A DNA stretch of 64,000 nucleotides, taken from NCBI GenBank assembly GCA_900169235.1, contig FWCC01000080.1, forward strand, positions 203,860 through 267,859, in the 5' to 3' direction. This stretch comes from Zarea fungicola (taxonomy: Eukaryota > Ascomycota > Sordariomycetes > Hypocreales > Cordycipitaceae). Position 1 is the stretch's first letter. The number at the start of each line of letters is the position of its first letter. The notes below the pieces were generated by a model, which was given only the letters and a program-made list of their open reading frames with translations, had not been told where the DNA came from and did no database searches. The position numbers were made by a program, and so were the translations under genes. This document shows, piece after piece, positions 1 to 64,000 of this stretch.

Positions 1-252
1 GAGGCTGCGGCGACGATTGACATGATTATTGTTTTCAGCGAATACGAATTGTTTGATCTGGGTTACAGACTGCATCAAGTGTCCGCTTGGCCATTTAAAT
101 ACTTGATTAATGAGCATATGACCTTTCAAATGCCGGTACCGGATGGTGATATTAGGCTATTCGGCAATCCGGCAATAGCAATCCCCCCACGCAGGCGACG
201 CTACTTTCTGGGGATGAGGCGATCGACGATCTTAGCGAACCATGTTTATTAA
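1..252 (+). other. possible C-terminal coding fragment at the window edge
   Basis: The frame beginning at base 1 is open to a TAA at 250-252 and would encode about 83 residues, with an Arg-rich stretch (PPRRRR) near the end. I do not recognise the sequence. It could be the last exon of a gene starting outside the window or a chance open frame. There is no splice or promoter evidence, so no function is proposed. Confidence 0.2.
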
Positions 253-598
253 TACTTTAAATATTTCATTAATTTAGTTTCTAGTTTTCTTCTTGCAGTA
301 ATTTGCATTGTTGCGGATTCTAGGTGGCAGTCGCTCAACTGACTGTGCCATACTGTCGGGAGTGCGTAGGACAAGCGTCAACGTGCAGTTGTTGATGGAT
401 CAGAAATCGTGTTACCCCGCCACATGTTACTCTGCATGCGGGGGTGAATTATTTCTACCTGGATCAAGAAGTCTGTGTAAAGTGAATGGGTGCAGGGGGA
501 GGACGAAGTGTGCCAGTCCCTGACCATGACGTCGTAAACAACGGCAAAATATACAGCAGGTTTAGTCAATGAATTGAATATAGAAGCTCCGACCACAG

Positions 599-1248
599 CT
601 ACTTCTCACTCTCCACCCTCTTCTTCAAGTCACGATTGAACCCTTCAAACCCCTCTTTTTGCTTCGAGCCCTGCGGGATAAGATTCATCGCAAAGGCCAA
701 TATCCCACTGAATTCCTCCGAGTGCACGAAAGTCGTTGTGCCGGGCTTCGGGCCGGGATCAAAGCGGAATGCGTGGTCGCCATACAATAAACCGGGGATG
801 CTGCCGCGCCACTTGAGCTGCTCGGCCGAATTTTCCTTAGAAGAGAAAGAAGAAATCAGTTTAGTTTTATTCAACTTGCCAGAGAGAAACCAGGAAAAAG
901 TTCAAACAGAGGAAAAGAAATTCCACAAGGGGTATACGAAGCGGTGGGACATACCAAAACCACTGGAGAAAATGATGCGGCTTCGAGTTTGACATTGAGT
1001 TTGTCGCCCTTTTCGAGGATGTCCTTTTGCTCGACGGGCTCAATGGATCGGATGAAGCCCTGCGTCCACTCGGGTATCCTCTTAAAGTCGAGTAACTGCA
1101 TTTTGCCCACGCTGTCAGTGGACACTCATATACATGCAGGTGCGGGAAAGTAGCAATGAACTATAGAAAACTGCCAGACGTTTCTTACAACTTGTCTGAC
1201 ATGCTCCGGCGAGCTGTTGATTTCTGTAGTGGTTGTGACGATGCCCAT
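599..1248 (-). CDS. SRPBCC (polyketide cyclase/START-like) small protein
   Basis: The gene has three exons on the minus strand (1189-1248, 955-1095, 599-835), all phase 0, giving 145 aa. The start ATG at 1246-1248 begins MGIVTTTTEIN; introns use GTAAGA and GTATGT donors. The N-terminal strand followed by SSPEHVRQVLLDFKRIPEW and then FIRSI is the usual opening of fungal SRPBCC proteins, a helix-grip fold that binds hydrophobic ligands. The C-terminal part has the family-like pattern H-S-E-E-F-S-G-I-L followed by GFEGFNRDLKKRVE, matching the long terminal helix. Length fits the family (about 140-160 aa). The ligand and biological role cannot be inferred. It ends about 0.55 kb before the 3' end of the convergently placed region upstream of the Zn2Cys6 gene, and nothing links the two functionally. 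Confidence 0.75.
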
Positions 1249-1803
1249 TTTTTTTTATCTTGGCTTGTGAGGTCTTGGAGAAAGTTGCAAAGTGCTATTG
1301 TTCAAAGGAACAGGCCGGCTATTTGCGTTGTAATATAAGTGTAGCACGGAGCTTACACCGGCCCGCCCAAGATACTCAAATACGCTTGAATAAACCATCG
1401 CCGACGGACGGCACACCTCTTAGAATTTGTGCAGCCGTGATTCCTGGCCGTTTTCAGCTCCGTGATTAGTAGACTGGCTCGGAAGCTTCCCAATGCGGCT
1501 GGGCGACGGCGCTCAATCGGCGCCGCGATTTAGCGGCTCAGCTTCCGGCCAGATGCACATCAACTTGGTCTTTTTCGTTTGTCACCACGATGGTAGTTGT
1601 TTATTTTAATATATTTTGCTCTGGACGAAAATGAACTTGAGAGAGCCCCAGTTGGTTTTCTGGCCATCTTGCTACAAAGTGAGTCGGCAATACCGTCTGT
1701 GCACGAATGCATGCACAGCCCGACTTATATAGGAAACCTGCTCCAGATCATCGGTCGTATCACGGCGACGGAGCGCCGACAGCAAAGTGCAATTCTATAC
1801 ACA

Positions 1804-3972
1804 TTAAATACCAAAGTCATCAGCACTACTAAAGCCTGCCATTTCCAAATCCAGCAGCTCATCTGCAGGATTTAGCATGGACAATGGGTCGTGGTACCAC
1901 ATTTCACCCACATCGTCCGCCAACGGCACCAACTTTTGTGCCTCTGTGGCCATCATTTCCTGCGGCCATTTACTGGATACATTAAACGCAGGCCTATCCT
2001 TGCCACCACTCGAAGAATGGGATAGCGACAGTACCGTGTCAAGTTGCGCGAGCGTGTCCGAAATATCTACTCTCTGGTCTACCCTGCCATGCACAGTCGT
2101 GGACCTCACCGCCTTGTCGTTGCCGAATTTTTCGTAATTGTCCTCATACGACCCCGTGAGCGCCAGCGGTCTAGAAAACACACCAACAGAAGGAGTATAT
2201 GGCGAGGCGCTTGCACTGCTGCTAGTGCCGCCGACCGATGAGGCCGCGCTGAGCCCAGCATACACAACCTCTCCCATCGCCATCACAGCCGGCGCCGGTG
2301 GTTGTCCGATGAGCTCTGGGTGAATGCACCATTCACGCATCTGCGACAGGAGATTCAGAAAAATGGCAGGCAGGCGACAGCCGTTTACGCCAATGGAGCT
2401 GCGGACAAACAGAAGCGTCCGGTTCAGATAGGACTCGGCGTGGAGGGAGGCTCGGTCGATCAAGGGAGCAAGCTGGCTGCGTTCCTGGACGGCGCTCGCG
2501 CACAGCTTGGCCAGGACAAAGGCAGCATACGACACGCGCACAAACATGCCCAGAGGCAATGCACGGGCGAGATTGGTGTCTATGCTCATGAAAGTGTCCA
2601 ACAGCGCATGGGAGTTTTCCACCAGCTCGGCCAGTGCTTCGACGGCGGCTTTCACTGGTATTGTATCCTCGTTACCGCTGGAATATGATGCGTGGCTCAT
2701 ACGGTACGGTACGTTAAAGTCCTCGGGTGGATGGTCGACATGAAGCGCAACCTCGCTCAGGTAGAGTCGGACAGTGTAGTACGTCATTTGCAAGGTGGGA
2801 GACGAGTGAAACTCGGCTGAACCGTGCCGCCAGTCGCCGAGTCTTCGTCTGAAGGCTGTCATCATCAGTTGCGTCTTGACATCATATATGGACGCCACTG
2901 CGCCTGGGTCATCGTAGTTGAAGGCGGAGCCAATCTCTTCTGCAATGATGAGTAAGTGAGTCCAGGCGGTGAGAATGCGGTCGCCCAGGGTCGATTGCGA
3001 GGATTGCCCCATGTGCTGAAGACAGTCTTTCGCGTAGCTGGTAACGCGCATCGTTGTCGCTCTTCGTGATGTGATCATTATCCCCATGGACTTGACGAGC
3101 ACGGCAAGATACGTTCTTCTGGACTCAATATTAGTTGTATCTCTGTTTCCGACCGTCGAAATCTTGCTTTGAATACCGAAATTCGAGTCGGATTCTGGGT
3201 TGATGTTTAACGGTCTGCTTGCAATTCCAATGTCCTTGGCCATCACTTCTGCCATGTGGATGTATTCCGAGTATTTAAACTGATTCAGACGCGTGGGAGG
3301 CTGATACCAGGTAGAGCTGACCAGCAGCGCCTGGACAAGTTCCAGCGACTTTTCACTGCTCAGTACAGTACGATTCGCATATTCTTCCAGCGCCATACGG
3401 TCCAGTTTGATGGCCAAGTCATGATGCTCCTTGCCAGCGGCTGCTGCCAAAATGGCGAGAAAAAGCATTGGCTTTGCTTGACGAAGGGTGTCCGCCGTAC
3501 AATCAGGAGCCAGGTATACTATGGGATAGTTTGGGTACATGTCGCTCTTGTACTGCTGGACTAGACAACGGGCGGTTTCAATCGACAGCAGGCCCTGTTT
3601 GACGGGGTCTGTTCTGTGATGCGACGCGACAATGGCTCTGCCTATTGCCGGGGTACCGGTTTCCTGTACCTGCATTTGGCTGTGTTGTATCTGCGGCACC
3701 AGGTCAAGGACTGTAGCAGTGTGTGGATTCGGAGCTACAGAGGATGCATCCGAGGCTTTCACCATGGCACGCAGTGCGCTCATTTCCTTTTCCAACTCGG
3801 CAACTCTCGCATCAGTTCTCCTGCGCGGGTTGCGCCTCTGAATCGGCGCAAAGACGCATTGCCTCCCAAAGCGAACGCATCGCTCGCAGACACTGGGATT
3901 TGTTTCGTCCAGCAGGCACCGGGTTTTCAAGGTCCGACAGTGCGTGCAGGCGCGGTGTGATGCAACCTCCAT
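1804..3972 (-). CDS. Zn2Cys6 fungal transcription factor
   Basis: A single-exon gene of 722 aa. I place the start at the ATG at 3970-3972 (MEVASHRAC), immediately before the DNA-binding domain; the frame stays open further upstream to 4383, but that extension runs into the divergent gene. Residues about 8-36 carry a canonical binuclear zinc cluster: C-TH-C-RTLKTR-C, a nine-residue loop, C-ER-C-VRFGRQ-C. A basic stretch (RRNPRRR) and a short coiled coil (VAELEKEMSALRAM) follow, as expected for dimeric Zn2Cys6 factors. The middle contains the helical fungal-specific region, and the acidic C-terminus (PADELLDLEMAG) could activate transcription. The cluster with a long central loop resembles the WAR1-like group, which is inference. 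It is divergently transcribed from the DUF5071-like gene with a 133-bp spacer, so they may share a promoter. Confidence 0.88.
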   Translation of the reverse strand: MEVASHRACTHCRTLKTRCLLDETNPSVCERCVRFGRQCVFAPIQRRNPRRRTDARVAELEKEMSALRAMVKASDASSVAPNPHTATVLDLVPQIQHSQMQVQETGTPAIGRAIVASHHRTDPVKQGLLSIETARCLVQQYKSDMYPNYPIVYLAPDCTADTLRQAKPMLFLAILAAAAGKEHHDLAIKLDRMALEEYANRTVLSSEKSLELVQALLVSSTWYQPPTRLNQFKYSEYIHMAEVMAKDIGIASRPLNINPESDSNFGIQSKISTVGNRDTTNIESRRTYLAVLVKSMGIMITSRRATTMRVTSYAKDCLQHMGQSSQSTLGDRILTAWTHLLIIAEEIGSAFNYDDPGAVASIYDVKTQLMMTAFRRRLGDWRHGSAEFHSSPTLQMTYYTVRLYLSEVALHVDHPPEDFNVPYRMSHASYSSGNEDTIPVKAAVEALAELVENSHALLDTFMSIDTNLARALPLGMFVRVSYAAFVLAKLCASAVQERSQLAPLIDRASLHAESYLNRTLLFVRSSIGVNGCRLPAIFLNLLSQMREWCIHPELIGQPPAPAVMAMGEVVYAGLSAASSVGGTSSSASASPYTPSVGVFSRPLALTGSYEDNYEKFGNDKAVRSTTVHGRVDQRVDISDTLAQLDTVLSLSHSSSGGKDRPAFNVSSKWPQEMMATEAQKLVPLADDVGEMWYHDPLSMLNPADELLDLEMAGFSSADDFGI

Positions 3973-4105
3973 CACGACCTGCGATGGGTTTTTTTCTGTT
4001 TCTCGGATTTGTATCGCAATTATTTGCGAACTTGGAGTGAATGGAGCCTGAGGCACGCTTCGATGTAGTTCGAGTAGCGCGTGGCAAAGTGGCTGTGAGA
4101 GAGAT

Positions 4106-5197
4106 ATGACTCTGTCGCGATCATCTTCTGCGACCGATTTACCCGCAAGCACGCAACTCGCAGAGAAACAACATTTCAGCATGACAAGGCTACGCAGCGT
4201 GTACTCAACAACGGCGCTCCATTTTAGGGCGACGCCATTCAATAAGACAGCCAAGATCCTCGCCCCGCGCAGTAGTGGCTTCAAGGGACCCGCCAGCGCG
4301 ATCTGTCGACCCTTCAAACCAAGATGTAACAATAATTGCTCATCAGCACGGAAGTTCAGCATGATGAGCGATAGCACTCGCACAGGTGACTTGGATAAAC
4401 TCGATGGAGCAGCGTTGCTGGCGAAGCTCGTCGCACTCAGCCAGAATCAAGGCGACGCCGCTGTCTCATCAGCCACCGACGCAGAGGACGGCCAAAACGA
4501 GCAACTCCTCACCCAGCTCGTCCGCGATCGCGCTGCAGAGGCACCTGTCGCAGACGCCATCACGTTAATTTTATCAACGCCAGTAACCAGCGCTGCCTCA
4601 TTTCGCACAGCATGGACTGCCGTGTCTATACTGACAGAACTTCCCCTTGACGTGCTACCGCTATATAGACAAGCCTTGGTAAACCTGTCTGCGATGGACA
4701 TTGATAGCCCACCTCCTGGAATTGGCTTGTCTACGCTACGCGCACAGGGCTCAGATGTTCTACGCTTCATGGACAATCCCGACCAGGCCTGGACACCACA
4801 GCACAAGGGGGACTGGATGGCGGAAAGATCCCTGACGGAGCGAGTGCACTCGGCCGAGGCCATGCGTCCACATGTGCAGGGTTTACTCGGCTGGTTGTGC
4901 GATGTCAATTGGCCACCGTTCCAGGGATGCAGAAAACAGCTTGCGCGATTCCCAGAGGTGGTCGTACCCGCAATTCGGGAATTGCTGGCCACGGAGACGG
5001 AGGATCTTGAATGGCTTACAAGGATGATTGAGTTTGTTCACGATGAGGTCCCTGTGGGAGCGCTATGGGAGACGATGAGAGCGGAAGTGGAAGCCAAGGT
5101 CGACAGGCATTCCACGGATGAGGATGACAAAGAACTTTCCGAGGCGGCTGAGACATGGCTCAAGGTTCTTGGCGATTCAGAGAGGAAGCAAGTCTAA
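4106..5197 (+). CDS. DUF5071-like domain protein
   Basis: An uninterrupted frame of 363 aa from the first ATG. Alternative starts are at 4181 (MTRLRSVYSTT) and 4361 (MMSDSTRTGD). The segment between 4106 and 4361 is rich in Ser, Arg and Lys with few acidic residues, so it could be a mitochondrial presequence or simply 5' leader. The C-terminal third (LLGWLCDVNWPPFQG, then VVVPAIRELLATE and LEWLTRMIEFV) resembles the DUF5071 pattern, in which a D-x-NWP motif precedes paired helices of a HEAT-like fold. The role of that family is not established. It stands head-to-head with the Zn2Cys6 regulator. Confidence 0.62.
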   Translation: MTLSRSSSATDLPASTQLAEKQHFSMTRLRSVYSTTALHFRATPFNKTAKILAPRSSGFKGPASAICRPFKPRCNNNCSSARKFSMMSDSTRTGDLDKLDGAALLAKLVALSQNQGDAAVSSATDAEDGQNEQLLTQLVRDRAAEAPVADAITLILSTPVTSAASFRTAWTAVSILTELPLDVLPLYRQALVNLSAMDIDSPPPGIGLSTLRAQGSDVLRFMDNPDQAWTPQHKGDWMAERSLTERVHSAEAMRPHVQGLLGWLCDVNWPPFQGCRKQLARFPEVVVPAIRELLATETEDLEWLTRMIEFVHDEVPVGALWETMRAEVEAKVDRHSTDEDDKELSEAAETWLKVLGDSERKQV

Positions 5198-6162
5198 TTC
5201 TGGCCGTAGACTGGGTTCATCTTACTTAATTTCAGGAATTACCTGAGAATCGTATCGGTATTGGTTGAATCGCTGGTAAGCCTAGCAGTCCGCCTTCCTG
5301 CAGCCACTAGGGCGGCCTGAAGCCACTATGGCACGCCTGCAGCCACTATGGCTCCGGCAACCTCTTCCTTTAAGCAGCTGGCCATTATTATGGACGTGAC
5401 CAGTAGGATGCTTGCGTGAAATTGGAAAAGTGGTAAAGAGTCGTACAAACTAGAAACTAGCCGCGCAAAGTTGGCATCCTACAGTCGCCATTCAGGTGGT
5501 CTGTTTCCAACACTCTAAAACCATTACGTTCATATTTGAATTTATAGCACGCCTACTGCAAGGCAATTCACAAGCTAGCCTTTGAATAAGTAATTGCCAC
5601 GTCAATCTCCCTGTTCCGCAACTTGCCTCACATTGTGGTGTTATCCTTTAACAGCCCATTGCCCTGGTACAAATCCAGGACGCCACCGCTGTACGCCATG
5701 GCCCGGTACGGTATTGTTCGGCACATAGCGCCATACACAGTGGGCCGTGAAAACAACGAGGAAGAGCAGGCAGTGAGAAAATAGACGAACCAGTACATCG
5801 TTCTTATGGTCCTGGGCTAGTTGCCTATTGCACTACATGCATTTAGTTTGTCAAAATGTCCAAATTATGACTGGATTGGATCCTTCGTATTTGGCCATGT
5901 CAATAATAGCATAGCATAGTATGGAATATTTTGGTCTGGTTCAGGCCGATTGACTTCGCGATAAATTCATACACCATAATGATTGAATTCCGTAAAAGTC
6001 TAAAATAAAGAAAGAACTATGCTATAATCGGCTCCGTTCCGTGACGACAATGCTATTGTATTGGGCGATAGACGACTGAGTTGATATCGAACATAGCTGT
6101 ACCATCGTAGCAATTGCTACCACCGAGCCTTGAAGCCTGTCCAATGTAGCCGCCTAGGTCTG
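5198..6162. other. intergenic region with a short 20-bp tandem repeat
   Basis: No coding sequence is supported. Around 5297-5356 three imperfect 20-bp units occur in tandem, each containing CCTG-(C/A)-AGCCACTA-(T/G)-GG. The remainder is AT-rich spacer between the DUF5071-like gene and the convergent C2H2 gene. Confidence 0.5.
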
Positions 6163-6879
6163 CTACTTCTGGAAATTTCCATCAAGGTAGCTGATGGTAC
6201 CATCGCTGTAGATAACACCGATAATAGCTGGGCTGGGTTCAATGGTGCTACTGTTGCCATTGACGAGGATGTTATCGGCATTGAGAAAAGCGGGGTTATC
6301 GTTGAGGAGGATGCCGTTGTCATTGCCGAAGGTGTTGTTTTCATTCATGAAGGTATTGCTACCATCGGTGAAGCTGCTATTGCAACCGAGAAATGCAATA
6401 TGGCCGTCGACAGAAGTGAAGCCACTGTTGATGAAAGTGTCGGAGCCGTGGACAAATATGCCAGCGCCAGGGTTAACTGGTTGGTTGCCGTAAACAATGT
6501 TGTCATTGCCATATGTAATATCATCCGGGTAGCTGATGCCAGGAATGGTGATCTCGTTATTACCAATGTCAAGAGGGATACTGCGAGCCCAATGAACTCT
6601 CATGTGCTGCGTGAGGCCGTCCTTCCTAAAAAAGGGTCGTTTTTCGCCCACCGCGGCTTCACTTCGATTGCAGCCATTTGCTGGACACCAGAATAATACA
6701 GTCTGTTCATGAACTGACTGATGGTGACGGTTCAAATCAACCTCTCTTGTAAAATACTTGCCACAGCCTGCCTTGCAACGGTGTTTGCTTGGGTCTCTGG
6801 TATAATTAGTATAGCAGCGCTCCACATCAAAACAAAGAACAGCTAACCTATTTGAGACCCTTGTCGTATGAGAGGACAA
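6163..6879 (-). CDS. C2H2 zinc-finger protein with Asn/Gly-rich repetitive tail
   Basis: The open frame ends at TGA-side position 6163. No in-frame ATG precedes the fingers, and a CCAG acceptor at about 6797 suggests a short upstream 5' exon I could not resolve, so the 5' end is provisional. Two fingers are visible: CKAGCGKYFTREVDLNRHHQSVH, described here as C-x3-C...H-x4-H, and a fungal type with an expanded loop (C-PANG-C, then FFRKDGLTQH-MRVH). Downstream of the fingers about 135 residues form a degenerate short repeat built from N-(D/N)-x-(I/F)-x-x-N-like units such as GNDNIVYGN and ENNTFGNDN, with almost no charged residues. The fingers imply DNA binding. The tail could be a low-complexity or solenoid-like segment. 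It lies about 0.9 kb from another C2H2 gene on the other strand. Confidence 0.6.
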   Translation of the reverse strand: MSSHTTRVSNRLAVLCFDVERCYTNYTRDPSKHRCKAGCGKYFTREVDLNRHHQSVHEQTVLFWCPANGCNRSEAAVGEKRPFFRKDGLTQHMRVHWARSIPLDIGNNEITIPGISYPDDITYGNDNIVYGNQPVNPGAGIFVHGSDTFINSGFTSVDGHIAFLGCNSSFTDGSNTFMNENNTFGNDNGILLNDNPAFLNADNILVNGNSSTIEPSPAIIGVIYSDGTISYLDGNFQK

Positions 6880-7777
6880 GGAGGAAGCCCTGCATTAGGT
6901 TAAAAAAAAAAGTGGCCCACACTCACATGATGTAAGGCGGTATTTGGCAGGATACTTGTGCGTTAAAAAAATGTGTTGGGTTTGCACTGGGTACTGGGTA
7001 GGGGTGAGAGTAGTAGCTTGCTCGTAGAGGTGCACGAAGGTGGTCGGGTAGGCAGCAGCGAGCAAGGCTTGGCTAGGCTGAGAGAATGAAGGATTATAAG
7101 GCAAATTGGCTACTATGTTGGCTGATAAGAGTAGCTGAGAATGGTCGACAAATATTCTGTATCTGGCCTCGTGCTTCTTGGTTGTTCTCGATGCAGAAAG
7201 CATGTGGTGAACCGAAAAGGTCTTCACAACAAAGAGAGGCCAAAAGAGCGATGGTACCACGAAAGCCAGATGAGAGCAGAAACAAACGTCTGGTGTTCTG
7301 ATGTATTGTCTAGAAAGAGAAGAGAGGAAACAGATGAGACGGTCCCTTGGAAGCCATGGAGGGTCACGGGAGCACTGCCACTGCCTGCTACAGAGCACCA
7401 CACAGTATGCGCCTTGCGCCATACAAGCTGCAGGCGCCACGTTGCTTGTCTGTGCTCAGGCCACCAACCATTCTACCCTAAAGGCAATGGATAGTTGTAG
7501 ATACGTAACCAGCTTGTTCTCGCTTTTCACCCCTTTGTAAGAGTAGGCTGGTATATATGATACGACAAGGACACTGCCAGATCAACGCTGCGTCCGCCCA
7601 GATAGCGTCGTCGTAAGGCATATGATGAATGAAACAGCATAAAATCAGGAGCCGCCTTCAATCGTACAAGGAAGAGCAAGCGATATTTCCCCGCAATTTG
7701 TGCAACATCAACTCTCGCAGTTGCGAATACCAACACTGCTTTCTATTGCCAACTCATGCAAGCCGCACCCGAGGAGA
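6880..7777. other. spacer between two divergent zinc-finger genes
   Basis: No gene is supported here. It should contain the 5' exon and promoter of the minus-strand C2H2 gene and the promoter of the plus-strand C2H2-ankyrin gene. Open frames in it have no recognisable domain and overlap on both strands. Confidence 0.45.
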
Positions 7778-10089
7778 ATGGAGCCCGTACATTCTCGCAC
7801 TTTTAGCGATCAGAGCCATGCTGCTGCCAGAATCATTGCATTGCTAGACTGGCAAGACGATTTAACGTCTGGAGCGGCGTGTGAGTGAGTGAGCACAGCC
7901 CCAGCTAACAAGCCGAACAAATTTGTCTGATAAATTTCGTGTCTAGTCTCAATGAAACTCGCTCCCATCACCATTACTGCGATGAGTGCGGTAAAAGCTT
8001 TTCACAAAGAGCTAATCTTAATAGACATAAAGCAACACACACCTTTCTAAAACGCCTATGGCATTGCGCTGTGCCTGGCTGCAAATCATCAGGGTTTGGC
8101 GCAAAGTGCAACCTTAAAAGACACATAAACAAAATACATCAGCCTCGAGATGGAGGCAATGCACTTATGAAGAAGGCCGAGTTGAAGAGGAAACAGCCCA
8201 ACGACGCCATTGCACTACTTCGAGCAGCTCAGGATCCCTCAGTCACGATGCTGAGATCGTTACTCGATCTTGGGGTCGACGTTAGATCAGTGGGGGAACA
8301 AGGAACAACACCACTGCACGTTGCCGCGGCACAGGGCAATCTGGAATCCGTCCAGTTACTGCTGATTAGGGGAGTCGACATTGATGCCACAGACAACGAT
8401 GGCAATTCAGCACTTCAACATGCAGCAGGCTCTGGACACCTGCTGGTAGTGGATCGTCTTGCAAAGGAGTCCCACTGCATGACAACAGCGAACAAAAAAG
8501 GGCATACAGCGCTGCATCTGGCTATTATGATGGGTCACACAGAGATAGTGAAATTTCTCCTCGATAACATCTCGCATGTCCCAGACCAGAGCAATGAGGC
8601 GCAGGTGATTCTGGGGCTCGCGGCTGGAAGCGGCAATATCGCTACGGTGCAATTGCTGCTTCATAAGTTTCAGGCTGACCTAGGTGTCAAGGTCTTGTCA
8701 TATGCGCTCAAGAAGGCATTACCGGGTGGTAACATAAGCATAGTGCGACTGCTATGGGAAAGGGGCGCGGATATCACTTATATCGGTCATCGCGGCAGAC
8801 CTGCGCTTCATTATGCGGCTTTGAGGGGTCAGCGAGATATCGTGGAGTTCCTGCTGGACAATGGAGCAAACATCAACGCAAGAACTGGTAATGGGGAAAC
8901 TGCTCTTTGGGGAGCAGTATCAGAAGGTCACCAAGAAATTGCTGAGTTTCTCATTAAAATGGGAGCGGAAGTTATTCTCAGTGCATACCATCCCAAAAGC
9001 CATCTGACAGCTGCAGTCTCGAAAGGCCACATGGGGCTTGTGAAACTGCTGGTCAACTTTGAAAAAGGTGGCGACATCGACGGCTATGGTGAAATTCTTG
9101 CTGGAGCAGCCTGGAATGGCCAAGAACATGTTGTTAGACTTTTATTAGAGAGTGCAAAGGGTGATGGCCAGTTGGCCGGATGGAGCGAGGGGCCGTTTCG
9201 CAAGGCTGTGCGGCACGGCCGCGAATCCGTTATAAAGCTGCTGCTTGACAATGGAGCGGAGCTTGATACCAGCCACGGCCTTGCCGTAGCAGCAGGATAC
9301 GGTTACATAGCCTGTGCAAGGCTGATGATAGACGCTGGGGCAGACGTTAATACGGCTGCGGCCAATGGTGGAACTATGCGTCCTCTTCACCAGGCCGCGG
9401 AGAACGGGCATCAGGCCATTGTGAGCTTGCTATTGGAGAATGGTGCAGATGTTACTGCATTAAGCAACGATGGCACAACCGCTCTTCAAAAGGCGGCGAT
9501 GAATGGTCACGAAGACATTGTGCTGCAGTTGCTAGGGGCTCAATATATGTATCAGAGCCAGGAGTACATTGATGGCGCATTCCTTGCTGTTTTTGCAGAG
9601 GGCCACCGAAAATCTGTGCAGCTTCTCCTTAATCATGGAGTCAAACTCAACAGCCGCCACAAGTTCGCTGGCAAAGCTTTGGTGCGGGCTGTGCAGAAGG
9701 AAAATATTACGGCAGTCAAACAGCTCCTAGAGTGTGGCCTTAGTGGCAATGCGACTGGTCCAAGGGGCGAGCTGGCCCTTGCAGAAGCGGCAGAGAATGG
9801 CAACTTCGAAATCACGGAACTGCTGCTGAAACATGGTGCAACCGTTGATGACAGACGATGGACCATCAGTAATCCGCTCTATACAGCCTCTAAGCGCGGT
9901 TACACCTCCATGGTAGCACTTCTGTTAAAGCGAGGCGCTGAAGTTTACCTAGGACATGAATCTATAAAACGCTCTCTCGAGATAGCAGCATCAAACGGCC
10001 ACACGTCTGTTGTAAATCTGCTATTGCTGACAATCGATGGGAACGAGAAGCCTGAGGCTTGCAATGATGTACTAGCACGTCGGTATTGA
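7778..10089 (+). CDS. C2H2 zinc-finger plus ankyrin-repeat protein, 3' end disrupted
   Basis: Exon 1 (7778-7884, ATG, MEPVHSRTFS) is joined to exon 2 (from 7947) across a 62-nt intron with GTGAGT and CTAG borders; the phases match. The product to the TGA at 10087-10089 is 749 aa. Residues about 45-95 hold two C2H2 fingers (YCDECGKSF...H-x3-H and WHCAVPGC...H-x4-H). From about residue 120 to the end there are many ankyrin repeats with the usual TPLHVAAAQGN and VKLLLDNGA signatures. This architecture, DNA-binding fingers followed by a long ankyrin solenoid, is typical of expanded families in filamentous ascomycetes, where it is thought to bind proteins. The ankyrin coding continues in another frame after the stop (see next entry), so the annotated C-terminus is probably not the ancestral one. 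Confidence 0.8.
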
Positions 10090-10412
10090 ATGGCCACAGG
10101 TCCCTGGCCGAACAGCTGTCGCAGCAGGGAGCTACGCTATTGTGGAATCAAAAGGAGCTTGGCGACAGACTTCGCCGGGTGGCGCGGGGCGGCGACGAAG
10201 CTGCCGTCGCTCTGCTGCTAGAGAGGGGAGCGGACGTTAATAATTCCACCTGGCCTTCGGGATGGAATACGCCGCTTCGGTGGGCATCCAGGAGCAGAAA
10301 CAGGGCCATGGCAGTGCTTCTGCTTAGGGCTGGAGCATGCCGCCGAGCTGTATCTGGGCAAAGGAAAAGGAGTTCATATTATCCATCTGACTGCGTACTG
10401 ATATTCAAGTAG
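10066..10412 (+). pseudogene. out-of-frame continuation of the ankyrin repeats
   Basis: After the TGA at 10087 the ankyrin pattern continues in a frame shifted by one base: NGHRSLAEQLSQQGA, then AVALLLERGADVNN and AMAVLLLRAGA. At about 10340 the frame that contains the main protein again looks coding (AAELYLGKGKG to a TGA at 10399-10401). A 31-nt GT...AG stretch between them is too short to be a plausible intron. The simplest reading is a one-base indel near 10066-10085, real or a sequencing error, and possibly a second near 10340. Confidence 0.6.
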
Positions 10413-10893
10413 TCCTGTGCATTTCATGATAGAAACTGCTTTATTTTGCAGGTCAATAGTGTTCACTGGCTCACTCACCTTCGTGCAGTCGGCGTGAAAT
10501 CCACTGGCCACGAGCGCAGGCGTTTTAGGCCAAGAAAGTCGATGATACGTGCTACTCTGCACATGAGGAATCACATTGGTTTAATTAGAAAAAGAAGGCA
10601 TTGTTGATAGATGAATTGCGGGTGTGGGCTGTTAAAATTGCAGTATTTTTAAATTTAATAGCCGCCCTGGGTATGATGTAACGGCCACTGCCTTTCACCA
10701 CTGTCACTACCAGCCACCGCCGCCACAGGAGATTGATTGTGCCACCACGTTACAGTTCTTTCATATTTCTTTGCTTGCCTGCTTGGTCTTGGTCTTTTCC
10801 CATTGCATCCCCCGCTGTTTTGACATGGATGATTACCTTGCTCTCGCTTGTCGCCCCTCTACGCAGATTTTTCCACAATCTGCAGCCCTCGTA

Positions 10894-12960
10894 ATGACCC
10901 CAAAGCCGTCGACAGCTGAGTTGCTTAGCCTTGATGCTGTTGCACTGCAACGCAGGCTTGAGGCTCGTCTCTTGACCAGCCTAGAGCTGGTTCAGGCCTG
11001 CCTAACTCATATTAGCAAGCATGACCAGCAGGGTGCTAGGCTGGGTGCAATGATTTCCCTTGTCCCTCGGCACCTGCAAATAGAACAGTCCGAAAGGCTG
11101 GATGCCGAACGTAGCGCAGGCCGACTCAGAGGTCCTCTTCACGGCATACCTATTCTTGTCAAGGTTTGAGACCCCTCACCGCTACCCCTCTCTTCTTTCA
11201 TATCCCTGACTACCACTGTTGAATTGAGCTGACTGCATCCAGGATGCTATCGCGACCGCACCAACGCTTGAACTTGCTACAACCGTCGGTAGTCTGGCTC
11301 TTAAACGAGCCATTATACCCAGGGGCGCCAATGTCGTGACCAAAGTGAGTCCATAGTGGCGGAATCCAGGTCTAGCACATTCTGACCCTGCGACTAGCTG
11401 GCGAAGATGGGGGCCATTGTCCTAGGCAAAACGAATCTAAACGTAAGACCGGAGTTGCAACAGACCGACTTCGCAAGTTAATGCCGGGATTACAGGGGTT
11501 TTGCAATTTCAAGTATTTTATCCCTTTCAACCTTTTTGTTTCGCCCCACTAACATCCATGTATAGAGGTGACACAAACTCGAACGGCTGGTCCGCTGTCG
11601 GTGGACAAACTCAGTCCTCATATATTGCTCGCGCACAGAATGAAGCAAGCCGTAGCCAAGGTGTACGAGCGGTCTGTTTATATTCGTCTCATACCTTTCT
11701 GACCAGCCTCGTAGGATCCATGCGGCTCATCAACTGGGTCAGCCGTTGGTGTCTCGGCTGGCTATGCCCCCTTGGCGCTGGGTACTGAGTCGATTGGATC
11801 AATAGTCATGCCAGCTTCAAGGGCTGCCTTGTATACCCTCAAGCCTACCCTTAATACCGTGGACATGGATGGCATCTTCAAAAGCACAGCAGAGTTGGAC
11901 GCTATTGGCGGTCTGGCGAAATCCACTGCCGACCTAGCGCTTCTGGCTCAGACAGTTTTGACAGACGACGCGAGGCTTGATCTGCCACCGCGAGGTTATC
12001 TTGAATGCCTGACCAAATCATTTGAAGGGCTCCAGATTGGTTTCCTGGACCCCAGAAAGTGGTCTCTCCATCCAGACATTGTACAGCTTGATGAGTCCAT
12101 TTTGACGCAGATGGTGGGTTTCCCCATCTCTATCCACCACACATGCTAATGCGTAACAGGATGATCTGTATTTTGCGGCCATTGATTGCATAAAGAAGAA
12201 TGTTCCAAGCGTCTCTGTCGTCTCACCGGTTGATTTACCACCAGCTTCTCAACTCTGGTATGAGGGGAGAAACCCAATCGATATAATTACGGGTATGTAC
12301 TGTACTCCGAATCCAATTCACAGAATTAACACGACGAAGCATATGAAGGCAAACAGGCGATGACGGCCTGGCTCGAGTTCGCCAACGTCCCGGGTCTCAA
12401 GACAATCGAAGATGTGATCAGCTTTAATCTCAGCCACGAGGAAGAAGAATTGCCGGATTGTATGCTTGAAATCCTTCCTTGTCGAAAGAAAAATTACTGA
12501 CGGCATTCTTGAAGGCTATCCTGACCAGAATCAGCTGCTTAGAGCATCACGGGAGCGTCCCACGCGGGAGGTATACGAGGCTGTCAAGGCTCGCATGAAA
12601 GAAATATCAAGAGATAATGGCATAGACCAATTATTCAGGGAGAAGGGGCTGAATGTACTGGTATTCCCCATGGACAGTCTCATGGTATTCATGTCTGCCG
12701 CGTCTGGTGAGTTTGGACGACGGTCTCCGCTGGATGCTCAAACTGCTGACAAGCATACAGGTTACCCGCTCGCAACAATGCCGGCCGGAGTTATTCCAGC
12801 AGACGGGCGGCCTTATGGGATTGGGGTAATGGCACAAGCTGGCATGGAGAGCCTCCTTTTTCAGTTTATGAGCGCCTTTGAGGCGCATTCACCCCCACGC
12901 GGTTTGCCCTCGCGCGTGCATGACGCTCTTGAGACGAATGGCGCTGTAAAAGTAGCCTAG
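10894..12960 (+). CDS. amidase signature family amidase
   Basis: Ten exons (10894-11163, 11243-11344, 11398-11442, 11496-11512, 11566-11662, 11715-12113, 12160-12292, 12340-12459, 12515-12706, 12761-12960) give 524 aa, and all splice phases agree. An in-frame upstream ATG at 10825 would add 23 residues. The acceptor at 12339 is the least certain. The enzyme should hydrolyse a carboxylic amide by the Ser-cisSer-Lys mechanism. GIPILVKD supplies the catalytic Lys, GGQTQSSYI and the motif DPCGSSTGSAVG followed by GTESIGSI hold the Ser residues and oxyanion loop. YPLATMPAG near the C-terminus is also typical. No signal peptide is seen. The substrate is unknown; fungal relatives range from acetamidases to secondary-metabolite enzymes. 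Confidence 0.88.
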
Positions 12961-13079
12961 AGATTAAATGGCTACTTGTTGACGTAACTTGCTTTCAACA
13001 CTTTACATTCCACTTAATTATGGTAGTATTTGTCTGTTCTCTTCAAAAGGGCAGCAGGCCGTTTCTATAAATGTTCTCC

Positions 13080-14260
13080 TTACAACGTGAAGTTGCGCAG
13101 CACTGTCTCTCCTTCGCGCAGTCGCGTGTACCCGACAGTATCCTTCCATAGCAGCCGTTGGTTGGCGACATCCTTGGCCTCTGGGTTAAACTCAACCGGC
13201 TGCCTACCAAAAAAGTACAGCGACTTTGGCGCAGTCCTACCAGCAGCAGCCGAGGACAAGCCGGCTATAACGTCGGAAGTCCCCAGTTCAACGTACGCAG
13301 CGGGCCATTTGGCCAAAACCAAGCTACAAGAGGGCAAAGCCAGGGGAAGAGATAGGTAGATATGAAGCCTCGGATAATCCATGGCCGTCGGTAATTTATG
13401 TTGCTCGGCATCGTCCGGGGCTCAACAGTCAACATGGCGATTTTAGTCAACGCAGGGTCAGCATCCAGTCTGCGTTGAAGTTCAACCCTAGAAAGGCGTC
13501 AACATTGAACCGGATGTTGGTAGGCACAACATGCACTCACACCATTAAAACCAAGCAAAAATTTGACACCCCGTAGCGTCGGAAGCCGCAGTAGTGTGTA
13601 GGGTCATCTTTGCTCGCGCGCCATGTTCCTCTGGCAAAGCGCTCGGTGCTGGAGTGGATGAAGGGCTTCCATTTGTCGTCATGGAACCCTAACCTACATT
13701 TTAAATTATGAGGGCTGATGAAAATGGTCTTGTCAGAACCAATTGATAAGCTGCTTTTCTCAAAAGTGAACATACTCATGGCTTTCACTTCCCACAACCA
13801 CAGTCCTTCCAGAATCGCGATCTAAGCTCTCGAGAAGCAAGAGGCATAATAGCCAATGTCCCAGGTATTTGGACGCAAACGTCATATCGAAACCGTCTTT
13901 TGTCCAACTTTGGTTTGTAAACTCGATGAAACCGGCGTTTAAAATAATAGCACGTATCGGTGGAATGCTGCCTGTGGCAACAGATTTATTGATAGTTGTG
14001 GCTACTTTCCGTACATTTTCCATGTCAGCCAAGTCGAGCGACAGTATTTTGTGTGCATGCGGATTCGATGGAAGGGCTCTTTGCAGGGCGGTTTGCAAGC
14101 CTTCAGCTGATCTGCTGTCACGTACTGTGTATAAGCTATAGCATCCAACAAGTTCAGGTGTCGTAAAAATCTGGGAAACAATGGCGCAACCGAGGCTCCC
14201 GTTGGAGCCGGTGACCAGTATGGTGCCTTTTACCATGACACTTTCTTCCAGACTTAGCAT
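13080..14260 (-). pseudogene. short-chain dehydrogenase/reductase, frameshifted and lacking the catalytic Lys
   Basis: Three exons are visible on the minus strand (13776-14260, 13541-13714, 13487 downward). The N-terminus has the cofactor motif TGSNGSLG and IILNAG, and the end matches fungal retinol-dehydrogenase-like SDRs (EGETVL). Two defects are seen. First, the active-site YxxxK reads YGVSN, so the Lys is replaced by Asn. Second, after PNGPLRT the frame runs to a TAG at 13265, while the remaining C-terminus (SDVIAGLSS to EGETVL, stop at 13080) continues in a frame offset by one base, consistent with a one-base deletion near 13270-13300. No acceptable intron bridges the two frames. It is convergent with the amidase. 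Confidence 0.72.
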
Positions 14261-14262
14261 AA

Positions 14263-17029
14263 TATTATCGAAGAAAACTGTCTCCTTGAGGGCTGGTAGG
14301 TTGTTTCGGCACTGCGTGCTTCCCGTTGCTCTCTTGGTAGAATGTTACCACTGTCAGGTACTGGGGCTCACTTTATAGCTACCTGAGGCAAAGATGGATG
14401 GAAAACTGTGGAGTTGCGTCATTGTAGCTGGTTTGACGAATAGAGTGTGACAATGTAGATGAGCGTAATATGAAGGAAGAAGGGAAACTCCTCAAGAGAT
14501 GATCCACAAGCCATGGTTCTAGCGTGGCAGAGTACCCGGCGTGGAACCCCTGAAGCTTTTGCCAGTCGCAGTAGTAACAGTATTGCACCATGATCTAGAC
14601 TGAGATCGAAGCGCGCCCATAGCAACCAATGAAGAAGTAAGCATCTCTTCCAGAATCAGAAATGAAGTGAATCATGAGTCATACAGCCTCGCCTCCAAGA
14701 AGGCGTTCAAGTTAATTTACGGTCGTCAATACGGTAATCACTTCACTTGACTCAAAAATTGGATCAAATGCATAGAGTTAAGCTCATACTACGAATTAAA
14801 CGAGTGCGAGTGCGAGTACAAGTACAACTGTGGGTACGAGGAAGATTGTCGGAATTTGTGTCCAGTGTAAACAGCGGGCATTCGCACATCTCTCATGCCG
14901 ATGCTGCCGACGGGATTATAGTTGAAGCCGTGGGTATGAATAGTATGAATAGAAATAGTATTGAAAGCCAGGAACGCGTACCAGCTATCGGCACTGCCCA
15001 GCTGTAGTTCCGGATGAGCAGGCAACGGACCTGACATCTTGGCCATATGCGGCCACAGCTGATGCCACAGCCTTTAGAAACACCTTTACAAATTTAACTG
15101 CCTTCGGACCGCCAGCGCGTCCTAATTTCTGCTGAAAGGAAGGATATCTCCGTGGCTTTTAAATCTGTCGCATAATACCACTGTTGTGACTGCTGACTCA
15201 ATTCAAGCAGCGTATCCAGCGTACCCTAGATAGAATCTATCAATACCAAGAGACGTCCATCTCAGCACTGTGCCTTGTAACTGTTCGTGATCGTCCCAAC
15301 AGCCTGTACATGTGACAACCAATAAACTAGCCGCTTACTGCCCAGCACCGTGGTGGCTTATACATGTCTCTGCTGCTCTCTAGCTGTAAATTGGATGTAT
15401 TATTTGTTTAATTAGCGAATATATAAAGAACAGCTATTCGTCTGAAGTGGTTTCTTAATAGGACACCCCTTTCCTGCTGTGAGGTTAATCTCGCGCCGGA
15501 TTCTTCTCCCATTACTTGTTACCATCGTGCATAGTGGTTATACCGGCTCGTCTGCGCTACTCTTACTCGACGATAAATCGACTGAAATGTTCTTCATGTG
15601 GGCAACAAAAGTTCTTATTGCATGTTGCAGCGTACCTGAGCCTACATCAACACCAACCACGATTTGTACCACCTCCGCAGTTGGCTTGTCTCTGTCAGCT
15701 ATTCAAACCTGCTCAATGCACACTGCAGCGACGTTGCAACTCACCCACAAATGCAGTCCACCGCTTTCACATAGATGGCTGTTCGCATCGGGAGCAATTC
15801 TATTAAATAATACGTGCAGTAATACATCTGCTCATTCTGGATACTCCTGTCCAAAGTGCCTGCCGTGCCTCTCTCACTTGTCCAATACAAAGTAATTTAT
15901 ATATATAATAATCGCTAAAAGCAATTGATTGATTATTGCACCGGGGCTAAGCATGGCGGCGGTGCTGGTGGACAAGACGCCCACAAAAAGTTACCATTCT
16001 TGTATATAGACCGCGGAACGCTGCCTACCCTTGTGGCTGGTGGGCTTTTATTTTTCGTTCGTATGACGTATCCATTGATTCTTTTGTTGGCCTTTGCCAT
16101 AAATACTCCTTGATTGTTTCTCTGGTGTACGCGACGATTTTGGTCCCTGTTCCTTGCGGTAGAAACCTCTCCGACCCATCCATCGAGTACTGTGACACCA
16201 CCACGATCCATTAAGACCTATGGATATGGTGCCGGTCGCTATCACTTCAACTTATCATACGACCCTTGAACCTTTTATTTCGTGTACCTCCCCCAATAGC
16301 AGGATACACGGTTCTGAACAGCTGTATAAGCGATTGTCGCCATACAATACCCTACACCACGACAGCAGGTGTAACAACTGTCTATAACTGCTACGCCAAG
16401 TAGCAAAAGATCGGCATTGATACTATTCGAGCATCANNTAGACAGACAACTATAGCTTATAACTGTAACTGCATTACAACAGGTGTAACGACCCTCATTC
16501 AAAGGTCGACATTAACGCCATAGCGAGCATTAATGCAGAGAATAATTACTTGGTATAACTGTAGTGCGAGTACCGAACTGGTCACTCCTTCCACCAAAGC
16601 ATACATCATGCACTTGCTACAGTACATTAACCCGCGGATGTATACCGAGACAGGCGGAATAAATGTCCCTCTTTTGTTAATTAAGGATAATAGTAGGAGC
16701 AGTAGCTATGGCGGTGCTCTGGCCCCACCTAGGAACCTTCCATGTACCTCCTGGCCCCCATGAAAGTACCTTTGGCCATTATTTAAGCAACAAGATCAAA
16801 AGCCGCTTTTAGCCATTACTTTTTTACATTCCGTGTTCACCCCTACAATTTGTTACAATAAATGATGCCATAGCCGTTTAGAGATATCATATAGCTTCAA
16901 AACAAAACCCAGAGCAGCCCCCTAACTGCCATTTACTCTTTACATCCCCTATAAATGCTAGCTCTAATCTGATCAGTCTTAAGTCATCGGCTGATTCCCG
17001 CTCCTACGATTATGTGATGTCGATTCTGG
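14263..17029. other. gene-poor AT-rich region, contains a 2-base gap
   Basis: I see no supported gene. There is a short hexamer run (GAGTGC/GAGTAC) near 14800-14825 and two undetermined bases at 16437-16438. The segment 16340-16540 contains imperfect internal duplications around GTGTAACRAC and a 26-bp interrupted palindrome at 16510-16535 that recurs at 36.5 kb. Confidence 0.5.
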
Positions 17030-17893
17030 CCAAGAGGACAATAGAAATCATCCGACTTGTATTAATTACGACCTTAAGCGGAAGATCCTTTAACGCGGCG
17101 CTGGTAAGAAAAGGTTAATATCAGTTAATCTTCTCTAGAAGACCAATGTTGTCCTTGCGCCAAGCGACCTTTAAGAGACGAGCTTGAGGTGCATGTAGCA
17201 ACCTTGCGGAGTGATCCAGCCAAGTTTCTGGCTGGAAGTGATAACTATACCAGCCACTGAGGTGGTGTGTCTATTAAAGCCAGATCTACTCGTAGTGGCC
17301 TTAATGAGTTATTTGACGATAAGGATATTCCTTGGCCAAGTATTGACGAGCACCTTGAATCTCTTGGTGGGCTGTTCAAACTGCGACGTATGGTGATAAC
17401 CTTGGCGATTGATCTTACCTTCCACGAGGTTACTACGACAGCAGCGTCAGAGGAGAAGCAGAGAAAATTGGCTACCAGTGTTGCCCGGTCCAAACTACCC
17501 ACCGATGCAGCTTTCATGGCTCGGTTCTACAAGCATCATGAATGTGACGCGAGAAGTTGCCGACAGAACTCGATGTACTGCTTGAAAGACAAAGACGGGA
17601 ATCACCATCCATGCGATCGACCGTGAAAAAACGTGTGCCAGCGGCGCGGAGGTAAAAGCAAGGGTGAAGAAGGGTGAAGAGTTCGAAAATGTTGAGGATA
17701 TCGAGATCCGGTAAGCGTTCATCGTGAAATCGCGAGTGCGCGCAGGAAGCGCAGGGCAAATGGTGACATTGGCTGTCGTAATTGCAAGACCCGTGGCGTG
17801 GCCGGGGTTGAACGACGACTTGAGGTCTCTGGCGATCCCGATGATCGCTTAGAGGAAGGAGTACTGTACGAAGAATTTGAACATGCAGAGTGA
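17030..17893 (+). pseudogene. decayed gene with a conserved Cys motif
   Basis: A coding-like frame can be followed from about 17030, across a likely intron (GTAAGA donor near 17104, TCTCTAG acceptor near 17145), to CDRP-stop near 17626. It includes RPLRDELEVHVATL, FKLRRMVITLAIDLTF and a Cys-rich motif RFYKHHECDARSC followed by YCLKDKDGNHH. It contains in-frame stops upstream of the intron (TAA, near 17090) and at 17258-17260 (TGA). Possible 3' remnants continue in shifted frames to 17893. The pattern resembles a multi-copy fungal protein family, but I cannot name it. The stops and AT-rich setting suggest a mutated repeat copy. Confidence 0.5.
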
Positions 17894-18645
17894 TAGGTTT
17901 AGGGATGGCATGGAAGCAGCCAACAAATTTGCAATGGAACTCCAGTTCACCTTCTTCTAGTGCCTCGCGAGTGGCAGACGATACTGAGCCGGCCATTCCC
18001 CTAGAAATGTCTTCCCTGCGACAGTCCACTTTCTCCCTCAAAGCTGGTGTGACCCATTTGCTGCTGTTCCTCACTGCGATGGTTGGCGAGTCCCAGTTTT
18101 TTGTTGTATATAGGACATGATCTCCGACACACTGGATTCATGATCCGGAAATACAAGCAGCAAATTCGCGAGCAGCTCGCTCTATCGCGACAGTCTCGGC
18201 TTTGCTCAGGACACCGCTTCTCCGACAGGCTTGTACATGAACACAGCAGGCGCTCTGCGTTAACAAGAGGAACATCATATAGCACAAGTTAATCCTCCTA
18301 CTAGCAATTAGAAAAGTCAATCAAGCAATAATACAGTAATCACCGCGGCAAAACATATTATATTACGAGCTCCCGTCGATAGACTCTCAGTTGGTAGCTA
18401 AATAACCCCGGCTCTGCGATGGTAATGGTGTGGTGACGTAGTAAATGTACAAGCTATACAAGTCCTAGAACTATTTTGGAGGGAATGACTTCTTGCACTA
18501 TGCAACCTTGTTAGAATGGGACCTCAAACAGACAATATGCAATACTTGCCTCTCCATTGCATGTGCTCTCAGTTTTATCGCAATCGAAGAGACAGCCCTG
18601 AGATTGGTTAACTCTTAACACTCTTTAAATTACCCAAAGACGGAT
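17894..18645. other. AT-rich spacer
   Basis: No gene, RNA or clear repeat is supported in this stretch between the 17-kb relic and the small secreted protein gene. Confidence 0.4.
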
Positions 18646-18879
18646 TTATCTCACCTCCAATATGAAATCAAAATCTTCAGTACTAAAGTCCACGGGGCAC
18701 TTATCCGCGCAAGCGTTCCAGGCAGTGCCGCAGTCTTTCGCGCAAGCCGAGTCTGTCTGGGCCAGAAAATCTTCGAGAGCTTTGACCCTTGCTTCCAGGC
18801 CATCATCCTGGCGCACGCGGACTGAGCTGGCCATGGAGGTGCCAAAGAAGAGGGCCATGAGTGGCAGAGAGAACATCAT
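18646..18879 (-). CDS. small secreted protein, 77 aa, four Cys
   Basis: A single-exon frame starting at the tandem Met codons (MMFSLPLMALFF). The first 17-19 residues form a hydrophobic signal peptide ending near SMAS. The mature part of about 58 residues has an amphipathic stretch (LEARVKALEDFLAQ) followed by C-x3-C, x6, C-x3-C spacing (CAKDCGTAWNACADKC) that can form a two-disulfide helical hairpin, and an acidic tail. A TATAAA sequence about 80 bp upstream on the same strand (about 18955-18966) supports expression. No family is recognised. It would be called an effector-like small secreted protein on size alone. Confidence 0.62.
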   Translation of the reverse strand: MMFSLPLMALFFGTSMASSVRVRQDDGLEARVKALEDFLAQTDSACAKDCGTAWNACADKCPVDFSTEDFDFILEVR

Positions 18880-20053
18880 TGTGGCGTGGGTTGAGGAAGG
18901 ATTTGTAGGGTTGAACTGGAAGTGATTGTGTTGGAGCTTTTTCGCAGCGACGGACGATTTATATGTAATACTTCTGTTGTGATGGCACATTCTTCATTTT
19001 TGTGTATTATTTCAACTGCCGAAGTGAGTACAAAACAGCTCGTGCTTTTAACCTGATTCAGTTGTTAAATTGTAACTGGCTGTAGTATTATGTCAGTGGC
19101 ATATAAATTCTAGTATTTCGGTGCGTCCTTGTCTAATAGGCGAATGAAACAGGGGATCTTGACTGACACTGCTTCTTTTCCTGTCTTTCTTATTTACCAA
19201 AGGATCTTGATGTGATTGGTCAACTATATGACAATACAATCTTAACAAAGCAAAATCAGCGTTACTCAGGTAGCGTCCACAGAGTATAATAGCCGTGCAG
19301 CAATTGCATCTCATCACAATTTCTCTACCCTTGCATGATGCGCCCCTGAGTCTAGCTAGCGCATTGTCTCACAGAGAGATAAAATAATAAATGATAGATA
19401 TTTCGTGTTATGTGTTACCCTGACCGGCCGTGTTTCATTGAGATCTCCAAAACTTCGGTTCGGCGGGATGTCCATCTACTATTAAAACACAAAAAGACAA
19501 TCACAGCTGCTACAGATGAGAAACGCACATGATTATGTATTTATGGCCGGAGCAGATATAACAGGGCTCTTTGTCTCTCTACAGCATCTACCAAATGTAA
19601 ATGTATGCATAATTTGAACGTTGAGATCCGGCTATTTGTTGAGTTGAGAGTTAATGCTATCACGCTGTTGCAATTGCCATGCATTCAAGGTCTGTACACC
19701 GCTGACTCCCCAACCTCAACTGAGCTCTCCCATCTTACATGTGAGACTTACAATCTCACCTGTTGCTGATGCGCTACAAAAGAAAAGAAAAGTGGAAACA
19801 CTTGTTTTCTGCGAAAGACAAATTAAAATTGCCCTCGCCATTATCAAACGCGGATAGGATCTCTATAGTAATTGATCCTGAACACGTGGTAGATATCTCT
19901 TTTGCTCTTTCGTTGTTACCGAGCTTGCTGCGCTCCTTTGGTGGCAGCACCGTTATAAGTACCCCCGTGCCCGAAGTGCAGCAACAGTTTTGCTTACCGC
20001 TGCTCGTTAAAACGTCTCTGATCTATGATTCTATGCTACCGTATCTATCCCAA
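18880..20053. other. spacer between two small secreted-protein genes
   Basis: Holds the TATA-containing promoter of the minus-strand 77-aa gene (about 18955-18966) and a possible TATA (TTATAAG near 19952) for the plus-strand His-rich peptide gene. Nothing else was recognised. Confidence 0.4.
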
Positions 20054-20221
20054 ATGAAGATCGAATGGTTCCTCGCAACGTTTGCTGCCGCGTTGGCAAT
20101 GGCTACCCCTGACGTAAGTGGTCGCGTCAGCATGGAGTCTGGCCCTACACGGCGTTCAGTACAGAGTGGCTATCATGGTCATCATGGTCATGGTCATCAT
20201 GGTCATCATGGCCCTTACTGA
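20054..20221 (+). CDS. short secreted His/Gly-rich prepropeptide
   Basis: ATG at 20054 opens a 55-aa frame. MKIEWFLATFAAALAMA is a convincing signal peptide. A propeptide segment ends at a dibasic RR (GPTRR), after which the peptide SVQSG-YHGHHGHGHHGHHGPY runs to the stop. The HGH/GHH array can bind metal ions such as copper or zinc. A GTAAGT immediately after the codons for TPD (about 20114) could be an intron donor, in which case the His-rich part would not be coding, so the call is tentative. Confidence 0.5.
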   Translation: MKIEWFLATFAAALAMATPDVSGRVSMESGPTRRSVQSGYHGHHGHGHHGHHGPY

Positions 20222-22904
20222 AAACATGAGTGGTGAGGACCAGTCTGAGCAAACGCTGGCTAGTAGGTCGCGGAATTCGGATAAGAAGTCTGAAAGGGCT
20301 TTCCATGATACTACGCGGTAAGTAAATATGTCGTGCCGAATAAAGGGCAACTATGATGCTAATTACTCAGCCCTGGTGCTTTACAACTGGGACGGTGGTG
20401 TTTGCTTTTTTACAGAAAGCGTTACGAGCGGCATTGGGAACAAGGTCTACCAAGGGAAAGAATTGGGCTGAAAGTAAATGTATATAGCATCATGGTGCCT
20501 CGCTGGGCCTCACTAGGCGATGAAATAAAATACGTACATTTCTCAAATATCGTAGTATGAGTAGTGACATTGATTACCGAGAAAGGAGGTGTGTGATTAC
20601 ATATTCTATAGAAATAGTAGCTCACCAATCCTCCGTTCTGCTAAGGTCCTTCTTGCTTCGTTTCATAACTTTGATGACGCAGCATGAAATTCTTTCGCCG
20701 GGAATTGTGTTGTTTAATACTTCTTGCCCAGATAAGTGCCTGACGTGCCAACTCCACTGGGATACCCACCAAGGCGTCAGTCTCCGAGTTGCGGCGCAGC
20801 AAAGTCTGGAGGTCGTTTCTTAAAATGCGAGGAACCAAGTCGTTCCCTGGCAATTCCTTGGTTAAATAGTACATCTTGATGTAGTATAAATGCTGCTTGT
20901 CATGTAGTCTAAGTCACTGCTGTTCGTTTGCACCGCACTGAGCCTCCCATCGCATAAGTCCACCCTGAGACAACTTGAGTATGGTATGCGCTACCAGAGG
21001 ACACGTGGCTCTAACAAGTTTCTATAGCCTTTTATCTAGTTGCTTAAGTAATGGCGCGTTGTCTTTGTGCGGTGCCTTAATCTAAGTTTTTTTTTTCCTT
21101 TAGGCACTGTTGAAGGCATCTTCATCTTCTAACTAATGGGCAGAATGTACTTTTTGGTGGCGCAAACGAGTGGCAGGGGCAGATTGTAGTGTTGCAAGCT
21201 ATTGTAACTCTAATTTAAGGGGTAGTAGTGCCTGATTCCCTGTAAATCTGGGTCGCTACTTTGCCACTAATTTATGTAGAGCCTAGATGAGATCCGATCC
21301 AGGGCACTCTAACCTTTTGTAGAGTTGATTTGTAGTTGTGAAAAAGCAATGGCTAGATATGGTGTTTCGGCCTGTGGCGCCATTGTCTTACTAAATGCAA
21401 ATAACCATTTTGCATGGAAAACCTCCCCCCCTAATATGTATGGGAATAAAAGCAGTGCAAACTGGCGGGCAATGTAGGACGCACTAACGGTAATGGCTCT
21501 GGTATATCTTGTATTTTAGTGTTGTAAGGTACATTGAGCCGGATAGAAGGTACATACGCTATAGCCATAATTGCCTACTTTTCTTAAAAAAAAGTTAATA
21601 GAAGCGGGATACTAATTCCGCCTTTCTCTATACGAGGCTTCACCACACACAATAGATACCAATGTTAGACTGCATGGGATGTTTAATTCTTAACATGAGG
21701 TCCTTCACCCATTGTCCCAAAATCCACAAGACAATGTGCTTAAAATGGGAGAGTTAATGTAGACAGACAAGTTTCGAAAAGCCTCAGATAAGAAAGTGCT
21801 GTTTGAATACGAAACCGGCTTGCCATTTCTGTTTTTGGCAATGTTGAGTTTTTTCTTCGCTGCTTCATTCTGGTGCCCATACTAGTTAGTAGACTGCACG
21901 CCAGTGTATTTCCCGCACCGGCACCGGCACCGGCATGCGCATCCGATCTAGATTAATGTCCAAGACTATGTGCAGTCTCCATAATTTTAGTGCCATACGG
22001 CTCTCGAGTACATTGCCAATTACCACATCTGCGTCTGCGCGTCAGCTACACGTGGAGGCAATCATAAAAGGGATGCTTGCTATCGCCAACGCGCTTCTAA
22101 ACCTTGCTTGGGGTGACTACTTGCCCTATGCTGCAGTAGCAACGTAGCTTACACCCTTGAAACTTTGTAGACTTTGAGCCGTCTATATGTCTCTAAAGTA
22201 ACCATTGTTTTTGCTGATTCCTAATGATATTTCTATTGGTGGTCCGGTATAGTCTTCATGGCACGAACGAAAAAAGTCCGGTGTTACCGACACTTCGTGA
22301 TCAGACTGCACAATAATTTTATCGGCCAGGGGGGGTCTGCTACGGCGGAAATGAAGACTTTCTTGTGCCTACCGAAACTATACCATGCAATCTCGTTGCG
22401 ATAGATTACGATCGGAAAAGCCGAGTCGTGTTTGTTACTCTTAAGTGACCAATTAGTTATCGGCACGGATTCCATAAAGGTCCGAGATCCGTTGTGGGGA
22501 CAATATCTAATTTACTGCTTTTGGCTATGGTACTATCTCTAGTTTATTGGCCGAAATCATCCTTGAAGCCTTGAATGCCCCCAAACATATTAACACTCCG
22601 TGAATGATGAAGTTCATGTATTGGCTGAGGGGAGGTGGGGGGGGCGGGGGAGATGGCAAAAAAGTGAAAAATAAACCAAAGAGTTATGCAAAACCAAAAC
22701 TCTTTACATATCTTTCCAGTACTTATACAGGAGGGTAGAGTCAATTTGAATGAGTCTTCACCATCGACAAGTTCTCCGTACTCGAGAAGAATGTGAGTGT
22801 CCGCGGTTGGTAGACGGAGCCTGCAGAGCCCCGACCCTTCCCCTACTTTATTAATGTACACTGCCGCCACGCTTACAAATTAAGTATTATCAAGTTTGTC
22901 CGCC
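20222..22904. other. long AT-rich gene-poor stretch
   Basis: No coding gene is supported. It contains poly-T/poly-A runs, a short CCGGCA repeat near 21917-21935 and a G-run near 22630-22650. Composition and lack of open frames fit decayed repeat DNA, but I could not identify an element. Confidence 0.45.
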
Positions 22905-23935
22905 ATGTCATCAAAGAAACAGAGCCCATTGACGTTCTCGCCAGCTTCGGTGAGCGGCCACGAAGACAAGGTGTCGCCTCAAGATGCAGGCAATACAACA
23001 ACCCCTGCATCAGATTCTCAACTAGCACTTACGCCAGTGAAAAGTGTAGAGCCGGCTTACATTACTGGCATAAAGCTTTACATTACTGGCATAAAGCTTT
23101 ACATTACTGGCATAAAGCTTTTTCGTGGCCTTGTCGTTAGTCGCCTTTCTTATGCTCCTCGATGTTTCTATTGTTGGCACGGTAAGTATCCCATTGCGAC
23201 AAAACGCAAGGAGACGATGAAGCAGCATACAGGATATAATGAGTTGATACTGATACTCTCTACAGGCCATTCCTAGAATCACGAGCGACTTCCACTCCCT
23301 TAAAGATGCCGGCTGGTATGGTAGCGCATATCTGTTTGCCATCTGCTCTCTGCAGCCACTTGCTGGAAAGATCTACACATACTTTGACTCCAAAATTACA
23401 TTTCTCGGCTTCTTTGCCATATTTGAGGTTGGCTCTCTATTATGTGGCGTTGCAAAATCGTCCAAAATGCTCATCGCGAGCAGAGTCGTCGCCAGATTGG
23501 GCGGCGCTGGACTCATGAACGGTGCTCTTACCATCATCTCAGCTGCTGTGCCTTTATCCAAGCGACCGATGTATATGGATGCCATGATGGGCAGTATGTT
23601 TACTCCTTTCTGACTTCAGTCTATGATGGAAAACCAACTATTATTCTAGTTGCTCAAATGGGTGTTGTCTTTGGCCTGCTACTTGGCGGACCATTCACCG
23701 AAAATACCACTTGGCGCTGGTGCTTCTATACCAACTTACCCATTGGCGCTCTCGTTACTGTCCTGCTGTTTGCAAGTTCTATACCCTCTAGTAATGTCAA
23801 ACCCCGTGGGCAGCAACTCTTCCAGACCATCTATCACGAGCTCGACCTACCACTCTTTATCCTTTTCGCGCCATCTATTATTATGCTGCTGCTCGCACTG
23901 GAATGGGGTGGCAGTGCCTATCCGTGGAAAAGCGC
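22905..23935 (+). pseudogene. truncated MFS (DHA-type) efflux transporter
   Basis: ATG at 22905 (MSSKKQSPLTF) opens a polar N-terminus. At 23057-23119 a 21-bp unit encoding YITGIKL is present three times just before transmembrane helix 1. A one-base excess in the following T-run shifts the frame; read one base over, the expected LDVSIVGT follows, then a GTAAGT intron (23182-23265) and a good MFS core: AIPRITSDF, DAGWYGSAYL, the loop ARLGGAGLMNG. A second intron (GTATGT to CTAG, about 23594-23649) precedes GVVFGLLLGGPFTENTTWRWCF. After EWGGSAYPWKS the similarity ends, so roughly the C-terminal half of about 14 helices is missing. It is not expected to work. Confidence 0.72.
23057..23119 (+). 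repeat. 21-bp unit, three perfect tandem copies
   Basis: Units at 23057-23077, 23078-23098 and 23099-23119 are identical and each encode YITGIKL in frame. The repeat sits at the cytosolic edge of the first membrane helix of the MFS pseudogene. Perfect identity in otherwise decayed sequence points to recent slippage or duplication. Confidence 0.9.
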
Positions 23936-26900
23936 TCCTCATTTTCAATGCGATAAACGCCTTTCAAGTTCTATGCAAAAACGAACAAGCAGCGAGCCAC
24001 CCCTCCATATTGCCGCTGAATCCTTTTGCCAAAGGCACGTCAAATCTCCCCCCCGCGGGCTGTTCGCCGTCTATCAGACGCCTCTCTGACTCCAGTAGTT
24101 CCCCTATTACGCTTCTCCGACAAGGACACAGTCTCCAACGGCACAATAATGAAGAATGCACCGATATTGCGTTCAAGACTCTTGAGTACGAGACTGGGCA
24201 TATAGTGGACACTATATGTTCAAGGGATCAGACGCACGTCGATTTCCGTACGATGTTGGTATTTATTCCCAACTTATTGTTCAAGGCACTCAGCACGCTC
24301 ATGCAAGAGTCAGAAAATAAGTGTCCTCAAAGCAGAATTGAACTAGATAAGCACAAGATGGCTTGCTGCAAGTATGATTACCATAGTCTCTACTCTGCGT
24401 TGTTTACTAACAGAAAAGCAGAGCGCTATCTTACGATGCTGGGAATGTAATCGCATCGAAGAGCCTGGCGATAACAAGTCCAATTATTTTTATAATGCCA
24501 CCAATGCTACCTTTTACAGCTATCTACCGTCATTGACGCAGTGTTTTTCTCTTTACTGGCAATCTTTGGATTGCGAGTGCTCAATGCAGGACATGGTTGT
24601 ATCTTGGCATATCGTACCGAAGCCATAGGTGATGCCAAACAATAGTAAACTACATTTACTTGCCTGGTCCAGATTCCAAAGTCTTCAGTCTTCCTACTTC
24701 AGCCAGCTTCGGTCGGCTTCATTGGAGGTGATGACATAATTCAGCGACAAACTGATGAATTTCATATGGAAGGCTACCCCGATGCTCGGCAAGCTTACAC
24801 TGATTGTCGCCTTGCTGTTTTGAGCGTGGAAGTACACACCTTGCGGGGCCTATACAACCCATAGAATAAAAGCAAGAAGGCACCACTTCATTGTGCCGGC
24901 AGATGAACTTGAAGAGGCCATCAGATTGCCAGTATATCTTGCTTGAGACTGTTTTGCCTTTGTCCCAATGACCAACATCGGTGTCAAGGCTGTCATTTAT
25001 ACAAGACCAATTGAGGATAGCATCCACTCTCTAAACAAGAGGTCTTGATACAGTCTATATTTGACTGCCAACTGAGGCAACTTCTGAACATGGCCAAATT
25101 ACATCGCCGGATAAGAGACAAAGCAGCAAAGCCACAAGCCCACCAAAATAGACCATGCTAAAGAAGTAAACGTCTTGGGAGTGTATTTTTCTTCAAGTTG
25201 CGCCGCGTTTTTGCAAGCACCAGCATCACGAAACAAATTCATACTTTAGGGTGCGGGCGAAGGTGCGGGCGAGGGTGCGGGTGCCATGTATTGGCAGTTA
25301 GATCTTTGCTGGGATCAAAACAAGGAAGCCAGTCGCTAGTGATACATTCCTGATACCAACTAAGTTCAAGAACGTTGTCAATAATTTAAACTGAACCAGG
25401 CATTTATTGTATTATAGCAGCTACTCCTGGTTTAGTGGGTAGAGCAGTGTTGGCTACTTTTTCGTTTCTTCGCTTCACTACTGTACTATGCGTCACAATT
25501 GATCTGTCCCATAATTGTTTGGCTGACGTATGCTCTGTGAGTGCAACTGAAAGAAGGTCTGCTCAACATGCAGTTGGAGTACAAGAAATTTGACATTGAT
25601 GTTGAAGCAGAATAACTGGAAAATCAGATATATCTGATTGAAATTGGATATATTAATAGCAAGACGCTGATTTTGTGAACTACAGTCACAGATGAATAAG
25701 CGTACTGGCGCAGCTTCCCGTCAATTTGGGAGTCTCAACATTGCTCAATTGTGCCGTGCTTTTCGCACCGAAATGCAACGATAAGTGGATTATGCCACTC
25801 AGGTATCAATCCATGGTATCTGAACTGGCTGTTCTGTTTTGTGCAAATCTCTGAACCAAGAGTTGACGCTGTCGGCACCCGGCCCGATACCAAGCCGAAT
25901 AGGCGGTCAAAGCTTCAAGAGGATCTTTTGGCATATGGGTCATGCAAAGGTTCTACATGAAAGTTCTTTTACCATGGCCAGTTCAGTTTATTTGTTGCGG
26001 GCCTGCCGTTGCGACTTGATTCCGGTCAGACCCTTACTCCATGGCATAAACCCGCACCGCCGCCTTCCTATCCTATCCTACGCTTTTTGCGTTTCTGTAG
26101 CTAGTTTATTTTATACCCACAGCGTCAGCTGAGGCGGGACGCACGTTTTAATGGGGCACGGTGAACGATGTCCGGTAGATGCCGGCTCTCACCAGAGAGG
26201 GTCAGTAGTTCGTCTAGAGCGGCAGGGATGCGATATGGTACAGTGGGCCGTATAATACATAGACCGCTTTTACGGCGCGGTAGCCGCGGAATTTTTGGAT
26301 CAACCATGAATTTATTGGCATGATTCAGTAATTAATTACATCATTGCCCGGAAACAAGTGCTAGTGTTGCTGCCTGCCAACTTCGCACTTACAAGCCGAG
26401 TTGCCTTCTCTCGTGGGCTGGGAAACTCCATTTCATATGGCTCACATTCTATTGGTGTGCAGTGACTAATATTGTTAGTCTCGTTTAGGCACCAGGCTCG
26501 TTCATCTCGGGTCCCGAGCCGTATCAAGTGGAGGGGGTTCGGCCTAAACCCATGCCTTGAGCCCCAGTTCCACGAACTCAAGCATAATCACCAGGCCAGC
26601 CCCTCGCTCCACAACCTCGCAACTCGCAACCATGTGTAGAACCGTGCAGGATCCGCGGCGTGGAGATTTGGGTACCATAGCAGGGAGTAGTTTATCATCT
26701 TGGTTTAGAACTGGCGGCTATTGAATATTTAGCGTTACGAAGCATGCCCACACTGCTACCTGGACTTAAGTATGACATCGTCGAAATTTGAGTGGGAGCA
26801 CACGTATTGCGACTGTTTGAAGAGAAGAATGTATTTAAATTTGTGAATGAAATGTGTGAAGATTGATGCATTCATTCTCCGACTAGCTAAGCATATTATC

Positions 26901-27036
26901 CATACTCTGCGTGGGATCACACGTTTACGGAAAGACGAACCAGCAGATCGAAAAGCTGCGTTGATATTCCATGATTCACAACTAATACGGTAATATTGTA
27001 TCTTTAACACTTCCAATAAGCGGAAGATTTGACTGA
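23936..27036. other. gene-poor region downstream of the MFS relic
   Basis: An open frame at about 24100-24450 has no recognisable domain. A 12-bp G/C-rich tandem repeat (GGTGCGGGCGA-like, three copies) lies near 25250-25285. A tRNA-like D-arm string near 25435 has no supporting acceptor stem. I see no supported gene. Confidence 0.4.
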
Positions 27037-27480
27037 TTACCAGAATCGGTTGTGGGGGTCGACCTTGTGAGGGTCGACAGCTCTGGCCTCGCTTGCCTGT
27101 CCTTCTTCCTTCTTCCAGAAGCGGTTGTGGGGGTCAACCTTGTGAGGGTCGACAAAGGAATCCTCGTGCACCTTGGCCTCCTCCTTCTTCCAGAAGCGGT
27201 TGTGAGGGTCAACCTTGTGAGGGTCGACAACTCTGGCCTCGCTTGCCTGTCCTTCTTCCTTCTTCCAGAAACGGTTGTGGGGGTCAACCTTGTGAGGGTC
27301 GACAAAGGAATCCTCGTGCACCTTGGCCTCCTCCTTCTTCCAGAAGCGGTTGTGGGGGTCAACCTTGTGAGGATCGACAAAGGAATCCTCGTGTACCTTG
27401 GCCTCCTCCTTCTTCCAGAAACGGTTGTGAGGGTCAACCTTGTGAGGATCAACGAAGCTATCTTGGATTGGCTCAATGGC
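27037..27480 (-). repeat. 75-bp coding tandem repeat
   Basis: Five full 75-bp units plus a partial one encode the identical VDPHKVDPHNRFW segments and their linkers. Units differ by a few substitutions, mostly synonymous or in the linker (AKVHEDSF versus GQASEAR). The identity of the peptide segment across all copies, with the variation confined to linkers, indicates selection on the segment or recent homogenisation. Confidence 0.92.
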
Positions 27481-27537
27481 GAGGGCAGCAGCACTGCCCA
27501 AACCGGCGAGGACGAAAAGAGATGAAGAGAATTTCAT
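27037..27537 (-). CDS. repeat-containing RiPP precursor peptide (dikaritin-type candidate)
   Basis: An intronless gene of 166 aa. Residues 1-20 (MKFSSSLFVLAGLGSAAALA) are a clear signal peptide. After a short IEPIQ leader the protein is made of 25-residue units. The 13-residue segment VDPHKVDPHNRFW occurs six times, identically, at residues 29-41, 54-66, 79-91, 104-116, 129-141 and 154-166. Five copies are followed by KKEE, a Kex2-type dibasic site plus acidic residues; the sixth ends at the stop codon. Two linker types alternate: KKEE-AKVHE-DSF (units 1, 2, 4) and KKEE-GQASE-AR(V/A) (units 3, 5). Signal peptide, identical cores and Kex2 sites are the known design of dikaritin precursors such as UstA and of other kexin-processed repeat proteins. 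The divergent DUF3328 gene 1.1 kb away favours a cyclised RiPP. Exact core borders and product are unknown. Confidence 0.85.
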   Translation of the reverse strand: MKFSSSLFVLAGLGSAAALAIEPIQDSFVDPHKVDPHNRFWKKEEAKVHEDSFVDPHKVDPHNRFWKKEEAKVHEDSFVDPHKVDPHNRFWKKEEGQASEARVVDPHKVDPHNRFWKKEEAKVHEDSFVDPHKVDPHNRFWKKEEGQASEARAVDPHKVDPHNRFW

Positions 27538-27630
27538 ATTGGAGTCGAGTTCGAGCGTTAATTGCTCGAATTTTGGGTTTGATAATTGATTTTAATGGTG
27601 TGAGTTGTCTTTTTTCAAAGTGAATGCAAC

Positions 27631-27656
27631 CACGTGGATTACACCTGCTTTATATA
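27631..27656 (-). promoter_or_regulatory. CACGTG box and TATA box upstream of the precursor gene
   Basis: On the minus strand TATATAAA (plus-strand 27649-27656) lies about 112 bp before the precursor ATG, a usual distance for a fungal TATA promoter. A perfect CACGTG palindrome (27631-27636), a bHLH-type site, lies between it and the gene. Use of either site is inferred. Confidence 0.5.
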
Positions 27657-28641
27657 GTCAAAATAATCCATGATTCCATTCAAGCTATGCTTCCTAATGG
27701 AACTTTTGTTGCTTTTCTTGCTCACGGTTTGTTCATGAGCTTTTCAATGGGTCTTGAAGCCACAGTTTTGTACTAATATCTTACGTCGTCAACAGGCTTC
27801 TCATTCCATTCCATGCGTAGAGAGCTGGTTCTTGAAGTCAAAGAGGAACTCCAAGCCCATCGGCAGTACTCCGTATCAGTCTGTCAACTGGAGAACTGGG
27901 GTCATGTACCGGTTCCCCACGCGGTACGGTCGACCAGTGGAGATTGGGTTGCTATTCCTGCTACTGGGTTTCCCGCAAACCAGACCGCGCGACTATTAAA
28001 AAGGAAGCTACAAACCCAAGGCTAGGTCAGAGAAGGAAGGCAGTTATGGGTGGGACATTGAATGGGGAAGCTAAGCCTACATGCGTAATAGATGGCGTGC
28101 GTTTCCCGAAAAGTGGGCGGCAAGCTCGGCCTTCGTCATATGGCACCGTTGTACGGGCGAAGCGTAAAACTTGCGTTGCGGACCGGCAAAACTTTATCAG
28201 ACGCCCAAATTACAAAACACCTTCCGTTCCTGACACTAGCAATCTGACCGTTCTATACCGCTTTAGGTTCTGAATCATACGGTAACTGGAGAAGCTCCCC
28301 GATAAACGGTTACAATTTTCAAAATAAGAGTATCAAAGGACCTTTTGTTCACGGGACTGCTTAGAGATTCCAATCCGCCACAATTCCACAGACTACTGTG
28401 GCATTGTAATCCCTCCTGTTATCAGTCTCGACTCTCATACTCTTCCCTGAGTGGATATGATGCACGACGTGGCGGGGTGGCTTACTGTTATTGCATATTA
28501 CAAAGCGGAACCTTTCCAACAACTAATCAATGGAGAAGCTATTAAGTAGACGCCAGCGTGCATTCTACAAGCATTGCTCTCTACCAATTGCGTGACGGAA
28601 CGTGCTGTGGGCAAGCGCGTTCACTTCCATTCGTCTTGAAA
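27657..28641. other. divergent intergenic region between precursor and DUF3328 genes
   Basis: Nearly 1 kb separates the two divergent start regions and presumably contains the regulatory sequence of both. Open frames at 27754-28273 on the plus strand have no domain similarity I can recognise and I do not call them. Confidence 0.45.
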
Positions 28642-29674
28642 ATGCTAAAGAATTCCGTTTCCAAGTATTTTGACAATGCCAAAGCAGGAGATTATAGCCC
28701 ACTGCAGTACCAGGATGCCCATGTGAACGATGAGATCTCTGGGCAGGGTCATAGCTCACACAACATCACAAGGCAAAAGTCTTGGAGCAAGTGGATGTCT
28801 ATCAGCTTTACTGTACTCCCCTGGATGCTATCGGCTTTGCTAGCTTGCATTATTGTGCACTATCACACTCATGGCGGCGACAGATTTCATCAGCACAAGT
28901 TGTACGCTTCTCAACTGACCTACTCGCCAGCGCAAGACGTGATTGAATACGAACTGAAAATGTATCATTCAGGCATTAGCGAAGCTCCAGTCGAGTTTCA
29001 AGGACCTCCATCGAAGGAACTTGATCAAGCATGGGACTCGTTATATAACTGTTAGTTTAATCCTGCGTCTGTTTTCCATTATTAAAAGCTAATACATCCT
29101 AGTTGGCATATCGACAGTCTCAAAGTCAGAAGCCAAGCTCATGACGAACTACACGTCGCCGGTCCCAAACCACGAGGACAGACATATTATGGAGCTTGAT
29201 GTATTTCACCAACTCCACTGCTTGGTAAGGACATTGCAAAATCACATCTGTTCATTAATTAACGGCTGTCTCTAGAACATGTTCCGTAAGGCACTCACTC
29301 CCATCTACCTTCAAGACTGGGAGCCAGTCAGGGACCCAGATATCTCAAAAGACAATTGGACTATCCCAGCGTGGCCATTTGACGAACTTGAGAAAAACCG
29401 GGTTGAGCACGGGATAAATCCATGGCACATTGGTCACTGCCTGGAGAGCATTCGGCAGTCACTCATGTGCCATGCAGACGTCACCCCTGCCGTATGGCAC
29501 TGGGATAAGTCGGCGTCAAACCCAACTCGAAACAAGCCTTGGCTTACGGTGCCACATACCTGTCGCAACTTTGATCGTATTCGAGATTGGGGTTTGAAAC
29601 ACAAGCTGCAGTGGGACTTTGACTATGAAGTAAGGCTGCCTGAAGACTTTGAGGTGCCCACGTATCCAGGGTGA
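28642..29674 (+). CDS. DUF3328 / UstYa-UstYb-like oxidative cyclase
   Basis: Three exons (28642-29050, 29103-29224, 29276-29674; phases agree) give 309 aa. One membrane helix (about residues 52-74, FTVLPWMLSALLACIIV) anchors the protein; a polar cytosolic N-terminus precedes it. The lumenal domain has ELDQAWDSLYN, then the two HxxHC motifs that define the family: HQLHC (172-176) and HIGHC (228-232), with SIRQSLMCHADVTP after the second. UstYa-family proteins are copper-dependent oxidases that install macrocycles or modify side chains in fungal RiPPs (ustiloxin, phomopsin, asperipin, victorin). The gene faces the repeat precursor head-to-head, which makes that peptide the likely substrate. The family also works in some non-RiPP pathways, so the pairing is the key argument. 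Confidence 0.9.
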
Positions 29675-29977
29675 GGGAGATGAAGGAGGAGATGTTGGAA
29701 TAGCTTGGAAGAATTATTCGTTAATTCGAAGGCGATATTACACCCTTTAGCATCAGGCTTAACGTTGCAGGCGTGATACACCTTACATCAAGGTTGGCTT
29801 GGACCAGGACGTAGCTCACGTGCATGGCGTAAGCAAAAACTGCGCACTCGAGCAAGGGTATTCTTCGCACCGTCCCGGTTCCTAGGCAGCACTTTGCACT
29901 CATGTAATGACATCAGTCACAATGCAGATAATCAAAGCCTCGAAATAATTTAAGCCATCATTGTACAGCTTCTAAAC

Positions 29978-31033
29978 ATGCCGCACCCAGCGCTATTTGC
30001 ACCGGATATTCTTCTTGACATCTTTCTCAGACTCCCGCAACAGGACTTACTTCTGGTGCAAAGAGTTTGCCGTATGTGGCACGAATTCATCTCAGACAGT
30101 CATGCTCTCCAGGTCGCGCTCTTCTTTCAACCAGACGCAGATACAAGTACACAGCGGCCGAGCGACAATGAGGTGGTGCTGAACCCGCTCCTGAGAGCAC
30201 GTTTCCCTTCCTTCTTCGAGCTTTCTTCAAGAGTTCCGAGACAGCATGCCTGGCTTCTAGGTCCCTGGTTTGACTCACACTGGGCTGAGAGCCTTCATTC
30301 ATCACCATCCAGTGCGGATGCCAACCCAGACTCTGCTGGCGCTCCCTCCACAGTGGGAGAGAGCCGAGATGCGCGGTACCCAGAGCTCGATCAGCAGCGG
30401 TCCGACGCATACAGGCGACGCGGTGCAAGCTGGCGGAGGATGATTCCGTGTCGCCCAGCGCCGAGGCAGCTGCAGGTTCAGCAGCATCGTCGGCGCGTGG
30501 GACCGCGTTCGGCGGCAAGGCATGCAACCTTTTACAAGATGGACTTTGAAAACTGTGGCGGAGGCGGAGCTGCCAGTCACGACGGTGACTCTGCTGCTGC
30601 GGAAGCCAGCGGGAGCGTACATGTGCGTCATCTCACATTTGGGCTCATTTACGATGTAGCAGATTCCACCTTTTTTCACCGTATACCATACCCGGCATAC
30701 AGTATAACTTTCGACTATAGTTTCAAGGACCGAGTCTCCTCGCTGCCCATGCTGCCTGCCTTCGTTTCTGGGCCGTCACAAACCCGCATGACGGTAGAGG
30801 AGAGACTGAAGGGGACCAAGGCACAAGGATATAGTGCTCCGGAACAGCTACAAAAGGAGCTTCAAGAAGGCAAATTAGGTGGCAACGGAACGCTCGTCAT
30901 GCATCTATCAGGAGATATGCTCTCCATAACCGGGCACCGGCGATCGCCATACCAGGGACAATTTACAGTCGAAGAGCCCTATGCTGTAGATCAAATCGAT
31001 TGGACCGATAAATTTGATTACATCTGTACATGA
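29978..31033 (+). CDS. F-box domain protein
   Basis: An intronless frame of 351 aa with ATG at 29978. Residues 8-50 (FAPDILLDIFLRLPQQDLL followed by VQRVCRMWHEFI) form a typical N-terminal F-box, which recruits target proteins to SCF ubiquitin ligases through Skp1. The middle has the fungal pattern ASWRRMIPCRPAPRQL and FYKMDF seen in many ascomycete F-box proteins. Residues 100-190 are unusually rich in Ser, Arg and Ala with weak family match, so a compensated frameshift there cannot be excluded. It starts 303 bp after the DUF3328 stop on the same strand. Nothing shows that it belongs to the peptide pathway. Confidence 0.8.
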   Translation: MPHPALFAPDILLDIFLRLPQQDLLLVQRVCRMWHEFISDSHALQVALFFQPDADTSTQRPSDNEVVLNPLLRARFPSFFELSSRVPRQHAWLLGPWFDSHWAESLHSSPSSADANPDSAGAPSTVGESRDARYPELDQQRSDAYRRRGASWRRMIPCRPAPRQLQVQQHRRRVGPRSAARHATFYKMDFENCGGGGAASHDGDSAAAEASGSVHVRHLTFGLIYDVADSTFFHRIPYPAYSITFDYSFKDRVSSLPMLPAFVSGPSQTRMTVEERLKGTKAQGYSAPEQLQKELQEGKLGGNGTLVMHLSGDMLSITGHRRSPYQGQFTVEEPYAVDQIDWTDKFDYICT

Positions 31034-31804
31034 AGTCAAAAAAACGGCTATGTGGCAGCTACTGCTGCGGCGGCACCACATCGTGCGGCAAATTCTGCAC
31101 TGCTGCGAGGAGAAAGACCCTGTTTGGATTCTTACGCAAGCTCGCAGGGGCGCACGTCAGCTGGGAGAATGCACGTAAAGAACGCGGCATGGTTGGCTCA
31201 TGATCATATCACTGCTCGAATTTCACCATTGATTATTTTCATCTTCTTCACTGTCATATTAGAAAGTCATGCCTCCCAAGGGAACGTAATGTACCGCGGC
31301 AAAAGATATCAGATGTTGTCAAGGCCGCTACATACTATACCCGAGTGGATATGGAGATTCATATACGTGTTTAGCCAATCAATTACTTATTAAAACGGGT
31401 ATTGGCAGTCAGAAGTGCACAGAGTACCTACCAACCGAGGTCACATTGCTTTTGGCCGTTGGTAAACAAGTAAATGTCTAATAGCTCGGCCTCGAAGCCG
31501 TAGTAGAGAAGGCAGGACGCGCTGCATGCAGGACAGAAACGGTTTTGATCAACGTTTTTTATAAAGCTTTATATACAATATTATTATTACAGACTAATCA
31601 GTTATGTCCAAGCATTTGCGCAACTTGCATGAACGGTTTAGTCAAGCACTTGAATTGAGATGACTCTGTGCCTGAGATGGGCTGTTGCTACTGTTGCGTC
31701 TGACAGGCCAAGGTCCCCGAGTGAGGTGCATCCTGCGATCCGACTACTGGCGGCGAGGTGTGCGGAATGTTATGGGTATTCTTATGGCATCAACATCAAC
31801 CATC
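31034..31804. other. 3'-side intergenic region
   Basis: Lies between the F-box gene and the convergent Zn2Cys6 regulator. No gene is supported; an AT-rich patch at 31556-31600 may carry termination signals for both genes. Confidence 0.4.
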
Positions 31805-34011
31805 TCACTCGCTATTGTCTCCAGTCGGCGCCATGAAACCAAAAAAGTCTCCGCCGCCGTTGAGAGCACCAAGCAGAATATCGTCCAGCCAGCCAATGCC
31901 AGTCGTCGACGAAGAGAACAGGGTCAGACCGGGGAAATCCCACTCAAACACAAACTGGTCGGGGACAAACGAATCTAGGTCGCCCTTTGCTGAAGACCCA
32001 TGAAACTCAGCATCAGCAGCCGGCCCCTCGTTGCCGCTACCGGTCGCGTCCAACTGCCCATACTCCCCACGGAGCGCCCGCGTGAACTTGTCCATGCCTG
32101 TGCGCAGGAGCTGCAGGTACATCTTGGCCGTGGTATTGGAGATGCCGCTCATCGCGGCCCCGCCCGCAGCCCCGAGCTCCTGCGCCAGAATCAGGCCGCA
32201 GCGGACCAGGTCGTCGCTGACGCTGGCGCTGTCCTCGGGCAGCAGGATGCACAGCTTGAGGAGCAAGAGGTAGCAAAAGGCGCACTTGGCCCACACAAAG
32301 TCCATGGCGTAGCGCAGGTAGTGCAGGTACAGGCGCGGCTCCGCGATGATGGTCTGCAGGTGCTGTCGGAGCGCCTCCTTGGCCATGGCGAGGATGGAGC
32401 GCTGCGCGGGGGACATGAAGTCGACGTTCTCCACGCCGGCGGCCTTGACGGCGCGGCAGAGGGCCATGGTGTTGGCCCAGCACTTTTGCACGCGCAGGTT
32501 GACGCGGATCCAGGCGGGCACGTCGCGCATCTGCTCGAGCATGCGCTCCCAGTCGCTGTGCCACAGCTCAATGTCGATTTTCGCGTCGCGCACCAGGCTC
32601 AGAATCTCCTCCTCGTCTTCGTACGCTGGATCGGACAAGGAGGCAAAGATGTTGGCGCGCAGCACATTCAGCTCCACCTGCGCAAAGAGGAATCGGTCCA
32701 GCACGGTGGCGTGCGGGCTGTCGAGAATGATTCTCGTGCGTCGCGGATCTCCGACGAATTTAAACGTCATCATGTCGCCCGCGTCGACGTGGAGTATGAA
32801 GCTCAGAACAAGCAGGTGAAACCAGGTTCGGGTTTGCCGCATCAGCGCGTCAGCACCGGTCAAGTGGCGGCCTCCGTCGTTGACCATGGCTGCGCTCATT
32901 TCATCATACGAGTCTGGCAAGCCAATCTCAATGGCTAGTCGTGTCGCGCTCGCAACAAAGAGCGATCGCTCCGCTGAGTAGCAGGCCCTAACCATGAGCG
33001 CCTGCACCGTCTCTAGGGAGGCCGGAACCGGCGTTGAAAGCACGCTGCTTATCATTCGCTTGAGATGAAAGTTGAGCAGCCGCCATTCATGCGAATCGGT
33101 CCCACAGACGACGCGGCAACCCACTGTGCAGATGGTGGCGAAGAGAAAGCTAGAGCGCTGCCTGATGCTCGGCATAGTATCGTACGCTGGGTCGAATACG
33201 GGGACATAGTGATCGCAGCCCTCAAAAAAGGTGGTAAAGTACTTTTCCGCTTGCTCCATCGTGAGCAGCCCAATGGACACAAAGTCGGGTAGGCGCCCCG
33301 CCTCCACGATGAAATGCGACCGCCGGCTCTTGCGCGGGGCTTGGCTGATTACTGGCGATCCATGTGTCGAAGTTTGATGATTCTGGGCCGATTCCATGTA
33401 TCCCGAGACGTGATTGCCCGCACCGCCGCGGTACGCATCCAGTCGCAGAGGCTGGGCTGTCGCGATTGGGTCGTAGGGGCTGGTGGAAGCGGCCAAACCC
33501 GTCGGCGACGCTTGCTCTATTGAGCGCGTGGTTGACCGAGTGGCTTCCGCGCTGTGTGATTGTGTGTCCAGTCGTTTTTGCAAATTTGTCATTTGCTCAT
33601 GTAAAGAGTCAATCTTTCTTCAACGGAACGTATCAAATCAGCGAATGAAGGATGGGCACGTCAGGTTGCGCAAAACGTACTCTTGGTAGGGGTCTTTCGG
33701 CCTCTCTGCATAGTTGCAGGCTTTACTCAAGGCGCGACATCTACATGATGGTGAGTAAACTACTGAAGAAATCTGCGAGAAGCGACGGACCTGGTGCATG
33801 GATTTAGGCCATTGCATTTTACCTGCCCGCGGTTAGCACAAGCCGCAATGCATGGGTTGAGTTTGTTTAGCCACCAACTTTGGACAGTCGGCATGCAGCG
33901 CAGGCTTTCTTCGTATTCATTAGCTTCGTTCAAAGCATCCCCTGTTATACTTCTTACCGGTATTCTTTTTTTACGCGGCCTGGCTGACCTGCTCTCCTGT
34001 GAGTCGGACAT
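31805..34011 (-). CDS. Zn2Cys6 transcription factor encoded over micro-exons
   Basis: Five exons (33958-34011, 33879-33908, 33791-33822, 33677-33740, 31805-33613) give 662 aa. The start is MSDSQESRSARPRKKRIP. Only with the two small exons does a canonical binuclear cluster appear: KACAAC-RLSK joined to VKC-NGLNP-CTR joined to C-RALSKA-C-NY, that is C-x2-C-x6-C-x5-C-x2-C-x6-C. Splice support includes GTAAGA at 33957 and a CTAAC branch point before the acceptor at 33823. The cluster is followed by a short coiled coil (IDSLHEQMTNLQKRL) and by the fungal-specific transcription factor domain in the large exon. It may regulate its neighbours, including the peptide genes 4 kb away; this is inference from position. 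The large exon is GC-rich and throws many antisense open frames. Confidence 0.85.
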
Positions 34012-34992
34012 GTCAACCGTAGTGAGCCTGTGATGAATTGAAACTCTACCAAGGACTGAATGTCTGGATGGGGCATTGTTACGGGCAGTTCAGTTGCGCC
34101 ACTAGAGCTCCAGCGGCCAATCATTGCATTGGTTGACCACTCCTGGAACAGAGCAGTCAGACAGCACTAATCCTCAGACCACACATGTACTGTAGAAAAA
34201 ACAATCGACTATATACAATAAAAATTGTATTTTATTGTGTGATGTCTTATTTCTCCAAAGCGTTCCAATTTCAGCTCAAGTCAGGCCGGACATGGTGCAC
34301 CAGTTGGTAAATAAGACGAGGCTCCTGTCCCTAACGTATAGTTACACTGGAGGGAATGTTGGACCCTCTCGAATCGCGGGGTATTTTCCCTTTTTGACTG
34401 GTCAACAAACTCCCACTGCTAAAAATAATTTCGTTGTAGAAGACGGGCACGAGAAGTTGACTGCTTTGGAGAGTGTCATGTACTATAAGATCACTTATAC
34501 CCCATTCTTGCGACTAGCTATTGAGAACATTTCCAGCCGGGCAAGATGCACCGAGCTCGAGTTGGATTAGTTCTGGCCGCCGTACCTAGTTGTCACTTCA
34601 AGGAACTACACTGCGCACATTGCCGAAATCCATTGTTGCGGGCCAGTCTGCGTCGCCTAGCTTTGTTGCTGGATTTACCCGATGATTTTTTTGGAATTTT
34701 TTTAATGTCCCCATCTACATTTGACCAGAAACTTGATGCAAGAAATCAATCAGTTTATTTACCGTATTTGTTGCCGACCGGGTCAGCTGGTTAGCTTCCG
34801 ACGATCCGTAGGCCACCTTGAATGGTCGATTCCCCGCCATCTCAGTTCACCGACACCGAACAACAATTACCCGAGACGACTACGTTTGCTGGCCTATAAA
34901 TAATCTCTCATCATCAGCATCAAGGTGATGTAGGCATGCCACCAATTTCGTTCTAGCGCTAGTAACCATTGAGAGCCCAAAGTTTTCAAACC
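34012..34992. other. divergent promoter region of regulator and carboxylesterase
   Basis: About 1 kb between head-to-head genes. No domain-bearing frame is seen. It should contain both promoters. Confidence 0.4.
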
Positions 34993-36318
34993 ATGAGTGA
35001 GGGTTCAAGGATTCAGATTCAGCTTCGCGATGGCGCCATATACGCCATGAAGCATAATCACCTCATCAGCGCTCGTGGAGTGCGATATGCCAACGCAGCC
35101 CGATTTCAGCCACCACAACCGATCCAGCCCTGGCAAGACGTGATGGACTGCACGGGGCCGGCCACGATATGCCCGCAGCTGCCGTCACGGCTCGAGGCCC
35201 TCAACGGGCCTATTGCTGGCGGGCGCGAAATGGATGAGGACTGCCTTCATGTCAGCATCTACGCTCCAGTTCAAGATTCCGCGAGTTCATTGCGGCCGGT
35301 CGTGGCATTCATCCACGGAGGAGGCTACACGTCCGGCGGAGGAGACCTGGACTGCTACGGCGGTGCCGGCCTTGCCGAGATCGGTGATGTTGTTGTAGTC
35401 ACCATCACATACAGGCTGGGCATCCTGGGCTATCAACCCATTGACGGTGTTGCGCCGGCGAACCTGGGTCTCCTTGACCAGATGGCAGCCCTGCGATGGA
35501 TTCAAGACAACATTTCCTGCTTTGGTGGTGACCCACGGCGCGTGACTCTTGCCGGCGCTTCGGCCGGGGGCGATTCCATCTACTGCCTCTTTGGCGCCGA
35601 CGGTGCAGAGGATTTGTTTCAACGAGCCATCTTTCAAAGCACGCCTCTTGGGGTTCGACATGTGGACCGCGACGCCATGGTCAAGACGCTCGGTGCGTCT
35701 GCCAAGAAAATGTTGGGAGACGGCTATTCGACCATGGGCGTTGCGGAGGTCTTGTCCGTGCAAATGAGTCTAGCTATGGAGTCGAGAGGGTTTGCCGCTG
35801 CCGGGATGCCTTTTGCACCGACCCTTGGACACGCACCCCTTGCATGCACGCAGGCCGAGTTTGATGCTCGTGTCCGGCGTGCTCTTGCCCGCATCCCCAT
35901 CTTTATCGGGTACTGCGCCGACGAGGGCACTGCATTTGAGGGCATATTCAATGCTATGAGGCCAAAAGTCAGGCCAAGCTTTACAGGCAGCGCTGCCGAC
36001 TTCATATCGAGGAGTTGGTTCCAGCAGGGCTCAGACAAACTGTTGCAACAAGCTCGAGAGGCTGGCGGTGAGCCGTGGTTTTATAGGCTTACTTTTGCTC
36101 CCAAGGAGAGCCCGTTCAAGGCATCGCATACCATGGAGATGCCGTTTCTACTGGGCAACTGGGACGCGTGGAACGGTGCGCCGATGATGAAGAGCCGTGA
36201 TGCCAAGAGCACTGTTGAGATGGTCGGTCCGCATGTGAAACGGCTCTGGGCGACCTTTGCGCGGGGGGGGGATGTCGGAAGAAAGAACTTTATAATTGAT
36301 GAGAGTTTCTTCGTGTAG
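34993..36318 (+). CDS. type-B carboxylesterase (alpha/beta hydrolase)
   Basis: An intronless frame of 441 aa starting at the ATG at 34993 (MSEGSRIQIQL). It has the family landmarks in order: MDEDCLHVSIY (type-B signature 2), the oxyanion strand FIHGGGY, the nucleophile elbow LAGASAGGD (Ser nucleophile), the acid region CADEGTAFEG and the His region SHTMEMPFLLG. There is no signal peptide, so it should act inside the cell on an ester substrate that cannot be inferred. It is somewhat shorter than secreted fungal type-B lipases (about 530-580 aa), as in cytosolic detoxification or pathway esterases. It is divergent from the Zn2Cys6 regulator. Confidence 0.88.
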   Translation: MSEGSRIQIQLRDGAIYAMKHNHLISARGVRYANAARFQPPQPIQPWQDVMDCTGPATICPQLPSRLEALNGPIAGGREMDEDCLHVSIYAPVQDSASSLRPVVAFIHGGGYTSGGGDLDCYGGAGLAEIGDVVVVTITYRLGILGYQPIDGVAPANLGLLDQMAALRWIQDNISCFGGDPRRVTLAGASAGGDSIYCLFGADGAEDLFQRAIFQSTPLGVRHVDRDAMVKTLGASAKKMLGDGYSTMGVAEVLSVQMSLAMESRGFAAAGMPFAPTLGHAPLACTQAEFDARVRRALARIPIFIGYCADEGTAFEGIFNAMRPKVRPSFTGSAADFISRSWFQQGSDKLLQQAREAGGEPWFYRLTFAPKESPFKASHTMEMPFLLGNWDAWNGAPMMKSRDAKSTVEMVGPHVKRLWATFARGGDVGRKNFIIDESFFV

Positions 36319-38964
36319 CAGTGCTTACCCATCGTTTGGAGTATGGCGCTGCTATGTTTGTGTGACGAGTAGCCAGTTCTGTAGCCACTATAGCTGTCAG
36401 AATTAATTATACTTTGCGTTAATGCTCGACATGTTGTTGTTGCCCGAGCTTTTACAAGAATTGTTCTAGCAAAATCATTGTCCCAGTTCGTGTAACGAGT
36501 GACCAGATGGTACTTGCACTGTAGTTACAAGTAATAATCCTCTACATTAATGCTCGCTTTAGCATTAATGCGTAGCCTTTTGCTAGATTTGCTGCAACGG
36601 AATGAGGATTGGTACAGTCGTAATGAATTACAGGGTAGTGTCTAGGACCTTTGCTGGAAGATGGGCTGAGCTTGCTACTGGAACTATTCCCTTACTAGTT
36701 ACTGGGCGGATTCTTTTCTTTCATTAAAATAAAAAGCACCCTTGAATCTGTACACATGATTACTGATCCTACACCTGTCAGGTAATACCAAGTCACTTCT
36801 GTTATCCGACTCGCCTCATTCCTTTTACCCGACTCGCCTCGTTCTTTATCCACAAAGTTCCGCAACAATTCCGCAAACCCCACCACTAGTAGGCTAGCGA
36901 ACTATTTAGCAAGTCAGGTAGGTCGCAGATGTTGTGGAATTATGTTTGCCCTCTGTGGCGTCGTGCAGATTGACACTTGCAAACTGACTTCACAACCATT
37001 CCATGACGAAAAAGAAGAAGAAAGCAGAATCAAAGGTTGGGGTCTTGGTGTGCTGGTAAGCATGGTATGAGCGAAGCTACGGACTGGAATGCAGCTGAGT
37101 GCAATGCTAGTAGCTTTCAAAAAGCAATATGAATGCAATTTTGGAGTCAACTACTCCGTATAAAATGGACAGAGAAGAAGTGGTAAGCCCTGGCCAAGCA
37201 GAACACAAAGACCTACTGATAGCTACAAGAGAGGCAAAGGGGCCAAGGTTGCCTAAACTAAGAAGCGTCAGAAGTGAACACCGAATGTTGACCGCTTATT
37301 GGCTGGCTTACTCTCAATGTAAGCCTAGTTGGGTACTCTATAGTTACTCCGTCCTCCGTAAAATAAGCCGGAAACAAAGCCTCGCAAGCTGCTGGAGACG
37401 GCCAACACAGCCGGGAGCCGTCGCATGCAAATTGCATTGCGACAGCACCCATGATATCACCTAAAGTTTGGCCAACTCCTGATTTCATCACTCTAGCGAA
37501 TACATCAGAAAACGGATTGTTTTCTCACCACAATATATAGTAGAATGACCCCTGCCGGGGCAGGCTTGAATTTTCTCCTTAAGCAAACCCGCCATCCCAA
37601 TCTTACAAGCTCACCGGAACCGGATACTACATTGCGTAAACATGGGGTTTTTCCGATACCTTTTCGCCGAGCGGGTCGGATTTTAGCTGGAGATGTCAAA
37701 AGTTCTCCCACTCAGCTAGTCCTGCCAGCCAACAGGCTTGCCCGTCAGCTAGCCCTACGGGTTCAAGGCGGAGCCCTTGAATTAGTTAATACACTTATTT
37801 ATCCATCATTACCCAGTTTGTCTATTCGCGCGTGTGTGGCCCCTCTTCTTACTGGGAACACTGCCCAATACGAGGCGACACCGCGCATAGAGACCCCTGT
37901 AAAACGGGGATCTTGTCTCAAGCACGGCTTGCCGGCACGTCCGTCACAATTTTCGAGCCATCCACACCTACAGAAGTTCCTAGCCAAGTACGGACAGGGC
38001 TTCGGCGCCGCCCGCCTGAAGCCTGAAGTCGGTCTGTAGACGCCCTTTTCGCGGCATATCGTCGGGTTCCACAGCGAAATCTGCGTGACTTGTTACCTCG
38101 TCCGGCTGCATGTGGCGAGCCCCTCCCCCAAAGCTTGGTATTGGAGAAGTGCTTTTGTTTTTGTATGCGCTGGACCCTACATGTATTTATCGATAGTCAC
38201 ACTGTCGACATGACTTGTGTCCGATTACCTGACTTTAGTCTAGACAGTTACTGAACTTGAAACCTTCAACAGGTTCGTTCCAAATCAAACGCAAAATTCA
38301 TAGATTTAACTTCTGCCAAGTACCAAGGCTTAATCAGTGTCACGTCCAATTGGGCTGAATACGTGACAAATAACCTTGAATTCACTCCCTATGAAAAGAC
38401 CACTGCGAGTAATCATGTCCCGTACGTTATCAAGAGCCACGATGACAATGGTTCTAACCGTAAGTCCGTAAAAAGGAACTTTTTCACATTTAACGAGTTC
38501 CTTTGAAGTGGGACGCAACAGAAGTTCCCAACATGCGGCCGCTTGGGAAGACCATTGCAGAAAAGCCCCCGGCCGGCCATTATCTTTCCCCATCTCTGGC
38601 TCGCCTCGATCGGGTCAGCGGCTGCAATAGGAAAGTCTTTTTGTTTGGTCAGGGATTAGATGAACTAGGCTCCATTCCAGAACCACGTCGTGATTATCGG
38701 CGAGCTACTCCGTACATGGCACTTAACCCACTCCTGGCACAAAGTTCCATGGTTGCCAGTCGCGAGTCAATCCTTGTGATCCGCAATCCGCAAACCTATT
38801 CATCCGGCGTCAGTCCATTGCCAACCGTTATCTACAATGGAGAGGGTCTTTAGGAATAAAACTCTGCTTCCCGCCCTCTTCGCTGCGAGCGTTTTGCTCC
38901 TCCTTCGTCTGCCACTTGCACCTTGACCTCATCTCCCAAATTGGAAGGGTAACCGCGCTTGACG
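36319..38964. other. long intergenic region with a degenerate repeat and hairpin
   Basis: From 36358 to 36575 there is an imperfect tandem duplication (GTGTGACGAGTAGCCAG and GTGTAACGAGTGACCAG, each followed by TTAATGCTCG). The second copy ends in a hairpin at 36546-36569 with 9-bp arms ATTAATGCT/AGCATTAAT. An open frame at 37545-38039 has no recognisable domain. The last few hundred bases precede the OPT transporter and serve as its promoter. Confidence 0.5.
36546..36569. repeat. perfect 9-bp inverted repeat, 6-base loop
   Basis: ATTAATGCT at 36546-36554 pairs with AGCATTAAT at 36561-36569 around CGCTTT. A close relative, reverse-complemented, is at 16510-16535 with three mismatches over 26 bp. 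Both sit in imperfectly duplicated AT-rich DNA, so they are probably copies of one degenerate element. Confidence 0.7.
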
Positions 38965-41778
38965 ATGGGCATCAAAGATCGGTTCAGGGCTTCGGCAACC
39001 GAGGTCCCTGTTATTGAAGGTGTTACCACTGGCGCCGAGGCCGCCCCCCGCGGGGCCAAGCTTCGTGCATTTCGCAAGGAGCACCAATGGGATCCATTCC
39101 TCGACATCGAGAAGCTCGATAGCTCAACCCCCGACGAGAGTCTCGCGGAGAAGGCTTTCCCTCCCGATGAGGAGAGTCTTGAAGAGGATTCGCCGTACTC
39201 TGAGGTTCGCTCTGCAGTATGTACAGCCTAGTCTCATTCGATTTTTTCTTGTAATCCATCTGCTAACCATTGCTATCAGGTCCCAAACAGCGACGCCGAT
39301 CTCCCCATCAACACAATCCGTGCCTGGTTTCTTGGTTTTCTCTTCTGCACGATTGTCGCTGCCTGCAACATCTTGCTAGGCCTGCGAAATGCCCCCATTA
39401 TCATTTCATCTACAGTTGTTCAGCTGATTTCCTACCCGTAAGTATCTTCTGCCCTTTCTCTAGTTCTGCAGATGTAAACAATTGCCCACCGGAGGTTCAT
39501 GCTTACGATGACGTGCAATTCTAGTGTAGGTAACTTCTGGGCATGGGTGGTGCCGGCTTGGACATTCTCGCTGTTTGGCAAGACATTTGAGCTCAACCCC
39601 GGCCCGTTCAATGTCAAGGAACATACCCTTGTCACCATCATGACTGCCGCAGGCACTGCGCCGAGCTACGCCATCGATATTCTACTCGCTCAAGAGATTT
39701 ACTACGATCAGGCTTTCCACTGGGGCTTCCAGCTGCTTCTCATTTTGTCGACTCAGGCCATGGGACTTGGTGTTGCCGGTATCTCGAGACGATTCCTCGT
39801 TTGGCCATCGGCAATGGTGTGGCCTGCGACGCTGGTCTTCACATCGGTCATGTACTCGCTGCATGACCACACTCCGTCTGACCCAGCGGCTACCAACGGA
39901 TGGAAAATGGGAAGATACATCTTTTTCCTCATTGTTTCTGGATGCACCTTTGTTTGGGAGTGGATTCCAAACGTCTTTGCTACCTTTCTGTCCGTCTTTA
40001 CATTCCCCATCTGGATTGCACCGAACAACGTCGTGGTCAACCAGCTGTTCGGCTCCACCAGCGGCATTGGCATTCTCCCAATCTCTTTCGACTGGAACAC
40101 CATCAGCGGCTACCTGGGTAGTCCGCTTCAATTCCCTGCCTTCGCCATCTTCAACTTGCTTGCCGGCTTTCTCTTCGTCTTCGTCGCCGCCCTGGGCATG
40201 ACTTATGGAGGGCCTGACTACTTCAAGTATCTGCCAATTAGGTATGGTCCAATCCTCAGAGTTACCGAGTTGGAAAGCCTTTGAATGCTAACATGAGTCT
40301 AGTGCCAATACAAACTTTGACCACTTTGGCAAGAAATACAATGTCTCCAGAATTCTGACCCCCGACTTTACGCTCAATGAGACGGCCTATAAGGAATACT
40401 CACCAATCATCATTGGCCCCGTGTTTTCATTGTCGTATGCAATGTCTTTCGCTGGTCTTATCGGCACCATTACTCACGTTGCGCTGTTTTACGGGCCTGA
40501 TATCTGGAGACGTGTCCGCGACTCGCGTTCGGAACAACCCGATATTCACATGAAGCTCATGAGAAAGTACAGAGAGTGCCCGGAATGGTGGTTTTCCATC
40601 ATCTTCCTCATCTCCTTTGGATTTGGTATGGCCGCTTGTCAGCACTGGCCTACTCATCTTCCCTGGTGGGCCTACATCATTGCCATCCTTATTGGCGTTG
40701 TCTTTTTCATCCCTGTGGGTATGGTTCAGGCAATTACAAATCAGCAGACTGGTCTCAACGTCATCACCGAGTTGGTAGTTGGATTCATGTAAGTCGACCC
40801 ACAAGGCCGTTATTTACCTTGTTGACATGACCAAAGAACAAAATATAGTTACTAACAGAATTCAAGGCTTCCTGGTCGCCCCGTCGCCATGATGCTCTTC
40901 AAGAGCTTCGGCTACATGATGAGCTTTAACGGCCTCAACTACATCAGTGATATGAAGGTTGGCCACTACATGAAAATCCCCCCGCGCTCCATGTTTGCGG
41001 CTCAGGTTTTCGCCGTCACCTGGCTTTCGATTGTCCAGATTTCAACCTACAACTTCTTGCGAAACCACATTGAGGGTATCTGCACGCCCGACCAGGCCCA
41101 AGGCATCACTTGCCCCGGTGCGCGCACCTTTTTCAATGCCAGTGTTATCTGGGGTGTTGTAGGACCTGCTCGAGTCTTTGGTAAAGGAGCAATGTACGTT
41201 AAAGCCCCTAACCCCTGCCGTGCTGAGTGACAGCACAACACGCTGAACCTTTGCGCTAACATGATCGTTGTAGCTTCTCCTGGACCAATTATTTCTGGCT
41301 GATTGGTTTCGCCCTGCCCGTTATCCATTATCTTCTGGCGCGCCGCTACCCCAAGAGCTTCCTTCGCTACATCATGTTCCCAGTCATCTTCTCTGCCACG
41401 GGCCAGCTACCACCGGCGACTCTGTACTACATGTTTGTGTGGACCTCGGTTGGTCTCTTCTTCAACTACTGGATTCGCAGGCGATACACTGGATGGTGGA
41501 GTAAGTTCAGGGCCTAAACACTGCCTGATAGTTTAGCAACGTTTCGACTAACGCATCTTTTCTAAACAGATCGCTACATCTACACCTTGTCCGGTGCCCT
41601 GGATATCGGTCTCGCCCTCTGCGTTGTCATCATTGGCATTGGCCTTGGTCTCGGCAATGCCAATTTCCCCGACTGGTGGGGTAATGTAGTGAACGCTAAC
41701 ACTCTCGATTGGGACGCAAAGGCCCATCAGAAAACTTGGGTGCCCGGCATGAAGCCATTTGGGCCCGAGTCCTGGTAG
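38965..41778 (+). CDS. OPT family oligopeptide transporter
   Basis: Seven exons (38965-39216, 39280-39437, 39525-40241, 40303-40788, 40867-41193, 41274-41500, 41570-41778), all phases consistent, encode 791 aa. The cytosolic N-terminus (about 95 residues, acidic before the first helix) is followed by some 14-16 hydrophobic helices. The family motif NPGPFNVKEH lies in the first third, as do DILLAQEIYY, FGSTSGIGILPISFDW and ISDMKVGHYMKIPPR later in the chain; all are standard for fungal OPT proteins. OPTs import small peptides, glutathione or metal chelates, coupled to protons, at the plasma membrane. Family members near 800 aa are usual. Position 9 kb from a peptide precursor invites a link, but OPT genes are common and generally import rather than export. 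Confidence 0.93.
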
Positions 41779-44092
41779 TTTTTAAAATACCGTTTAGTGT
41801 CAGTGTGCTTGTGTGAGAGTAGCATAGATCCTGTAAAATCTACAATACAAATGTATGCTCTATTTGAAACAGAGAGCGTAACCATATTTCTTGGATTTAT
41901 CCCACAAGTTCATACGAGTTTTTCAGGCAGCTTACCCAGTAGGTTCATGTTTGGCCCTGCAAGATGATTTACCTTTACCTTTCTCCCTTTGTTCAGAATC
42001 CGAGATGCGAGTTGGTTATTCTCACCAAATGAATCAATCAATCAGTTTAGGGCCAGTTTCGGAGACTGTTGAGGCCATGTCGCCACGTGGCTGTCGCCCA
42101 GATTAGGCAGGTAAAGTTCAACGCCTGGCTGCCGTGAGATTTTAACCAGCTTACCGAGAGTCAAATTTACCGAATGGGAGGCCAGCAGCCAGCAAGGCCC
42201 ATACACCAGTGCCTCCAATTCCAACGTTTGGTACTTTTGTACCCGGTGTCCATCGAAGTGGGTAACGCACGTACTTGGTGTAATCCTGGACATGCCGGCC
42301 ATCCCGCAGGCCAGATGTTGAGCAATATCCAAGGCTGGGTAACAACACATGCGAGTCACGAACTGTTGGGGCCTTATGGATCGGCCAACAGCTGTCGCGT
42401 GGATTCGAGATTCAGATGTCGAACTGCAAGGACCCGAGAACCGTCAATTAGGGAATGGCAGTAGACTGAGTCGCCAAGAGGCCTTAAATGCGGAACGCCC
42501 TTCTGCGGCCGCATCTCCGTACGACGATCGGCTATCACGGCACCTTACTTCGCCGCCCTTTGCTGTCGTTTCCACCAATCAAAGGCCCTCCGCGGCTGCG
42601 CCACTGCACAGGCGAAGCTGTCAGAGAAAGTGACTTGGGCGAGCCATAAAATTGCTGCCTTTGCTCGATTGGTAACTTTGCGAGAGAAAACGACTGTAGG
42701 GAGTCATATATTAATACCATACTGTGTTTTAATACCTGAAGCTGATCTTTAACCAGTTACTTTAATATTGCCAGGTGTATAGGGCTTGGATTACTAGTAG
42801 AGTTCCTTGTTACTGGCCCACTCAATGAATACAAGGTGAGACCAGATGGCTTGTTCGGAATCGAGGCATTTTAAGAAGATACCGGGCGATGGATTTACGG
42901 CAAGACAGTCCTCTCTGCCCCTAGCTAAAATTTCGCCAAGTTTGTTTGTTAGTAAACTGTCTTACTTTGTACCGCTCAGCAGGCCGCGTCGATGAAGAGG
43001 AGAATCAGAGAAAAGCATTCTCAATTACCAATACTAATCCTCTTCTGACTTTTGTTGTGGTTACGTATTCTTTTACCTATGATTAAATTTCTGTTAAGGG
43101 TCAGTTGACGGCAGTTGTCTTGAGGCGAAGCAGAGCAATGCTAGATGACTTTTAGGAGTGGGGAGTGTTGGTACAATCACAAGTAGTTAAAAGGTACAGT
43201 ACTGAGCGGGGCGTCTTGTTGTTAGTAGGTATGCTTAGAATAACTTGATAATATTCTATTCAGCTACTAACTAGTAGGGGAGCAATTCTTTCCCTGTATA
43301 TAGGAATTTAAAGGTAGGGGAAAGCAAGTATTAAATAGGGAAGATTTATCTTCTCTTACAGCTGCCGCGATGACCTTGTATCTAGGGCAGGCTGCCGTCA
43401 GTCACGGCACTGACCAACGGAAGCCAGCAGCAGGAGTCAGGCTTCGCTGGATATGCTGCTTGACTCGAGTCCGCAGTCACAACAGGGGGCATATCTTGAC
43501 TGCCAGACTTGTACAGTTGCTTCCAGCACTACTGAAGTTACTTTCATAATGTTAATAAGCTTTTTTTAGTTTCCCCCTACTTTTCTCCGTGACTAATTTG
43601 AGTTTCTCCTATGTGGCAAGCTGCCACTTTCGGCAACGGCATAACCATATAGATAGGGCACCGTCGTAGGTTGAGTTATTAATTTATGAGTAATTTTCCC
43701 TTCTTTCTTCCTTGAAAAAACAGTTTGTACGGTGATATTAGTGAGCTGAAAAGCTGTTTTACTTTGAAGTCGAGTGCCGTACTTCCTGATTAAGTGGTGA
43801 CTGGTACCGATTAATGACCGGAGAGCCCTTATAGAGCCCTAGTTGTTGCCACAAAAGCAATTCTATGTTGATAAGCAAGAGAGGTATCTACATGAGCCTG
43901 AATAGATACTAAATAAACTAATAAACTAATAAACGAATCTCTTGCCGATGTGTCAATATTGCAGCCATTATGACAGACCATCCACGGCGGTATTGAACGT
44001 ACAAATTGTATTGATACAATATAGCAGAGGCTAATATTATATTTTATGTATTTCAACATATTATTTATGGCCATATTATTAACAACACTGCA
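41779..44092. other. AT-rich gene-poor region
   Basis: No coding gene is supported. There is a short AATAAACT repeat (three copies) near 43914-43935. The area 42700-44090 is markedly AT-rich. Confidence 0.45.
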
Positions 44093-45137
44093 TTAGGTGT
44101 ATTTGGCAACCATCCTCAAGACCGCAGCGTTGACTTCCGTCGGACTTGTCGCATTGAGGTAGTGACCTCCGCCTTCAATGACCTCGAGTGTCGCTTCTAA
44201 TGCGCCGGTAAAACGTTTGATGTGATCTTGCGGCAGGCTAAGTGGGAAAATAGCGTCCTCGACACCCTATGATGCGTAAGTATTTTGCTTTTCACGCCTG
44301 TAAACGGCACGGCCAGGGGTTACAAACGTGGAGCCAGTACACAGGGCATTCGATGTCTCGGACACGCAGCAGCAAGCCGTCTCTCGTCATTAGATTAGTC
44401 AAAGCCATGCGCAGCTTTTTGCGACCAGGGTCCCCCGAATACACAGACTGCATAGTTTCATCCCAAGCGGCCGCTACGTCACGAGGCAACTTTCCGGAGA
44501 AGCCAAATTCGATAATCGTGCCGCGAAAGACCTCATTGACGACAAAATCTGGTGTAGGCATCGTGCTGGACAAACTTTCGTACAAGGGCGCAAGGTGCAT
44601 GTTGGGATCCCAGGAGCCACTTGCGCGGGAGGTTGCAGACTCGTAATCCATTGAGGTACCCAGGGGGAGCAAACCACGAATCTTGCATCTATTGTCAGTA
44701 TCAAATTGCTGTAGAAAACTTGTAATACGCCGCCAACCTCGACGGCGGGTTGCATGTTAGCTTACCCTCTCTGGCGCGAGGAGAGCCATGCGCACAATAA
44801 CCCAGCCTCCTTGGCTAGTACCAAGCGCAAAGGCGTTGGAGACATTGAGAGCGTCCATGACCTGCAGTGACATGATGGCAGAGTCCCAGTAGGTGAACTG
44901 CTCCAGCTTAGACGTGGTAGCGGTGGCACCATGACCCAGGGGTTCAATGGCAAGAAGATTGACGGCATTGGTGAGGTTCTCGTCATTAAACTGTACGTCG
45001 TAGAGTGAGACCGTTGTACACATGGAGTTAATGAGGACCACAGTGGGTTTGGAGGTGTCTATGCTCTCCCCAGAGACACGATAGCCCACATCAATACCCC
45101 CGAGATGAGAGACATGAATCGTTTTTGTGAGAGCCAT
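44093..45137 (-). CDS. alpha/beta hydrolase fold protein
   Basis: Three exons (44766-45137, 44328-44681, 44093-44266), all phase 0, give 299 aa from MALTKTIHVSHL. The lid-free alpha/beta hydrolase layout is visible: VVLINSMCTT at the oxyanion strand, LGHGATATT, the nucleophile elbow GTSQGGW (Ser), an Asp in GVEDAIFP at the start of exon 3, and the His in EGGGHYLNATSP. The pattern resembles the group that includes 3-oxoadipate enol-lactonase-like and fungal secondary-metabolite hydrolases, but the substrate is undefined. No signal peptide is seen. The neighbours do not suggest a pathway. Confidence 0.85.
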
Positions 45138-47132
45138 ATTTGCAGCTGGTCGCGCCAGCACTACATTTCAACCACTGGATAGACTTAATTTAAGTATTTC
45201 TCAGCAGCGGACGGAGAGATGAGCATATATCGCCGGGTAGCGGCTATGCTGTATTGAGATACATCTTGACTGGCGTAGCTGTCCCGCAAGTTGTTTTATT
45301 GGGCAGCCTTAGCCACCCCACACCATGCAGTGGTAGTCCAGACCCGAAATCAAAGGAACGATCCTGCTGTGATTGCTTTACTTATAATAACTACTGGGCA
45401 ACCCAAGTGGAACTCATGGGCAGTATCATCAGATCTGCAGACTAATAATAATCCCAAGGGAGGCTATGTTGAACCTAAATATGAGTTCTCGCTTTATTTT
45501 AAACTAGAACTTCTCTTGGGTTGAATGTGGCCGATCTTATTAATGTGCAAGGTTCAAATACAAGTCGCACCTTCTGCCGCAGACCGATTATCCTAGTACA
45601 GCTGAGTATTTCCGTCACCATGAGGTCTCTCAATTCACTAAGCGAGAGATTTACTGAGAGTAAAGTCCAACAAAAGCGAGCTCGGAGCCGACAATCACTG
45701 ATGATTTGCCTTTTGCTTGTTGTTTCCTTCCCATTTGAGGTAGAGATGTTATAGCTATGCTGCCGCCCCGTCCGCCAAATTCGTGCCATTCAGCAGTTCA
45801 AAAGCTGGGTCATGCCATATATTATCGGCAGAAAGGCTACGTCCCTACAATCGGCCCAGATATATGGACAACCCGATTGACAAATACACTTTCAACAGTT
45901 CCACTGTAAACGCTAGTCTCTTGTACCTTAATAAAGAAGCTTACTATTTCTGACATTCATGTGGAGAATCCCCCACAAACGTCCGCAAGTGGCTATTTGC
46001 GGTTGATGCGGTTGACCACTGGGATAGATTACATGATTCAAATTTGCAATTAGCTTCAGTAAAATTGATGGAGGCGTAGCCACTAATTTGGAAATATTTT
46101 ATAACACCGAATACCCCTCTAAAATGCATTTCCTCCAAGTGGTCGCTTGCCTAGAACGGTTGCGGCTCTATTTGGATACTGGCCTGGCCGCTCCGGCAAG
46201 TGTACTCTTCCAATGACAAATTTCACAAGATGGCGCCTTTTAACAGAAAGTCTGGATGCAAGTGTAAACAATTGTTTTCTCGTTTGTGAAATTAAGAAGA
46301 GTAACGTTGCATGAGTGAGCACCAACCCGCACTACAGAATGTGGTGCAGTGTCTACATGGAAATGGATTTAACCTGGCTGGGGAGACAGAGTACATCCAG
46401 AAGTACTGGTCTTGTTTTGTTCTGACACGCACTAAAAATCGCCCACTACATACGTCTATTGACCGCAGACAACAGCGGATGGTGGTATATTATCATGGTA
46501 AGGGACGTTGCTAAAAGTGGTATCAACCCGCAGAGAGCTGCCGCCTTTAGTCTACGCACCGCGCGCGAGCACAACCCCGCTCAGCGGCTGACTCGGGTCG
46601 TATCCAGCCGCCTTGGCAATACCGAGACCTTTTGTTCGGCCATCCCGGAACAGCAGCCTGTTGCGCAATCGCACGTGCGAATGAGCTCCCGGTTAATGAC
46701 CGGACCTACATGTAGCATGGTCTGGTATTCTTCTTGATGTAGCTGCATGAGTAAGGATGAGGACTGCGCTTGTTGTCGGTTGCCTTTCTTCCTTATATGA
46801 GAGCCTTTGATGCGGCACCTTCCATGAGGATCGCATTGGATTTCTGGATCAGGAACGCCAAGTGACATTAGTTTCATGTGAGGTCCACTACTCTCGCTAC
46901 CATTGCAACTACCGACGCCAATGCTTAAAAGAAGTGGGCAGTACCCCGTGATAGGAACAGCAGATATCGTAATCATGCCGTCAACCTCTGTTCAAAGTGC
47001 AAATCCTGCCTGGTGTATATATATATCCTAAGCCGGGGCGGATATAAAGACAGTGTACATGAATTAGTAGGTAACGGCTACTGACATATACGAACGCTAT
47101 ATCCACGACCGGTCCACCTCCTACTCACCACC
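45138..47132. other. intergenic region
   Basis: About 2 kb between divergent genes. No frame carries a recognisable domain. A TATATATATA run at 47017-47026 lies about 110 bp before the NmrA-like start and could act as its TATA element. Confidence 0.4.
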
Positions 47133-48171
47133 ATGGCAGCTAAGGTTGCAGTGTTCCCAGCTTCAGGAAAGTTGGGGAGCAGCGTCGTCAAATATTTGAT
47201 GAGGGGCGTTTTGCCGACGGATACAATTCTCATTTGCCGCAAGCCGGAGACATTGGCCTCTTTTGCCGCTGCCGGGGCGACAATTCGCCGAGCGGATTAT
47301 GATGACACAGAGTCACTGCAGCGGGTTTTTGAGGGGGCCAATATCTTGATGCTTATTTCATATCCGTCATACGAGGTGGAACATCGGGCCAATGTGAGTG
47401 GTTTGCAATTTTAATGCTCTTGAGAACAAATATAACGGTGAGTGCTTCGAGACTGACTTATTAAAGGCGCACAAAAATGCAATTGAAGCTGCCGTGGCAG
47501 CCGGTGTCAAATACATTTTTTACTCTTCCCTCGCCTTTGCAAGTGGACTGGGCAGTTCCAGCTCCAACCAGATCATGCAGGCCCATCTTCTCACGGAAAA
47601 ATATCTTCATGAGCAAGCAGTCGCGGGAAGACTTTCGTATACTTGCATACGCGAAGGAATCTACTCGGAATCGTTTCCGCTCTATTTGGCTGCTCTCGAC
47701 CTGGAGCGGCCAGCGCACGACATTCTCATTCCGCACTCCGGCTCTGGGCCTGGAATAGCATGGGTGAAAACAGATGAGCTGGGAGAAGCTACAGCAAACC
47801 TTATTATCTCCTGTGCCAAAAATGTCGGCAATTTTCCTTACAGGAACCAAACAATGCTTTTATCAGGGTGTCAGGAGCTATCCTTGAATGATACTGTGGA
47901 TATTGTCGCTGAGATAACGCAAAGGCCTCTAGCCATTCGAGAGACTTCAGTAGAGGCAAGTTTGGGAGCGATTATGGCAAGACCCGTAAATCCCATTGCA
48001 ACAGGCTATCGTGGAGGTGGGCCTGAAGCATATGCTTCACTATTTGAATCCATCAAGAACGGAGAGGCAGCAACAACCTCCACAGTTCTGGGTGAGCTAT
48101 TGGGAAGGGAGCCAGAGAGGTTTGCTGTGACAGCGAGGGAAATGATAAAATCCATCAGCAGCAGCTTGTAG
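47133..48171 (+). CDS. NmrA-like NAD(P)-binding protein
   Basis: Two exons (47133-47393, 47467-48171) give 321 aa. The N-terminal Rossmann strand and loop are KVAVFPASGKLGSSVVKYL, where Pro replaces the first Gly of the usual GASGxLG. The pattern then runs R-K-P-E-T, GATIRRADYDD, ILMLISYPS, AAVAAGVKYIFYSSLAF and a C-terminal half (FPLYL, IAWVKTDELGEATANLI, TMLLSGCQELSLNDTVDIV) matching NmrA/isoflavone-reductase-like proteins. Relatives act either as NADPH-dependent reductases or as redox-sensing regulators, so the role is open. The intron contains two GTGAGT sequences, and the first is used here because it gives the continuous helix AHKNAIEAAVAAG. Confidence 0.86.
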
Positions 48172-48955
48172 TGCAACCCATCCGATAGTGATTTGGTGTG
48201 AGAGCATATCGTTTTCGCAGTTGCTGATGCCTCATTTTCTGTCAGATAACGCTGCCTCTGTTGACCCATTACGCAAGCCTTCTGTCTGGGCGGCAAATTT
48301 GTCGTAGCACTGCTGCCTGGTAGGCAGTGGCTTCTAGAGGTAGTTATTAGGGGAATTTTACATTGAGGAATCAAGAACAGTATCAATGATAAGTAACTGC
48401 CTCTGCGACATCTTGCAGAATGCGGGAAACAAAAGCTGCGCTCAAAGCGCGATGTGGTATTGGCCACCCTGGAAGTTGTTACTATCTCTTGAATAAGCCT
48501 AATTTAAGGTTACTGTACGTACTTTTGCTGCTATTATTCGAATGAAGTGAGCCGCCCGAATGTCGGATTTTTTCACCGTGTCTCCCCAATAAGATGCTAT
48601 TGGATGATAGTTCAAGGTTAGAGGCTTCCGCCCGTGAAATGAGCTCAGCATTAGAAAGTACCTATTCTCTTTCCTGCTATCTTGTTTCCTCTTGATTTCT
48701 TCTCCCAACCTGATAAGCTCTCACACATTTGGCTAGAAAGTCGTTGGTCTTTGTGCAGCCTTTCAAATGATATCATCTGTGCCATAGAGGCGCCAGACCA
48801 TATGGTAGTCTACCGACACTTCGCTTCGTCACAGCTCCTCGGGCCTATCTTCTTGACTGTGTTCCAGTATCCACCGTCGTCATAGTCTGAGCCCCAATAG
48901 ATGTTGTTTGCTTCAGTTTCGTTGACGCTTCCACAGTAGTTCCAATAGCGCCGCC
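48172..48955. other. convergent 3' intergenic region
   Basis: Nothing coding is supported between the two convergent genes. Confidence 0.4.
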
Positions 48956-50092
48956 TCATACTGAATGCCGCCCCTTGGCAGCCGCAAATACCGGGTCTTC
49001 GGAAACGAGTAGGTGCACCGTCGGCTTCGGTTCGAGCTCACCGCGGTCGTTTGTGTATGGTTCTTTTGGGTGGTTATCGCAGTAGACCTGCGCGCTATGA
49101 GTCACTGCTTCCAGTAAGGAGCGAACTTTCGGGTTGGTCATTGCTTCGCCGCTACCGAGTATCGTCGTCGGCAGACATGGCCCTCCAAGACAATCGTAGA
49201 CGGTGGTAGTCAGCTTTTGCTGCAAATACGCCCAGTATCTGTCCGGATCTTGACTGATCAACATACTTAAGCCTGCTTTCGTGTCGATTTGAGCTCTGGC
49301 GCCCCACGCCAGATGGAGGCAGTTTTCTGGCTGCGCCGAAGAGTAGAGAGCATCATTTGTTAAGCTGTATTCGAATTCAAAATCAGCTTTCTTTGCATCA
49401 ACCACCGGTATCGATAACTGTTCCGTACCTAATATAACAGAGGCGACGAAATAGGCCCCAGTGGCCCGCGTTCACGCAGTAGGATTCTTGACAGTGTTGG
49501 CGGCCGTTTGCCACATGAACCGCGACGGCTTCATTCACATGCAAATTTCCGAGAGTTCGATTTGCAGCAACTCGCGTCAACCTGAGGGCCCGCGTAAAGA
49601 CATCTTCTCCGTCGGTGGGGTGACGACATGCTTCAAGCCAAGGGGCGGCCAGCCCAAAGTTTCGAATTGACTCTCCCAGCCGAGATTCTGAAACGTTTGC
49701 AAGCTTGTCGATATTTTCGGCAAATACTACCTCATGAGAAGACGGGGTCTGTTTGCCCTTTATCGCCGCTTCCATTGCCAGTCTGTACTCTAGGCTTCCG
49801 TCGACTTTGGCCAAGTTCAAGCTTGTTCCATTTCGAAACCAAGCGACAGCTGTCCTGGTAACATTACATCAGTAATGACTTGGAGTAGTGGCAGTAAAAA
49901 ATTCAATACATACAGGCTCGAATGTCCCAGATGAAAGCCCACAGCGAAATCACTGTCATCCCATCCCCATACGATGGCCTCATTCTCCGCGGATTCCCTT
50001 TGTTCCATTATGCTTTCCACGACAAGTCCACCCAGAATCATGGCGACAAAACCGACCAAAATTGTGGCTCCCAGTAGACGAGGCCTCTCCAT
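48956..50092 (-). CDS. membrane-anchored protein of unknown function
   Basis: Three exons (49914-50092, 49429-49854, 48956-49364; phases agree) give 337 aa. The ATG at 50090-50092 begins MERPRLLGATILVGFVAMILGGLVV, a signal anchor with a short basic N-terminus. The rest is soluble-looking and probably lumenal or extracellular. The motif WGWDDSDFAVGFHLGHSSL precedes the first splice site. Cys residues lie in EACRH, RQHCQESYC, YDCLGGPC and VYCDN, consistent with disulfides. I do not recognise the family. Intron 2 could use other acceptors; the chosen one (CAG at 49365-49367) keeps the frame and continues into SLTNDALYSS. Confidence 0.6.
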
Positions 50093-51241
50093 TTTCGCGA
50101 ATTCTAGAGCAGCTCTGGCATATTCTTGGTTGCGCAAGGCACCGGACGCAGCGTGTTGCTTTTCGGCGCAAGGGCGGTTTTAATTGTTCAAGTAATGGTC
50201 CAGGCTGTACCCTTTATCATTTCCTGGTTTATAGATTCACAGACCCTTATTTATCTGAAAGTAGATAATAAGGACACATTTTCTTTCTTCTGACTTTATT
50301 TAGTCGTGTGCAACCTCAGGTAGTCGCATCACGCGACAGTTTACCTATGGTGGCCTATCTCCACGAGCTGAAAATCTAGCGCTGCTTGGCCTTGTGGGTT
50401 CCGCAAAGGTCTTGCGAAGAATAGGCCAGAAACGTCTGGCTTGGATTTATTAAAATTAAACTATTGAAAGAGCCCCATTGAAGCGAAAGCACCAACAGAA
50501 GCCTAACTGTTTTGGTGGACAACGCCGACAGTGACTACACAATCCACCGAGTGCGCCGAGTTGTGTGAAAAACTTGTGCGGCGAGTAATTTTGCTGTCTA
50601 TCTTCTAGATCTAGTTAAGCATGGGGCGCTATAGGATGGCAGTATAAATTCAAGGTTCTCCGCCCTGCATTTTGCGAAAGGGGCGAGTGTCAGAGACAGC
50701 ATTGTCTCTCTTTCCTACAGTCTTGTTTTTCCTACTCCGAGACCGATGTGAATCTGGTAACTAGAGCGTCTGTTGCCCTTGTGAGCCAATTCAATCCTAT
50801 AGTTCCCAGCTCCCTGGTTCATCGTCCGGGCTAGAATATCCTAGATGTGTTGGTGAACGTGCGAGCTGCGTAGACGGCAGCCATCCTAAGCAGGAACCGA
50901 ACGAATATTAGCTCACTCGCCTTACGGTTTAACTAATCAATATGAAAATCTGCAGGCTTTTCACTTTTCTTTTCCACCTGTTTCCGTCGTCAAGTCTAAA
51001 CCGATTCCGTGAAGGCAACGTATAGGGTAGCTCACGATATCTGCTAGTTACATGTGGCAGCTCTCCACCTTTTTTTTTCTCGCCGCCACGACAGCTTCGT
51101 ATCCAGACGACTCGAAGTCTTCGCCAGCCTCTCAGACGTTGCTAGTCGAACCCGACCGATAAAAAGAGACAGAAAAGTCACCAAAGCAGCCGCCTCTGGA
51201 GCACGTGTACGAAACATGCTGGTACACCGTCAACCGTAGCC
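50093..51241. other. divergent promoter region
   Basis: A 1.1-kb spacer between the unknown membrane protein and the NADH kinase gene. The part just upstream of 51242 is pyrimidine-rich, as in many fungal housekeeping promoters. No other gene is seen. Confidence 0.45.
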
Positions 51242-52723
51242 ATGGCCCGAGTCACCACCCTTCGCGCTACATCCCATGCCCGACAGCTTTGTAGCCGCTG
51301 GCTTTTATCAAGCTCCCTGTCACAAACCATACCCGCCACACAAGCACCCATAACGGCCGCATCAATACCAAAACTTCTATTCAACAACCCCCGTCACCTA
51401 TCCTCTTCGACACAACGCCGACATGCAGCACCATCCGCATCATCACCATCCACATCCAGCCTCAGCATTGCCGAGCTGCCCGCCCGGACACACCCACGCT
51501 ACCTACAGAGCTCGAAACCGGGCTCCTCGTTGCTCGTACTCAACTGGCCACGCCCGCCGCGCAACCTGCTCCTCGTGCAGAAGCTTTACGCCCCCGACGT
51601 GACCGAGTCTGTCATCCAGTTTGCCCGCCACATCCACGGCGAGTACCCAGACGTCAACATTATTGTCGAGCCGCGCATCGCCGAGTCTATACAGAAGCAC
51701 CTGCCCTTTCCACTCTACATTGCCGACCACCAGTCCAATATTGCCGACAAGGTCGACGTCATTGCCACATTTGGCGGCGATGGCACCGTCCTCCGCGCCG
51801 CGAGCCTCTACAAGCTTCACGGCTCTGTGCCGCCCATCCTCTCCTTCAGCATGGGCACGCTGGGCTTTCTGGGCGAGTGGAACTTTAACGATCATAAAAA
51901 GGCATGGCGCGAAATGTACATGAGCGGGAGCGACGTCCCCGAGGCGAGGGAGGCCGACTACCTCCAACAGGGCGAGAACAAGAACCTCACGAGGCGTGTC
52001 ATGCAGTACGACGGGTGGGAGCGCATCAAGGGCAAGAGCCTCGGCCAGCAGCGAGCATCGCGCGTACTACTACGACACCGCATCAAGGCGGATATATACG
52101 ATCGCGCGGGCAACAGCATCAACCACCAGGTGTCGGACTCCCTGTCGAGCCAAGGCAAGTCGACCATTGCCGAGTCCAAGGAGCCCTCGCCCTCGCTGCG
52201 CGCCATCAACGAGATTTCTGTCCATCGCGGCTCCCACCCGCAGCTTGCCATCATTGACATTTACCAAAACGGCCACTTCCTGACCGAAACGACGGCCGAT
52301 GGTATCCTCATTAGCACACCCACGGGGTCGACAGCCTACAGCCTCAGTGCCGGCGGACCCATTGTCCACCCCCTCGTCAAGTCCCTGCTCATCACGCCCA
52401 TCAGCCCGTGCAGTTTGAGCTTCCGTTCGCTCGTGCTGCCGCTCGACACCAAAGTGGTCCTGCGTATGAGCTCGCGAAACCGTGGTCGCCAGCTCGACCT
52501 GAGCATTGACGGGAAGCGATGCTGCGGCGTCCTCCCCGGCAGCGAGATTCGCGTGGAAGGCGAGTTTGTTGGGCGCGCGGGACCGGGCGAGGAGTGGCAT
52601 GGGGGCGTGCCATGCGTCATTCGCAGCGAGGAGGATGATCCGTGGGTGGGTGGACTTAACGGGCTGCTCAAGTTTAATCATCCCTTTGGTCGAGATCCTG
52701 GCATGGATGACTTGTCCAACTAG
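51242..52723 (+). CDS. mitochondrial NAD(H) kinase, POS5-like
   Basis: An intronless frame of 493 aa. Residues 1-60 are rich in Arg and Ser with no acidic residues (QLCSRWLLSSSL, RHLSSSTQRR), a mitochondrial presequence. The catalytic domain has the invariant GGDGTVLRA motif with FSMGTLGFLG, the NE-x-x-x-H-R-G region (INEISVHRG), and the glycine-rich ADGILISTPTGSTAYSLSAGGPIV. These identify the ATP-NAD/NADH kinase family, which makes NADP(H) and supplies mitochondrial NADPH. A fungus-typical insertion (about residues 225-315, RRVMQYDGWERIKG to KEPSPSLRA) separates the strands, and FNHPFG closes the fold. The sequence is complete, and the gene is probably constitutive and essential-like. Confidence 0.93.
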   Translation: MARVTTLRATSHARQLCSRWLLSSSLSQTIPATQAPITAASIPKLLFNNPRHLSSSTQRRHAAPSASSPSTSSLSIAELPARTHPRYLQSSKPGSSLLVLNWPRPPRNLLLVQKLYAPDVTESVIQFARHIHGEYPDVNIIVEPRIAESIQKHLPFPLYIADHQSNIADKVDVIATFGGDGTVLRAASLYKLHGSVPPILSFSMGTLGFLGEWNFNDHKKAWREMYMSGSDVPEAREADYLQQGENKNLTRRVMQYDGWERIKGKSLGQQRASRVLLRHRIKADIYDRAGNSINHQVSDSLSSQGKSTIAESKEPSPSLRAINEISVHRGSHPQLAIIDIYQNGHFLTETTADGILISTPTGSTAYSLSAGGPIVHPLVKSLLITPISPCSLSFRSLVLPLDTKVVLRMSSRNRGRQLDLSIDGKRCCGVLPGSEIRVEGEFVGRAGPGEEWHGGVPCVIRSEEDDPWVGGLNGLLKFNHPFGRDPGMDDLSN

Positions 52724-52976
52724 ACGATCACTGACTGGTTTAGCTTGGGATGGCTTGCCAGAATGTAAAAGACTTGTAATTATTTTGAATAGATACCCCA
52801 AACCTTGCTTCTGCCTGTGGAAGTCTTTGTACATTTAAATAGTCTACTGCATCTGCAGCCCATTATCTTGCTGTCGAAGCATTATTTAACATATTGCAAT
52901 CTTGCAATCTTGCCATTCTATTATGAAAAGGTAAGTTTGGAAAGTAAATCTCCTCCATGACACGAGATCTACCTTG

Positions 52977-55004
52977 CTAATGATAGTTCAAGTATTCATC
53001 TGGGATCACAGGCCACTCATCTACACCATCTAGAATCACCATGGTCATCCCGCCAACCATATGATTGCTGATATGGCAATGCAGCAACCAGGCACCCGGA
53101 TTGCTTACATGGTAGCGCACCACCATCCAACTCCTCGAATTCACTGCTGGCAGCGTCACCCACGTATCCCGCCGCAGCGGGTTCACCAGGTTAAACTGGT
53201 CCGGCACCTCCTTGACAGCCTCCTCCACTGACATCCACGTAAAGTCGCCCCTCCCGGCGCCAATCATGTACATCTTGTTGCCGTGCTTATGGACCGGATG
53301 CGGCGGCATGGGGAACTTGGACGCGTACAGCACAAGGTCGATCCACGTATTGTTCCGCGTCAGCAGCGTCACATTGTTGTTACTAACCTGCGCATCTGGC
53401 TGCCGGAACAGCAGCGGCGGCGCGTCGCCCTCAAACTGCTCCGGCTCGAGGCGCGTGCTGTTCATCGCCCACAGATACGAGGCGCCGTCCTTTTTCATGT
53501 TGAGCACGTGCAGCGCGTCCGCCCTCTCCGGGATCGGCTCCGCGGGATACGGACGCGCCAGCACATCGCTGTACATGGTGACGCTGCTCGACGATAGCGG
53601 CACGCCGGTGATGGACACCCACGGCTTGTCCGTCTCGTAGGGCGTCCACGCGGGCACCACGCCGGACGAGGTGTCCGCGCACACGGAGAGCACCGCGTAG
53701 CCGGTAATGGTCTGCGGCGCCGTGACGCCCACGTGCCGGATCCGAAAGTCGCCCGCGCCCGTGGGCTTGACGAGCACAGAGTAGCGCTCGCCGTTGGAGA
53801 CGGTGATGGCCTGCACCCTTTGCGGCTCAATGTAGCCGCCGTCGACGGCGTACACCCACATGTCGTGCTCGTCAATGGAAAACACCCCCGTGTGGAAGTT
53901 GGTCGCGCCGAGGATGTTGAGCGAGATCCAGGCATTCTGCTCCGCTTGAATGGTCTCTACGGGGTCCGTGGTGTTGGCGCATTCGTAAAAGACATGATGC
54001 GGAATGGCGCTTTCGTTGAACCGCGTCTGGTTGCCACCAAACGTGGCCATGACCTTGGGGGGGAAGCATCTACAATGACAGTCAGTTTTCAACATTGCTC
54101 TTTTTTTTTTAATGACGACTCTTGAGACAGGCTCATACCCTCTATCTGTCAACGTCTCACCAGGTGCTAGAACAAGATCAGCCTTTTGAGGCGGCGTAAG
54201 GTTCGCCTCGAGCTCCGCCGGCGCATAGCAATGAACGCGTCCCTTGCCATTGAACAGGATCCGATCATAGCATGGAATCTCGATCCCAGACGCAAGCGTA
54301 ATGTCGTGCTTCTCCTCGGATGTGATGTGCATGAGATCATACAGCGCCACGACCTTTGACTTGTGCTCCGCGTCCACCATGGCGACGACATCCTCCTCCG
54401 CCGCGGAAATGAGATGGAACGGGTTGTCCGTGCCGGCACACGGGCGGATAAAGATGGCGCCGTAGAGGCCGTCCTCGATTTGGCCCCGCGCGTGCGAGTG
54501 GTACCAGTAGTTGCCGTGCTGCGTGGCCGTGAAGCGGTGCGTAAAGTCCCGGCCCGGCGCAATCGGGAGCTGCGTCACGCCGGGGACGCCGTCTGACCAC
54601 GGTGTGCCTTTCATTTCCACGCCTTGAAAGTAATTATTAACTTTTTGAATCTATCAAGCGAGGGGAACAGCGATAATAAAATAAAACTTACCATGGAAGT
54701 GTACTGTAGTGTTGAAAGGTGATTTGTTCACGACACGGACCACCACTTCATCGCCTTGATCGAAGAGCAGCTCCGGGCCCGGGGTCTGTCCGTTGACGAG
54801 GAGCATCTTTCGAGATATCCCCAGGGGCGCATACTGCTCCCATGTAATGACCAGCTCAAATTGGGTTGGCTGCCCCGACGCAAACAGTGCTCCTGCGTCT
54901 TGGACGACAGGGGCGCTTACACCCATGGCCGCAGCCAGTGGTGCGACGACCAAGGCGGCAAGATGTACACATAATGTCGTTGCCCACATTACAAACGAGT
55001 GCAT
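52977..55004 (-). CDS. laccase-like multicopper oxidase
   Basis: Three exons (54692-55004, 54139-54622, 52977-54069; phases agree) give 629 aa. The N-terminus (MHSFVMWATTLCVHLAALVVA) is a signal peptide, so the enzyme is secreted. All four copper-ligand motifs are present: HFHG at the first splice junction, WYHSHARGQ, HPVHKHG and HCHISNHMVGGM. The residue at the type-1 axial position appears to be Met. Three cupredoxin domains fit the length. Ascomycete enzymes of this group oxidise phenols, for example in conidial pigment formation or in secondary metabolism. Intron 1 falls inside the first copper motif. The gene is convergent with the NADH kinase, with about 250 bp between stops. Confidence 0.92.
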
Positions 55005-56926
55005 AGAGGTGTTTTGCTTGAATATATGGAGTCATCAATGACAAAATACGCCAAAGGATATACGAAATTCGGGGATTTCTTTTTGCTTTTGTCACAGTTG
55101 GCGGAGATGGCAAGAATTCCGTTCCGAGACAACCCTTTGCTTCATTTCACTCAATTCTGATGCTTTTTTCAATGTCTCAGAAGCGCAGCGTCTTCGCCAA
55201 GTTGTGCACCCGAACATCCGACTGCGTTGCTCAATGCTCAATGACGAACCCGTCGTCCATTTTTGAGGTTTGAAGCCGTTGTTTTTTTGGGCGGCTTGTT
55301 GCGTCTTCCACTGCCCTAATTACAACGCCATTGTCTCCTTGGACTTACATCACTGTCTCTGAGTTTGGCGGCATCCTCCAAAGCAGAGCACATTGACCGA
55401 CTCCCTCCCTTTATTGCTGGACGCCCTGCCTAGCCGGCGCAACGTATCTGAGTCACCTTCATTTCCCATCCAGCCAACCATGTTCACGCCGTAAACTTGA
55501 GCTGAACAATAAATGTCTCGGCTCCGGCGGCTTTATTTCCGCTTAACTAACGAGCAATTAGTTAGTTATCGCAATCTAAATTCATCTGCCGCCTTTTCCA
55601 TCTTTGTCCAGGTTGACCTTCCCGCGGCCAGCGCTCCGCTTACAGGGCCGAACAATTGCAGGTAAATTACTAGTCTTGTCAACTAACGAACAGAGACGCC
55701 GCTCGGAGACCAGGAATCGATCATCCCGCAAACTCCACAGCTCGTTTCTCGTCTTCTTTGCTTTTCCCATCCCGACACAGCACCTAGTTGCTAGCTTAAA
55801 TCGCAAAGCCCTTACTTGCCACAGGTTGCCATCCTTTCTGCAAGGCAGCATGTGGCCATAACCGCGCAATAATTGATTGGTCAGTACGGTACGTGCAAGC
55901 AGCTATAAGTAAAACATTCTTTTTAATGTGACTAAATTGTCGAGAAGAGAACTATAATAAGATCGTAACTTTTTATTAACTCGTAAACGCTTGTTGGGAC
56001 AAAGCGGCCTTCGTACCTAAAACGATGAGCGGAGGCACTCTTTCAGCTACTCGCGATGCGTTTCCCTTGGAGATGATCTGATAACAAGCTTAAAAACAGT
56101 TCTTTCGTTGATTCATTATTTTAAGTCAACTTTGAGGCCCCTAGTTATTTACAAAAGAGCCCCGGTATCATATCGCACGACATCTAAAAAAAAGGGTCGA
56201 AATTTAGCATTAATTATATATGAAGAAAACGAATGTAAAAATAAAAGGAAGTAATAGCACATCGCTCAAAATCGATGGGCAGGTGTGTATTTGACAGCAT
56301 GTGTTTCCCCAGCAGAGGTTGGCACCCACTTATCATAACGCAACGGTTTCATAGTTTGAATATGTCAAGCGAAGAGCTTCCCAGGACGCGTAATCCTTGG
56401 GTGTGGTGTCGGAAGACTGGTATCTTGTAACTTTAAATATCTTAAACACTGTGCTCTAACAAGGTCTTAACATAAAAACGATCTACATTATTTACGCAAA
56501 TAATTATCTCAACCATTTCTCTCCCTCCTCGGCCTCTTTTCGCCTTGTACTTTGTCAACACTATGATTTACTGGATCCTGGGGAGGCGGTGAAGGATAAT
56601 TGCCTGCACTGGGCTGAACTCTTACGTGTCTTTTGAACTCGGACCGTGGAGCTCTATTAATTAAACATGCACATCTCTACAATATACAATCTTTTCTTTC
56701 GGCATCATATTTAGTATTGCAACTTGTATCACATGCTGAAGTTGCGTTGTTATCATAAGTGGCGGCGGGGCGCACGGCGCGTTTCAAGGCTGGCTTGAGC
56801 TTTCATCCTTCCATCAACACCCATTTTATGATAACAACTGATCCATACGAGACGCCTGGCCGTCTACGCTTTTGAAACAGGTTCTAAATCTACCCAAATC
56901 TCTAGAAACAACAACATCCTTTCACT
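55005..56926. other. intergenic region with AT-rich centre
   Basis: No gene is supported over 1.9 kb. It includes the laccase-like gene promoter at the left and the OMP decarboxylase promoter at the right; the middle (55870-56500) is AT-rich. Confidence 0.45.
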
Positions 56927-57855
56927 ATGACCTCTCAATCCTACAAAACGTACTCTCAGCGTGCAGACGCTCATCACCACCCAGTCGCAAAGAAGCTCTT
57001 CGACATCGCCGAGTCCAAACAAACGAACCTAGTCATCTCAGCCGACCTCGAGGATACGAAAAGTCTACTTGAATGTGCAGATGGTATGGATCCCGGCGCT
57101 CTTGATCTCAAACGGCAGTCGGCATCACCTAACTGTACTGTGTTACAGCCCTCGGCCCATACATTGCCGTTTTCAAGACACACATCGATGTTGTGCGAGA
57201 TTTCGGCGATGCTACCATTCAAGGGTTAAAGAAGCTGGCTCTGAAGCATAATTTCTTAATCTTTGAAGATCGCAAGCTCGTCGACATCGGCAACACCGTG
57301 CAGAAGCAGTACCACAATGGGGCATTGCGCATCTCCGAATGGGCCGACATTGTTAATCTCAGCATCCTCAGCGGGGATGGTATCGTCGAGGCTCTCACGC
57401 AGACTGTGACGAGCCCTGAATTCCCTTTTCGAGGTCAACGTGCCTTTCTCATCGTCGCTGAGATGACATCCAAGGGGAGCCTCGCCACCGGGTCCTTCAC
57501 GGAGCATTGTATCAGGATTGCTCGACAGCACCCAGACTCCACAATCGGTTTTGTAGCGACCAAGGCTCTCATCAACGACCAAAGTGACGGTGTGCCAGCC
57601 ACTGAAGACTTTATAGTCTTCAGTGGCGGGATTCACATGGCAAGCAAAGGAGACAAACTTGGCCAGCAGTATCGGACCCCAGCGGACGCAGTCCGACGAG
57701 GTACCGACTTTATCATTGCGGGGCGGGGAATCTATGAATCTGCCAACCCGATTGATTCAGCCAAGCAATACCAGGAACAGGGCTGGAACGCATATCTTGA
57801 GCGAGTTGGGCTCTCGCGGGCCTCCTCCATTGAGAATTCAACCGTTGCTGAGTGA
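56927..57855 (+). CDS. pyrG/ura3-like: orotidine-5'-phosphate decarboxylase (short form)
   Basis: Two exons (56927-57083, 57149-57855) encode 287 aa. The product decarboxylates OMP to UMP, the last step of pyrimidine synthesis. Visible motifs are [27 protein letters not shown], the catalytic [14 protein letters not shown] (Lys and Asp residues present), [21 protein letters not shown] and [11 protein letters not shown]. From knowledge of the family, many Sordariomycete enzymes (Neurospora pyr-4, Trichoderma pyr4) carry an insertion that brings them to roughly 370-400 aa, whereas Aspergillus pyrG is near 277 aa. This one is of the short type. It is complete and appears functional. Whether it is the only copy in the genome cannot be seen here. 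Confidence 0.93.
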
Positions 57856-58806
57856 GCTGGGCTACCACTTGTCAAGTTTATGTCTATTATTAGTTCTCTA
57901 CAATGCTGGCGACTACGCTTAAAGGACCACTCATGCTTGGTAAAGTTGGTGTCTGTAGCCTGGCTGGCACAGAGCCGACAAAGTGGTAGAGTTGATGTAG
58001 ACACATATTTATGCCAGACAGAGCGGCGGAGGTGCAGATTCAGCGGGCGATCCTACCCGGCCGCGTGGCTTATTTCAAGAATCGGCGGCCCGCTTACATG
58101 TCGTGCACACCACATTTCTATCGAGTTGACGCAAAATGTTGAATCTCACGTCGTTATGTTCCGCTCTTCCCTCGGCTTCTGCGACCGACCTGTGTTCGGC
58201 GGTCCTTGCCGCAGATTAGGGCAGATGTTGCGGCGCCACAGCTGACAAGATGTACCGGCTTCCATAGTTTAAGTAGAATGTTGCAAAGCTCGTCCTGGCC
58301 CATGTTGTGTGACAATTTGCATACTATTCATCTTCTGTTCAGACTTGTTGTTTCAAGGACAGCTTTACACGCTGTATATATGTACTGTTATTTGTTCAGC
58401 CATATAATGGCGCATCCATTTTGACTTTTGAGCCCTTTTAGCCCTTTTGTTGGGACGCACAGCGTCTCCGCCCCTTGCAATGACCGTCCGGACCGTTTGC
58501 CGGGGCTACGGGGAATGCAGCGTAGCGATTGTCGGGCGTGGCGGAATCAACAGGGACCACAACTAAAACTGACAGTAGCATTTTCTGGTGCAGCGCCTCT
58601 GTAACTCCGCTAACCTCCGCCAGTTTCTCAACATCAGGCGGTGCCGAGCAGGTTGGGGTGGCTGACGTAGATTAGCTCGCCTAGTTTCCAGGCAGATACA
58701 ACTCCGCTTCGGTAAATCGGACCATGAAATCTATAAAAGACATTACGCTCTTTAAAAGACCAATCTGTGCTCAAGTTCCACCCCGAAACTCCGCACTACG
58801 TTCAAA
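57856..58806. other. intergenic region
   Basis: No coding sequence is supported. It contains the promoter of the Rossmann-fold gene at its right end. Confidence 0.4.
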
Positions 58807-59605
58807 ATGAAAGTTCTCTTTGTTGGCGCCAGTGGCATGATTGGAGGAGACGTTCTTGTTCAATGTCTCGCCAATCCACGCATTTCAAGCGTCGTTGCCT
58901 TTGTGCGACGGGATCTGCCGACAGATGTATCCAGCCACCCAAAGCTCCAAAGCGTCATAATTAAAGACTTTGCATCGTGGCCTTTTGATATTCTGCAGGC
59001 ACATGAAGATGCCGCGGCCATGGTCTGGTACGACAGCCTCGCGGCCAGAGCGATTACTTGCTGACTCTGAATAGGACTATTGGGTCTTATGATGGCAATG
59101 TTGCTGTCGATTTTGATTATCCCCTTGCCTTTGTAGAATACATGGCAAAAGTGTTGGAGGCAAAAGCCAATGCACAGCGGTTCCGATTTGTCCTCCTGGG
59201 AGGCAAATTTGTACGCCAGGATCAGGACAAGAAGCTGTGGTTCCTAGAACAGCAACGGAAGCTCAAGGTATTACTTCCGTTCTCCCGAGGCATGCTTGGC
59301 AGTAGAAGCTAATCTTGTATTAGGGCCTGCTTGAGACGAAAACTCTCGCATTTGCGGAGAGCCACGCCTCCATTTGGGAGACCTTTGTTGTCAAGCCAGG
59401 AGGGATCGTGACTAGCAAAGGCGGCGTGATGAATAAAATAACATCACTTGGCGCAATCATGGGCGAGAATTGGTCCATTCGTTCTGAAGAGTTGGGTGCG
59501 TTTATGACTTACCTAGCCATTGACGGCAAAGAGGAGCAACCTGTTACAGAAAATGCGCGTATTGTGAGACGAGGGAGAGAGTTACTAAAATCACGTCAAG
59601 GTTAA
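58807..59605 (+). CDS. NAD(P)-binding Rossmann-fold protein, HTATIP2-like
   Basis: Three exons (58807-59027, 59075-59267, 59324-59605; phases agree) give 231 aa. The N-terminus KVLFVGASGMIGGDVLVQCL has the GxxGxxG dinucleotide-binding motif and is followed by VVAFVRRDLP, the usual second strand ending in Arg residues that bind NADP. The core (IGSYDG, FRFVLLGGKFVRQDQ, LGLLETKTLAFAESH region) resembles the atypical short-chain family that includes HTATIP2/oxidoreductases and fungal nucleoside-diphosphate-sugar epimerase-like proteins, where the protein after FVVLGG is usually longer. The active-site Tyr-Lys pair is not obvious, so catalytic activity is uncertain. The C-terminus ends in a charged helix (ARIVRRGRELLKSRQG). 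Confidence 0.78.
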
Positions 59606-59979
59606 TTGTAGGTGCAGAGCCTCCTGTGGGTAGAGTCCCGCTAATGGTAGATCACTTGACAAAGATCGTGGCTCGAGTGGGTTGTGGGTTAGATGGGATG
59701 TCCGAGCTAGACGGGTTGCAACGTGCTCTACACGCCTTGACGCCGCCGGGCCGTAAAGACCAATGTGGTGTGCACTTGTATTTGTATGTATTGAAGAGGC
59801 TGGTTTGGTAGAGACACCTTCCCTTTGCAGCTGGGAGACCTAGCACATGTGTTACAGATACGAAGGGCGCACCCAGCCACCACCAACTAGTTAAAGCAAG
59901 CCCCTAACGCCTATCTGATCACGCTGGCCGTGACATAGCCTTCGCTCTATTATAGGCGACGATGCTTCCGTCTGCAGCA

Positions 59980-60459
59980 TTAGCTGTCACAGTGGGTAAT
60001 CAAGTCACCGATAAAGACGTCCAATGCCAGACCGCTATCCCCCTTAATCTGCTGCCTATATGTTCCACTAATCATCTTGTTAATGTCTTTTACCACCCGG
60101 AGATTCAATTTGACTTACCAAACATCACCCTTGCAGCACTGGCTCAAAATTTGGTCCACAGCTCCAGCAATTATCTGTCGCGTCACATGAGTGTTGTCGA
60201 AAAAGAAACCATTATATACACAAATTCTCGACTTGTCCTTGTCGAATTGCAGAGTTCCGCGGTGCTTGACTTCGTACTGCGCGTCTGGTAGATTCTTTTG
60301 CATATCATTCTTTATGCTCTCAATTGATGCGCGCGAGGAGCGGCCTCTAGAAAAGGAGCAACCGCCACGAGCCTCCAGCGCGTTGTCTGCCGTGGCGTCA
60401 AAAGAAGCCGAGATGGCGGCGGCCGAAGCAACGGCGGCAAAAAAGTACGAATACAGCAT
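59980..60459 (-). CDS. small secreted Cys-containing protein, 142 aa
   Basis: Two exons (60119-60459, 59980-60067) joined by a GTAAGT/TTAG intron. MLYSYFFAAVASAAAIS is a signal peptide, followed by a short propiece ending near NALEAR. The mature region of about 110 residues has six Cys in the order GGC, RIC, QCC, VCG, THC. The stretch HVTRQIIAGAVDQILSQCCKGDVCG is an amphipathic helix into a paired-Cys turn, and the second exon ends IGDLITHCDS. The arrangement faintly recalls KP4/killer-toxin-like secreted proteins of fungi, but the match is by pattern only and may be wrong. A role outside the cell, such as interaction with other organisms, is inferred from secretion. Confidence 0.65.
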
Positions 60460-63322
60460 TTTGTTAGAAAATGAAATTCTATTTAATAAGTCCTCGAAAA
60501 AAAAAGATACTCGAAAGTCGTGAAGCAGTTGTGAGGGCGTTTGAATGTGTTCTTGTTACTGTCTACTGGTGGACACTCACGCCGTTTTGTAGTCAACGCA
60601 GCCAGACACCAGACAAGAATATGTACAGCCAGAAATAGCACTCTATAGCCCACCCTTGCAATATTCCAGGCTGACAATTCGGGCAGTGTTTTGATGGAAG
60701 TGTGGTCCAACGCTTCGTTCGGGGTCGGCAAGATGCGACATGGGGCAACTGAAGGAGAATTATTTAGCGTATGCTTAAATTAAAAAATCCCCGTCGAGCG
60801 ATAAACCTGGCGACTAGTGGCTGCCAAGAGTCCGTGGCGACAATGGCGTTTTCGCGACGAGATTGTTCATGTGCTTCTTTACATCGAGCACCTGGACCCA
60901 TACGGTTCAATAGCTATTAACTGATATCGTGATGTAAGATTGAAAGATTTATTCTATACTGGCCCAAATGCTGTCCTAATGGTAGCTAAAAATAGTAGTA
61001 ATAATTCATAACCTGCAACTATAAAAGCACATTAAGACACCACACCACTGCCGCTATCTTGGGTATCCATTACGGCTGCGCAATGAGCCGCTTTTAGTGC
61101 TCGCGATGTGAAACGTTAAGGGATCACAGATTTTCTTGCCGATTTGTATTCCACTGTATAATTCTTTACAGGCACTGCTCTGCTCCTCGATTCGCAGCCA
61201 GACTTCTCTCTCGGTTTCGCACTTTGGAGATGGCACCGTTTGGCAACCATCGGCCCAAAACCAAGTCAGCACTAGTAGTGCTTGTTCAACAGTCTAAGTC
61301 GCGAGCGAAGGGCCGCTCAGGCTGTGCGGCCGGCCTAACGCTCCGAGCCGGCAAAATCGTCCAAAGCATTCGTAAGGTACGTGGAGCCAATACGAAAGCC
61401 GTCAGCACTGTTTCCTAGCCCTACGCATTAGCCAGACGACGATGTGGGGTTGGGCCTGAGTTGCTGTCAGTGAGCAACTACCCACTGGAATGGGAGGGCT
61501 GCGCATAAACAATGGGAGATTTAGAGAAAGAGGCACGGTTTCAGAAGTGTAAGTATGCGAATTGGTTGAGCCGCAGTAGTTCCCCTGCACTTTTGGTCTA
61601 TTCTCAATCAACTTTAGCGCTCTAAGTTGCAGACTGATGTCAGCTAATAAAATAGGTCTAGAGTATACTGCAGGGCATCTACGCAGTTAAGGTGTGTCTA
61701 TTTAGAGCACATAACCAGCCGGTTGGGGGACTGCAATGAGGTAAACAATGTGGAAAATGCTACGACAAGTAGCTCAATCGCAGGCTTTAATGCTGGTATG
61801 CCTAATTTTCTCCGTGCTATTTAGATTATTGGCTGAGCCTGCAGCTGACTGCTTATCCTAGGAACAGTGAGAGTATTTCTATTTTAATATTTGGCTGCTT
61901 TTGGCAGTTTCCAAGGACAGAGGCATCGTGATTGTTAATATGGGTGCATCCAGCCGAGAATGAGTGACAGGCCCGCGACACAAAGACTGGTTCCATTCCA
62001 CTCAGCAAACTACATTTTTTCCATCTACCTCACCACGGAAAGATTATCAACGAAGGGAAATACAATATTATTTCGTCAATGTCTTGAGTCTTGTACTCCA
62101 GGGCTCCTCAGTCAACGCTTACCCTATCCCCGTTACCTATCACGAGCTCATACAGTCCTGAGAACACTATCAGCCAAACTGCAATCTAGACTTATAATAT
62201 CCTGACCGTAGGTCCGGTTCGCGTCTTCCGAACTATCTTGATGCCCTGGTTTGTCGTCCTGGTCTACGCCTACCCGTCCGTTTATGTGGTGGGGGCCAGC
62301 TTGAATACTCACAATTTTCCAACAGGCCCTGGAACAGCTACATGAAAACCAACGAGTCAAGCCTAGTCCAATAACCAACGGCAACCATCTTGGCAGCCTT
62401 GGGAGCCTCTCCTATTCTCGGTTAGGCAATGTATACGCTTCGACTTTAGCAAGAAACGATGTCTCCACTCTTACGTCCGCACCAAGTCCGGGTGACGAAT
62501 AACTAACTATTGAGTTGGGAGGAGTATAGCCGGGGTCCTTCTTTTCCGTTACGGCGATAAATTCCAAAAAATAAAGCCAGTAACTTGGGGGTTACAGAGG
62601 AAAGCGTTACTCTGCGGCCTCACACTGGCTACTGAGGAGGATGGGTAAGTTTTATAACCTGTAGTCACCAGATTCAGGCTATTCCTGGATGGGTTATTTT
62701 TCTTTCTATAAATACTTTGGGAAAGGATAACGGTTATTTCTTAGGAGAGAGAAAGGCGCACATAACTATGTGGGTGCACTTTAGCTCAGAAAAGCCTGGC
62801 TTGCAAAAGGTACCTGATAGGATCTAAAATTTCGCCTTATCCGCGGTATAATGAGCTGACCCTGGCATTAAATTCGTGCTGATACTTGGTCCACTCGTTC
62901 GCCAGGAGAGGCTTCAAGTTCAGTTCACGTCAAGACGAACCAGCAAGTTATGTTGCTAATAGTAGTTCGAAATTTATGCCGTGAATCTTATTGAAGAAAG
63001 ATGAATACTACATTGCACCCTCTGCCACTTTTTATTAATGTCAGCCACTTGTATTTGACTCTATCTACCAGTATAGCCATGCCCTAACGAAGCTTTCGGA
63101 AAAGCGGCTTCTTAGTGTCAACAAAGCTTGCTGTTATAGGCCCGAACATGCAGCAGCTATGGCCACAGTTTTGAGCCCCATTCCCATGTGTAAGCCTACC
63201 AATCGTGTTTAGCTAGGTGGCCCGAAAAACTCAATAAATTCATACATGTTGTGTTTAAAGCGCAAACACAATACCGTCCTTTTTGCGGAAGCAAATCGGC
63301 AGAGACAATCTCAATCTACGCC
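60460..63322. other. gene-poor intergenic region
   Basis: Nearly 3 kb without a supported gene. Open frames are short, on both strands and domain-free. The right end is the promoter of the MFS gene. Confidence 0.45.
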
Positions 63323-64000
63323 ATGGGAGTCCTGTCTGGAGAGGCCGCAGATGGGCATTCTCCCGAACAGATAGTCGAGACAGCCACATGTGCCGACGAG
63401 AACAGGCCAACCGCTGTGTCATCCAACGAGAAGAAAATCTTTGACTCCTGGAGATGGACGCTTGTTCGGATAGGCATCTTCTCAGCAAATTTCATCTATG
63501 GGCTCGACACCACAATTGCCGCGGCAATCCAGGCCGAGGCGGCCAACGACCTGGGGGGACTGCCACAAGTCGGCTATCTTGGCGCTGGCTTCGCATTGGG
63601 GTCAGCAGCGGCCATTCTGCCAATTGGCAAGGCATATGGGCTTTTCAACATGAAGTGGCTTTTTATCGGCAGCTTGACCATGTTCGCGGCTGGGAGTGCG
63701 CTTTGCGGTGGTGCGCCTAGCATGGTGGCCCTGATTGTTGGTCGAGTGTGGGCTGGTGTTGGCGGCGCTGGTGTATACCTGGGGTATGGCTCTACAGGCT
63801 CGTCGTTCACATGAGCATTTGCTAACATTGCAATTTTCAAAGAACACTGGGGCTGATATTCACCTTGTCTGATCCGAAAAACACAATGTTTGAGACTGGA
63901 ATTATGGCTTTCGTATACGGCAGCGGATGCATTCTGGGACCAGTCATCGGTGGTCTATTCGCCAGCAGCTCAGTGTTACAAATGAAGAAACGCAAGACAC
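63323..64000 (+). CDS. MFS multidrug transporter, 5' part (cut by window end)
   Basis: The gene starts at the ATG at 63323 (MGVLSGEAADG). Exon 1 ends at 63783, followed by an intron (GTATGG to CAAAG, branch point GCTAAC) and exon 2 from 63843. A polar N-terminus of about 50 residues precedes helix 1. Then come FSANFIYGLDTTIAAAIQ (motif D1 region of fungal drug:H+ antiporters), DLGGLPQVGYLGAGF, the loop PIGKAYGLFNMKWLF (motif A position) and RVWAGVGGAGVYLG. Exon 2 encodes GTLGLIFTLSDPKN and FVYGSGCILGPVIGGLF, the motif C of DHA2-type 14-helix antiporters. The window ends before helix 6. The reading frame is intact as far as it can be seen. A role in drug or metabolite export is expected from the family. 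Confidence 0.86.

Follow-up and report, generated by a model that had tools for sequence, protein, structure and literature searches.

A short intron-free open reading frame of 166 amino acids, running from ATG to TAA on the minus strand (27037..27537, read from 27537 to 27037), lies within the 64,000-nucleotide stretch of the Zarea fungicola genome analysed here (the window), and a gene for a UstYa (DUF3328) oxidase of 309 amino acids lies beside it on the plus strand (28642..29674). The two genes are divergent, with 1104 bases from the ATG of the one to the ATG of the other. The shorter gene encodes a repeat protein, referred to below as the precursor, with a signal-peptide-like N-terminus, MKFSSSLFVLAGLGSAAALA (residues 1-20; 27478..27537, minus strand), in which composition and hydropathy reveal a basic start that leads into a hydrophobic core and closes with A-x-A. 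Six exact copies of a 13-residue segment, VDPHKVDPHNRFW, start at residues 29, 54, 79, 104, 129 and 154 (27415..27453, 27340..27378, 27265..27303, 27190..27228, 27115..27153 and 27040..27078, respectively, all minus strand), in units of 25 amino acids with a repeat period of 75 bases. A KK pair, a putative Kex2 site, directly follows the Trp in all five internal copies (27409..27414 after copy 1; 27334-27339, 27259-27264, 27184-27189 and 27109-27114 after copies 2 to 5; minus strand), so that units 2 to 5 are flanked by KK on both sides. The sixth copy runs to the stop codon, ending in Trp without a KK, and its C-terminal Trp therefore needs no cleavage. The signal-peptide-like start, the six identical segments and the five KK sites after Trp had been the basis of the original prediction, and all were confirmed in this reading frame. 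The precursor contains neither Tyr nor Cys. A TATA-box-like element, TATATAAA, was read from the sequence some 112 bases upstream of the start codon of the precursor (27649..27656, minus strand) and may function as such.

Kex2-processed repeat proteins (KEPs) are recognised by a signal peptide and by repeats between KR, KK, RK or RR sites (PMC7329392), and the precursor has at least three tandem repeats of at least 8 amino acids between such pairs, none above 100 amino acids. A search of its own 43.1 Mb genome with the precursor returned a single match, itself. Fungi commonly secrete repeat proteins, and the precursor might on that ground be an intact, repeat-rich secreted surface or wall protein in which the KK pairs are incidental. 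The position of KK straight after Trp in 5/5 internal copies, the last copy needing none and having none, speaks against this, as do the lack of a match to any wall-protein Pfam family in the precursor and the adjoining UstYa gene, and we consider an intact wall protein very unlikely.

Comparison of the six segment copies revealed five variable nucleotide positions, all five synonymous, and no amino-acid changes. The 13 codon columns of the segment comprise eight that are invariant, five with synonymous variation only and none that changes the amino acid, whereas the twelve codon columns of the five linkers (KK included) comprise three, two and seven, respectively. Per site, synonymous differences amounted to 0.334 in the segment versus 0.516 in the linkers, and amino-acid-changing differences (pN) to 0.000 versus 0.206. 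The probability that five randomly placed changes in the segment would all be synonymous was 7e-5, or 8e-4 with transitions favoured, figures that are indicative since they ignore the common ancestry of the copies. When calculated for parts of the segment, it was 0.03 (uniform) or 0.07 (transition-favoured) for VDPHK, 0.003 or 0.012 for VDPHNRFW and 0.13 or 0.23 for HNRFW; these weaker values do not single out a shortest conserved unit within VDPHKVDPHNRFW. The linkers are of just two types, EEAKVHEDSF (three copies) and EEGQASEARV/A (two copies), and their variation thus amounts to few events. The synonymous-only variation supports the proposal, also made in the original prediction, that selection acts on the VDPHKVDPHNRFW segment while the linkers vary.

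No homologue of the precursor was detected at E 0.01 or at E 10 among 82 word-sharing candidates from a set of 5.8 billion proteins, the candidates being limited to about 91-290 amino acids; a homologue built on another core would have no words in common with the precursor. Plasmids contained no relative, and none of the three pattern matches in viral contigs or the 18 in bacterial and archaeal contigs was confirmed, these sets representing the wrong organisms for a fungal precursor. A search of NCBIfam gave no match. Weak Pfam matches to YycE-like_C and DUF6241 lay under the cut-offs and within the repeats, and both assignments were rejected. The core of ascomycete alpha-pheromones carries a Cys pair; with no match to MF_alpha at E 0.01 and no Cys in the precursor, an alpha-pheromone precursor was also rejected. 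A likeness of HNRFW to the melanocortin motif, HFRW, was dismissed, as the order of residues differs and no other support was found. HNRFW was absent from the open-access literature searched, which for the KEP surveys means their main text, and the core sequence may already stand in the supplementary list of such a survey without description. The accessible text of a Trichoderma RiPP paper (PMC7099791) and of PMC12142736 and PMC10989895 held no matching precursor. Within the literature and sequence sets searched, the precursor is thus undescribed, as had been claimed.

The UstYa gene, which the original prediction did not include, was modelled by eye from three exons (28642-29050, 29103-29224 and 29276-29674), all of them open. 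Its product matched PF11807 with an E value of 2.3e-46 over residues 46-285, and the first exon and the last exon also gave the match when scanned singly. Residues 54-72 are strongly hydrophobic and resemble a membrane helix, and both HxxHC motifs are present, HQLHC at 172 and HIGHC at 228. A sequence search of the PDB returned no match at E 1. The locus therefore shows the arrangement by which dikaritins are recognised, namely a UstYa/DUF3328 gene with two HxxHC motifs beside a precursor gene. In CctR the HxxHC residues are required for activity, their change to alanine abolishing it, and they are the proposed two-copper site; the enzyme depends on O2, on electrons and on two copper ions per monomer, and the prediction for its large C-terminal domain is that it points into the lumen of the organelle (PMC12435403). 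Against a RiPP reading of the locus, DUF3328 enzymes also work in non-RiPP pathways (PMC12048977).

Relatives of the locus UstYa numbered 109, and the His and Cys residues of both motifs were invariant or nearly so in the 37 chosen for alignment. The nearest was VHEMI08494 of [Torrubiella] hemipterigena (67% local identity), followed by five Trichoderma proteins (55-60%), these six covering 87-95% of the query, and then by an unnamed protein, with 47% identity over 94% of the query, and one from Exophiala, with 39% over 82%; a few short matches reached 55% over 40%. VHEMI08494 and the Trichoderma proteins belong to the same enzyme lineage as the locus UstYa, and by these relatives the host is probably a hypocrealean fungus. 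The sequence that separates the two HxxHC motifs (residues 177-227) is about 20 residues longer than in the Crucibulum and Fusarium proteins compared, a feature common to the locus UstYa and its Torrubiella and Trichoderma relatives. Identity to the other UstYa loci compared from the same genome was 29-34% over at least 140 amino acids in the best cases, with one match of 39% over 127 and values up to 51% over 61 amino acids, and the gene is therefore not a recent local copy.

The pairing of a repeat precursor with a UstYa gene recurs in this genome. Its 55 Pfam exon matches to UstYa were merged into 40 genes (gaps of up to 1 kb) and 35 neighbourhoods (gaps of up to 6 kb). A detector that reports a 4-mer occurring at least three times with a dibasic site between, run on 47 sequences (308 kb with overlaps) and 12 further loci, found a KEP-like open reading frame in 8/35 neighbourhoods, the precursor locus included, and none was seen in the other 27; eight is a lower bound, as 16 of the 35 were seen with a flank of only about 1.5 kb. 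A GC-rich frame (L041), a Lys-rich frame (L056), out-of-frame shadows of real repeats and one ankyrin protein were left out of this count. As a weak control, seven loci of other families (L047-L051, L057 and L058; 26 kb) and the remainder of the window were used, in which the detector flagged one ankyrin protein and zero KEPs. The seven other frames were located on contigs C230 (L004/L052, TVKQNGDILYNNPAGWGKR), C439 (L053, NGNPDILYFMPVGWGKR), C167 (L006, EFLNILDKKDEDDKW...), C157 (L015, 231-533, minus strand, HKYSVSAKEADA-type repeats), C163 (L033, 6868-7377, plus strand, YIAYGA x10), C312 (L035, 7554-7865, minus strand, GGIPWKR cores) and C360 (L042, SVYKSYMADR). Those at L052 (2-640, minus strand) and L053 (2407-2901, minus strand) are related KEPs with DILY....GWGKR repeats and form a duplicated family. 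At the C157 locus tyrosinase was matched near the end of the contig (C157:123776), and in gene content this locus is the closest here to the ustiloxin set. The last copies at L035 (GGIPW) and L033 (YIAYGA) lack KR and end at the stop codon, the GGIPW-stop of L035 being the same Trp-stop design as that of the HNRFW precursor. Ascomycete strains have 5.25 KEPs on average (PMC7329392), so that eight beside UstYa genes are far from random.

A Kex2-processed repeat protein could also release a linear peptide that stays unmodified and acts as a hormone- or pheromone-like signal, with the UstYa neighbour coincidental or serving something else. This would agree with the lack of Tyr and Cys in the precursor and with the absence of any other recognised tailoring enzyme among the scanned frames nearby; moreover, for 78% of KEPs the 15 closest genes include none of the DUF3328 family, 1758 of 7878 having one nearby (PMC7329392). 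We nevertheless regard a linear product as unlikely, because UstYa is the adjacent gene (with about 40 UstYa genes in the genome, a random point would fall this near to one with P ~0.003), because the pairing was found again at seven other loci and because the precursor matched no pheromone family. In the KEP survey, DUF3328 genes peak at the position adjoining KEP genes, and nearly all mating-factor KEPs are without them (PMC7329392).

Beyond the pair, the next gene after UstYa encodes an F-box protein (29978..31033, plus strand; Pfam) and is a candidate member of the locus. It is followed by a Zn(II)2Cys6 transcription factor gene (31808..33900, minus strand, upstream end approximate), identified through a piece joined from three exons (PF00172, E 3.6e-10), the large open reading frame by itself having no Pfam match; this factor is a possible regulator of the pair. 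A carboxylesterase frame (34966-36318; Pfam) and an OPT oligopeptide transporter in three matching pieces (39478-41230, plus strand), about 10 kb from the UstYa gene, lie further on. On the other side of the precursor, the nearest recognised gene consists of MFS transporter pieces in two frames (23254..24086, plus strand), which cover positions 18-130 and 129-203 of the 347 of the profile, hence the N-terminal part only, the second piece being below the cut-off; they may represent a fragment, a pseudogene or a gene with unrecognised introns. Just upstream of them, a 21-base tandem unit is present in three perfect copies (23057-23121). A weak NmrA-like match, under the cut-off, lies about 18 kb away.

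The contig gave no match to tyrosinase and contains a single UstYa gene, and no methyltransferase, P450 or ustiloxin-type peptidase was recognised near the pair among the frames scanned, a chosen part of 109 of at least 110 amino acids with exons unspliced, in which introns can hide genes. The only Kex2-type protease of the genome, by its single P_proprotein match, is encoded on another contig (C183), and the kexin gene that marks epichloecyclin clusters was thus not found at the locus; S10 carboxypeptidases gave 41 exon matches in the genome. The dikaritin list of Ding et al., as quoted in PMC12048977, names a tyrosinase, a methyltransferase, multiple DUF3328 genes, a transporter or a peptidase, and the definition was later relaxed to DUF3328 (PMC12048977). 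Among the frames scanned, the nearby MFS pieces are all that the locus offers from this list of extra genes, which the later definition does not require. Recognition of the MFS transporter in two pieces only, together with the lack of a second UstYa or a peptidase nearby among the scanned frames, would suit a remnant locus whose precursor is no longer expressed or whose pathway is incomplete, but the precursor frame and the UstYa exons are open, the segment varies only synonymously and UstYa has kept its motifs and 67% identity to the Torrubiella protein, all of which renders a remnant exceedingly improbable.

A Kex2-processed repeat protein beside a UstYa gene is the dikaritin-type layout, and we accordingly propose, with a probability of about 0.8, that the locus is a small candidate dikaritin-type RiPP gene pair with a new core, minimal like that of asperipin-2a. 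The kexin-processed RiPP precursor of the original prediction thus stands as the best reading, strengthened by the adjacent oxidase gene, and the fungus probably makes a small modified peptide, so far undescribed, by a known type of pathway. With 1758 DUF3328-accompanied KEPs already listed, this type is common as well as known; what is new here is the core sequence, Tyr-free and chemically interesting.

We infer the course of processing, modification and secretion, as well as the bond and the exact ends of the core, as follows. The precursor would enter the ER by means of its putative signal peptide, Kex2 would cut after each KK in the Golgi, and a carboxypeptidase would trim the lysines, so that every released peptide has VDPHKVDPHNRFW at its C-terminus. 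UstYa, a membrane-anchored copper oxidase of the same compartment, would oxidise the invariant part, the modification most likely being a side-chain cross-link using the C-terminal Trp, Phe or a His. A peptidase encoded elsewhere than in the pair would remove the variable linker, and the small peptide would be secreted, its role most likely being antagonism of, or signalling to, other organisms.

Because the precursor has no Tyr or Cys, a cross-link would have to be made through Trp, Phe or His, or else through an aliphatic carbon. The Trp-stop of copy 6 and the same kind of ending at L035 and L033 point to the terminal residue, here Trp, as the mature C-terminus of the peptide. A tentative extension, to which we attach limited credence, is that UstYa forms a Trp cross-link (for example Trp-His, Trp-Arg or Trp-aliphatic) in this Tyr-free core and that Trp-ending cores (HNRFW-KK here and GGIPW-KR at L035) constitute a separate chemical group of UstYa RiPPs; a bond of this type was without report in the portions of the literature examined. 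In the KEP survey, Tyr occurs in 65.6% of the repeats of DUF3328-accompanied KEPs, in contrast to the Tyr-free precursor, and the figures for Trp are 20.5% with DUF3328 and 24.5% without (PMC7329392). Trp is therefore not enriched beside DUF3328 genes, which speaks against it as the usual target.

The pair, a Tyr- and Cys-free precursor with one UstYa gene, offers a clean two-gene case for asking which other residues get joined. It supplies an exact peptide for the copper-dependent UstYa family, whose characterised RiPP rings mostly begin at Tyr, and a genome with at least eight precursor-UstYa loci lends itself well to setting cores against the enzymes that accompany them.

Among characterised systems, asperipin-2a of Aspergillus flavus (aprA/aprY) is likewise encoded by a small cluster in which one UstYa homologue accompanies a KEP precursor; its core, FYYTGY, is Tyr-linked, unlike the Tyr-free precursor found here, and among the four genes of the cluster are those for a transporter and an isoflavone reductase, for which the present locus has the MFS pieces and the distant, sub-cut-off NmrA-like match (PMC6514808). 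Ustiloxin B also derives from a repeat precursor, UstA, which Kex2 presumably cuts to 13-14-mers before UstQ, UstYa and UstYb carry out the cyclisation; the proteases that trim the ends are described there as unknown, and the system differs in its YAIG core, two UstYa-type genes (ustYa/ustYb), tyrosinase and further tailoring genes, extras that were not recognised here (PMC6514808). The nearest characterised precedent for a ring without Tyr is victorin, whose multi-core precursor is probably cut by Kex2 and whose ring joins a C-terminal Phe to an internal Leu, although it has another core, Phe in place of Trp, and is chlorinated (PMC9233826). The epichloecyclins (gigA) share the repeat precursor and the one DUF3328 gene in a four-gene cluster, but that cluster has its own kexin and a Tyr-based ring, whereas the sole Kex2-type match of the present genome is on another contig (PMC7317419). 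Among the in silico KEP types, G-3, G-8 and P-3 are accompanied by DUF3328 and lack Tyr, as does our precursor; G-3 and G-8 are described as having a di-histidine and P-3 a Trp, together with Pro, while the segment reported here has no HH, unlike G-3 and G-8 (PMC7329392). The genera reported to have type G-3 include Trichoderma and Exophiala (PMC7329392), both of which also hold relatives of the locus UstYa.
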